A DNA stretch of 42,403 bases from Clostridia bacterium (lineage in GTDB: Bacteria > Bacillota > Clostridia > Lachnospirales > Lachnospiraceae). Numbering within the stretch: position 1 is the stretch's first letter; every line of letters begins with the position of its first letter. Shown piece by piece: positions 1 through 42,403 of the stretch. Location of the stretch: positions 1 to 42,403 of the forward strand of contig JAQXQS010000188.1 of assembly GCA_029101305.1 (NCBI GenBank), in the 5' to 3' direction. Under the pieces are notes generated by a model. That model saw only the letters and a program-made list of their open reading frames with translations, ran no database searches and was not told the DNA's origin. The position numbers and the translations under genes were made by a program.

Positions 1-537
1 AAATATGTCTGTGCGCCTCCGATCCGTAAAAAAGAAGATCAGGACTGCCTGTGGAAGGCATTGGCAGATGGTGCGATCCAGACGGTAGCTACAGACCAGT
101 GCAGCTTTACTCTTGCACAGAAAGCACTTGGTAAGGATGACTTTACCAGGATTCCAGGTGGATTGCCAGGTGTTCAGACAAGAGGGACACTTCTTTATAC
201 ATATGGTGTGCGTACAGGCAGGATCACAGTGGAGAAAATGTGCCAGCTTTTATGCGAAAATCCAGCCAGACTATACGGCGTCTATCCAGAGAAAGGGGTA
301 ATCCGGGAAGGCAGCGATGCGGATATTGTTGTGTTTGATCCGGAAAAAGAAAGTGTGATCTCTGCAAAGACCCATGCGTATCATACTGATAACAATCCGT
401 ATGAAGGCTTCCGGCTTCATGGGGATATTGATAAGGTATTTCTCCGTGGGAGTCTTGCTGTGGATGATGGAAAGCTGATTCAGGAGAAGCTTGGAAAATA
501 TATAAAAAGAGGACTGAGACAGCCGCTTAATAATTAG
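1..537 (+). CDS. Dihydropyrimidinase/hydantoinase-like amidohydrolase, C-terminal part
   Basis: The frame is open from the first base and ends at TAG 535-537, giving the last 178 residues of a longer protein. The visible part contains the end of the metal-dependent amidohydrolase barrel (ATDQCSF, a region where D-hydantoinases carry a late substrate/metal loop) and the closing beta-sandwich signature GSDADIVVFDP typical of dihydropyrimidinases. Such enzymes open cyclic amide rings of dihydropyrimidines, hydantoins or related purine breakdown products. An XdhC-like gene nearby suggests a purine/pyrimidine catabolic cluster extending upstream of the window. The exact substrate cannot be told from this fragment. 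Confidence 0.85.
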   Translation, partial: KYVCAPPIRKKEDQDCLWKALADGAIQTVATDQCSFTLAQKALGKDDFTRIPGGLPGVQTRGTLLYTYGVRTGRITVEKMCQLLCENPARLYGVYPEKGVIREGSDADIVVFDPEKESVISAKTHAYHTDNNPYEGFRLHGDIDKVFLRGSLAVDDGKLIQEKLGKYIKRGLRQPLNN

Positions 538-541
538 TAAA

Positions 542-637
542 AAAGCCAGAACGTGTTTGAAAAGAGGTATCTGCAAAATTTCCCACAAAGTGGGGGTGCA
601 GATTGCGGGAAAGATTTTTCAAACATGTTCTGGCTTT
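542..637. terminator. Long composite hairpin between convergent genes
   Basis: An outer stem is formed by AAAGCCAGAACGTGTTTGAA at 542-561 and its near-perfect complement at about 617-637. An inner stem pairs ATCTGCA 569-575 with TGCAGAT 597-603, capped by CCCAC/GTGGG. T-runs or A-runs flank both sides. It sits between the converging amidohydrolase and symporter genes, so it probably works as a bidirectional terminator; it may also be a copy of a small dispersed repeat. Confidence 0.65.
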
Positions 638-654
638 CTTTCTATCAAATGTAA

Positions 655-1872
655 TTATCTGTATTTCTGGAATTCTATATCGGTTTCATGCCGCTTGACA
701 TAACCATTTAGAAATAGTATCAATGCACCATCACAGGTGGCATTGCAGGCGGCGGCAAAGGCATCGTGAAGAGCGAATGCTGCAAACATAAGAGCGATGC
801 CCGAGTCACCGAATTTCAGGATTCCGGTGAGGACTCCAAGAGATACCATCACAGTTCCCCATGGAAGCCCTGGGGTACCAAGGGAACAGGTGGCAAGCAG
901 AAGACTGAAAATTACCATTGTTCCTGGTGCAGGCACAGAGCCATAAAGGATCCGGGAGATCATCATGGCAAAAAATACTTCAGCGAGCACAGAACCACAG
1001 TGATGAATCTGTGTAAAAAGAGGGATTACTTCCCCAGCAAGCTTCGGGGAAAGCATTTCGCATTTTGTAGCAGCCTCCTGGGAATATTTTTCTGTGGCTG
1101 TGGAAGATGGATTTTTCAGTGCTGTTTTACATGTGGGCATATAATTTTTCAGGATCTTCCAGGGCTTTTCCCCGGAATAGGAGCCTGCAATATGATACAG
1201 GATCACTACCCATAGGCAATAGGCCGGTATGACGATGATAAGAGCCAGAAGCAGCAGAGGCAGATACTTAATAAAATACCCCTGATAAGCCAGTGTGCAC
1301 AGGGAAAGCCCGATATAGGCCGGCAGCAACGGCAGAAGAATCCGTGACATCAGGGAAAGTGTGATTCCCCGAAGTTCATTTATAAGCTCTTTGGTTCGTA
1401 TGGCATTTGTCCAACAGGCACCAAATCCCAGAAGCACCGAGAGCATCAAAGCACTGAGGGCAGAAACAGGTGCCGGGATCGGAAGCTCAAACAAGGTGTC
1501 CGGTAAAAAACGGAAAGAAAGACTATCTGTAGATACGGGAAGCCTTGGGATGATCAGATAACCAAGGATGGCTGCAAATGCTGCAGCTCCAAGCATGGAA
1601 AGATAAGTAATGCGGATGACTGGGGCAGTAGCCGGTGTAGGGTCTTTTTTGGCGGAAATAATGGAAGAGGCCATAAGACCTATGATGATCACAGGTGCCA
1701 GAAATGTGATCAATTGGCTGAGTACATAACGGGCGGTGACTACCAGATTTAGTATTCCTGAAGTCAGCCCCATAGTACGTGTGGCATTAAAAAACAGGCC
1801 TGCAAGTAGGCCAGGTATACTGACTGCCAGAATCCGGAATGGAAAACTGGCCATAATTCTTTTTTTCTTCAT
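655..1872 (-). CDS. Dicarboxylate/amino acid:cation symporter (DAACS/SDF family)
   Basis: The 405-residue product has about eight to ten hydrophobic segments and the layout of sodium/dicarboxylate symporters: an N-terminal FPFRILAVSIPGLLAGL stretch, a long hydrophilic loop at roughly 240-290, and a C-terminal HDAFAAACNATCDGALI segment in the position of the substrate-binding TM8 of the family. It would import a carboxylate or amino acid across the membrane with cations. The ATG at 1872 is preceded by GGAGG ten bases upstream and a strong promoter. Substrate is not assignable. It is transcribed alone, divergently from xdhC. Confidence 0.75.
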   Translation of the reverse strand: MKKKRIMASFPFRILAVSIPGLLAGLFFNATRTMGLTSGILNLVVTARYVLSQLITFLAPVIIIGLMASSIISAKKDPTPATAPVIRITYLSMLGAAAFAAILGYLIIPRLPVSTDSLSFRFLPDTLFELPIPAPVSALSALMLSVLLGFGACWTNAIRTKELINELRGITLSLMSRILLPLLPAYIGLSLCTLAYQGYFIKYLPLLLLALIIVIPAYCLWVVILYHIAGSYSGEKPWKILKNYMPTCKTALKNPSSTATEKYSQEAATKCEMLSPKLAGEVIPLFTQIHHCGSVLAEVFFAMMISRILYGSVPAPGTMVIFSLLLATCSLGTPGLPWGTVMVSLGVLTGILKFGDSGIALMFAAFALHDAFAAACNATCDGALILFLNGYVKRHETDIEFQKYR

Positions 1873-1893
1873 TGTGAAAATTCCTCCGCATGT

Positions 1894-1922
1894 ATTATAA
1901 TATACAGAAAAGAAAGGTGCAA
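1894..1922 (-). promoter_or_regulatory. Promoter of the DAACS symporter gene
   Basis: On the minus strand TTGCAC (1922-1917) and TATAAT (1899-1894) are separated by exactly 17 bases. The predicted start leaves a short leader containing the GGAGG site. Confidence 0.7.
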
Positions 1923-1996
1923 TGAAAACTTGGCAGGTATCTGGGGGAACATTGTCCGATCCCTGCAGGCGATAATTATAAAAGAGGTGACAGGTA

Positions 1997-3046
1997 ATGT
2001 ATAATAAAATCTATGAAATTCTGGATAAAAAAGGAAGAGTCAGAACCGGAACTTTTCTGGATGGTCCATACATGGGAAAGAAATGTATTTTACCATCTGG
2101 TATGACAGTACAAGAGGAAAAAGATTGTGAAACAGCTAAAAGTAATTCACGTATGCAGCTGCTTACAGAGAACCCGGAAGAAAAATCAATATGGACTCCG
2201 TATTTAAATATACTGGAAGAGACCAGGGAAACAAAAGTGATAGAAGCAGAAGGACAACAGCTTTTTATAGAAGATTACCGCAAGAATCCACATCTTGTGA
2301 TCTTTGGGGGAGGGCATGTATCCCAGCCAACAGCCCATCTTGGGAAAATGCTTGGCTTTCATGTGACGATCATGGATGACAGGGAAGAATTTGTAACGAG
2401 AGAACGTTTTCCAGAGGCAGACGAGCTGGTTTTTGGTGATTTTAAGGAACTGGACAAGTATATTCTGCCTTATGAGAATGCTTATTACGTGATACTCACC
2501 AGGGGGCATATTGGGGATGCGGACTGTCTTCGGAGGGTGCTAAACCGTCCTTATGAATATCTTGGAATGATCGGAAGTAAGAATAAAGTACGGATCACCA
2601 GGGAGAATCTTCTTAGTGAAGGGGTCAGCAGGGAAAAACTGGATGAAGTGCATGCACCTATTGGAATTCCCCTTGGAGGCCAGCTTCCAGAGGAAATTGC
2701 GGTGAGCATCATGGCAGAGATCATCAAGGTGAAAAACATGCATTATTCTGCATACTGTGATGAAAAAGTAGAGGCCGCAGTAATGGAGGGACGTCATGGA
2801 GTGATGGTTACCATTGCGAAGAAGTCAGGTTCTTCCCCGCGAGGTGTGGGAAGCAAAATGTTCGTGGAAGCTTCCGGGCATATAACAGGAAGTATCGGTG
2901 GAGGTAAAGTGGAGTTTGAAGCAATCCGTCACTGTAAAGAAGTGGAAGAAAAAGATGTGAAGCATTACGCACTGACAACAGATGGAAAGGATAGTCTGGG
3001 AATGATCTGCGGAGGACAGGTGACAGTAGTATTTGAGAGAATCTAG
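1997..3046 (+). CDS. XdhC/CoxI family molybdenum hydroxylase accessory protein
   Basis: The 349-residue protein has a Rossmann NAD(P)-like domain with HLVIFGGGH at 99-107 followed by a canonical DDREEF stretch, and a C-terminal XdhC_CoxI segment (about 255-349) ending in MICGGQV with Cys338. Members insert or sulfurate the molybdenum cofactor of xanthine dehydrogenase-type enzymes. The order Rossmann then CoxI segment, preceded by a short unrelated-looking N-terminus, differs from classical proteobacterial XdhC where the Cys-bearing domain comes first. AAAGAGGTGA at 1981 supports the ATG at 1997. No hydroxylase subunit is in the window; it may lie upstream with the amidohydrolase. Confidence 0.8.
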   Translation: MYNKIYEILDKKGRVRTGTFLDGPYMGKKCILPSGMTVQEEKDCETAKSNSRMQLLTENPEEKSIWTPYLNILEETRETKVIEAEGQQLFIEDYRKNPHLVIFGGGHVSQPTAHLGKMLGFHVTIMDDREEFVTRERFPEADELVFGDFKELDKYILPYENAYYVILTRGHIGDADCLRRVLNRPYEYLGMIGSKNKVRITRENLLSEGVSREKLDEVHAPIGIPLGGQLPEEIAVSIMAEIIKVKNMHYSAYCDEKVEAAVMEGRHGVMVTIAKKSGSSPRGVGSKMFVEASGHITGSIGGGKVEFEAIRHCKEVEEKDVKHYALTTDGKDSLGMICGGQVTVVFERI

Positions 3047-3068
3047 AGCCTTTTTCAAACAGGCTCTA
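3044..3068. repeat. Hairpin overlapping the xdhC stop codon
   Basis: TAGAGCCT (3044-3051, including the stop codon) and AGGCTCTA (3061-3068) form a perfect 8-bp stem with a 9-base loop. There is no following T-run, so termination is uncertain; it could protect the 3' end. Confidence 0.4.
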
Positions 3069-3142
3069 AGGCAGAAAGCATGGATAATGATTATCTGTAA
3101 CAGGAGAAAACGATCGACAAAACGATCGGCTGCACTTAGGGC

Positions 3143-3171
3143 TTGCATATTTTGTAATAATACTGTATATT
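3143..3171 (+). promoter_or_regulatory. Promoter of the SH3b lipoprotein gene
   Basis: TTGCAT (3143-3148), 17-base spacer, TATATT (3166-3171). Transcription would start near 3178, giving a leader of about 100 bases before the ATG at 3282. Confidence 0.65.
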
Positions 3172-3281
3172 AATTGTAACGATTCGCAGAAAGAGTCTGT
3201 TTTTGTAATGTAATTATAATGTAATTAAGAGAAGATGAATCAATTCAAAGCAGCGATGCTTTGTAAAGGAGGAATACTATT

Positions 3282-3806
3282 ATGAAAAGAGCAGGTTTGG
3301 CAGTTTTGCTTCTTGGTGCAGCACTTTGCATCCCGGGATGTGGATTTGAAGAAGGCGCAGGAGCAAGCGTTACAGTTATACAGGCAACCCCTACACCGAT
3401 TCCCACTCCCACACCAGAGGTTACCCCGACTCCAGAGGCAACTCCTACACCTGAGGTTGTAGTGGTACAGACTGCAAGCGGTGTAAATGTAACCAAACAG
3501 GATGGTACATATGTTGCAAATGCAGATGTAAACCTTCGTGCAGATGCCAGTGCAGACGCAGCACTGATCGCAAGCGTAGCAAATGGCACTCAGCTCACCA
3601 GCACAGGTGTATGTGATAATGGCTGGGTTGAGATTTCCTATGAAGGACAGACTGCATATGTATCTGGCGATTATGTAAGTGCAGTGGCAGCAGATACAGC
3701 AGCTGACGGTGCAGCCGCAGATGGTGCTGCAGCAGACGGAAGTGTAGACCAGGCAGCATTTACAGATGGCAGCGCAGATGCTTCAGCAGAGGCAGTAGCA
3801 GGCTGA
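3282..3806 (+). CDS. SH3b-domain lipoprotein, cell-surface
   Basis: The 174-residue product begins with a lipoprotein signal ending at IPGC (Cys20), so it is probably anchored outside the membrane. A linker at about 35-58 is made of Pro-Thr-Pro-Glu repeats and likely spans the wall. Residues about 70-130 form a bacterial SH3 domain (VNLRADAS, GTQLTSTGVCDNGWVEISY, GQTAYVSGDYVS), which usually binds peptidoglycan. The tail is rich in Ala, Asp and Gly with three AAADG-type repeats. AAAGGAGG eleven bases upstream supports the start. No enzymatic domain is present; the role may be wall binding or anchoring. Confidence 0.8.
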   Translation: MKRAGLAVLLLGAALCIPGCGFEEGAGASVTVIQATPTPIPTPTPEVTPTPEATPTPEVVVVQTASGVNVTKQDGTYVANADVNLRADASADAALIASVANGTQLTSTGVCDNGWVEISYEGQTAYVSGDYVSAVAADTAADGAAADGAAADGSVDQAAFTDGSADASAEAVAG

Positions 3807-3829
3807 TACAGTAATCTATGGTTACTGTA
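3807..3829 (+). repeat. Perfect 8-bp hairpin after the lipoprotein gene
   Basis: TACAGTAA (3807-3814) and TTACTGTA (3822-3829) start directly after the stop codon with a 7-base loop. No T-run follows, so it is not a complete intrinsic terminator. Confidence 0.4.
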
Positions 3830-3916
3830 GAGATAACGCTCTTTACCTTGTAACGCATTGGATGTCTGGCTATGAGCCAAACGGTGATGCATATACTGGC
3901 CAGCGAGAATGAGAAT

Positions 3917-3964
3917 GGAAAACGCTATGTAATGGATTTTGAATCTGTTATGTAGCGTTTTTTG
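3917..3964 (+). terminator. Intrinsic terminator downstream of the SH3b lipoprotein
   Basis: AAAACGCTA near 3919-3927 pairs with TAGCGTTTT near 3953-3961, and the stem runs into six T residues. It lies between two converging genes. Confidence 0.7.
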
Positions 3965-3971
3965 TGCAAAT

Positions 3972-4004
3972 AAAAAGAACCCTTTCCGAAAAATCAGAAA
4001 GGGT
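3972..4004 (-). terminator. Intrinsic terminator of luxS
   Basis: On the minus strand ACCCTTTC (4004-3997) and GAAAGGGT (3987-3980) form an 8-bp stem followed by TCTTTTTATTT. It begins 12 bases after the luxS stop codon. Confidence 0.8.
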
Positions 4005-4016
4005 AATCAGAAAACG

Positions 4017-4496
4017 TTATTTAGGATAAACCAGTCTGTCTGGCTGGATATCATAGAGTACTTCATCCAGGAACTTTTTGGCAAGGTATTTGGCCATGCC
4101 AAGATTCATATCCAGGTAATTTCCACAATCTTTAGCAGAAGCGCCAGGTACTTCACCCTTGAAGTCCCGGATAAATTCAAAGGTCTCGGTCATAAGTGGA
4201 ACGATATCTTTGGATTCATAATCTCCATTCAGCAGCAGATAATTGCCTGTGCGGCATCCCATAGGACCCCAGTAGATCATTTTCGGACCGAATTCCTTAT
4301 GGTTGCGCAGAAAAGTGGCTGCAAGATGCTCAATGGTGTGAAGCTCTGCGGTATTCATAACCGGTTCTTCGTTGGGGGAAGTCATGCGGATGTCAAAAGT
4401 AGTGATCATGCTGTTTCCAACCGGATCTTTACGGGAAACATAAACGCCCGGCTGAAGCTTGATATGGTCTATTGTAAAACTGGTGATTTTTTCCAT
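4017..4496 (-). CDS. luxS: S-ribosylhomocysteine lyase LuxS
   Basis: This 159-residue enzyme has the full LuxS signature: the metal-binding motif HTIEH (His53, His57) with Cys124 in DCGNY as third ligand, and GPMGCRTG carrying the catalytic Cys81. It cleaves S-ribosylhomocysteine to homocysteine and DPD, the autoinducer-2 precursor, in the activated methyl cycle in the cytosol. Length and motifs match the family end to end. It stands alone as a monocistronic unit with its own promoter and terminator; no pfs (mtnN) gene is adjacent. Confidence 0.97.
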   Translation of the reverse strand: MEKITSFTIDHIKLQPGVYVSRKDPVGNSMITTFDIRMTSPNEEPVMNTAELHTIEHLAATFLRNHKEFGPKMIYWGPMGCRTGNYLLLNGDYESKDIVPLMTETFEFIRDFKGEVPGASAKDCGNYLDMNLGMAKYLAKKFLDEVLYDIQPDRLVYPK

Positions 4497-4546
4497 GAAA
4501 AAGGCCTCGCTTTCTTAAATAAAAAATTAGATAATCATTTTTCTTG

Positions 4547-4575
4547 ATTTTAACAGACATTCCAGAATGTGACAA
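4547..4575 (-). promoter_or_regulatory. Promoter of luxS
   Basis: Minus-strand TTGTCA (4575-4570), 17-base spacer, TAAAAT (4552-4547). The leader is about 45 bases, with GAGG nine bases before the start codon. Confidence 0.65.
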
Positions 4576-4606
4576 GACACAAATGCCTGGAAAATCAGAT
4601 TTATAC

Positions 4607-4635
4607 TTGACAACGGAGCGTATTCATTTTATCAT
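4607..4635 (+). promoter_or_regulatory. Promoter of the phosphoribosyltransferase-like/codB unit
   Basis: TTGACA (4607-4612), 17-base spacer, TATCAT (4630-4635). Transcription would begin near 4642, just before a strong hairpin, leaving a leader of about 165 bases. Confidence 0.75.
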
Positions 4636-4641
4636 CTTTGT

Positions 4642-4768
4642 AAATATTGATGTCCCGTAGATAGCCGGACTATTTACGGGACATTATGCTGAGTATAAAG
4701 CTATAGGGAACAGGCTGTCTTTTGCTGAAGCATCAAATGGTGAACTATTGCAAAAGAGGGCTTTTTTT
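4642..4768 (+). promoter_or_regulatory. Structured leader RNA, possible attenuator
   Basis: ATGTCCCGTA (4650-4659) pairs perfectly with TACGGGACAT (4675-4684), extended inward by ATAG/CTAT around a CCGGA loop. A second stem pairs TCTTTTGC (4718-4725) with GCAAAAGA (4750-4757) and is followed by GGGC and seven T residues (4762-4768), as in a weak terminator. It does not match the purine, TPP, THF or preQ1 riboswitch signatures I know. Role inferred only from structure and position. Confidence 0.4.
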
Positions 4769-4808
4769 ACGGAAAAATCCGCAGAAGAAAGGGATGGAGG
4801 AACTTAGG

Positions 4809-5897
4809 ATGAAAAACTGGGAAAATGTAAGGCTGGTCAGGGAATTTTCTGAGCAGGGAGTAGACTGCTATAAGCTGGCAGGGGGCGATTATGTAAATGA
4901 ATATTATGTGGTGTCAGAAGCGGAGACGAGGAAGCTGATGAACACCCCGGAGGTAGTTGGCTATGAGGTATATCACTGTCTGATCCCGGCTACTTCACAG
5001 ATGCTTTATTATTTCAAAGAACAGAAGAAAGTGACAACTGCCAATATTTTATCCATCCTTCGCGGTGCCTTAAATTATCCGTTGGAGGAGAGCTGCTACA
5101 GAGAACATATCCGTGTGCATGATATCAGTTTTTTGTCCAGTGAGCGTGTATTTAAAGAAGATGAAATTGCAGGACTTGAGATCAAGTACAGCAAGCTGAC
5201 CATGGTACCGGGAAGCACCCTGATGATCGGGGATATCATAGCATCTGGTGAGACGCTGATTCATTGTCTTCGTTATGTAACTGATTTTTACCGTGCACAC
5301 AATGCACAGCTTCGGAATATTATTATCTTCACAATTGGTGGAACCAAGGGAATCGACATTCTGGAGAAGCTTACCGGCGAGATCCGGGAATACTGGCCGG
5401 ATTTCGAGGGATTTATTACTGTATATTATGAGGGCATCTTCAGTACTTACCAGGATAAAGGTGTTTCCGGAATCAATCTTCCAGATGTGGATTTCTACTG
5501 GAAGGATGGAATTATCGCACCGGAATTCCGCAGAGAGACTCTTTCCATGCGCAATCCTCTGTTTGAGAAATGTATTATCTATGATGGCGGGGCAAGAAGA
5601 TATGAGATCCATGAACATGTGGAAGAGGTGTTGGATTTCTGGAAAGGCATGTTAGAACGCTGTGACCAGATCAATATGAACGATTTAATCGAAGAAAAAC
5701 TTGGTTACGATCTGCCAATCAGTTATGAAGACTGGCTTAGCTGCTGTCATTTCCAGGAAATCGAATCTCCTGAGACAAAGTGGCTTTATGAAATGGAGAT
5801 GCGCTTTGCAGACTGTCTGAAAAATGTTACCCTGAAAGAGATCGCAGAACAGAGAATCGAAGAATTCACAACAGCTTTACGCAAATATATTCTGTAA
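4809..5897 (+). CDS. Phosphoribosyltransferase-like protein of unknown substrate
   Basis: The 362-residue product is not from a family I can name. The clearest feature is MIGDIIASGETL (about 139-150), which resembles the PRPP-binding loop of type I phosphoribosyltransferases (hydrophobic strand, acidic residue, small residues, Thr). An earlier in-frame ATG at 4722 exists, but GGAGG at 4796-4800 sits eight bases before ATG 4809, and the 4722 start would lie inside the leader stem. A nucleobase permease follows 116 bases downstream, so a role in nucleobase salvage is a reasonable inference. No membrane segment or signal peptide is seen. Confidence 0.6.
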   Translation: MKNWENVRLVREFSEQGVDCYKLAGGDYVNEYYVVSEAETRKLMNTPEVVGYEVYHCLIPATSQMLYYFKEQKKVTTANILSILRGALNYPLEESCYREHIRVHDISFLSSERVFKEDEIAGLEIKYSKLTMVPGSTLMIGDIIASGETLIHCLRYVTDFYRAHNAQLRNIIIFTIGGTKGIDILEKLTGEIREYWPDFEGFITVYYEGIFSTYQDKGVSGINLPDVDFYWKDGIIAPEFRRETLSMRNPLFEKCIIYDGGARRYEIHEHVEEVLDFWKGMLERCDQINMNDLIEEKLGYDLPISYEDWLSCCHFQEIESPETKWLYEMEMRFADCLKNVTLKEIAEQRIEEFTTALRKYIL

Positions 5898-5980
5898 TAC
5901 ACGGATAACCTGATGCCGGGAGTAAAGGATGTTTTGCTCCTGAGATCATAACATGTCTATACAAAAAGGAGAAAGGAAAC

Positions 5981-6002
5981 GTTACTGCTGCAATTCAGTA
6001 AC
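5981..6002 (+). promoter_or_regulatory. Hairpin between Shine-Dalgarno and start of the permease gene
   Basis: GTTACTG (5981-5987) and CAGTAAC (5996-6002) form a perfect stem. The only strong Shine-Dalgarno (AAGGAGAAAGG near 5966-5977) is upstream of it, about 37 bases from the ATG at 6014; a weaker AGG is at 6004-6006. This may tune translation. Confidence 0.35.
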
Positions 6003-6013
6003 CAGGTAAGAAA

Positions 6014-7261
6014 ATGGCAAAAGAGAAAAAAGTAAAAGACGTTGACTTTGCGGGAAAAGCCGTACCGGCAGACAGCCGTAAGGGAATGGTTACCATGTTT
6101 ATGATCATGCTGGGATTTACATTCTTTTCCGCAAGCATGTGGGTAGGACAGGAGCTTGCAGAGGGGCTTGATTTCTGGGGCTTTGTAAAATCCCTGCTTC
6201 TTGGTGGTGTGATTCTTGGCGCGTATACCGGAATGCTTGGATATGTAGGTGCCAAAACCGGCCTGTCACTGGATCTTCTTTCTAAGAGAGCCTTTGGGGA
6301 AAAGGGCTCTTACCTTCCCTCTGCGATGATCAGCTTTACACAGATCGGATGGTTCGGTGTTGGTCTGGCAATGTTCGCAATTCCTGTCTCAAAAGAGCTT
6401 CTGGGTGGAAGCAACGGGGCAATGTGGGGCCTTGTAATTCTGGCTGGCGTGTGCATGACTGCTTCCGCTTATTTCGGAATTGATTCTTTGACCATTGTCA
6501 GCTACATAGCAGTACCCCTTGTGGCAATTCTTGGTACGGTAGCGATGATCATGGCAGTAAACCAGGGAGATGGAACCATTATTGACCAGTTTGCGAAATC
6601 CAGCGGAAGTCTGACGATTATCGGTGGAGCAGGACTTGTGGTAGGTTCATTCGTGTCCGGTGGAACTGCAACCCCCAATTTTGCACGATTTGCAAAAAAT
6701 GGAAAAGTAGGTGCTATTACAACAGTAGTTGCATTTTTTATTGGTAACTCATTGATGTTTTTCTTTGGTGCTGTGTCTTCTATTTTTGTAGGTGGAAATG
6801 ATATTTTTGAGGTTATGATCCGCCTGAACCTGTTTTACCTGGCCGTACTGGTGCTTGGCCTTAACATCTGGACAACCAATGACAATGCCCTGTATACTGC
6901 AGGACTTGGACTTGCCAATATTTTCCATCAGAAAAAGAAGCCTATGGTATTGATTTCCGGTCTGATCGGAACTGTAGCTTCTGTATGGCTGTATTACAAT
7001 TTCTGTGACTGGCTGAACATTCTGAACTGTACCCTTCCGCCAGTTGGTATTATTGTAGTCATTGATTATTTCATGAATAAGAAGGACTATGAAACAGAAG
7101 AACAGCAGTTTAAAACTGTAAACTGGTTTTCCGTTGCAGGTGTCATCCTTGGCGCAGTTGTTGCCAATGTGCTGAAATGGGGCGTCGCTTCTATCAATGG
7201 TATGGTCGTAGCAGCAGTGTGCTATGCAGTGGGGCAGATGGTTTTTAAGAAGACAAGATAA
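6014..7261 (+). CDS. Cytosine/purine permease, NCS1 family (CodB-like)
   Basis: The 415-residue integral membrane protein has about twelve hydrophobic segments and NCS1 landmarks: an N-terminal GFTFFSASMWVGQEL, a conserved TQIGWFGVGLAMFA in the third helix region, and LNIWTTNDNALYTAGLGLAN, which matches the CodB stretch LxxWxxNxxNLY. Length is the same as CodB. It likely imports cytosine or a related base by proton or sodium symport. It is probably co-transcribed with the phosphoribosyltransferase-like gene upstream. Substrate among cytosine, purines and related bases cannot be fixed. Confidence 0.85.
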   Translation: MAKEKKVKDVDFAGKAVPADSRKGMVTMFMIMLGFTFFSASMWVGQELAEGLDFWGFVKSLLLGGVILGAYTGMLGYVGAKTGLSLDLLSKRAFGEKGSYLPSAMISFTQIGWFGVGLAMFAIPVSKELLGGSNGAMWGLVILAGVCMTASAYFGIDSLTIVSYIAVPLVAILGTVAMIMAVNQGDGTIIDQFAKSSGSLTIIGGAGLVVGSFVSGGTATPNFARFAKNGKVGAITTVVAFFIGNSLMFFFGAVSSIFVGGNDIFEVMIRLNLFYLAVLVLGLNIWTTNDNALYTAGLGLANIFHQKKKPMVLISGLIGTVASVWLYYNFCDWLNILNCTLPPVGIIVVIDYFMNKKDYETEEQQFKTVNWFSVAGVILGAVVANVLKWGVASINGMVVAAVCYAVGQMVFKKTR

Positions 7262-7293
7262 GAAAAAAGAAATTGAACAATCTGTGAAATCAA

Positions 7294-7321
7294 TTGTATT
7301 TTACCGGAAGTTCGTTATAAT
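7294..7321 (+). promoter_or_regulatory. Promoter of the cyclophilin lipoprotein gene
   Basis: TTGTAT (7294-7299), 16-base spacer, TATAAT (7316-7321). Predicted start near 7328, leader about 70 bases. Confidence 0.6.
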
Positions 7322-7396
7322 GAAGAAAGATGGCGTCGGGAATTGCCTGGCGTCATTTTTGCGTAATAGACAAAATGTTTTATTGGAGGCATAATC

Positions 7397-8179
7397 ATGA
7401 AGAGAAGAAAAATCCTGTCAATGCTTATGGTGGCAACCCTTTCTGTGGGAATGCTTGCAGGCTGTGGCACAGATGATGCAAAAGAAGAGACAGAAAATAC
7501 TACGACTACAGATGAGAAGACAGAGGACAATAAAGAGACAACAACAGATAGCACGGAAGCTGCTGATGGAGAAGAAGGAACAGATGAGGAAATTTCTGGC
7601 TTCACAGATGGTTCTGATGAGGACAGTACAGGAAATCTGGCCGAGGATGCCAGTGCAGTGCTGGATACTTCACAGCCTCTGACAGGTCTTCATCATGCAG
7701 AGATCGAGGTAAAAGACTACGGTACCATCAAAGTAGAACTGGATGCAGACACAGCTCCCATCAGTGTGACCAATTTTGTAAAACTGGCGCAGGAGCACTT
7801 CTATGACGGGCTTACTTTCCACCGCATTATTGATGGATTTATGATCCAGGGCGGTGATCCGGAAGGAACCGGAAGAGGTGGTTCCGATGAGACGATCAAG
7901 GGCGAGTTCTCAGAGAATGGGGTAGAGAATAATATTTCCCATGAGAGAGGCGTTATTTCCATGGCGAGATCCTCCGACCCGGACAGTGCGAGCTCCCAGT
8001 TCTTTATCGTCCAGTCTGACAGCACGTATCTGGATGGTCAGTATGCAGCATTCGGACATGTCACAGAGGGAATGGACATTGTAGACCAGATCTGTAAGGA
8101 TGCAAAGCCAACGGATAATAACGGTACTATTTCAGCAGATGAGCAGCCAGTGATGACAAGTGTTGTCATTACAGATTGA
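7397..8179 (+). CDS. Cyclophilin-type peptidyl-prolyl cis-trans isomerase, lipoprotein
   Basis: The 260-residue protein starts with a lipoprotein signal ending in LAGC (Cys23), followed by a long acidic Thr/Glu/Asp-rich linker to about residue 90. The rest is a compact cyclophilin domain: FYDGLTFHRIIDGFMIQGGD, SASSQFFIV and YLDGQYAAFGHV contain the active-site Arg, Gln and Phe residues of the family. It probably catalyses proline isomerisation of exported proteins at the outer membrane face. TGGAGG ten bases before the ATG supports the start. It is transcribed alone. Confidence 0.92.
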   Translation: MKRRKILSMLMVATLSVGMLAGCGTDDAKEETENTTTTDEKTEDNKETTTDSTEAADGEEGTDEEISGFTDGSDEDSTGNLAEDASAVLDTSQPLTGLHHAEIEVKDYGTIKVELDADTAPISVTNFVKLAQEHFYDGLTFHRIIDGFMIQGGDPEGTGRGGSDETIKGEFSENGVENNISHERGVISMARSSDPDSASSQFFIVQSDSTYLDGQYAAFGHVTEGMDIVDQICKDAKPTDNNGTISADEQPVMTSVVITD

Positions 8180-8237
8180 TGAACTGGATTTCTCCAGCGT
8201 AGTATCTGCAGAATCTGGAAGCAAACAGAAATAATTC

Positions 8238-8798
8238 TTACTGCTTTACTACAAGCACAGGAATCGGCGGATTATTGGGTCGGTTATAGTAGTCTGTTTT
8301 GATCACCAGATAGCTTCTGGAATCCAGCTCCTTCAGCCAGGCAAGAATGGCATCACGCTCCTCGAATCCGGAATCTCCGCCGCTGTAAATGCACAGCATA
8401 AGGATGCCGCCCTTTTTTAAAAGAGAAAGAGAGGTCTCAAGGGCCAGAATGCTGGAATCCGGTCTGGTGGCTAAAGCGTGGTCGCCTCCAGGCAGATAAC
8501 CGAAATTAAAAACAATGCAGCTTACACTCATGGGCTTCGCATAATTTCCCATATTTACGTGGGAATCCAGAAGAAGTTCGTAGTTGTGGGCTGCATTTTC
8601 CTTTTCCAGGCGTTCCTTTGTGTGGGTAAGGGCCAGCCTTTGGATATCAAATGCAAGTACATGACCGGTTTTGCCACAGAGACGGGAGAGAAGCAGGGTA
8701 TCGTTTCCATTTCCCATGGTAGCATCGATGCAAAGGTCACCTTCTTTTACATGCTGGGTAATCAAGTGGGCACACCACTGTGTGATCTGATAGTTCAT
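8238..8798 (-). CDS. Class I SAM-dependent tRNA methyltransferase, YtqB/MnmM family
   Basis: From the ATG at 8798 the product is 186 residues and matches the YtqB (rRNA_methylase Pfam) family: CIDATMGNGNDTL is SAM-binding motif I, FNFGYLPGGD replaces the usual motif IV, and the C-terminus contains YNRPNNPP. Bacillus YtqB (MnmM) methylates 5-aminomethyl-2-thiouridine at the wobble base of tRNA. A longer in-frame extension to 8939 exists but AAAGGAAC lies eight bases before ATG 8798, and homologues begin there. The gene is convergent with the cyclophilin gene and divergent from coaBC. Confidence 0.8.
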   Translation of the reverse strand: MNYQITQWCAHLITQHVKEGDLCIDATMGNGNDTLLLSRLCGKTGHVLAFDIQRLALTHTKERLEKENAAHNYELLLDSHVNMGNYAKPMSVSCIVFNFGYLPGGDHALATRPDSSILALETSLSLLKKGGILMLCIYSGGDSGFEERDAILAWLKELDSRSYLVIKTDYYNRPNNPPIPVLVVKQ

Positions 8799-8933
8799 GA
8801 TAGTTCCTTTCTTAGAGTGTGTTTGAAAAATGTTTTCTGCAAAAAATAAGCAAAAATTAATTTTCATTATAACAAATGGCGGCAAAAAGAAAAGTAAAAT
8901 CATGTACGAAAACTTAAACATATAAAAAATACA

Positions 8934-8963
8934 TTGCATTCCTATAAGGATTTGCTTTATAAT
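8934..8963 (+). promoter_or_regulatory. Promoter of coaBC
   Basis: TTGCAT (8934-8939), 18-base spacer, TATAAT (8958-8963). Start near 8970, leader about 70 bases. Confidence 0.6.
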
Positions 8964-9040
8964 AAGCGTTACGGATAAACGGTACGAAATGACGTATCGC
9001 CTTTTACCCGAAAGCGTTTGAAGAGAGATGAGGGAAAATA

Positions 9041-10240
9041 ATGTTAGAGGGAAAGAACATTCTTCTGGGAGTTACAGGAAGTATTGCAGCATATAAGATC
9101 GCATATCTTGCAAGTGCGCTGAAGAAGCAGCATGCAGATGTCCATGTGCTTATGACCAGAAATGCCACTAATTTTATCAATCCCATCACGTTTGAAACCC
9201 TTACCGGGAATAAATGCCTTGTTGATACCTTTGACCGGAATTTCCAGTTCCAGGTAGAGCATGTGTCTATTGCGAAGAAGGCGGATGTGGTGATGATCGC
9301 ACCGGCCAGTGCAAATGTAATTGGTAAGCTGGCCCATGGAATTGCAGACGATATGCTGACCACTACCATTCTGGCATGCAAATGTAAGAAATTTATTTCC
9401 CCGGTCATGAATACCAATATGTTTGAAAATCCCATTGTCCAGGATAATTTAAAGACTCTGGAGCATTATGGGTATGAAGTGATCGATCCTGCTGTAGGAT
9501 ATCTTGCATGCGGCGATACCGGCGCTGGCAAAATGCCGGAGCCGGAGACTCTTTTATCTTATATTCAAAGAGAGTGCGCCTGTGAAAAAGATATGAAAGG
9601 ACTGAAAGTACTGGTTACTGCAGGCCCTACCCAGGAAGCCATTGATCCTGTCCGTTATATCACCAATCATTCTTCTGGTAAAATGGGCTATGCCATTGCG
9701 AAAATGGCAATGCTGCGTGGGGCAGATGTCACACTGGTAAGTGGACGTACTGCGCTTACACCGCCGCCCTTTGTGAAGGTGGTTCCGATAGTGACTGCGA
9801 AAGAGATGTATGAGGCAGTTACTTCTGTCAGTCAGGAACAGGATATTATTATCAAGGCAGCTGCAGTGGCTGATTATCGTCCAGCCAGTGTCAGCGATGA
9901 AAAAATCAAGAAAAAAGATGACGATATGTCTATTGCCCTTGAGAGAACAGATGATATTCTGAAGTATCTCGGGGAGCATAAACCATCTGGCCAGTTTCTG
10001 TGTGGATTTTCCATGGAGACCCAGAATATGATCGGTAATTCCAGAGTCAAGCTTACAAAGAAAAATCTGGATATGGTAGCCGCCAATAATGTAAAAATGG
10101 CAGGCGCCGGATTCCAGGGGGACACAAATGTACTGACTCTGATTACACAGGACGAGGAAGTATCACTCCCGCTTATGAGCAAGGAGGACGCAGCCTGTAA
10201 GCTCCTGGATAAAATACTGCTGGAAAGAGCCTGCAAATAA
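9041..10240 (+). CDS. coaBC: Phosphopantothenoylcysteine decarboxylase/phosphopantothenate-cysteine ligase CoaBC
   Basis: The 399-residue bifunctional flavoprotein makes 4'-phosphopantetheine in two steps of coenzyme A synthesis. The N-terminal CoaC half has GVTGSIAAYK for FMN binding, the catalytic His74 in VEHVSIA, the PVMNTNM substrate motif and Cys157 in YLACGDTGAGKM. The C-terminal CoaB half begins near residue 185 with VLVTAGPTQEAIDPVRYITNHSSGKMG and binds CTP and cysteine. Length equals the usual fusion. It heads a CoA unit with an ECF transporter gene and coaX. Confidence 0.97.
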   Translation: MLEGKNILLGVTGSIAAYKIAYLASALKKQHADVHVLMTRNATNFINPITFETLTGNKCLVDTFDRNFQFQVEHVSIAKKADVVMIAPASANVIGKLAHGIADDMLTTTILACKCKKFISPVMNTNMFENPIVQDNLKTLEHYGYEVIDPAVGYLACGDTGAGKMPEPETLLSYIQRECACEKDMKGLKVLVTAGPTQEAIDPVRYITNHSSGKMGYAIAKMAMLRGADVTLVSGRTALTPPPFVKVVPIVTAKEMYEAVTSVSQEQDIIIKAAAVADYRPASVSDEKIKKKDDDMSIALERTDDILKYLGEHKPSGQFLCGFSMETQNMIGNSRVKLTKKNLDMVAANNVKMAGAGFQGDTNVLTLITQDEEVSLPLMSKEDAACKLLDKILLERACK

Positions 10241-10440
10241 TCTCCTGGATGGGTGACCACTGGGCACTAAAGTGAACAGTACTGATTTTTGCGAAGCTCC
10301 AGGCAGTAGCACCGGTGTTAGGATTCGCAGATCCCATTTGGGGTTCTGGAGAATGATAACCCACTGATTTCAGAGTGGCGGGTAAATAAAAAGAACGATG
10401 CCCGCTGTTCCATACCGTATTGTATCCCGGAAGGGAACGA
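10241..10440 (+). promoter_or_regulatory. Structured leader RNA before the ECF S-component gene, riboswitch candidate
   Basis: A three-way junction can be drawn. P1 pairs TCTCC 10241-10245 with GGAGA 10348-10352 and ATGGG 10249-10253 with CCCAT 10333-10337. P2 pairs ACTG/CAGT and CAC/GTG within 10259-10280. P3 pairs TGCGAA 10290-10295 with TTCGCA 10324-10329 plus TCC/GGA. Downstream, ACCCACT (10359)/AGTGGcGGGT competes with GCGGG 10378-10382/CCCGC 10401-10405, followed by GTTCC/GGAAC (10407/10434) just before the ribosome site. I do not recognise a named class. Ligand could relate to pantothenate or CoA. Confidence 0.45.
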
Positions 10441-10456
10441 TAACAAGGAGGACAAT

Positions 10457-11107
10457 ATGAACAAAAAATTTACAACATCCCAAATCACGTTACTCGGTCT
10501 TATGATCGCAATTCTGCTTCTTATGGCTTACACACCTCTTGGCTATCTGAATATCGGGCCTCTTGCCATTACCTTTAATATGATTCCGGTTGCCATCAGC
10601 GCCATCACAATGGGACCTGTAGGCGGAGCTGTTGCTGGAGCTGTGTTCGGACTTACCAGCTTTGGACAGTGCATCGGCATTGGCGGTACAAGCATTATGG
10701 GTGCGACTTTATTTGGAATCAATCCGCTTTTTGCATTTATACAGAGATTTATCCCAAGACTTGTTGACGGACTTCTTCTTGGATATATTTTCCAGGGTGT
10801 CCGCAAAAAATCTAAAAATATATATGTTTCCTGTGCTGTTACAGGATTTCTTTCTGCATTTTTAAATACATTATTCTTTATGGCCTTACTGGTAGGACTT
10901 TTTGGAAATACAGAATATGTGCAGGGACTGATGGGCGGAAAAAATGTACTTCTGTTCATCTGCACATTTGTAGGAATCAATGCAGTATGCGAAATGCTTT
11001 CTGCTACAGTCATCACAGGAGCAGTAGGAGCTGCCCTTTATAAAGCGAGACTTCTTCCTGGTACAGAGAAGAAATCAGAGAAAGTGGCGAAAGCGGCTGA
11101 AGTTTAA
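10457..11107 (+). CDS. ECF transporter S component, probably pantothenate (PanT-like)
   Basis: The 216-residue protein has about six hydrophobic helices and the pattern of ECF S components: MIAILLLMAYTPLGYL in helix 1, the glycine-rich GGAVAGAVFGLTSFGQ and ICTFVGINAVCEM. S components capture a vitamin and use a shared energising module encoded elsewhere; no EcfA or EcfT gene is in the window. The substrate is inferred from its position between coaBC and coaX, both of the CoA pathway. AAGGAGG nine bases before the ATG fits. The lysine-rich C-terminal tail is unremarkable. Confidence 0.8.
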   Translation: MNKKFTTSQITLLGLMIAILLLMAYTPLGYLNIGPLAITFNMIPVAISAITMGPVGGAVAGAVFGLTSFGQCIGIGGTSIMGATLFGINPLFAFIQRFIPRLVDGLLLGYIFQGVRKKSKNIYVSCAVTGFLSAFLNTLFFMALLVGLFGNTEYVQGLMGGKNVLLFICTFVGINAVCEMLSATVITGAVGAALYKARLLPGTEKKSEKVAKAAEV

Positions 11108-11137
11108 GAAAAACAGAAATAGAGAGACTGTCCCTGA

Positions 11138-11159
11138 CCCGGTCACTGAATGTGACGGG
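11138..11159 (+). repeat. Intergenic hairpin before coaX
   Basis: CCC-G-GTCAC (11138-11146) pairs with GTGAC-GGG (11152-11159), leaving one bulged G and a TGAAT loop. No T-run follows. It may be a processing or stability element within the operon. Confidence 0.4.
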
Positions 11160-11198
11160 AAACAGCCTGCGGAATGTGAAAAACTATGGAGGAAAATT

Positions 11199-11963
11199 AT
11201 GATCTTAGCAATTGATATTGGAAATACAAATATTGTAGTAGGATGTATCGACCAGGAAAAAACATATTTCATCGAGCGGCTTTCTACTGTCCGTACAAAA
11301 ACAGAACTGGAATACGCAGTTGACCTGAAAACAGTTGTGGACATTTACCATATTAAACGTACCGATATTGAAGGCTGTATCATTTCCTCTGTAGTTCCGC
11401 AGATAACAAATGCAGTGAAGCTTGCGGCAGAGAAGGTTTTGAAAAAAGTACCTATGGTTCTGGGACCTGGGGTAAAAACAGGATTGAATATCATGATGGA
11501 TAACCCGGGACAGTTAGGAGCTGACCTGGTGGCAAATGCAGTAGCCGGAATCCATGAATATCCACTGCCTCTGGCAATTATCGATATGGGAACTGCAAGC
11601 ACGGTAAGTGTGGTAGATGATAAGAAACATTATGTGGGCGGTATGATTTTTCCTGGAATGGGAGTGTCCCTGGATGCCCTCACAGCCCACGCTTCCCAGC
11701 TTAGCGGCATCAGTATCGAGGCACCGAAGCGGATCATTGGGAAAAATACCATTGAGTGTATGAAAAGTGGCATGATCTATAGTAATGCTGCAGCACTTGA
11801 TGGAATCATTGACCGGATCGAGGAGGAGCTTGGACAGAAGATTACAGTAGTTGCCACCGGAGGTCTTGCACGTAAGATCGTGCCTCATTGCAAAAGAGAG
11901 ATTCTCCTGGACGAGGATCTTTTGTTAAAGGGTCTTCTGATCATTTATGAGAAAAACAGATAA
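11199..11963 (+). CDS. coaX: Type III pantothenate kinase CoaX
   Basis: The 254-residue cytosolic enzyme phosphorylates pantothenate, the first committed step of CoA synthesis. It has the ASKHA-fold ATP phosphate loop DIGNTN (Asp6), the pantothenate-binding stretch NPGQLGADLVANAVAG, the second phosphate loop IDMGTASTVSVV and VATGGLA near the end. Type III kinases need a monovalent cation and are not feedback-inhibited by CoA. TGGAGG eight to ten bases upstream supports the ATG. Together with coaBC and the ECF protein it forms an import-and-activate module. Confidence 0.96.
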   Translation: MILAIDIGNTNIVVGCIDQEKTYFIERLSTVRTKTELEYAVDLKTVVDIYHIKRTDIEGCIISSVVPQITNAVKLAAEKVLKKVPMVLGPGVKTGLNIMMDNPGQLGADLVANAVAGIHEYPLPLAIIDMGTASTVSVVDDKKHYVGGMIFPGMGVSLDALTAHASQLSGISIEAPKRIIGKNTIECMKSGMIYSNAAALDGIIDRIEEELGQKITVVATGGLARKIVPHCKREILLDEDLLLKGLLIIYEKNR

Positions 11964-11971
11964 AAGCAAAT

Positions 11972-12020
11972 AAAAAGCAATTCAAATGATCATTTTATTG
12001 ATACATTGAGTTGCTTTTTT
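11972..12020. terminator. Bidirectional terminator between coaX and the pseudouridine synthase gene
   Basis: AAAAAGCAA (11972-11980) pairs with TTGCTTTTTT (12011-12020); an imperfect inner stem continues it. T-runs exist on both strands, fitting the convergent arrangement. Confidence 0.75.
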
Positions 12021-12085
12021 GTTTGGGATGAATCCTCTTGGGAATTAAAAAGTGAGGCTGCGGGGTGTCTCGCTCAGTGTTTCGT

Positions 12086-12994
12086 TTACAGTTCCTCAGA
12101 TACAGGCTGCGGATGAAATGCCATGGCGAAATCCCGGGGTACCGGAGCCGTGATACACATAGCTTTTTCTGTGACTGGATGGGTGAATTCCAGCTGAAAA
12201 GAATGGAGCGGCTGTCTTTTTATGATCCTATAGTCTGGGTTATAGAGAAAATCACCGGGAAGGGGATGCCCAATGTATTTCATATGTACCCGGATCTGGT
12301 GGGTACGGCCGGTTTCCAGGTGAAGCTCGATGAGGGAGTAGGAATGACAGACTGCTAACCGTTCATAATGGGTAACGGCATATTCCCCATTTACGGGGTC
12401 TACCTGTCTTTCAATCGTAGAATCCTTTACCCGTCCGATAGGTGCGTCAATGGTTCCACATTCTGGCGTAATTCCCTGAACGATTGCCAGATAAGTCCTG
12501 CGAATCTTCCGCTGTTTCATCTGGGCAGAAAGTACCGCGGCACTGTAGGGATTTTTGGCCAGGATAAGGGCACCGGTAGTATCCCGGTCAAGGCGGTTGA
12601 TGCAGCGATAGACAAAAGCTTGTCCTTTTTCTTTAAAATACCAGGCAGTCCCATTGGCTAATGTATTATCGTAATTGCCAATGGAAGGATGAACTGGCAT
12701 GTCTGCTGGTTTGTTTATCACCAGAATATCCTCATCTTCATAGAGAATAGAAAGATCCATTTTTACAGGAAGGATATTTTCGCTGGTGTCTGTTTCCGGA
12801 ATATGGATGCGAAGGAAGTCGCCGCTGTGAAGAATGGATTTTCCGAAGCCTCGCTCCCCATTTAGGGAAATGGCACTTTTATCCGGTTTCATGGAAGAAA
12901 GGATTCCACGGGAAAATCCTTTGCTCCGGAGAAAATCGAGAAGCTGCATTCCTTCCTGCTCTGTTGGTATGGTGTATGTGAGAATTCTGTCCAA
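12086..12994 (-). CDS. RluA-family pseudouridine synthase
   Basis: The 302-residue protein isomerises uridine to pseudouridine in rRNA or tRNA. An S4-like N-terminus (about 10-65, LLDFLRSKGFSRGILSSM) precedes the catalytic domain with motif I NRLDRDTTG (catalytic Asp136), motif II LHLETGRTHQIRVHM and the third motif HPLPGDFLYNP. The usual His before RLDRDT is Asn133 here. The start has CAGGAGGAA upstream. The exact RNA target (RluB-D type positions) cannot be told. It is transcribed divergently from the MATE gene. Confidence 0.9.
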   Translation of the reverse strand: MDRILTYTIPTEQEGMQLLDFLRSKGFSRGILSSMKPDKSAISLNGERGFGKSILHSGDFLRIHIPETDTSENILPVKMDLSILYEDEDILVINKPADMPVHPSIGNYDNTLANGTAWYFKEKGQAFVYRCINRLDRDTTGALILAKNPYSAAVLSAQMKQRKIRRTYLAIVQGITPECGTIDAPIGRVKDSTIERQVDPVNGEYAVTHYERLAVCHSYSLIELHLETGRTHQIRVHMKYIGHPLPGDFLYNPDYRIIKRQPLHSFQLEFTHPVTEKAMCITAPVPRDFAMAFHPQPVSEEL

Positions 12995-13066
12995 GATGTT
13001 CCTCCTGTTGGAAATAGTAGGGTCTGATGTTTATAATAAAATACTGTAATTTTTTTATCCAGGGTG

Positions 13067-13072
13067 TATAAT
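13067..13072 (+). promoter_or_regulatory. Likely -10 box for the MATE exporter gene
   Basis: TATAAT at 13067-13072 has only a weak -35 (TGTAAT at 13045-13050, spacing 16). Transcription would start near 13079, directly before the structured leader. Confidence 0.45.
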
Positions 13073-13086
13073 AGCACAGATGATAT

Positions 13087-13147
13087 CCACATGGAAGCAT
13101 TTGTTGCTTGGAAGGTCATAAGCAGTGACAAGTATGTTGCCATGTGG
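13087..13147 (+). promoter_or_regulatory. Three-way-junction leader before the MATE gene
   Basis: CCACATGG (13087-13094) and CCATGTGG (13140-13147) form a perfect 8-bp closing stem. Inside it are two hairpins: AAGCA/TGCTT (13095-13109, loop TTTGT) and GTCA/TGAC (13115-13129, loop TAAGCAG). This is a compact junction like small riboswitch aptamers, about 30 bases before the ATG. No known class matched by eye (no GTTTCTACC purine core). Confidence 0.4.
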
Positions 13148-13178
13148 GAATTTATACATTTAGAGAAAGAGGAAACAT

Positions 13179-14522
13179 ATGGAGCAACAGCAACACCTTT
13201 TTACTAACAAAATGCTCCGGGCACTTCTTGTCCCGATTATCATGGAGCAGTTATTAAATGCACTGATGGGTACTGTGGATACCATGATGGTCAGCAATGT
13301 AGGTTCCGCAGCGATTTCCGCAGTCTCTCTGGTGGATTCGATCAATGTATTGATCATTCAGGCTTTTTCGGCACTGGCGGCAGGAGGGACCATTATCTGT
13401 ACCCAGTACCTGGGACAGAAGAACCATGAAATGGCTAATAAATCTGCCAGACAGGCACTTTTTATCATAACTGCAATTTCTGTCTGCATTGTAGCAGTAG
13501 GACTTCTGTTTCGCGCGCCCCTTCTTGGTTTTATTTTCGGAAAAGTTGACGCAGATGTTATGGATAATTCCATGGTATATTTCTTTTATACCGTATTGTC
13601 TTATCCGTTCATTGCACTTTATGATGCCGGTGCCTCTATTTTTCGTGCCCAGGAAAATACCAGGGGGCCTATGGTTATTTCCATTATTTCCAATGTGATG
13701 AATATTGTAGGAAACGGAATCCTGATCTGGGTATTTCATATGGGAGTTGCGGGAGCAGCGATTTCCACACTGGTTTCCAGGATCTTCTGTGCGGTAGTTG
13801 TACTGTATCAGCTTCGTAAGGACAGACAGCCGATCGTTGTGCGGGATTATCTGAAAATCCGGCCAGATGGAAAAATGATCGGAAGGATCCTGGCTCTTGG
13901 GATTCCTTCCGGTATAGAAAATAGTATGTTCCAGCTTGGAAAGCTGGCAATCCAGTCTACTGTTTCCACATTGGGCACCACTGCGATCGCTGCTCAGGCC
14001 ATGACTAATATGCTGGAAATGTTAAACGGAACTGCAGTGATCGGCGTAGGAATCGGACTTATGACTGTAGTAGGACAGAGCCTTGGCGCAGGAAGGCGAG
14101 ACGAAGCGGTTTATTACATGAAGAAGCTGATGATTTTCGCAGAAGTCTTTTTGATCGCATGCTGCGCTATTGTGTATGCGTTTACGAAACCAATTACAGT
14201 GATTGGGGGAATGGAGCCGGAAAGTGCCAGAAAGTGCCTGGACATGATGTTCTGGATTACCATTGTGAAGCCAATCGTCTGGATGCCGGCATTTATTCCG
14301 GCTTACGGCATGAGGGCTGCCGGGGATGTGAAATTTTCCATGGTCACTTCCTGCACCACCATGTGGGTATTCCGTTTCTGTCTGTGTGTTTATCTGATCC
14401 GGGTAGCCGGAATGGGACCTATGGCTGTGTGGATCGGTATGTTTACGGACTGGACGGTGCGGGCGGTTATATTTTCCCTTCGGTTTAAGAGTGGGAAATG
14501 GATGGAGCATAAAGTTGTATAA
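13179..14522 (+). CDS. MATE family multidrug/toxin efflux protein
   Basis: The 447-residue membrane protein has twelve hydrophobic helices in two related halves, with MATE landmarks: LLVPIIMEQLLNALMGTVDTMMV in helix 1, ICTQYLGQKNHEMANKSARQA after helix 2, and the repeated GQSLGAGRRDEA in the second half. It would export cationic drugs or metabolites using a sodium or proton gradient. AGAGAAAGAGGAAAC precedes the ATG. It is a single-gene unit with a structured leader. Substrate unknown. Confidence 0.92.
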   Translation: MEQQQHLFTNKMLRALLVPIIMEQLLNALMGTVDTMMVSNVGSAAISAVSLVDSINVLIIQAFSALAAGGTIICTQYLGQKNHEMANKSARQALFIITAISVCIVAVGLLFRAPLLGFIFGKVDADVMDNSMVYFFYTVLSYPFIALYDAGASIFRAQENTRGPMVISIISNVMNIVGNGILIWVFHMGVAGAAISTLVSRIFCAVVVLYQLRKDRQPIVVRDYLKIRPDGKMIGRILALGIPSGIENSMFQLGKLAIQSTVSTLGTTAIAAQAMTNMLEMLNGTAVIGVGIGLMTVVGQSLGAGRRDEAVYYMKKLMIFAEVFLIACCAIVYAFTKPITVIGGMEPESARKCLDMMFWITIVKPIVWMPAFIPAYGMRAAGDVKFSMVTSCTTMWVFRFCLCVYLIRVAGMGPMAVWIGMFTDWTVRAVIFSLRFKSGKWMEHKVV

Positions 14523-14525
14523 TAA

Positions 14526-14554
14526 TTGACTTTTACACCGCAAAATTATATAAT
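14526..14554 (+). promoter_or_regulatory. Promoter of the cobalamin biosynthesis operon
   Basis: TTGACT (14526-14531), 17-base spacer, TATAAT (14549-14554). Predicted start at about 14561, at the 5' edge of the riboswitch. Confidence 0.8.
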
Positions 14555-14560
14555 GTAACG

Positions 14561-14692
14561 GATTAAAACAGGGAAAAAGTACATTCAGGAAGCAGGTGGA
14601 AGTCCTGCACAAGTCCGTTACTGTACAGTCAGATACTGGGTGCTTTTTCAGGAACAGAATTTCCTGCGGCAACCGGGATAAGACTGATGAGA
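14561..14692 (+). promoter_or_regulatory. Cobalamin riboswitch controlling the cbi operon
   Basis: The aptamer core is recognisable: AACAGGGAAA near 14576, GCAGGTGGAAGTCCTGCAC at about 14597-14615 with the conserved GGTG-N-AA-TCC pattern, the B12-box-like TCCGTTACTGTA at about 14618-14629, and AGTCAGATACTGG after it. These match the conserved junction of AdoCbl/MeCbl riboswitches. It is followed by an intrinsic terminator and then cbiD, so cobalamin likely shuts the pathway off by premature termination. Confidence 0.88.
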
Positions 14693-14693
14693 G

Positions 14694-14727
14694 AGGAGCT
14701 TTGTTGTCATGACAGGGCTCCTTTTTG
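14694..14727 (+). terminator. Riboswitch-controlled intrinsic terminator
   Basis: AGGAGC (14694-14699) pairs with GCTCCT (14717-14722), with an inner TGTCATGACA palindrome and a TTTTTG tract. It sits 115 bases before cbiD and after the aptamer, so it is the probable expression platform. Confidence 0.8.
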
Positions 14728-14841
14728 TTAGCAGTGTAAATTTCTGTTGCTGTTTATAGAAGATATTTAACAGCGTGATAGTCTGCTTGGAAAAGGCTTT
14801 CGTATTCAGCATTTTAATTAAATTCTGGGAGGCAAGGGGAT

Positions 14842-16008
14842 ATGGAACATAAAACCGGATTAGAAGATTATTATGTGATCCGTGGACAGAAGAAAATGCG
14901 TTTCGGCTACACTACAGGTTCCTGCGCCGCAGCAGCCTGCAAGGGAGCCTGCCTTATGCTTCTGGGAAAAGAAAAGTTAACCTCTGTCCCCCTGATGACG
15001 CCAAAAGGAATTCTTCTTGACCTGGAATTACATGATATACAAGTTAGCGATGAGCAGGTTGCCTGCGCTGTGAAAAAAGACGCGGGAGACGATCCGGATA
15101 CGACAAATGGAATTCTGGTATATGCCACAGTGTCGAAGACTGCCACTCCTGGAATTACGATAGATGGTGGAATCGGTGTGGGCCGGGTTACAAGACCGGG
15201 ACTTTCCCAGAAAGTAGGAGAGGCGGCAATTAATCCTGTGCCCCGTGCCATGATCCTTCGGGAAGCAGAAGAAGCAGCTGTTTCCCATGACTATGAGGGA
15301 GGACTGAAGATTGTGATTTCAGTGCCGGAAGGGGTAGAAATCGGGAAGAAGACCTTCAATCCAAGGCTGGGAATTACAGGAGGAATCTCCATTCTGGGAA
15401 CTTCCGGAATTGTGGAGCCTATGAGTGAAAAAGCCCTTGTAGAGAGCATCCATGTGGAAATGAAGCAGCATTTTACCCAGGGAGAAAAGTATCTTCTTGT
15501 GACACCTGGAAACTATGGGGCGGATTATCTGCGCGAGCATATGACCTTGCCTTTTGAACGGAATATCAAGTGCAGTAATTATGTGGGCGAGACGATCGAC
15601 ATGGCTGTAGATATGGGCGTGAAAGGAATACTTTTTGTAGCTCATATTGGCAAATTTGTAAAAGTAGCAGCAGGGATTATGAATACCCATTCCCACAGCG
15701 CAGATGCCCGGATGGAGGTGCTTGCGGCGAATGCTCTCCGGGTAGGAGCAGACGGAGATACGGCCCGGGATGTCCTGAATTGCAACACCACAGATGAGGC
15801 TCTTGATATTTTGCGTGAAAAAGGATTATTAGAATCTGCAATGAAAGAAATTATGGAGAAAATCCAGTTTTATCTGGATCACCGGTCTTATGAACAGATT
15901 AAGCTTGGTGCGGTAGTTTTTAATAATGTATATGGTTATCTGGGAAAAACCAGAGATGCAGATGAACTGATTCAGGAAATCCAGAAGCAAGATGGAGAGT
16001 TAAAGTAA
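14842..16008 (+). CDS. cbiD: Cobalt-precorrin-5B C1-methyltransferase CbiD
   Basis: The 388-residue enzyme methylates C1 of the corrin ring in the anaerobic B12 pathway. It has the family N-terminus RFGYTTGSCAAAA, the GGIGVGRVTRPGL loop and GGISILGTSGIVEPMS. GGGAGG about eleven bases before the ATG supports the start. It is first in the operon after the riboswitch and terminator, so its transcription reports riboswitch state. Confidence 0.97.
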   Translation: MEHKTGLEDYYVIRGQKKMRFGYTTGSCAAAACKGACLMLLGKEKLTSVPLMTPKGILLDLELHDIQVSDEQVACAVKKDAGDDPDTTNGILVYATVSKTATPGITIDGGIGVGRVTRPGLSQKVGEAAINPVPRAMILREAEEAAVSHDYEGGLKIVISVPEGVEIGKKTFNPRLGITGGISILGTSGIVEPMSEKALVESIHVEMKQHFTQGEKYLLVTPGNYGADYLREHMTLPFERNIKCSNYVGETIDMAVDMGVKGILFVAHIGKFVKVAAGIMNTHSHSADARMEVLAANALRVGADGDTARDVLNCNTTDEALDILREKGLLESAMKEIMEKIQFYLDHRSYEQIKLGAVVFNNVYGYLGKTRDADELIQEIQKQDGELK

Positions 16009-16140
16009 AAACCCGTTGTTGTGTACAGCAAATATTTCATGGGAAATGATCTACATGAAAATAAGCGTTTGATTTATATGACAGATAAAACAGAATGGAA
16101 ATGCAAACAAACAGATATGGCATTCCGGAAAGAGAGCGTT

Positions 16141-16827
16141 ATGACAGGAAAATTATATGGTGTGGGAGTCGGTCCGGGAGATCCGGAGCTGGTTACCTTA
16201 AAAGCTTTAAGACTTACAAAAGAGGCAGATATACTGGCTTTTCCAGGGGAGAATCCCAAAGAATCTGTTGCATACAAGATTATGAAGGGCGCATATCCGG
16301 AAATTGACAGCAAGCAGATGATTTCCCTGCCAATGCCCATGATCAAAGAGAAGGAAGCCCTGAAGCGTGTTCACGACGAAGGTGCCAGAATCATTGCAGA
16401 ATGGCTGGAGAAGGGAAAAAACGTAGTGTTTCTCACTTTGGGAGATCCTACGGTATATTCTACCTACATTTATGTGCACAAAAGAGTAGAACAGCTTGGG
16501 TATGCCACGGAAATTGTCAGCGGTATCACATCTTTTTGCGCAGTCAGTGCCAGATTAAATGAAGGTCTGGTAGAAAAATCCCAGCAGCTTCATGTGATTC
16601 CGGCATCCTACCAGGTGGAAGAAGCCCTGAAGCTTCCTGGAACGAAAGTTTTGATGAAGGCTGGTAAAAAAATGCAGGAAGTAAAAGCGCAGATTAAAGC
16701 TTCCGGGAATAAGGCTGTAATGATTGAAAACTGTGGAATGCCAGATGAGAAAATATACAGAAGCGTGGAAGAGATTCCAGAGAACGCAGGCTACTATTCC
16801 TTAATCATTGTGAAGGATGAGAAATGA
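16141..16827 (+). CDS. cbiL: Cobalt-precorrin-2 C20-methyltransferase CbiL
   Basis: From ATG 16141 the product is 228 residues. The SAM-dependent tetrapyrrole methylase fold is clear: GVGVGPGDPELVTLKAL at the N-terminus, LTLGDPTVYSTY as the central loop and EIVSGITSFCAVSARL. It adds the C20 methyl group to cobalt-factor II/precorrin-2. Earlier in-frame starts (GTG 16021, ATG 16078) would add a hydrophilic extension with no ribosome site and no counterpart in the family; GAAAGAG lies seven bases before 16141. Confidence 0.93.
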   Translation: MTGKLYGVGVGPGDPELVTLKALRLTKEADILAFPGENPKESVAYKIMKGAYPEIDSKQMISLPMPMIKEKEALKRVHDEGARIIAEWLEKGKNVVFLTLGDPTVYSTYIYVHKRVEQLGYATEIVSGITSFCAVSARLNEGLVEKSQQLHVIPASYQVEEALKLPGTKVLMKAGKKMQEVKAQIKASGNKAVMIENCGMPDEKIYRSVEEIPENAGYYSLIIVKDEK

Positions 16828-16935
16828 TAAGTAGCATTTTTAGCTGAGGACAAATCCATGACAGCAAAGTGGAAGTAGAAAATATGTTGATTTTAATATA
16901 ATGATGTAGTTTTTTATAGAAAAGGAGAGAAAGTT

Positions 16936-17694
16936 ATGATTCATTTTGTAGGAGCAGGTTCCGGAGCACCGGATCTGATCACAGTAAGAGGTAAAAAATA
17001 CCTGGAAGAAGCGGATGTGGTAATTTATGCAGGTTCCCTGGTAAATCCGAAACTTCTGGAGTATACCAAGGACATTTGTACCATCTACAACAGTGCCAAA
17101 ATGACACTGGAAGAAGTCCTTTCCGTTATGGAAAAAGCAGAGGCAGCAGGTAAGACAACCGTTCGGCTCCACACAGGTGATCCATGTATTTACGGCGCAA
17201 TCCGGGAACAGATGGATGTGTTGGACGAGAAGGGAATTGCTTATGATTACTGTCCAGGTGTCAGTGCATTTTGTGGTGCCGCCAGTGCATTAAATCTGGA
17301 GTACACGCTTCCGGATATTTCCCAGAGCGTGATCATCACCCGTATGGAAGGCAGAACCCCGGTTCCGCCAAAGGAAAGCATTCAGTCCTTTGCAGCCCAT
17401 CAGGCAACTATGGTTGTTTTTCTTAGCACGGGAATGTTGGAAGAGCTGAGCAGAAGACTGATTGAGGGTGGTTACACCGCAGATACTCCGGCAGCCATTG
17501 TTTACAAGGCCACCTGGGAAGATGAGAAAAAATTTGTGTGCACAGTGGGAACCCTGGCACAGACTGCGAAAGAGAACAATATTACAAAAACTGCGCTTAT
17601 GATCATCGGAGACTGTGTAAATGCAGCTCATTATGATCGTTCCAAATTGTACGATCCTGGATTTACCACAGAATTCCGTGAGGCAACAAAATAA
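16936..17694 (+). CDS. cbiF: Cobalt-precorrin-4 C11-methyltransferase CbiF
   Basis: The 252-residue methylase begins MIHFVGAGSGAPDLITVRG and has VRLHTGDPCIYGA and CPGVSAFCGAASAL, the diagnostic CbiF/CobM motifs. It methylates C11 of cobalt-precorrin-4 using SAM. AAAAGGAGAGAAAG precedes the ATG. A 108-base spacer separates it from cbiL; I see no promoter or terminator there. Confidence 0.96.
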   Translation: MIHFVGAGSGAPDLITVRGKKYLEEADVVIYAGSLVNPKLLEYTKDICTIYNSAKMTLEEVLSVMEKAEAAGKTTVRLHTGDPCIYGAIREQMDVLDEKGIAYDYCPGVSAFCGAASALNLEYTLPDISQSVIITRMEGRTPVPPKESIQSFAAHQATMVVFLSTGMLEELSRRLIEGGYTADTPAAIVYKATWEDEKKFVCTVGTLAQTAKENNITKTALMIIGDCVNAAHYDRSKLYDPGFTTEFREATK

Positions 17695-17769
17695 GTGTAA
17701 GATTAATAAATCTGTTAAAAAGACACATTATCCAAACCAGAAGATGTGACGCAGATGAAAGGGAAACGG

Positions 17770-18981
17770 ATGAAGATTTCCATGATATGCTACACCCTCA
17801 CAGGGCAGCAGACTGGGGAAAAATTAAAAAAGGAACTGGAAAAAGAGGGGCATTTGGTTTCTCTTTTTACCAAAAGTAAATACATACAGGATTCTATAAA
17901 GGAAAGCTGCAGAGACTGGACAAAAGAGCAGTTTGAAAGTGCTGATAGCATTATTTTTATTGGGGCCACCGGAATTGCAGTACGCAGCATAGCTCCTTTT
18001 GTACAGAGTAAAAAGAAAGACCCGGCAGTGCTGGTGGTCGATGAATGTGGAAAGTTTGTGATTTCCCTGCTGTCAGGACATCTTGGAGGGGCAAATGAGC
18101 TTGCACATATGGCGGCAGATATTCTTAAGGCAATTCCTGTGGTGACAACTGCTACGGATCTTGAGGGTAAATTTGCAGTGGATGTATTTGCGAAGAAAAA
18201 TAACTGTCATATCTTTCGGATGAAAGAGGCAAAAGAAGTCTCTGCCGCACTTCTGGCAGGTGAAAAAGTGGGGTTCTACAGTGAATTTCCGTGGGATGGG
18301 AAATTGCCAGACGGACTGATTGGTTGCAAGGCTGGTACAGCGTTTTCAGAAGTGCAGGTTGAAAGCGCGGCTGATAAATTGTTTCCGGAAATGCAGATGA
18401 AAACTGTGGACGGTTCCTCTCTTCCCAAAGTGGGAATTGCAGTGACCATACATAAAAACTGCATTCCATTTCTTTCAACCACTCATGTAGTTCCGCCAGC
18501 TGTTGTTTTGGGAATGGGCTGCCGGAAAAACAAAGAACCGGAAGCTGTGGAAAGTGCAGCATATAAATGTCTGGAGAAAAATGAAATTTATCCGGAAGCG
18601 GTTGCTGCATTGGCAAGTATTGACGTAAAAAAAGAAGAACCCGGGCTTCTTGGGCTGGCAGAGAAATTAGGAGTGCCATTTGAGACATATTCCAGTGAAC
18701 AGCTTCTGGCAGTACAGGGTGATTTTACTCCATCTTCTTTTGTAAGCCAGACAGTGGGCGTGGATAATGTATGCGAAAGAAGTGCAGTGAAAGCTGCAAA
18801 AGATCTGTTTCCATGCAGGAAAGAAAACAGATCTGCCCAAGATACAAAGAATATTTCCAATGAAACAAATAATTATAAAACAGATAAACAAGCAGATGTT
18901 ACGATCATACAGAGAAAACATGGTGCAGAGGGCGTGACAACGGCCCTTGCTCTTGGAGATTGGAGGTTTCGTTTTGAATAA
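17770..18981 (+). CDS. cbiG: Cobalt-precorrin-5A hydrolase CbiG
   Basis: The 403-residue protein opens the delta-lactone ring and releases acetaldehyde at C20. It has the N-terminal CbiG region (FIGATGIAVRSIAPFVQSKKKDPAVLVVDE and LSGHLGGANELA) and the C-terminal CobE-like domain (VLGMGCRKNKEPEAVESA, ALASIDVKKEEPGLL). ATG 17770 with AAAGGG six bases upstream fits better than GTG 17746 or ATG 17755. The lysine/asparagine-rich linker near 350-380 is poorly conserved in the family. The 3' end overlaps cbiH by eight bases. Confidence 0.93.
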   Translation: MKISMICYTLTGQQTGEKLKKELEKEGHLVSLFTKSKYIQDSIKESCRDWTKEQFESADSIIFIGATGIAVRSIAPFVQSKKKDPAVLVVDECGKFVISLLSGHLGGANELAHMAADILKAIPVVTTATDLEGKFAVDVFAKKNNCHIFRMKEAKEVSAALLAGEKVGFYSEFPWDGKLPDGLIGCKAGTAFSEVQVESAADKLFPEMQMKTVDGSSLPKVGIAVTIHKNCIPFLSTTHVVPPAVVLGMGCRKNKEPEAVESAAYKCLEKNEIYPEAVAALASIDVKKEEPGLLGLAEKLGVPFETYSSEQLLAVQGDFTPSSFVSQTVGVDNVCERSAVKAAKDLFPCRKENRSAQDTKNISNETNNYKTDKQADVTIIQRKHGAEGVTTALALGDWRFRFE

Positions 18982-19714
18982 AGAAAAGAAAATTTATGTA
19001 GTCGGAATTGGTCCTGGTTCTTATGATGGAATGACAGGAGCCGCCGCATCAGCTCTTGAAAGAAGTGACGTAATCGTAGGATATACCGTTTATATTGATC
19101 TGGTAAAAGATCATTTTCCAGGAAAATCTTTTCTCACCACACCAATGAGAAAAGAAGTAGACCGTTGTGTGATGGCTTTTGATGAAGCGATGAAAGGACA
19201 GACGGTTTCCATGATCTGCAGTGGCGATGCTGGTGTATATGGAATGGCTGGGCTTATGTATGAAGTTGGGGCAAATTACCCGGATGTGGATCTGGAAATC
19301 GTACCTGGGGTTACAGCTGCTACTGGCGGCGCTGCAGTTCTTGGCGCACCTTTAATCCACGATTTCTGTCTGATCAGTCTCAGTGATCTGCTTACACCAT
19401 GGGAAAAAATCGAGAAACGTCTCCTTCTGGCTTCTGAGGCAGATTTTGTCATCTGTCTTTATAATCCGTCCAGCCATAAAAGACACGATTATCTGAAAAA
19501 AGCCTGTGAGCTTATGCTTCAGTACAAGTCTCCGGAAACTGTGTGTGGCACCGTGCAGAACATTAACCGTGAAGGGGAAACAGCCCGGGTTATGACATTA
19601 GGAGAACTGAAGGATACACAGGTTGATATGTTTACCACGGTATTTATTGGAAACTCACAGACCCGGAACATGAATGGAAAAATGGTAACGCCTAGAGGAT
19701 ATAAAAATGTCTGA
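18974..19714 (+). CDS. cbiH: Cobalt-precorrin-3B C17-methyltransferase CbiH
   Basis: The product of about 246 residues performs ring contraction and C17 methylation. Landmarks: YVVGIGPGSYDGMTGAA, ICSGDAGVYGMAGLMYE and EIVPGVTAATGGAAVLGAPL with HDFCLISLSDLLTPWE. I place the start at TTG 18974: GGAGG at 18962-18966 is seven bases upstream, and the first residues (LNKEKKIYVVG) match the family N-terminus. It overlaps the end of cbiG, implying translational coupling. Confidence 0.94.
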   Translation: MNKEKKIYVVGIGPGSYDGMTGAAASALERSDVIVGYTVYIDLVKDHFPGKSFLTTPMRKEVDRCVMAFDEAMKGQTVSMICSGDAGVYGMAGLMYEVGANYPDVDLEIVPGVTAATGGAAVLGAPLIHDFCLISLSDLLTPWEKIEKRLLLASEADFVICLYNPSSHKRHDYLKKACELMLQYKSPETVCGTVQNINREGETARVMTLGELKDTQVDMFTTVFIGNSQTRNMNGKMVTPRGYKNV

Positions 19715-21704
19715 TGTGGTTGTGTTTGCAGGTACAACAGAAGGCTGTGAGATAAGCAGCTTTCTGGCAAAACATAAAGTAAGTGTGATTGCCTGTGTTG
19801 CCACGGATTATGGCAGTAAATCCTTAAAAGAGGACGAATACCTGAAAATCCATGCAGGCCGTCTGAATAGTGAGGAAATGGAAGCTTTGCTGAAAAAGCA
19901 TAGCCCCCGGCTGGTGCTTGACGCTACTCATCCCTATGCAGCGGAAGTGACGGAGAATATCCGGTCAGCCTGCAAAAATACAGGCTTTTCCTATGAGAGA
20001 GTACTTCGCGAAAAAGGCGTTCATCAGAATCAGGCTGTGTATGTGGAAGATACAGAGGCAGCAGTGAAATTTCTGGAGGGTACCAAAGGGAATATCCTGC
20101 TTACGACAGGCAGTAAGGAGTTGGGAAAATTTACCGCTTTGCCGGATGCTGGCGAGCGTATTTATGCAAGAGTGCTGTCTTTGCCATCTGTAATGGAAAC
20201 CTGTAAGGGTTATGGATTTGAGGGTAAGCATCTGATCGGTATGCAGGGGCCTTTTTCCATGGAGTTAAATGCCGCCATGCTCCGTCAGTATGACTGCAGA
20301 TATCTTGTGACAAAAGATACAGGAAAAGCAGGTGGCTTCCAGGAGAAGATAGATGCTGCACTTATGAATGATGTGATTCCTGTTATAATCGGAAGACCTT
20401 TGCAGGAAGAGGGGCTTTCTGTAGCAGAATGTAAGCATATGCTGACAGAACGTTTTGGAATTGCCATGAAGTCACATGTTACACTTCTTGGGATTGGAAT
20501 GGGAAGTGAGGAAACTCTTACCATTCAAGGCAAAAAGGCAGTTCAGAAAGCTGACCTGATCATTGGAGCCAAACGTATGGCGGATTCTATCCGGGAACCC
20601 GGGCAGCCAGTGGTATATGAATATCGTAGTGACATGATTGGAAACTATATTAAGGACCATCCGGAATATGAGAATATTGTTATAGCACTGTCTGGAGATG
20701 TAGGATTTTACAGTGGAGCGAAGAAGCTGCTGGATGTATTGAGAAAAGGGAATCAGGAAGAACACTTTGCAGAGGTTGAGATCATTTGTGGAATTTCCTC
20801 AGTAGTGTACTTTATGTCTCGTATAGGTCTGTCCTGGGATGATGCAAAAATCACCAGCGCCCACGGCAAAAACTGTAATCTGATTTCCATGATCAGACAG
20901 AACCAGAAAGTGTTTTCCATCCTTGGAACCAGAAGCGCAGTGGCAGAGCTGGCGCAGAAGCTGGTGAATTATGGGATGGGAGAGGTGGTTCTTCATGTGG
21001 GAGAAAACCTTTCTTATCCAGAGGAAAAGATTTTCCAGGCGAAAGCAAGAGAACTGACTTTTTATGAAGGACAGGCGTTAAGCGTTGTGTGTGCATATAA
21101 TGAAGATGCCAGATGCGCTTTTTCCACCCATGGAGTTCCAGATGAGGAATTTATCCGGGGAAAAGCACCTATGACAAAGGAAGAGGTGCGTTGTGTATCC
21201 CTTTCTAAGCTAAGGCTTCATGAGGATTCTATCTGCTATGATGTAGGAGCTGGAACTGGTTCTGTTTCCGTGGAGATGGCCCTTCGTGCAGATCAGGGGA
21301 AAGTGTTTGCTGTTGAGAAAAAGGATGATGCTGTGGCGCTTCTGTATGAAAATAAACAGAAGTTTGCGGTAGATAATCTGGAAATTATAAAAGGAGAAGC
21401 GCCGGAGGCGCTTAAAGAACTGCCAGTTCCTACACATGCGTTTATCGGTGGTTCTTCCGGAAACCTGAAAGAAATCATTGCTTTACTTCTGGAAAAGAAC
21501 CAGAATGTGAGAATTGTGATCAACTGCATTACTTTGGAGACTATCAGTGAGGCACTGGATGTATTAAAAGAGTATGATTTCGCAGAGCGTGAAGTGGTGC
21601 AGCTTGCAGCTTCCAGATCGAAAGAGATTGGCAGATATCATCTGATGATGGGAGAGAATCCCATTTACATTATTACTTGTCAGAATCCCCAAAATAAGTT
21701 ATGA
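19707..21704 (+). CDS. Fused CbiJ-CbiE-CbiT: precorrin-6A reductase and precorrin-6B/7 methyltransferase-decarboxylase
   Basis: The 665-residue protein joins three enzymes. Residues 1 to about 250 are CbiJ (VVVFAGTTEGCEIS, DATHPYAAEVTENI, LLTTGSKEL), the reductase of cobalt-precorrin-6A. Residues about 255-460 are the CbiE C5-methyltransferase (LLGIGMGSEETLTIQG, ALSGDVGFYSGAKKL). Residues about 475-665 are CbiT, with HGVPDEEFIRGKAPMTKEEVR and DVGAGTGS (Asp512) for SAM, which decarboxylates and methylates C15. CbiE-CbiT fusion (CobL-like) is common; all three together is less so. The ATG overlaps the cbiH stop. Confidence 0.94.
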   Translation: MSDVVVFAGTTEGCEISSFLAKHKVSVIACVATDYGSKSLKEDEYLKIHAGRLNSEEMEALLKKHSPRLVLDATHPYAAEVTENIRSACKNTGFSYERVLREKGVHQNQAVYVEDTEAAVKFLEGTKGNILLTTGSKELGKFTALPDAGERIYARVLSLPSVMETCKGYGFEGKHLIGMQGPFSMELNAAMLRQYDCRYLVTKDTGKAGGFQEKIDAALMNDVIPVIIGRPLQEEGLSVAECKHMLTERFGIAMKSHVTLLGIGMGSEETLTIQGKKAVQKADLIIGAKRMADSIREPGQPVVYEYRSDMIGNYIKDHPEYENIVIALSGDVGFYSGAKKLLDVLRKGNQEEHFAEVEIICGISSVVYFMSRIGLSWDDAKITSAHGKNCNLISMIRQNQKVFSILGTRSAVAELAQKLVNYGMGEVVLHVGENLSYPEEKIFQAKARELTFYEGQALSVVCAYNEDARCAFSTHGVPDEEFIRGKAPMTKEEVRCVSLSKLRLHEDSICYDVGAGTGSVSVEMALRADQGKVFAVEKKDDAVALLYENKQKFAVDNLEIIKGEAPEALKELPVPTHAFIGGSSGNLKEIIALLLEKNQNVRIVINCITLETISEALDVLKEYDFAEREVVQLAASRSKEIGRYHLMMGENPIYIITCQNPQNKL

Positions 21705-21816
21705 GTCATGAAAGACAGTCTCAAAACTGATTTTTTATCTGCGGCGTTGTCGTTAATATAACAGAAAATTAATTTTCGCTGTGTCAGGAGTGCATAGGGC
21801 GGTAAGGAGGAATTGC

Positions 21817-23265
21817 ATGGAAAAAAGAATACCTAGGATTTTGCTTGCGGCAGGAGCCAGCGGAAGCTGAAAAACCCTTCTTTCCTGTGGCCTTTTGCAG
21901 GTGCTGGTGAACAGAGGTTTAAGGACCGTGTCCTTTAAGTGTGGACCGGATTATATCGATCCCATGTTTCATACTCAGGTCATTGGTACGAAATCCCGCA
22001 ATCTGGATACCTTTTTTACAGAAGAAGAGATTACGAAATATCTTCTTGCAAGAAACAGCGCAGACTGCGAGATCGCTGTGATGGACGGGGTTATGGGATT
22101 TTATGATGGTGTGGCAGGAACTACAACAAAGGCCAGTGCTTACGATCTGGCGAGAGTGACGGATACACCTGTCGTTCTGATTGTGAACAGCAAGGGGATG
22201 AGTGTTTCTCTTGCGGCTTACATAAAGGGATTTATGGAATACAAAAAGGACAGCCATATCAAAGGTGTGATCTTTAATCAGATGTCCCCTATGCTGTATC
22301 CCAGAATGAAGAAGCTTGTGGAAGAGGAGCTTGGCATTAAAGTGCTTGGCTATGTGCCCAAAGTGGAGGACTGCGTGATCGAGAGCAGACATTTAGGGCT
22401 GGTTCTTCCCGAGGAAATCCCGGAATTGAAGGGGCGTCTGCTAAAGCTGGCTGAGATTCTGGAAGACAGTCTGGATGTTGATGCAATTTTGCACATGGCG
22501 AAAGAGGCTCCGGCTGTGGAGTATCCTTCTCTGGAGAAATTCAGCCCGGCATTTACGTGGAAGAGTTCGCGAGGGGTTCGAATCGGCCTTGCCAGGGATG
22601 AAGCATTTTGTTTCTTTTACGAGGATAATCTGGATCTTCTCCGTGCTATGGGAGCCGAACTGGTTCCGTTTTCGCCTATCCACGACGAGCATTTACCTGA
22701 AAATCTGGACGGCATTCTTCTCTATGGAGGATATCCGGAATTAAACGGAAAAGCGCTGGAAGAGAATGTTTCCATGCGGCAGGAAATTGCCGGGGCAATA
22801 AAAATCGGAATGCCTTGTCTGGCAGAGTGCGGCGGTTTCATGTATCTCCATGAAAAAATGGAGGGAATGGACGGAAACTTCTATGAGATGGCAGGCGTTA
22901 TCCCGGGAAAGGTGTGGCGTACCCCAAGACTTACCAGGTTTGGATATATCACATTGGAACAGAACTTATCAGCATTGAGAGGGGAGGACAATGTAAAGAA
23001 TAAAATCCAGGTTCTGGGACAGGCGGATTTAGGTCTAAGTCCAGCCCATGAATTCCATTATTTTGATTCAGAAAACTGTGGAACGACCTTCCATGCTTCA
23101 AAGCCCCAAAGCAGTCGTGGCTGGGACTGTATACATGGAACAGACCGCCTGCTGGCTGGTTTCCCTCATCTTTACTATTATGCCAATCCGCGAATCCCTC
23201 AGGCATTTCTGAAAAAATGTCTGGAATACAAAGAATCTGCAAAAGGCTACAACAATAAGTCATGA
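21817..23265 (+). pseudogene. cbiA: Cobyrinic acid a,c-diamide synthase CbiA, interrupted by in-frame TGA
   Basis: With ATG 21817 (AAGGAGG upstream) the frame reads MEKRIPRILLAAGASGS, then TGA at 21868-21870, then KTLLSCGLL and continues open to 23265. The family motif there is GASGSGKT, so the stop replaces the second Gly of the Walker A loop (GGA to TGA). The rest is intact: KCGPDYIDPMFH, DGVMGFYDGV and the glutaminase Cys in PCLAECGGFM. A restart after the stop would lack the ATP loop. Read-through would give 482 residues that amidate side chains a and c. Real mutation or sequence error cannot be separated here. Confidence 0.85.
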
Positions 23266-23368
23266 GAATAATTTTTGAATAAAATAATAATCTTTTGGTA
23301 TTTCAAAATGGAATACTCCAAAGAAGATATAGCGCCTGGAAAACAGGTGCGCATAAGGAGTTATTAAA

Positions 23369-24334
23369 ATGATACGATTACTAACCCTCCCTGCAGGTTT
23401 TATCCTAGACCTGATCATGGGAGACCCAAGATGGCTATATCACCCGGTATGTCTTATTGGAAAACTGATCAGCATACTGGAAAAAGGAATCCGCAAAATT
23501 TTCCCCAAAACAGAGAAAGGGGAATTGGCAGGAGGCATTCTGGAAGTAATTCTTGTCTGTCTGATCACTTTTTTTGTTCCTTATGGTGTGATCCATCTGC
23601 TTTATAAATGGAATTTCTGGCTTGGATTTGCACTGGAAACGTTCTGGTGCGGACAGCTTCTGGCAACGAAATCCCTGAAAACTGAGAGTATGAAGGTATA
23701 TGACCGCCTGAAAAACGGAACGATCGAGGAAGCCCGTTATGCAGTTTCCATGATCGTAGGACGTGATACCCAGGCACTTTCAGAAGTGGGAGTAACGAAA
23801 GCTGCAGTGGAAACCGTTGCGGAAAATTCTTCCGATGGGATTATTGCGCCCATGCTTTATATGGCAATCGGTGGAATCCCTCTGATGTTTTTGTACAAGG
23901 GAATCAATACCATGGATTCCATGCTTGGATATAAAAACGACAAATACCTGTATTTTGGAAGATGTGCCGCAAAGCTTGATGATGTGGCAAACTTTATCCC
24001 AGCCAGAATTTCCGGCTGGCTGATGGCTTTGTCCACGGTGTTTGTAGGTATGGACACCAAAAATGCAGTGAAAATATACAGAAGAGACCGCCGCAATCAT
24101 GCAAGCCCTAATTCAGCGCAGACAGAAGCGGCTATGGCAGGTGCACTGGACGTACAACTGGCAGGAAACGCCTATTACTTCGGAAAACTCTATGAAAAAC
24201 CAACCATCGGAGATCCGATCCGTCCGGTTGAGATTGAGGATATAGAAAGAGCGAATAAGCTGCTTTATGCGACCTGTATTGTGGGTGCAGTTCTCTTTTG
24301 CGGATTTAGTGCACTTTTGAAGATTTTGTTCTGA
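23369..24334 (+). CDS. cbiB: Adenosylcobinamide-phosphate synthase CbiB
   Basis: The 321-residue membrane protein attaches aminopropanol (phosphate) to cobyric acid. It has four to five hydrophobic helices, LDLIMGDPRWLYHPVCLIG at the N-terminus, the invariant VGRDT and ETVAENSSDGIIAP, and NHASPNSAQTEAAMAGALDVQLAG. AAGGAG nine bases before the ATG supports the start. It pairs functionally with the downstream cobD, which makes the aminopropanol phosphate. Confidence 0.96.
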   Translation: MIRLLTLPAGFILDLIMGDPRWLYHPVCLIGKLISILEKGIRKIFPKTEKGELAGGILEVILVCLITFFVPYGVIHLLYKWNFWLGFALETFWCGQLLATKSLKTESMKVYDRLKNGTIEEARYAVSMIVGRDTQALSEVGVTKAAVETVAENSSDGIIAPMLYMAIGGIPLMFLYKGINTMDSMLGYKNDKYLYFGRCAAKLDDVANFIPARISGWLMALSTVFVGMDTKNAVKIYRRDRRNHASPNSAQTEAAMAGALDVQLAGNAYYFGKLYEKPTIGDPIRPVEIEDIERANKLLYATCIVGAVLFCGFSALLKILF

Positions 24335-24347
24335 AATGGAGATAACA

Positions 24348-25385
24348 ATGGAAAAACATATACATGGCGGTGATGTTTATCATCACCAGGGGTGTATCGA
24401 CTTCTCTGCAAACTGTAATCCTCTTGGCACCCCTGAGGGAATCAAAAAGGCGATCATCAAAAGTCTGGAGCATATAAACGATTATCCCCAGGTTGGCTGT
24501 ACTCCCTTAAAAGAAGCCATTGCAGAATATGAGAATACGAAACCGGAGCAGGTGATCTGCGGAAATGGTGCGGCAGAGGTGATCTTTTCTCTTTGCCGGG
24601 CTGTGAAGCCAGGTAAAGCCCTGGTTCCGGCGCCAACTTTTGCGGAATATCAGCAGGCATTATATAGTGTAGACTGTCAGGTGGATTTTTATTCTCTGGA
24701 TGAAAAAAAACAATTTGTATTAGACGAGGATTTTATCCAGAGTCTGACTGCGGAGCTTGATATTATTTTCCTGTGTAATCCCAATAATCCTACCGGGCTT
24801 CTGGTGGAGAAGCCATTGCTGAAAAAAATCCTGAGACGATGCCAGGAACTTGGTATTATTATGGCAGTGGATGAGTGTTTCCTGGATTTCGTTCCGTCAC
24901 CCGAGAAATATACCTTAAAGGAATATCTGGAAAGCTATGACAATCTGTTCCTTTTGAAAGCGTTTACAAAGCGGTATGCCATGGCAGGTGTGCGGCTTGG
25001 CTATGGCCTTTGCGGAAACCAAAAGCTCTTGGAAAAAATGGAAAGTGTGTGTCAGCCCTGGAATGTTTCTTCTATGGCACAGGCGGCTGGTCTGGCAGCT
25101 TTACAGGAAACCGAATATGTAGAAAAGGGAAGACAGATGACCTTTCGGGAACTGGATTATCTGAAGAAGGAATTGACCGCACTTGGGTATCCAGTTTATC
25201 CGTCACAGGCAAATTATGTTTTCTTTACAGGTCCGGTGGATTTGTATGAAAAATTGGAGCAGAAGAAGATTTTGATCCGTGATTGCAGCAATTATACAGG
25301 GCTTTCTAAGGGATATTACAGAGTGGCAGTAAAAAATCATGAAGAGAACAGGCAACTGATTAAAGCACTGAAAGAACTTTCGTGA
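24348..25385 (+). CDS. cobD: L-threonine-O-3-phosphate decarboxylase CobD
   Basis: The product, about 345 residues, is a class I/II aminotransferase-fold PLP enzyme that makes (R)-1-amino-2-propanol phosphate for the nucleotide loop. Motifs: [10 protein letters not shown] at the N-terminus, [10 protein letters not shown] for substrate binding, DECFLDF and the PLP lysine in [19 protein letters not shown] prefer ATG 24348 over ATG 24336 because GGAG (24338-24341) lies six bases before it and homologues begin with the HGG stretch. It follows cbiB closely. Confidence 0.93.
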
Positions 25386-25423
25386 TAGCAGTTCACCGTA
25401 TTATTATAGAGGAGGAACACATT

Positions 25424-26932
25424 TTGGCAAAAGCGATTATGGTGCAGGGGACAATGTCCAATGCCGGAAAAAGCCTTCTGGCAGCTGGCCTTTGCAGAAT
25501 TTTCAAGCAGGATGGATACCGGGTGGCACCCTTTAAATCCCAGAATATGGCGTTGAATTCCTTTATTACAAAAGAAGGGCTTGAAATGGGACGTGCCCAG
25601 GTGATGCAGGCAGAAGCAGCCGGAATTGCTCCTTCTGTCCTTATGAATCCTATTTTGTTAAAGCCTACAAATGATGTAGGCTCCCAAGTGATTGTAAATG
25701 GAGAGGTCCTGGGAAATATGAGCGCCAGGGATTATTTTAAATATAAGAAAAAACTGGTGCCGGATATTATGAAGGCTTACAATACACTTGCCGCCGAAAA
25801 TGATATTATTGTTATAGAAGGAGCCGGAAGTCCGGCTGAAATTAATTTAAAAAGTGACGATATCGTAAATATGGGTATGGCAAAAATGGCAAAGGCTCCG
25901 GTGCTTCTGGTTGGGGATATCGACCGTGGAGGTGTTTTTGCCCAGCTGATCGGAACGGTCATGCTTCTGGAAGAAGATGAAAAGGAGATGGTAAAAGGTC
26001 TGATCATCAATAAATTCCGTGGAGATAAAACCATTCTGGATCCTGGTGTGGAAATGCTGGAGGAGAGAAGCGGCATTCCGGTTGTGGGGGTAGCTCCGTA
26101 TCTGAATATCCAGGTAGAGGATGAGGACAGCCTGACTGAGCGTTTTGAAACCAAACGTACCGTGGATCTTATTGATATTGCAGTGATCCGTGTGCCGAGA
26201 ATTTCCAATTTTACTGATTTTAATCATTTGGAAAGCATTCAGGGTGTTTCTCTTCGCTATGTGAAAAATCCATCGGAGCTTGGCAATCCGGATATGATCA
26301 TTTTGCCGGGAACAAAAAATACCATGGAAGACCTTCTGTGGATGCGGGAAAATGGTCTGGAGGCACTGATCTTAAAAGAAGCGGCAAAGGGTAAGCTGAT
26401 TTTTGGAATCTGCGGTGGTTATCAGATGATGGGGGAAAGCTTAAGCGATCCTCATGGAGTGGAAGCTGGTGGAACCATTAAAGGCATGGGGCTTCTGCCC
26501 ATGGATACGGTTTTTGCCAGGAAAAAAACAAGAACCAGAGTGGAAGGTTCTTTTGGTCCGCTTACAGGCGCTTTTGCAAAGCTAGGTGGTACAGCCCTGG
26601 AAGGCTATGAGATCCACATGGGTGAGACGGTCCTGAAAGGAGAAGCAAAGCCATCTACTGAAATTCAGGATAGCGTAACCGGTGAACGTAAGTCAGATGG
26701 AGCGTACCTGGATAATGTGTGCGGAACCTATGTGCATGGCGTGTTTGATAAAGAGGCGGTTGCTGAGGCAATTGTGCAGATCATAGGAGAAAAGAAAGGT
26801 CTGGATGTATCCGGAATGACTGGAATGGATTTTCAGGCATTTAAAGAGACCCAGTATGACATTCTGGCGGCAGAGCTTCGGAAACATCTGGATATGGATA
26901 AAATTTATAAGATTCTGGATGAGGGAATTTAG
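25424..26932 (+). CDS. cbiP: Cobyric acid synthase CbiP
   Basis: About 502 residues. It amidates side chains b, d, e and g of adenosylcobyrinic diamide with glutamine and ATP. The ATP-binding domain starts [20 protein letters not shown], with KSQNMALNS and [15 protein letters not shown]; the glutaminase domain has the Cys in [12 protein letters not shown] and [10 protein letters not shown] plus the YVHGVFD end. The start is placed at TTG 25424, with GGAGG (25411-25415) eight bases upstream. Also called CobQ. Confidence 0.96.
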
Positions 26933-26945
26933 AAAGGACATAAAG

Positions 26946-27587
26946 ATGAAGGTAGAACTGGAAAATGTAAAACCTATGGATATAGAAAAAAGAAGCTTTG
27001 AGATCATCACAGAGGAGCTTGGTGACACTCCTCTGATTCCTGGTACGGAACTGGTGGTAAAGCGATGTATTCATACAAGCGCGGATTTTGATTACGCGAA
27101 GAATCTTTGCTTTTCTGAAAATGCAGTGGAAAAGGCAATCCAGGCAATCAAAGAGGGGGCCTGCATTGTAACCGATACCCAGATGGCAAAAGCAGGAATC
27201 AATAAGCGTGCCCTTGCAAGATACGGAGGAGAGGTTTACTGCTTTATGTCTGACGAAGATGTAGCCAAAATTGCAAAGGAAAATGGTTCTACCCGTGCTA
27301 CAGCAAGCATGGATAAGGCAGCAGGTCTTGACAAAAAGCTGATCTTTGCCATTGGAAATGCACCTACTGCATTGGTTCGGCTTTATGAGCTGATCGAGGA
27401 TGGCAAACTGAATCCGGAGCTGATCATCGGTGTGCCGGTTGGCTTTGTAAATGTGGTGCAGTCCAAGGAACTGATCATGCACACAGAGGTGCCATATATC
27501 GTGGCCCGGGGACGTAAGGGAGGGTCAAATATTGCGGCATGTATCTGCAATGCACTGCTGTATATGATCGACAATAACCGGGGATAA
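26946..27587 (+). CDS. cbiC: Cobalt-precorrin-8 methylmutase CbiC
   Basis: The 213-residue enzyme moves the C11 methyl to C12 to give cobyrinic acid. The catalytic His lies in RCIHTSADF, with the phosphate-like GVPVGFVNVVQSKE and GRKGGSNIAACICNAL motifs at the C-terminus. AAAGGA seven bases before ATG 26946 sets the start; an upstream extension into cbiP is not supported. It is last in the contiguous operon. Confidence 0.96.
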   Translation: MKVELENVKPMDIEKRSFEIITEELGDTPLIPGTELVVKRCIHTSADFDYAKNLCFSENAVEKAIQAIKEGACIVTDTQMAKAGINKRALARYGGEVYCFMSDEDVAKIAKENGSTRATASMDKAAGLDKKLIFAIGNAPTALVRLYELIEDGKLNPELIIGVPVGFVNVVQSKELIMHTEVPYIVARGRKGGSNIAACICNALLYMIDNNRG

Positions 27588-27590
27588 ACC

Positions 27591-27620
27591 TGTTCCAGGA
27601 AAAGGAACACTTGATTTTAA
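27591..27620 (+). terminator. Probable terminator at the end of the cbi operon
   Basis: TGTTCC (27591-27596) and GGAACA (27604-27609) form a 6-bp stem, followed by CTTGATTTTAATTCTTT. The U-tract is imperfect. It lies four bases after the cbiC stop and before a converging gene. Confidence 0.5.
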
Positions 27621-27628
27621 TTCTTTGT

Positions 27629-28954
27629 CTATGAAATAACAGATTTCAAAAGTTCACACGCTGGAACAAAATCCTGTACCGGCATGGATGAGCAGGACAT
27701 AAGTATGGTCACAGCGCCCGCTGTTTCTTTTAAAATCTGTAGATGCAGGCCTTTTTCATGGGCCTGCTTTTTTATTTCTTCCCCATTTTTAGAACAAGGC
27801 AAAGTAAGGGCCAGACTGGTGCCAGCGGCTCCAACCTGAATTTGGCACCCGGAGCCAAATACCTGGCGGACTGCACTGCGAAGCTGTTTTAATTTAGAAG
27901 AATACAGTCGTTTCAGCCTTCTGGTCTGTGCTGCAAGGTGACCGTCACGGATAAACTGGCAAAGCGCGATTTGTTCTGCCTTGGAGGCAGTCTGGTTATA
28001 GAATCCTGCTTTATTTTTATAAGCTTCCAGAAGTTCTGGAGGCAAAATCATAAAGCTGATTCGGATAGAAGGCAGCAGCAGTCTGGAAAATGAACCGATA
28101 TAAACCACACCCTGCCCTCCGGAAAGTCCGAAGAGGGAAGGAGTAGGCTTCTGGAAATAGACGAATTCGTTTTCGAAATCATCTTCGATGATCAGGTGAT
28201 GGCGTTCGTCTGCATATTTCAGAAGCTCCAGACGGCGTTTTACTGGCATGATCTCGCCCCATTTTGTCATGTGCGCAGGGGAAACGTAGACCACATCGCA
28301 GTCTTTATCACGATAATGGATATCATATCCGTAATCTTTGAAAACCGTGCTTCCGTGAACGAAAGAGGGGGTAGGGAAGGATACCTGGTGAAACTCTGGA
28401 TATACTTCATGGATAAGAGGACACAGGATCTGCAGAAGGATCTGGAAGCTGGCGCCGACTACAATATAGTCCTGGGAACAGAGGATGTTTCGACGCTCCC
28501 GGATATAATCTGCCAGAGTTTCCCGGAAATCAGCTTCGCCCTGGGGCTCTCCATAAGTGAGCATCCTTTCATTCTGGCGAAGGGCGCTTTTCATATAACG
28601 GCTCCACAGATCGAAACGGAAACTCTCTTTATCTACGCCGGAAGAGGCCAGGTCGTAACGGTAGTGAGGTTCATCATGTCTGCCCGGCTGGCTGCTTTTG
28701 TGCTGATGAAAGGCAATTTCTGTAACGTAGTAGCCGCTTTGGGCTTTTGCCATAATATAGCCGTCTGCGGCAAGCTGGAGGTAGGCAGTCTCGATAGTGG
28801 TACGGGAGAGCTTCAGCTCCTGGGAGCATTTCCTGAGAGAGGGCATTTTGCTTCCTGGTGTCATTTTTCCATCCAGGATCAGCTTTTTGTAGTATTCATA
28901 AACTTCCATATAAAGATGTGTGGTACGCTTCTGATTTTTTTCAATGTCTAACAT
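27629..28954 (-). CDS. MocR/PdxR-type transcriptional regulator with aminotransferase domain
   Basis: The 441-residue protein combines an N-terminal GntR winged helix (about 1-75; MPSLRKCSQELKLSRTTIETAY) with an aminotransferase-like domain. MocR/PdxR proteins sense PLP or amino acids and control PLP synthesis or GABA genes. Divergence from a pyridoxal kinase gene and direct repeats between them suggest PLP control. Oddly, the PLP-lysine motif (FSK) reads GSFSRLLLP here, with Arg291 (codon AGA, 28084-28082) where Lys is expected, so a Schiff base with PLP may not form. Confidence 0.88.
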   Translation of the reverse strand: MLDIEKNQKRTTHLYMEVYEYYKKLILDGKMTPGSKMPSLRKCSQELKLSRTTIETAYLQLAADGYIMAKAQSGYYVTEIAFHQHKSSQPGRHDEPHYRYDLASSGVDKESFRFDLWSRYMKSALRQNERMLTYGEPQGEADFRETLADYIRERRNILCSQDYIVVGASFQILLQILCPLIHEVYPEFHQVSFPTPSFVHGSTVFKDYGYDIHYRDKDCDVVYVSPAHMTKWGEIMPVKRRLELLKYADERHHLIIEDDFENEFVYFQKPTPSLFGLSGGQGVVYIGSFSRLLLPSIRISFMILPPELLEAYKNKAGFYNQTASKAEQIALCQFIRDGHLAAQTRRLKRLYSSKLKQLRSAVRQVFGSGCQIQVGAAGTSLALTLPCSKNGEEIKKQAHEKGLHLQILKETAGAVTILMSCSSMPVQDFVPACELLKSVIS

Positions 28955-29013
28955 AAAACTGTCCCCTCTAAAATACTTTAATTTGGATATTTCGATATAT
29001 ACACATAGGTGTT

Positions 29014-29042
29014 ATTCTACAATATAAACGAAAAATTTACAA
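29014..29042 (-). promoter_or_regulatory. Promoter of the MocR/PdxR-type regulator gene
   Basis: Minus-strand TTGTAA (29042-29037), 17-base spacer, TAGAAT (29019-29014). Both boxes overlap the direct repeats at 29018-29051, fitting autoregulation. Confidence 0.6.
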
Positions 29043-29051
29043 TAGAAATCG
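29018..29051 (+). promoter_or_regulatory. Direct repeats, putative PdxR-type operator
   Basis: TACAATATAAACG (29018-29030) and TACAATAGAAATCG (29038-29051) are repeated with exactly 20 bases between starts, about two helical turns. MocR regulators are known to bind direct repeats. The repeats lie between the regulator and kinase genes. Confidence 0.6.
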
Positions 29052-29091
29052 TGGCGGAAACGTCAGATTATTGGAAACTGGAGTGATGTAT

Positions 29092-29961
29092 TTGAAGAAA
29101 ATAGCGGTAATTCAGGACTTGTCCGGCCTGGGGAAATGTTCTCTGACAGCGGCAATCCCGGTGATCTCGGTCATGGGCGTACAGGCGGTACCTTTGCCAA
29201 CGGCAGTGCTTAGCAACCAGACTGGTTATCCTTCTTATTACTGTGATGATTATACAGAACATATGGAACAGATCATGGAAGAGTGGGAGAAACGGACGTT
29301 TTCTCCGGATGGAATATATACAGGCTTTCTGGCTGATGAGGAGCAGGCTGATAAAATCCTGGATTTTATCAGAAGATTCCGGCAGGAGAAGACCATGGTG
29401 CTGGTGGATCCGGTTATGGGAGACAACGGCAGGGCTTATGGAATCTACACCAGGGGCTTGCGGGAAAAGATGATCCAGCTGGTGAAAAGTGCACAGGTGA
29501 TCACGCCGAACCTTACGGAAGCACTGCTTCTTTTATATGGGAAAGAAGAGATGGAAAAAAGGTATGCAGAGCTTCTGGAACTGGATGGGGAAAAACGTCT
29601 GGAGCAGATTGAAAAGGTTGGGGAGCAGCTGGCAAAAGAATATGAGCTGCAGGCTGCTGTGATTACTGGTGTAGAATTCCGGGCGGAATTATGTGCACAG
29701 CAGATGGGAAATCTGGTAGTGGAAAATGGTCAGGCTTCCTGGTGCTTTGCTCCAAAGCTTGGCGGCAGCTATTCCGGAACAGGAGATTTGTTTGCTTCTG
29801 TACTTAGTGCAGGACTGGTAAAGGGAATGTCCATGATGACTTGCGTGGAACTTGCAGTGAATTTCCTCTCTAAAGCCATTGCCCAGACCGTGCAGGAGGG
29901 GACGGACCGGAATGATGGAGTCTGTTTCGAGACATATCTTGGAGAATTATGTAAAATTTGA
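29092..29961 (+). CDS. Pyridoxal/pyridoxamine kinase
   Basis: About 289 residues of the ribokinase-fold PdxY/PdxK type, phosphorylating vitamin B6 vitamers to PLP. Motifs: KKIAVIQDLSGLGKCSLTAA at the N-terminus, VDPVMGDNG in the middle and the catalytic GTGDLFAS (Asp232 from the chosen start). ATG 29086 lies only two bases from the GGAG (29080-29083), so TTG 29092 at eight bases is the better start and matches homologues that begin MKKIA. The gene is probably controlled by the divergent regulator. Confidence 0.88.
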   Translation: MKKIAVIQDLSGLGKCSLTAAIPVISVMGVQAVPLPTAVLSNQTGYPSYYCDDYTEHMEQIMEEWEKRTFSPDGIYTGFLADEEQADKILDFIRRFRQEKTMVLVDPVMGDNGRAYGIYTRGLREKMIQLVKSAQVITPNLTEALLLLYGKEEMEKRYAELLELDGEKRLEQIEKVGEQLAKEYELQAAVITGVEFRAELCAQQMGNLVVENGQASWCFAPKLGGSYSGTGDLFASVLSAGLVKGMSMMTCVELAVNFLSKAIAQTVQEGTDRNDGVCFETYLGELCKI

Positions 29962-29991
29962 TAGAGAGAATAACAGAGGAGAGTGTGAATA

Positions 29992-30633
29992 ATGGCTGAT
30001 ATCGTTTATTGCTATAATGATGAGGTATATTTTAACCTGACAAATAAATGCCCCTGCAACTGTACTTTTTGCATCCGCAATAACGGAGATTCCGTAGGCG
30101 GGGCGAAGACCTTGTGGTTTGACAGGGAACCAACAATGGAAGAAATTTACAAGGCCATTGATGCCTTTGATTTCTCCGGATACAAGGAGGTAGTATTCTG
30201 CGGCTACGGAGAGCCTACCATGGCGCTGGACAAGCTGATCGCTGTCAGTGAATATATGAGAAGCAAATATCCGGCGCATTTAGACCGTGATGGGAAACCC
30301 TGCCCAGGAATTAAACTTCGTCTGAATACCAACGGTCTCGGAGATTTGATCAACAAGCGTTCCATAGCCAAAGAGGTCTGTCAGGCTGTAGATATTATTT
30401 CCATTAGTTTAAACATGCCAGATGCCAAGTCCTACAATGAAGTGGTACGTCCGGCTTATGGAGAAAAAGCATTTGACGCTATGCTGAAATTTGCACAGGA
30501 TTGCAAACAGTATACAGAAAATGTGAAATTCACGGTTGTAGACTGTATCGGCAAGGAAAACATTGAGAAAAGCCGTAAAGTAGCTGAGAAGCTTGGAATT
30601 CCGTTGAGAGTACGGGAGTATACGGCTGAATAA
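29992..30633 (+). CDS. TatD-linked radical SAM protein
   Basis: The 213-residue protein has CPCNCTFCIRN, giving the radical SAM cluster motif Cys20-x3-Cys24-x2-Cys27, plus VVFCGYGEPTM and LRLNTNGLGDLINKR. This matches the family of radical SAM proteins usually encoded beside or fused to TatD nuclease; no TatD gene is visible next to it. The reaction is unknown. AGAGGAGAG precedes the ATG, 30 bases after the kinase gene, so the two may be co-transcribed. Confidence 0.8.
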   Translation: MADIVYCYNDEVYFNLTNKCPCNCTFCIRNNGDSVGGAKTLWFDREPTMEEIYKAIDAFDFSGYKEVVFCGYGEPTMALDKLIAVSEYMRSKYPAHLDRDGKPCPGIKLRLNTNGLGDLINKRSIAKEVCQAVDIISISLNMPDAKSYNEVVRPAYGEKAFDAMLKFAQDCKQYTENVKFTVVDCIGKENIEKSRKVAEKLGIPLRVREYTAE

Positions 30634-30644
30634 GATTAAGGGAA

Positions 30645-30758
30645 GAAAAAGACATCAATGCAGATGTTTCATAAAATCCAATAGAGCCTTTGTTAACAAG
30701 TTTTAGATTTATCTATGAGATTTTATGAAGTACGGAAAAATCTGCAATGGTGTCTTTT
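30645..30758. terminator. Long imperfect inverted repeat between convergent genes
   Basis: The left arm (30645-30678: AAAAAGACATCAATGCAGAT then TTCATAAAATC) matches the complement of the right arm (30719-30758: GATTTTATGAA, then ATCTGCAATGGTGTCTTTT). T-runs leave each end on opposite strands, so it can terminate both the radical SAM and the phosphatase transcripts. Its length also fits a decayed miniature element. Confidence 0.5.
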
Positions 30759-30851
30759 GATATGTGTAGGTTATTTTTGGCAAAAATTTTAACTGTTAGA
30801 TTTGCGAAGTGTTTGAATTAGCAAGTCTGTTAAGTGGTTGAACAGTCAGGC

Positions 30852-31628
30852 TTATTTTTTAATAAAGGTTTGCAAAACTTCTCGGAACTGGGGTACACAG
30901 GCCAGGATATCCGAATTCGCAAGATAAGGCGGTTCTTTATTTTCCCAGTCCGTGATGACGCCGCCGGCTTCTTTTAAAATAACGGTAGCCCCGCTGTAAT
31001 CCCAGGGTTTCAGATTCTGTTCCAGATAAGCGTGCTGTCTGCCACAGGCTACATAGCAAATGTCAAGGGCAGCAGAGCCGGTACGCCTGAAATCTGCACA
31101 GTTCATAAAGATATTGTAAAATACCGGGAACAGTTCCTTTGCCCTGTCTTTTTCATAAGGTGAGGAGCCGAAAGATACCACAGCATCTTTGAATTCCGGC
31201 TGGTTGGACACATGGATAGGAGCTCCGTTCAGGTAGGCACCTTCACCCTTGGCACCATAGAAGAGCTCTTCCGTAAAAGGATTATAGACAACTCCGAAAG
31301 TGATTTCTCCATTTTCATAAAGTCCCAAAGAAACTGCGCTTAAATGATAATCCCGGATTAAATTGGTGGTTCCGTCTATAGGATCCAGAATCCAGTAAGA
31401 TTTCCGGGAATCCAGTCCAAGATTCTCCTTCTCTTCAGCAATCAGTGCAATGTCCGGAAATTCTTTTCCAAGAGCCTCTTTCAGGTAATTTTGGACGGCA
31501 ACATCTACATTGGTAACGTAATCGGCAGCCCCCTTTTCTGTAACCTTTTCATGAGCCATTTCCTGAAGAATCAAGGGCTTTGTTTGTTTCACCAGTTCTA
31601 TGATTCTGGATTGGTTTTCTTTGTTCAT
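30852..31628 (-). CDS. Inositol monophosphatase family protein
   Basis: The 258-residue enzyme has the metal-binding set of the family: Glu65-Glu66 in IAEEKE, LDPIDGTTN (Asp82, Asp85) and WDYSGA (Asp210). Members hydrolyse inositol phosphates or related sugar phosphates with magnesium, and SuhB-type members act in rRNA processing. The specific substrate is unclear. AGGAGG precedes the ATG on the minus strand. It marks the last ordinary chromosomal gene before the accessory island. Confidence 0.9.
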   Translation of the reverse strand: MNKENQSRIIELVKQTKPLILQEMAHEKVTEKGAADYVTNVDVAVQNYLKEALGKEFPDIALIAEEKENLGLDSRKSYWILDPIDGTTNLIRDYHLSAVSLGLYENGEITFGVVYNPFTEELFYGAKGEGAYLNGAPIHVSNQPEFKDAVVSFGSSPYEKDRAKELFPVFYNIFMNCADFRRTGSAALDICYVACGRQHAYLEQNLKPWDYSGATVILKEAGGVITDWENKEPPYLANSDILACVPQFREVLQTFIKK

Positions 31629-31781
31629 ATAAAAATACCTCCTAACGCTTGTTAAAAAACTTCAATAATCTGGGTGTTCTAGGGAAAATTTACCATAAAC
31701 AGAAAGAAAGGGCAAATGAAAAATTAAGTTGCAAAAATATAAAAAAATTGAAACTAAGAAGTACAAATTTTATAAAAAGGA

Positions 31782-31937
31782 CTAAATAAAAATGGAGAGA
31801 CGAAATGTCCCTCCTGAAAGTTCAATTGTTGTTAACGCTATTTCAGCGGTGTCATTCGAATTGATAGTCATTCCGGTGTCTTTGAGTTTCTGAATTAGTT
31901 GTGTAATGGATAAAAAATTCTTAGGATATGTATACAT
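31782..31937 (-). pseudogene. Truncated Abi_2 (AbiD/AbiF-like) abortive-infection gene
   Basis: Minus-strand ATG at 31937 preceded by AGAGGTGAG. The first 38 residues (MYTYPKNFLSITQLIQKLKD, then TGMTINSNDTAEIALTTI) resemble the N-terminus of Abi_2 family HEPN proteins, which continue GFYRLRGY. Here the frame diverges after ALTTI and stops at residue 51. The body of the toxin is missing, so the gene is a remnant. The family call rests on remembered sequence patterns, not on a search. Confidence 0.6.
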
Positions 31938-31954
31938 AGCTCACCTCTGGATAT

Positions 31955-32016
31955 AAAAAGTCCCGCCGGGTTGCGCATTCTTGCCGAAACAAGACTAAGC
32001 GTGGCGGGTTCTGTTA
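31955..32016 (-). ncRNA. Small structured RNA upstream of the truncated Abi gene
   Basis: On the minus strand CCCGCC (32008-32003) pairs with GGCGGG (31967-31962); inside are ACGC/GCG and TCTTG/CAAGA with a TTTCGG loop. The stem is followed by ACTTTTTATA, an intrinsic terminator. A perfect promoter places the start at about 32016, giving an RNA of about 60 bases between promoter and the abi gene. Upstream structured RNAs are associated with AbiF-type toxins; assignment here is inference. Confidence 0.6.
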
Positions 32017-32021
32017 CATAT

Positions 32022-32050
32022 ATTCTACTTGGAACGAACCAATCTGTCAA
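32022..32050 (-). promoter_or_regulatory. Promoter of the small RNA and abi remnant
   Basis: Minus-strand TTGACA (32050-32045), exactly 17 bases, TAGAAT (32027-32022). Confidence 0.75.
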
Positions 32051-32324
32051 TACTTTGGGACAGGTTTGCCAAGATTATTTTTGGGCTGCTATATAGAATG
32101 CGAATTAAAAAAAGATTAAATATCGGTTCTTAAAGTCAGAGTTACTTTGCGGAATATTGCAAAAATCACTGAGCCCACATCTGGACTCAAAGCAATGAGT
32201 GCGATATGCTAAACCGCATTGTGATTGGAATTTCGGCAAAGTAGTTCAGGCTTGCCAACGGTATTGAAAAGAGAAAAAACATCCGACCATATCTGAATAA
32301 GTAGCAGATTGATATGTTGGAAAC

Positions 32325-32700
32325 ACTGCAGAAAGTAGAAGTTGCCTTGGATATGAGAAAGAACCAGACGGAATGATTGTAGTTGTGCCGAAGTAGGCAA
32401 AAACGATAAAGCTGATTTATAAGCTGTTCCTGGACGGCATGACCGTGCATACCATTGCCGGAGAACTTACCAAACGAGGCATCAAGACACCCGGCGGCAA
32501 GGATAAATGGAATCAGTCAACAGTGCGGAGTAATCTTGCTAACGAAAAATATAAAGGCGATGCTCTACTGCAGAAATCCTGCACAGTAGATTTTTTGACA
32601 AAGAAAACGAAAACCAATGAAGGTGAAGTGCCGCAGTATTATGTGGAAAATAACCACGAAGCAATCATTGCTCCGCAGATTTACTGCTGCATCATCTACC
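32325..32700 (+). pseudogene. Remnant of a large serine recombinase
   Basis: In one frame the translation reads GYEKEPDGMIVVVPK, TAG (32394-32396), AKTIKLIYKLFLDGMTVHTI, then GELTKRGIKTPGGKDKW and further to YYVENNHEAII. This is the recombinase domain following the catalytic part in large serine recombinases of mobile elements. The N-terminal catalytic domain and the C-terminal coiled coil are absent, there is a stop where Gln is expected, and the tail after about 32690 is unrelated. So it is a decayed fragment, probably left by the element that brought the island. Confidence 0.7.
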
Positions 32701-32745
32701 AGTGCAATAATAAGTTTCGGAATAAAACTTACTTTCTATTTCAGT

Positions 32746-32767
32746 TTTTTGCAGTAAACTGCAAAAA
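32746..32767. terminator. Hairpin after the recombinase remnant
   Basis: TTTTTGCAG (32746-32754) and CTGCAAAAA (32759-32767) form a 9-bp stem with a TAAA loop. It is A/T flanked and could terminate weakly in either direction. Confidence 0.4.
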
Positions 32768-32805
32768 TCTTTTGCTACACAGATTGATTTTATTCGCACT
32801 TTAGC

Positions 32806-33044
32806 GTATGATAAATTCGGTTGTTTATGTCCTGCTTAGAGAGCGATTTAACATGAAGAATTCAAACCCTGTGTTCAATAGAGCAAATTACCGATGCTAA
32901 AAAGTCAGCTACTTATGGATTATTTCTGACAATGCAAAAAGCTTTTAAAGGAACTTTCAGCGTATCTGACGGGCATGCTCGAAGGCCATTCTGCTGAAAA
33001 TTTGAAACATATGGAGTGCTTCTATATCATTTATTCGCATGACT
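32806..33044. other. AT-rich non-coding stretch
   Basis: Short frames only, none with a ribosome site or family resemblance. I read it as scar sequence between the recombinase remnant and the restriction-modification locus. Confidence 0.5.
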
Positions 33045-33073
33045 GAATTGGGGAAACAGTGTTTACCCAATTC
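33045..33073 (+). repeat. Perfect stem upstream of hsdM
   Basis: GAATTGGG (33045-33052) pairs with CCCAATTC (33066-33073) and AAAC with GTTT inside, leaving a short loop. It lies 155 bases before hsdM. No T-run follows; it may be an operator or the end of the island element. Confidence 0.4.
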
Positions 33074-33227
33074 GAGAATCGTTTAATGCAAAAATCGGGA
33101 AAATGAGAATGTAATATGTATTATTGAGAATATGCAAAGTATTGGGACTTAATTTGAATGATATAGTCGAAAGCGTGTCAGACGACGATATAGGAGAATA
33201 AAAATTACAATTGATGGAGGAAAACAT

Positions 33228-34736
33228 ATGGCGGATAAAACAAATGCAAACATTGGCTTTGAAAAACAGCTGTGGGATGCAGCTTGTGTATTGTGGGGGC
33301 ATATCCCGGCAGCAGAATATAGAAAGGTTATTATCGGATTGATTTTCCTGCGGTACATTTCTGCTGCGTTTGATAAACGGTATCAGGAACTTATAGCAGA
33401 AGGTGACGGTTTCGAGGATGATCGTGATGCTTATGAGATGGACAATGTTTTTTTTGTTCCGGAAGAAGCTCGCTGGAGCAACATTGCATCCAAAGCACAC
33501 ACACCGGAAATCGGTACAATCATTGATAATGCAATGAGAGCTATTGAAGCAGAAAACAAAAAGCTGAAAAATGTATTGCCGAAGAATTATGCGAGTCCAG
33601 ATTTGGATAAGCGAATCTTAGGTGATGTGGTAGATATTTTTACAAATAACATTGACATGAGTGACACGACTGCAAGTGAAGACCTGCTCGGTCGTACTTA
33701 TGAATACTGCATTGCTCAGTTTGCAGAAAAAGAAGGTGTCGGTGGCGGTGAATTCTATACACCGTCCAGTGTTGTAAAAACTCTGGTTTCCATTCTTCGT
33801 CCGTTTGATAACTGCCGAGTATACGATTGCTGCTGCGGCTCAGGCGGTATGTTTGTGCAGAGTGAAAAGTTTATTGAAGCACACGGTCACAAACGTGGCG
33901 CAATTTCTGTGTATGGGCAGGAAGCAAATCCGGATACGTGGAAGATGGCAAAAATGAACATGGCAATCCGAGGTATTGATGCTGATCTGGGACCATACAA
34001 TGCGGATACATTTACAAGTGACCTGCATCCAACACTGAAAGCAGACTTTATTCTCGCTAATCCCCCATTCAATTATCATCCGTGGGGACAGGAAAAGCTG
34101 ACAGAGGACAAGCGTTGGAAGTACGGTCTGCCGCCTGCCGGTAATGCCAACTACGCATGGATTCAGCACATGATTTATCACCTTGCACCGAACGGAAAAA
34201 TTGGTCTGGTACTGGCGAATGGTGCGTTGTCTACGCAGAGCAGCGGCGAAGGCGAAATCAGAAAGAAAATCATCGAGGACGATCTGATTGAAGGTATTAT
34301 TGCAATGCCTACCCAGCTTTTTTACAGCGTAACGATTCCTGTTACCCTGTGGTTCATCACAAAGGGTAAAAAGCAGTCGGGCAAGACACTGTTCATTGAT
34401 GCTCGTAAGATGGGACATATGGTTGACCGCAAGCATCGTGATTTTACCGATGAAGATATTCAGAGATTGGCAGATACCTTTGAAGCATTCCAGAATGGCA
34501 CACTGGAAGATGTGCAGGGATTCTGCAAGGTGGCTACCCTTGAGGATATTGCAAAACAGGATTATATTCTGACACCTGGACGCTATGTAGGCATTGAAGA
34601 ACAGGAAGATGACGGAGAGCCGTTTGAGGATAAAATGAATCGATTGACTTCCGAACTGTCGGAAATGTTTGCAAAGTCTCATGAATTGGAGGACGAAATC
34701 AGAAAGAAGCTGGGGGCGATTGGATATGAAATCTAA
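33228..34736 (+). CDS. hsdM: Type I restriction-modification DNA methyltransferase subunit HsdM
   Basis: The 502-residue subunit methylates adenine at the site chosen by HsdS. The helical N-terminal domain (about 10-140) is followed by the N6-methyltransferase fold: motif I DCCCGSGGMF at 200 onward (usually D-P-C-C; here D-C-C-C) and the catalytic NPPF at 278-281. The C-terminal region (about 470-502) is helical and contacts HsdS. GGAGG seven to ten bases before the ATG. It overlaps hsdS by 11 bases. Confidence 0.95.
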   Translation: MADKTNANIGFEKQLWDAACVLWGHIPAAEYRKVIIGLIFLRYISAAFDKRYQELIAEGDGFEDDRDAYEMDNVFFVPEEARWSNIASKAHTPEIGTIIDNAMRAIEAENKKLKNVLPKNYASPDLDKRILGDVVDIFTNNIDMSDTTASEDLLGRTYEYCIAQFAEKEGVGGGEFYTPSSVVKTLVSILRPFDNCRVYDCCCGSGGMFVQSEKFIEAHGHKRGAISVYGQEANPDTWKMAKMNMAIRGIDADLGPYNADTFTSDLHPTLKADFILANPPFNYHPWGQEKLTEDKRWKYGLPPAGNANYAWIQHMIYHLAPNGKIGLVLANGALSTQSSGEGEIRKKIIEDDLIEGIIAMPTQLFYSVTIPVTLWFITKGKKQSGKTLFIDARKMGHMVDRKHRDFTDEDIQRLADTFEAFQNGTLEDVQGFCKVATLEDIAKQDYILTPGRYVGIEEQEDDGEPFEDKMNRLTSELSEMFAKSHELEDEIRKKLGAIGYEI

Positions 34737-35229
34737 GTTATCGGATATTTGCTTCTATGCTAAAGGAAAAGTTGATGTATCCGGTTTAACAGATACAGAC
34801 TACATTTCAACAGAAAATATGCTGCCTAATAAGGGCGGTATAACTACTGCGTCATCGCTCCCAAGTACTGCTCAAACACAGGCTTATATGAAAGATGATG
34901 TTTTGGTATCAAACATAAGACCGTATTTCAAGAAAATATGGTTTGCTGATTGCAACGGTGGCTGTTCAAATGATGTGCTGGTATTCAGAGCAAAAGAGGA
35001 CACAGATTCCAGATTCCTTTATTATGTGCTTGCTGATGATGCGTTCTTTGATTATTCAACAGCAACATCGAAAGGCACAAAAATGCCTCGTGGTGACAAA
35101 ACCGCAATAATGCAATATGATGTACCGCATTTTGAGTTGCAAACCCAAAAGAAAATAGCGGGGATTTTGGCAGATATAGATGACAAAATTGCTTTAAATA
35201 TCAACATAAACAAGAATTTAGCGGCTTAA
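34726..35229 (+). CDS. hsdS: Half-length HsdS specificity subunit (first target recognition domain)
   Basis: ATG 34726 overlaps the end of hsdM. The 167-residue product contains one target recognition domain (about 1-135) and one conserved helix (KKIAGILADIDDKIALNI), after which full-length HsdS proteins continue NKNLEQQ. Here it ends LAA-stop, the stop codon coming from the inverted segment. Typical HsdS is about 380-420 residues with two such domains. A half subunit might pair with itself. See the inverted second half at 35226-35885. Confidence 0.88.
   Translation: MKSKLSDICFYAKGKVDVSGLTDTDYISTENMLPNKGGITTASSLPSTAQTQAYMKDDVLVSNIRPYFKKIWFADCNGGCSNDVLVFRAKEDTDSRFLYYVLADDAFFDYSTATSKGTKMPRGDKTAIMQYDVPHFELQTQKKIAGILADIDDKIALNININKNLAA
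35208..35221 (+). repeat. Left inverted repeat of the hsdS switch
   Basis: AAACAAGAATTTAG, identical to the complement of 35867-35880. It encodes NKNL in the hsdS frame on both arms, so recombination keeps the reading frame. Confidence 0.85.
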
Positions 35230-35865
35230 AGGTCGATGCCTGAAACATCAAGCTCGCTGGACATCAGTTTTGGAAGCAATGCATCTCTCAATGCAGCTAA
35301 CCGTTTGTTTTCCAATCGGTTAGTTACAATTTGATCAATCATTGGAGCTGTAATTTCATCGAATCGGTCAAGTGATGTTTTGTCTGGAAGCGTAATTTCA
35401 AATGCATCATAATCTTTTTTCCCGATATGGATAACCGTAGTTGCTACTTGTGTCTGTTCAATCACATTCAGCAATGGTTTTATGGCAAAAAAGACAAAGG
35501 CTTTTCCTTTAGGACGTTTATTTTCAAAAATGCAAACTCGCTGATTTAGCCAAGCTGATTCATTTCCCCAAATATATGGGCGAAATTCACCATCCATACC
35601 TACTATAATGTCACCTGGCTGAATTAGATGCCCTTTAGGGTGTTCCTCGGTGGTATATGTAACAAACTCCTGATTTTTTAAATCACGAATTCTAATGATA
35701 GGTTTTCCGATTCCATCCGTGTTGAACAACTTTGAAGAAAATGGTGCGCCATAAATAATATCTGCAATGGAATATATGTCGGTCTTACTCCAGTTTTCTG
35801 GCTGTGCCCCATTGAAGGGTTCAAAGTCAATAAACCAAGACTTATAAAGTGCTTCCATTTGCTGC
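35226..35865 (-). CDS. Inverted, silent 3' half of hsdS (second target recognition domain)
   Basis: The minus-strand frame reads EQQMEALYKSWFIDFEPF, then a second target recognition domain (ENWSKTDIYSIADIIYGAPF to about DKTSLDRFDEI), then the conserved C-terminal helix NKRLAALRDALLPKL. This is exactly the part missing from the plus-strand half. The frame also runs outward through the repeat to a GTG at 35885 (ANKNLEQQ), but no ribosome site or promoter is seen, so it is probably not expressed in this orientation. Confidence 0.85.
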
Positions 35866-35866
35866 T

Positions 35867-35880
35867 CTAAATTCTTGTTT
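35867..35880 (-). repeat. Right inverted repeat of the hsdS switch
   Basis: Reverse complement of 35208-35221, 14 of 14 bases. Together the repeats bound a 645-bp invertible segment. Confidence 0.85.
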
Positions 35881-35920
35881 GCCACGAAAAGTATAACGAA
35901 AAAAGGAGTGTGATTAACCT

Positions 35921-38900
35921 ATGGCTGGCTTTTATACCGAAGCAGACTATGAAAATTCTGTCATAGAGCTATTTCAGAATATGGGGTATCGGTATGTCTA
36001 TGCTCCAGATTTGGAGCGTGACTTCAAAAGCCCCCTGTATGAAGATGAATTAGATGAAGCGTTGCATCGTCTGAATCCGGATATGCCGGAGGACGCAATC
36101 CTTGATGCTTTGTATAAGCTGAAAAACTTTGAAAATGCGGAACTGGTGCAGAAAAACGCTCTTTTCATGGATTATATTCAGCACGGCGTGGAAGTACGTT
36201 ATTTTGTCAAGGGCGAGGAACGCTCCGGCTTGGTGTATCTTGTCGATTACAAGAATCCGGATAACAACTCTTTTATCGTGGCGAACCAGTGGACATTTAT
36301 TGAGAACAGCAACAAACGCCCCGATGTGCTGCTGTTTTTGAATGGTCTGCCGGTGGTGTTGATAGAGCTGAAGTCCCCTTCTCGTGAGGAAACGGACGCA
36401 TCCGAGGCATACACCCAGATTCGCAACTATATGCATGAAATTCCGTCCATGTTCATTTATAACTGTATCTGCGTTATGAGTGATCTTATGACATCGAAAG
36501 CAGGTACAATTACATCCGGCGAAGACCGTTTCATGGAATGGAAAACAAAGGACGGCAGCTACGAAAATACACAGTATGCACAGTTTGATACATTCTTTGA
36601 GGGTATTTTTGAAAAAGAGCGTCTGCTGGACATCATCAAGAACTTTATCTGCTTTTCCAATGAGGGAACAAAGCAGTTCAAGATTTTAGCAGGCTATCAT
36701 CAGTATTTTGCAGTCAATAAGGCTGTACTTTCCACGAAACACGCAACGGAAACGGACGGCAAGGGTGGCGTGTTCTGGCATACACAGGGCAGCGGCAAGT
36801 CGCTGTCGATGGTGTTTTATGCCCATCGCCTGCAAGATGCACTGGATAGCCCGACCATCGTAGTTATCACAGACCGTAACGATCTGGATGACCAGCTTTA
36901 CGGGCAATTTGCCAAGTGCAAGGATTTTCTGCGTCAAGAGCCAGTTCATGCTGAAAGCCGGGTGCATTTGAAAGAATTACTGGACGGTAGAAAAGCAAAC
37001 GGCATTATTTTTACCACAATGCAGAAATTTGAGGAATCCTTTGATTGCCTTTCTGAGCGCAGAAATATTGTGGTTATGGCGGATGAAGCTCATCGTGGGC
37101 AGTACGGTTTGAAAGAAAAGGTCGATGCCAAGACAGGTGAAATCAAAATCGGTTCTGCCCGTATTATCCGCAATGCTCTGCCGAATGCAACTTTTATCGG
37201 ATTTACCGGAACACCGATTTCTATGAAAGACCGTAATACTCGTGAAGTGTTTGGTGACTACATAGATATTTACGACATGACACAGGCAGTTGAAGATGGT
37301 GCTACTCGTCCGGTATATTACGAAAGTCGTGTTATTAAGCTGAAACTGGATGAGCAGACGTTGAAGCTCATTGACCAAGAATATGATATTATGGCAAACA
37401 ATGCCGACCCGGAGGTTATCGAAAAGAGTAAAAAAGAACTGGGTCAGATGGAAGTCATTCTTGGTAATGAGAAAACTATTAACTCCCTTGTGGATGATAT
37501 TCTGAACCACTACGAAAATTATCGTGCAAATTTGCTTACAGGAAAGGCAATGATCGTGGCGTATTCCCGTCCTATTGCTATGAAGATATATAAGCGTATC
37601 TTGCAGCTTCGTCCAGGATGGACAGATAAGGTTGCTGTTGTTATGACAAGCAGTAACAAAGATCCGGAAGAATGGAATAAAATCATCGGCAATAAACACC
37701 ATAAGGATGAGCTGGCAAAGGAATTTAAGGATAATGACAGTCCGTTGAAGATAGCCATTGTCGTGGATATGTGGCTGACGGGATTTGATGTGCCGTCTCT
37801 TGCAACCATGTATGTGTACAAGCCGATGCAGGGTTATAATCTGATGCAGGCTATTGCCAGAGTCAACCGTGTATTTGGAGATAAGGAAGGCGGTCTAGTT
37901 GTCGATTATGTTGGCATTGCTTCAGCACTGAAGCAGGCACTGAACGATTACACTGCCCGAGATAAGAAAAAATACGGAGATACCGATGTTGCCAAAGTTG
38001 CCTATCCGAAGTTCCTTGAGAAACTGTCTATTTGCCGGGATTTGTTCCACGGTTATGATTATTCCAAGTTTATGACGAGTACGGATTTGGAACGTTCCAA
38101 AGCAATCAGCGGTGCGGTTAACTTTATTGTCGGCGTGGATAAGGAACAGGAGCGAGAGGATTTCCAGAAGGAGGCATTACTGCTCAGGCAGGCTTTATCG
38201 TTGTGTTCCTCCTTAGCAGAAAAAGAACTGCGTGTGGAAGCAGCATTCTTTGAATCCGTTCGTGTGCTTGTCACAAGGCTGATGAATCAGGGCGAAGGTA
38301 AGAAAATATCTTTACCGGAAATGAATGCTCGTATTAATGAATTGCTGAAAGCCAGTGTTCAGAGCGAAGGTGTCATTAACCTTTTCTCGGATGTAAATCA
38401 GGAATTTTCACTCTTTGATCCGCAGTTCCTTGAGGAAATCTCCAAAATGAAGGAGAAAAACCTTGCTGTAGAACTGTTGAAAAAGCTGATTGCAGAACAA
38501 GTGCAGATTTACCGTCATACGAATGTGGTGAAGTCACAGAAATTCAGCGAGATTATCCAGCGCGCCATGAATGCGTATCTGAACGGAATGCTGACCAATG
38601 AACAAGTTATTGAAGAACTGCTGAACTTGGCAAAGCAGATTGCAGCTGCCCATAAAGAGGGAGATCAGCTCGGTTTGACGGCGGATGAGTTGGCATTCTA
38701 TGATGCTCTGACAAAGCCGCAGGCCATTAAGGATTTCTATGAAAACGAAGAACTGATTGCCATTACAAAAGAATTGGCAGATACGCTTCGTAAAAACAGA
38801 ACGATAGATTGGCAAAAAAGGGATTCTGCCAGAGCGAAAATGCGTATGATGATTAAGCGACTGCTTAAAAAGCATCGTTATCCGCCGGAAGGAATGGAAG

Positions 38901-39049
38901 ATGCGGTGCAGACCGTTATGACGCAATGTGAGCTGTGGACGGATAATAATGATATGGAGAATCACACTGAAAATAGCAAGGTGTATACCTATTCTCCGAA
39001 ACCAGAATTGAGTATGGTTGCTGAAGACCCAGCACCGTATGGGAAATAG
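35921..39049 (+). CDS. hsdR: Type I restriction endonuclease subunit HsdR
   Basis: The 1042-residue motor and nuclease subunit cleaves unmodified DNA after ATP-driven translocation. The N-terminal PD-(D/E)xK nuclease has Asp135, Glu149 and Lys151 (PDVLLFL, VLIELKS). The helicase has Walker A TQGSGKS (Lys293), DEAH at 388-391, GFTGTPI and a later QAIARVNR. The C-terminus is helical. GGAG lies twelve bases upstream, a rather long spacing. Length is typical of a full HsdR and no frame break is seen. Confidence 0.96.
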   Translation: MAGFYTEADYENSVIELFQNMGYRYVYAPDLERDFKSPLYEDELDEALHRLNPDMPEDAILDALYKLKNFENAELVQKNALFMDYIQHGVEVRYFVKGEERSGLVYLVDYKNPDNNSFIVANQWTFIENSNKRPDVLLFLNGLPVVLIELKSPSREETDASEAYTQIRNYMHEIPSMFIYNCICVMSDLMTSKAGTITSGEDRFMEWKTKDGSYENTQYAQFDTFFEGIFEKERLLDIIKNFICFSNEGTKQFKILAGYHQYFAVNKAVLSTKHATETDGKGGVFWHTQGSGKSLSMVFYAHRLQDALDSPTIVVITDRNDLDDQLYGQFAKCKDFLRQEPVHAESRVHLKELLDGRKANGIIFTTMQKFEESFDCLSERRNIVVMADEAHRGQYGLKEKVDAKTGEIKIGSARIIRNALPNATFIGFTGTPISMKDRNTREVFGDYIDIYDMTQAVEDGATRPVYYESRVIKLKLDEQTLKLIDQEYDIMANNADPEVIEKSKKELGQMEVILGNEKTINSLVDDILNHYENYRANLLTGKAMIVAYSRPIAMKIYKRILQLRPGWTDKVAVVMTSSNKDPEEWNKIIGNKHHKDELAKEFKDNDSPLKIAIVVDMWLTGFDVPSLATMYVYKPMQGYNLMQAIARVNRVFGDKEGGLVVDYVGIASALKQALNDYTARDKKKYGDTDVAKVAYPKFLEKLSICRDLFHGYDYSKFMTSTDLERSKAISGAVNFIVGVDKEQEREDFQKEALLLRQALSLCSSLAEKELRVEAAFFESVRVLVTRLMNQGEGKKISLPEMNARINELLKASVQSEGVINLFSDVNQEFSLFDPQFLEEISKMKEKNLAVELLKKLIAEQVQIYRHTNVVKSQKFSEIIQRAMNAYLNGMLTNEQVIEELLNLAKQIAAAHKEGDQLGLTADELAFYDALTKPQAIKDFYENEELIAITKELADTLRKNRTIDWQKRDSARAKMRMMIKRLLKKHRYPPEGMEDAVQTVMTQCELWTDNNDMENHTENSKVYTYSPKPELSMVAEDPAPYGK

Positions 39050-39153
39050 ATGTATAAGGAGATATTTGAGCAATTCGAAACATAAAATCGGTAGCAGTAC
39101 CAACTCAACAAAGGTCAGAAAAGCAGCCCTTACGAATAAGAACTGCCTTTTAG

Positions 39154-39489
39154 TTAGTCATGCAGATTCATGTTTTTCAATGCTTTGAGCTGATTCCGCT
39201 TTGCGTAGATTACATTCAGAATATATACCTTGCCGGATGCATCATCCGGTCTGTAGTAGATATAAAAGTTCTTGGCTATGATTTTTCGCACGCCTCTGGA
39301 ATGCCAGGGTTCCCGCTCTATGGGAGCGATACTGGAAGCCATGTATGTCAGCTTTTGTATCTCGCTGCGAATAACGCGAATGTAATTCAGTGCGACATCA
39401 GGGACTAACAAGGTGTATGCGATGTAGTCCCTGATTTCAAAAAGGTCAGCTTCTGCATCTGGTGTAATGATGATTTCATAGGAATCCAC
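39154..39489 (-). CDS. RelE/ParE-family toxin
   Basis: The 111-residue protein has the plasmid-stabilisation (ParE/RelE) fold features: ITPDAEADLFEIRDYIA at the N-terminus, and the C-terminal VRKIIAKNFYIYYRPDD and VYILNVIYAKRNQL strands. Start is GTG 39489, immediately after the antitoxin stop (TAAGTG), so the two are coupled. Whether it cleaves ribosome-bound mRNA or poisons gyrase cannot be told. It stands directly behind hsdR on the opposite strand. Confidence 0.85.
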   Translation of the reverse strand: MDSYEIIITPDAEADLFEIRDYIAYTLLVPDVALNYIRVIRSEIQKLTYMASSIAPIEREPWHSRGVRKIIAKNFYIYYRPDDASGKVYILNVIYAKRNQLKALKNMNLHD

Positions 39490-39786
39490 TTATTTAAGGC
39501 TCCTTTCCAGATCGTCAAACACATCGCTCATTAGTCGACCCTCACCGGCAATTGCCTGTGCGTAACTATGCTGAAGTTTTGTATCAAGTTCAGCATCAGA
39601 CATTGCATCAACGGTTCTTGGTTCTGCCGGAATCGTCAGAGAGAAAGGAATACCATGATGATAAATGATCTGACGGTAAAGGGAATTGATTACAACAGAA
39701 ACAGGAACACCGAGTTTCTGCAGGATGTCTTCTGCTTCGATTTTTACATTATTTTCAACGCGGGCACTTACGGTTGAATCTTTCAT
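39490..39786 (-). CDS. RelB/DinJ-family antitoxin
   Basis: From ATG 39786 (AGGAGG eight bases upstream) the product is 98 residues. It has a ribbon-helix-helix start (STVSARVENNVKIEAEDILQ, LGVPVSVVINSLYRQII) and a C-terminal tail that would wrap the toxin. It would bind its own promoter and neutralise the toxin downstream. An upstream extension to 39843 is not supported by the ribosome site. Confidence 0.87.
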   Translation of the reverse strand: MKDSTVSARVENNVKIEAEDILQKLGVPVSVVINSLYRQIIYHHGIPFSLTIPAEPRTVDAMSDAELDTKLQHSYAQAIAGEGRLMSDVFDDLERSLK

Positions 39787-39809
39787 CTTAAACACCTCCT
39801 GTTGACTAC

Positions 39810-39838
39810 ATTGTAATTCATTGTTATGCAGATTGCAA
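39810..39838 (-). promoter_or_regulatory. Promoter of the toxin-antitoxin operon
   Basis: Minus-strand TTGCAA (39838-39833), 17-base spacer, TACAAT (39815-39810). It is 24 bases ahead of the antitoxin start. Confidence 0.65.
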
Positions 39839-39863
39839 GACATATTATATGAATAATAGGCAA

Positions 39864-39892
39864 TTGAACGAAACTCATTCCTATGATATGAT
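39864..39892 (+). promoter_or_regulatory. Promoter of cbiK
   Basis: TTGAAC (39864-39869), 17-base spacer, TATGAT (39887-39892). This gives cbiK its own start, with a leader of about 135 bases and no cobalamin riboswitch visible in it. Confidence 0.6.
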
Positions 39893-40034
39893 AAATTACA
39901 CTTACAGTGAAATATGCTTCAAATCTTTCGGAGTATCATCAGAGTAATTGCAAAATCAGCTATATTTACCCGATAAAAAGCTTTTGCAGCCTAAACTGTA
40001 AGAATGGTTAGAGTTAGAAAAATGGAGGTAAAAA

Positions 40035-40820
40035 ATGAACAGTCTCGCAAAAAAAGCAATCCTTGTGGTAAGTTTTGGAACCAGCCATGAGGACACCAGG
40101 AAAGTGACCATTGACGCTATTGAGGAGGCGATTGGAGCCGCTTTTCCTGATCACAGGATTTACCGTGCCTGGACCAGCAAGATGATCCTGGCCAAAATTG
40201 AGAAAAGGGATCACATTCATTATGACAATGTGAAAGAAGCTATGGATCACATGGCACAGGATGGAATCACAGATGTGATCGTTCAGCCCACCCATGTCAT
40301 GAATGGCGTAGAGAATGATCTGATGAAAGCGGATGTTCTGGCATATGCCGATCGTTTCCAGTCTGTGAAATTCGGAGATCCGCTGCTTACCACAGAAGAG
40401 GACAATGAATATGTGGTAAAAGCAATCACAGACGCACTTCTGGTAAAGGATGAGGAAACAGCACTGGTACTTATGGGGCATGGAACGGAACATTATGCAA
40501 ATACCGTTTATGCAGCCTTAGATTACAGATTCAAGGACATGGGTTATGAAAATGTGATCGTTGGTACCGTGGAGGCTTACCCGGGAATGGAACAGGTTTT
40601 GAAAAAGTTGGAAAAATCTGCTCCAAAGAAAGTAATGATCGCGCCATTTATGATCGTTGCCGGTGACCATGCCAAGAACGACATGGCAGGAGAGGAAGAA
40701 GATTCCTGGAAAAATATCATTGGGGCAAAAGGCTATCAGGTAGAAACTGTTTTGAAAGGTCTTGGCGAATACAAGAGTATTCGAAATTTGTTTGTAGAGC
40801 ATGTAAAAAAAGCAAAATGA
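40035..40820 (+). CDS. cbiK: Sirohydrochlorin cobaltochelatase CbiK
   Basis: The 261-residue chelatase inserts cobalt into sirohydrochlorin, the entry step of the anaerobic B12 route. It has ILVVSFGTSHEDTR at the N-terminus, the catalytic His149 in LMGHGTEHYAN and His212 in MIVAGDHAKNDM. There is no signal peptide, so it is cytosolic. TGGAGG supports the ATG. It is separated from cbiC by about 12.4 kb that includes the restriction-modification island, and lies 435 bases before a B12-type uptake gene. Confidence 0.96.
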   Translation: MNSLAKKAILVVSFGTSHEDTRKVTIDAIEEAIGAAFPDHRIYRAWTSKMILAKIEKRDHIHYDNVKEAMDHMAQDGITDVIVQPTHVMNGVENDLMKADVLAYADRFQSVKFGDPLLTTEEDNEYVVKAITDALLVKDEETALVLMGHGTEHYANTVYAALDYRFKDMGYENVIVGTVEAYPGMEQVLKKLEKSAPKKVMIAPFMIVAGDHAKNDMAGEEEDSWKNIIGAKGYQVETVLKGLGEYKSIRNLFVEHVKKAK

Positions 40821-40936
40821 TAAGAAACACGATTGGTTCGTTGCTCACGGAAATAAATGAGAATTGATAAATAGTTGACAATTTATTTAATCAGCGAATT
40901 ATTTTGTTGTTTTTAAAGAAGAGATATGCTAGACTG

Positions 40937-41160
40937 TTGAAGTAATTGAATACCAGTTAAGTGAACAGCAATTCTGCTGTGAGAGGGAATCAGGTGTAAG
41001 ACCTGAACGGTTGCGGCCACTGTATACAGGAAGGCAGGCTTAAAGAAACCATTGCGCATATGCGTGAGAAGGAAAGCCATGCTGCTAGAGTTTATTTGAA
41101 AAAGGCTCTGGGACCTGTGAGCCAGGAAACCTGCTTGACAAGGGTAAGAGAAGGAGCTTC
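40937..41160 (+). promoter_or_regulatory. Cobalamin riboswitch upstream of the B12-type substrate-binding protein gene
   Basis: The aptamer has GAGGGAATCAGGTGTAAGAC (about 40983-41002), ACGGTTGCGGCCACTGTATAC (the B12 box CCACTGT) and GTGAGCCAGGAAACCTGC near 41117-41134, matching the conserved GCCAGGAGACCTGC element. It is a longer, classical variant compared with the one before cbiD. A terminator follows. Promoter uncertain: TATGCT at 40925-40930 is a possible -10. Confidence 0.92.
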
Positions 41161-41179
41161 CGTAAAAAGTGCCTTTTAA

Positions 41180-41204
41180 GTCACTGCCAGCAGTGACGCT
41201 TTTT
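41180..41204 (+). terminator. Riboswitch-controlled terminator in the uptake gene leader
   Basis: GTCACTG (41180-41186) and CAGTGAC (41191-41197) form a 7-bp stem with a CCAG loop, followed by GCTTTTT; AAAAAG at 41164 can extend the stem. It is 52 bases before the ATG. Confidence 0.82.
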
Positions 41205-41255
41205 GAAGCCCCATCTTTTCGGTTACAGAAAACAAACGAAAAGAGAGGAAAAGAA

Positions 41256-42353
41256 ATGAAAAACAAAGTTTTAACCACAAGAATCATGGCTATGATGATG
41301 GCAGCTGCTATGACTATGTCCGTATCACCTGCAGTTTATGCAGCAGAGCGTGCTGACTCCGAGACCATCAAGGAGGACAATCAGCCTGCAGAGGAAACCA
41401 CAGATGCTTCTGAGGAGAACGCAGATGCAGCTTCTGAAGGAGAGACCAGAACAGAGTATCCTTTGACCATCACAACCTATGATTACGATGGAAACGAAAT
41501 CGAAACCACCTATGAAAAAGCACCGGAAAAGGTTATCGCTGTATACCAGGGTAGCATCGAGACAATGCTTGCACTTGGTCTTGAGGACCGTCTTGTAGCA
41601 ACAGCTGGTCTTGATAATGAAGTTCCGGATGCTCTCAAAGAAGCATTTTCTAAAACAAATTATCTTGATGAATTTACCCCATCTCTTGAAACTGTTACTA
41701 TGCTGGAGCCAGATATGATCCTTTCCTGGAGTTCTCTGTTTTCTGATAAGAACCTTGGAAATGTAACCAACTGGATCGACAAAGGCTGCAACACCTACTA
41801 TAACTCCAATACCCGTCCAGGCGGTGAGAGAACCCTGGAAAACGAATATACAGATATCCTGAACCTTGGTAAAATCTTCGACGTGCAGGATAAAGCGGAA
41901 GCAATCGTAGATGACATTAAAGCAGTTATCGACAATACACTTGAGGCTACAAAAGACGTAGAAGAGAAGCCTACCGTAATGGTTCTGGAGCCACTGGGTG
42001 AGGATATCACAAACTATGGCGCAAGCAGCCTTGGCGGAGATATGGTAACCAAGTTAGGCGCCACTCTTGCAAATCCGGATGCCTCTGCTGTTGGAAAAGA
42101 GGATATCATTGCTGCAAACCCGGATGTAATCTTTGTTGTATACATGCCATACGCTGGTGATGACCCACAGAGCGTTCTGGAAAGCCAGATGGCAGTTATC
42201 CAGGATGACGAGGCACTTCAGAGCCTTGACGCTGTAAAGAACGGCCGTGTATACCCGATCATGCTCAGCGAAATGTATGCAAGTGCAACACGTACCCAGG
42301 ACGGAGTAGAGACATTTGCAAAGGGATTATATCCTGACGTTACAATTGACTAA
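41256..42353 (+). CDS. ABC transporter substrate-binding protein, probably cobalamin/corrinoid (BtuF-like)
   Basis: From ATG 41256 (GAGAGGAAAAG upstream) the 365-residue product has an N-terminal export signal (MKNKVLTTRIMAMMMAAAMT then VYAAE) and a periplasmic-binding fold of the BtuF/FepB type: EKVIAVYQGSIETMLALGLEDRLVAT, LEPDMILSW, ANPDVIFVVYMPY and VKNGRVYPI. The cobalamin riboswitch in front makes corrinoid uptake the best guess; cobalt or iron-chelate binding is possible. There is no cysteine after the signal, so the lipid anchor usual for Gram-positive binding proteins is absent. Confidence 0.85.
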   Translation: MKNKVLTTRIMAMMMAAAMTMSVSPAVYAAERADSETIKEDNQPAEETTDASEENADAASEGETRTEYPLTITTYDYDGNEIETTYEKAPEKVIAVYQGSIETMLALGLEDRLVATAGLDNEVPDALKEAFSKTNYLDEFTPSLETVTMLEPDMILSWSSLFSDKNLGNVTNWIDKGCNTYYNSNTRPGGERTLENEYTDILNLGKIFDVQDKAEAIVDDIKAVIDNTLEATKDVEEKPTVMVLEPLGEDITNYGASSLGGDMVTKLGATLANPDASAVGKEDIIAANPDVIFVVYMPYAGDDPQSVLESQMAVIQDDEALQSLDAVKNGRVYPIMLSEMYASATRTQDGVETFAKGLYPDVTID

Positions 42354-42391
42354 ACTTTGTCTGGTAACGGATATTGATTGAGGAAAAAACA

Positions 42392-42403
42392 GTGAAAAAA
42401 GAT
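42392..42403 (+). CDS. Possible start of the next gene (partial)
   Basis: GTGAAAAAAGAT at the window end follows TGAGGAAAA with normal spacing and lies 38 bases after the binding-protein stop. It may begin the permease gene of the same transporter. Only four codons are visible. Confidence 0.35.

Follow-up and report, generated by a model that had tools for sequence, protein, structure and literature searches.

A Type I restriction-modification locus with a reversed hsdS half between two short inverted sites, probably a reduced form of a four-site switching locus

The window, that is, the whole stretch of DNA analysed here, is contig C188 (42,403 bases) of a draft Clostridia genome (3.52 Mb, 226 contigs, 93.7% complete). 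According to the domain search, it carries a Type I restriction-modification locus with complete M and R subunits and an S subunit in two pieces. The hsdM gene (33228-34736, plus strand) is intact and encodes a methyltransferase subunit of 502 amino acids (Pfam N6_Mtase, E = 3.1e-109; HsdM_N, 4.7e-26). Its end overlaps the start of the hsdS N half (34726-35229, plus strand), which encodes 167 amino acids ending in NKNLAA-stop (Methylase_S, 3.6e-10). The C half, with the second target recognition domain (TRD) and the second conserved helix, lies reversed at 35226-35880 on the minus strand (Methylase_S, 1.5e-10), in a reading frame that spans 35226-35885. Each half covers nearly the whole Methylase_S model. 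A TTAA at 35226-35229 is the stop for the N half on the plus strand and for the C half on the minus strand. The intact hsdR gene (35921-39049, plus strand) follows and encodes a restriction subunit of 1042 amino acids with HSDR_N, SWI2_SNF2 and T1RH-like_C domains. The initial annotation had described a one-TRD HsdS on the plus strand, its second half on the minus strand and no recombinase gene for it in the window. We found the same two halves, and no recombinase gene between hsdM and hsdR.

The surroundings contain two further features. A piece of a large serine recombinase (PF07508) lies just upstream of hsdM (32439-32804, plus strand); it may be what is left of an element with which the restriction-modification island arrived. 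Genes for a ParE-like toxin and a RelB-like antitoxin lie directly 3' of hsdR (39154-39843, minus strand).

Site 1 (35208-35221, plus strand) and site 2 (35867-35880, minus strand, 40 bases before hsdR) are the arms of a perfect 14-bp inverted repeat, AAACAAGAATTTAG, 645 bp apart, and consist of the core AAACAAGAATTTA plus G. Both copies lie at the junction of an N and a C half and in the same codon phase, as had been proposed. The inverted copies stand around the C half. The segment between them (35222-35866) holds the remainder of hsdS in reverse. Flipping it by script reproduced the predicted HsdS of 378 residues, with a stop that ends at 35862. The source assembly contains the segment in a single orientation. 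The exact 14-mer occurs in this assembly only as the two window copies, with three more places at one mismatch.

A chance origin of the repeat was rejected on a shuffle test and on the recurrence of the core in relatives. When 34726-35920 was shuffled 300 times with its dinucleotides preserved, 2 of the shuffled sequences held a perfect 14-bp inverted repeat whose arms were 100 bp or more apart. This test leaves out the junction position, the shared codon phase and the recurrence. The core, AAA[CT]NANAATTTA, recurs in 51 loci with at least two sites, the window counted in. One and the same core is present at all the sites of a locus in 49 of these 51, and eight core types exist between loci. 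Shuffling the cores among loci gave a mean of 5.2 concordant loci and a maximum of 14 (10,000 trials). Such concordance would be expected of a crossover region that needs a match within the locus. The repeats are not peculiar to this strain: relatives carry a 13-bp core of this kind where their N and C halves meet. Judged by sequence, the window repeat is a genuine site of recombination, and the segment between its arms is a cassette found in either orientation in relatives. A recombinase presumably acts on these sites.

The end of the half protein is also conserved. Of 78 C-end-like site neighbours (window and L017-L105), 76 have a TTAA/TTAG-like stop on both strands, and in these cases the half HsdS stops two codons past NxNL. 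One of the two misses, L045, resembles a C start labelled by chance. This built-in double stop gives the half HsdS a fixed end, and common ancestry may explain part of its conservation. In IMG/VR, an exact 26-base pattern found no instance of the same N-half junction, and five pattern matches to C-half relatives gave no confirmed case.

We used HsdM as the query for relatives and took the best 80 of 368 matches in genome contigs (83-93% identity), plus 9 in IMG/VR. The loci surveyed for their layout were L017-L105, L198-L236, L266-L285 and L293-L299, in total 123 non-duplicate loci after 8 duplicates were dropped. A recombinase is present in 51 of them. The common order among the relatives is hsdM, N1, site 1 (+), C1, site 2 (-), recombinase, N2, site 3 (+), C2, site 4 (-), hsdR. 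At 33 loci, one of them a duplicate, the recombinase belongs to one coherent family, with Phage_integrase (1.3e-30 in the L027 copy) and SAM-like N domains. Among 392 genomes sampled from the order, 35 had matches to it at E <=1e-60, some only 38-40% identical. In L018, L029 and L045, 34-40 bases separate site 4 from hsdR, and the second site of the window, at 40 bases, holds the same place. The analysis thereby shows the parts of the window locus, its sites and the type of locus in which such sites are found.

Forty-six of the recombinase-bearing loci were laid out; L019, L032 and L086 (two sites) and L211 and L298 (odd) were left aside. L028 was unscorable owing to a run of N. Mirror or chance core matches in L055 and L203 were removed manually, and L200 and L271 each had one ambiguous label that was disregarded. 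Among the 45 scorable loci, 44 encode one full and one half HsdS. The arrangement is split evenly, N1 being the full one in 22 loci and N2 in the other 22, and two-half loci are absent. The single two-full locus, L040, was counted against the rule, although tblastn shows only one C half there. L072 with L235 (read as one locus on two contigs) and L198 (hsdM match below 45% identity) were kept outside the count; both conform.

If each cassette flipped freely and equally, two-full or two-half loci would be expected in about half of the cases. The full and half forms are kept together, so the relatives do not look as if each cassette flips freely. Two kinds of paired exchange could keep the balance: sites 1 and 3 together with sites 2 and 4, or sites 1 and 4 together with sites 2 and 3. 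Alternatively, selection against the two-full and two-half states could produce it. Larger inversions occur too, since the recombinase gene itself is reversed in three loci (L017, L029 and L097). For comparison, the available part of one report describes an inverted xerD in five Streptococcus agalactiae strains and none in S. suis (PMC10790761).

Two relatives differ by the flip proposed for the window. The loci L077 and L082 belong to two genomes from a collection that holds one genome per species. They are identical at 1501/1503 positions in hsdM, 474/474 in N1 and 1618/1620 in the recombinase plus N2. Their C1 cassettes match at 848/850 positions only when one of them is reversed (49% otherwise), and their C2 cassettes differ in either orientation (48-50%). 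The HsdS of L077 is full, with 378 residues; that of L082 is a half of 167 residues ending in NKNLAA. These sizes are those of the flipped and the present form of the window, and the L082 N half is 80% identical to the window N half. The pair shows a net in-place flip of one C cassette, so the flip can happen where a recombinase is present. A single fixed orientation in all relatives, which would have spoken against an invertible segment, is contradicted.

The closest layout to the window was found in L058. It has the N/C pair of the window (N half 119/167 identical, reversed C1 166/217) and likewise the arrangement with reversed C1, and beyond this a recombinase and a second, full hsdS downstream. 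The window looks like the first cassette of L058 alone. In L293, a one-site locus, the C half of the window is found forward (163/217 identical) within an HsdS of 389 amino acids. These matches identify the reversed half as a genuine C half of HsdS. In the same genus, an HsdM search of 64 genomes matched 33 and, besides the window, gave only distant or partial loci and no same-species four-site locus. The best of these matches had 55% identity over most of the length, and one piece of 181 residues at a contig end had 84%.

A search of the source assembly with the L018 recombinase brought up no family member; of its ten matches the best has 65.5 bits. As a positive scale, this query scores 427-534 bits against family members in the genomes of L027, L072 and L054. 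The seven Pfam-detected tyrosine integrases of the source genome reach 78 bits at best, against more than 500 for family members. With 226 contigs and a completeness of 93.7%, the assembly may lack a recombinase that the genome encodes elsewhere. Two integrases were set aside as agents at the window site: that on C124, which sits behind the hsdR of a second Type I locus, and that on C105, whose match to the family is in the catalytic part only (65.5 bits). Either may act in trans on the window site. The initial annotation had the locus alternating between two states. This was not borne out: no family recombinase was found in the assembly, which has a single orientation, and the recombinase-bearing relatives keep one full and one half HsdS.

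The second Type I locus of this genome appears to be split inside hsdS at two contig ends (C147:1-2189, L006; C124:1-4200, L009 and L015). A tyrosine integrase of 315 amino acids lies behind its hsdR. It is possibly another shuffling hsdS of a different type.

The window is one of 14 two-site loci found without a recombinase. Where hsdR is reached and the labels are clear, five encode a full HsdS (L030, L065, L083, L084 and L093) and only the window a half. Where hsdR is not reached, L022 and L063 have a half only, and L048 and L280 a full HsdS. One site has an unclear label in each of L062, L075 and L087, and L072 has its recombinase on another contig (529 bits). We searched 14 genomes for the recombinase, 13 with two-site or similar loci and that of L027 as positive control. 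A family member is present in the genomes of L054 (427 bits, strong), L030 (250 bits, distant) and L062 (157 bits). The genomes of L065, L083, L084, L093, L022 and L063, drafts in part, gave no recombinase match above 78 bits. L087 and L062 look decayed. In the recombinase-free loci L054 and L062, the first N half continues past the site into other sequence, with signs of decay.

The half protein was modelled with AlphaFold2 (mean pLDDT 92.8) and is predicted to have one TRD and a helix at 138-166. In the full-length model of L077 (mean pLDDT 82.5) the equivalent helix covers 138-177. The site would therefore cut the helix, with 29 of 40 residues kept and 11 lost. Foldseek gave the S subunits 7vru, 1yf2 and 3okg as best PDB fold matches. 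It also returned the short Esub1 chains 8vsr and 8vsq (184-196 residues); the term Esub1 was not found in the literature searched. The statement that half HsdS proteins of EcoR124I and EcoDXXI work as dimers agrees with the literature, at least in the portions available, which describe such homodimers for NgoAV too (PMC3874165, PMC2877798, PMC9577141). The same portions report them for Type IC only (PMC3874165) and give EcoR124I SNT as residues 1-215, with the central conserved region retained (PMC2877798). With 29 of the 40 helix residues kept, dimer function of the half protein encoded here is possible.

Our preferred reading, which we regard as moderately probable, is that the window is a reduced locus of the four-site SsuCC20p kind, the remnant of an excision between direct sites, and probably locked in the half state. 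The parent would have had two C-half cassettes, flanked by four short sites (+,-,+,-) at which a tyrosine recombinase acts, with one N half joined to a C half and the other unjoined. Recombination between direct sites (1 with 3, or 2 with 4) would remove the recombinase at a single stroke, together with one C half and the second N half. The product would be hsdM-N1-site-C-site-hsdR. One such excision would leave either one full HsdS or one half, without the recombinase. In the window the remaining C half was a reversed one, and so no full HsdS is encoded. Without a recombinase the half state would probably be fixed, and restriction and modification with two-part specificity would then be off. 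As for the half protein, it could be inactive, or it might serve as a homodimer at a symmetric site.

This reading is supported by the core concordance, the four-site relatives, L058, the spacing between site 2 and hsdR, and the lack of a family recombinase in the assembly. Comparable losses are reported. S. suis isolates 215-4156 and 216-4157 are without xerD, TRD2 and TRD3 in the described part of the data (PMC10790761). We read this as the same loss as in the window, if TRD2 and TRD3 are equated with C1 and N2. For pneumococcal SpnIV, a lost excised circle and a shortened locus are discussed in the passages at hand (PMC6265443). As no same-species four-site version was found, we infer the excision from relatives that are 71-82% identical in the half proteins; the lock and the activity state of the locus are likewise inferred. 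Some findings count against this reading. Of the six clear two-site loci that reach hsdR and have no recombinase, five are full and only the window is half. Moreover, the L077/L082 pair shows that a cassette can flip in place. The two-site form could also be ancestral rather than derived. Finally, a long-standing inactivity fits poorly with the intact state of hsdM, hsdR and the two halves of hsdS.

The rival that survives best, which we still consider unlikely, is an active two-site switch, the view taken in the initial annotation, in which a recombinase encoded elsewhere flips 35222-35866 between the full 378-residue HsdS and the half. The halves are intact and in phase, and L077 and L082 differ by this very flip; their C2 cassettes differ as well. 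Recombinase-free two-site loci occur in both orientations (seven full, three half with the window), and the L030 genome has the distant family member. Such a switch lacks a family recombinase in the source assembly and any match above 78 bits in the six genomes listed above. Free flipping also predicts otherwise than the pairing of full and half forms, and the contig runs unbroken through both window sites.

We give little credence to a mixed population, in which most cells have a four-site locus with the recombinase and the assembler retained an excised or shortened form. Excised circles are known for SpnIV, according to the section available (PMC6265443). The contigs of relatives point in this direction. 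Among 50 non-duplicate loci in which hsdR is not reached, the contig ends at the last base of the first plus site in 8 and one base later in 2, which suggests two continuations in the reads; six of the 50 stopped at the limit of the extracted flank and not at a contig end (L041, L061, L063, L066, L076 and L103). Against it, the window contig is unbroken, and no contig with an extra C half, N half or recombinase of the system was found in the assembly. A 14-bp repeat should also be too short for a false join at usual k-mer sizes.

A further reading gives the half a role of its own, and we find it similarly doubtful. Coupled recombination would yield exactly one full and one half HsdS, and the half would be made for a purpose and not be mere debris. 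In L022, L063 and the window, the half would then be the only specificity subunit of the locus, and the enzyme would change from a bipartite to a symmetric site. That the half is itself the working state, with the 167-residue HsdS dimerising through its 29-residue helix and directing methylation and cleavage at a symmetric site, seems to us very improbable: the published homodimers, the confident model with its matches to S subunits and Esub1 chains and the fixed end at the double stop favour it, whereas 11 helix residues are lost where EcoR124I SNT retains its central conserved region, and the homodimers are reported for Type IC only.

The locus is a small test case, free of a recombinase, for the activity of a half HsdS made by inversion. 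It also bears on how a Type I switch keeps from encoding either two specificities or no specificity at all. Sites of this kind recur in many Bacillota genomes, with their variable bases matched within the locus. Of the by-products of the analysis, the rule that a full HsdS goes with a half is the most interesting. A rule of one complete hsdS is reported for S. suis, where, in the part of the study available, no strain among the complete loci had a truncated hsdS only (PMC10790761). It extends here to the 44 of 45 scorable relatives. A caution also follows: a reversed hsdS half in an assembly alone does not equal a working ON/OFF switch.

Among known systems, SsuCC20p of Streptococcus suis is like the window in its hsdM and hsdR, in N and C TRDs that meet at a 14-bp site, and in C cassettes between inverted copies, as far as the available parts of its descriptions go (PMC10790761, PMC5198162). 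Its repeat is TAAATGATGATTTA, where the window has the core AAACAAGAATTTA, and the 13-bp core of the S. suis repeat also occurs in L276, L277, L296 and L299. Unlike SsuCC20p, the window has two sites and not four, no second N/C pair, no recombinase between cassettes and no complete hsdS. L058, L077, L082 and 41 other recombinase-bearing relatives share hsdM, hsdR and the core type with the window, and L058 also the N1/C1 types and arrangement. They differ from it by their recombinase, a second N/C pair, and one full plus one half HsdS.

The hsd loci of Listeria monocytogenes are also Type I and shuffled by inversion, with an integrase between two hsdS; in the excerpts at hand they have two repeat pairs of other sequence, whereas the window has one core only (PMC4783014, PMC7662400). 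The SpnIV tvr locus of pneumococcus can be likened to the window, since its recombinase and TRDs are excised as a circle and a shortened locus can remain. In contrast, it acts through direct repeats, and the consulted part describes no reversed halves (PMC6265443). EcoR124INT, EcoDXXI deltaC and NgoAV have, like the window, a half HsdS with one TRD. Those halves arose by design, transposon or frameshift; EcoR124I SNT has the central conserved region, and a similar size is given, in the portions seen, for the others (PMC2877798, PMC3874165, PMC9577141). The initial annotation had set the locus apart from the common cassette-swap type, but its relatives are of that type and the window appears as its reduced form. 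Compared with these systems, the window is not a new type of switch. It carries a switching Type I locus of a known kind in reduced form, and the half state of this locus is most likely fixed.
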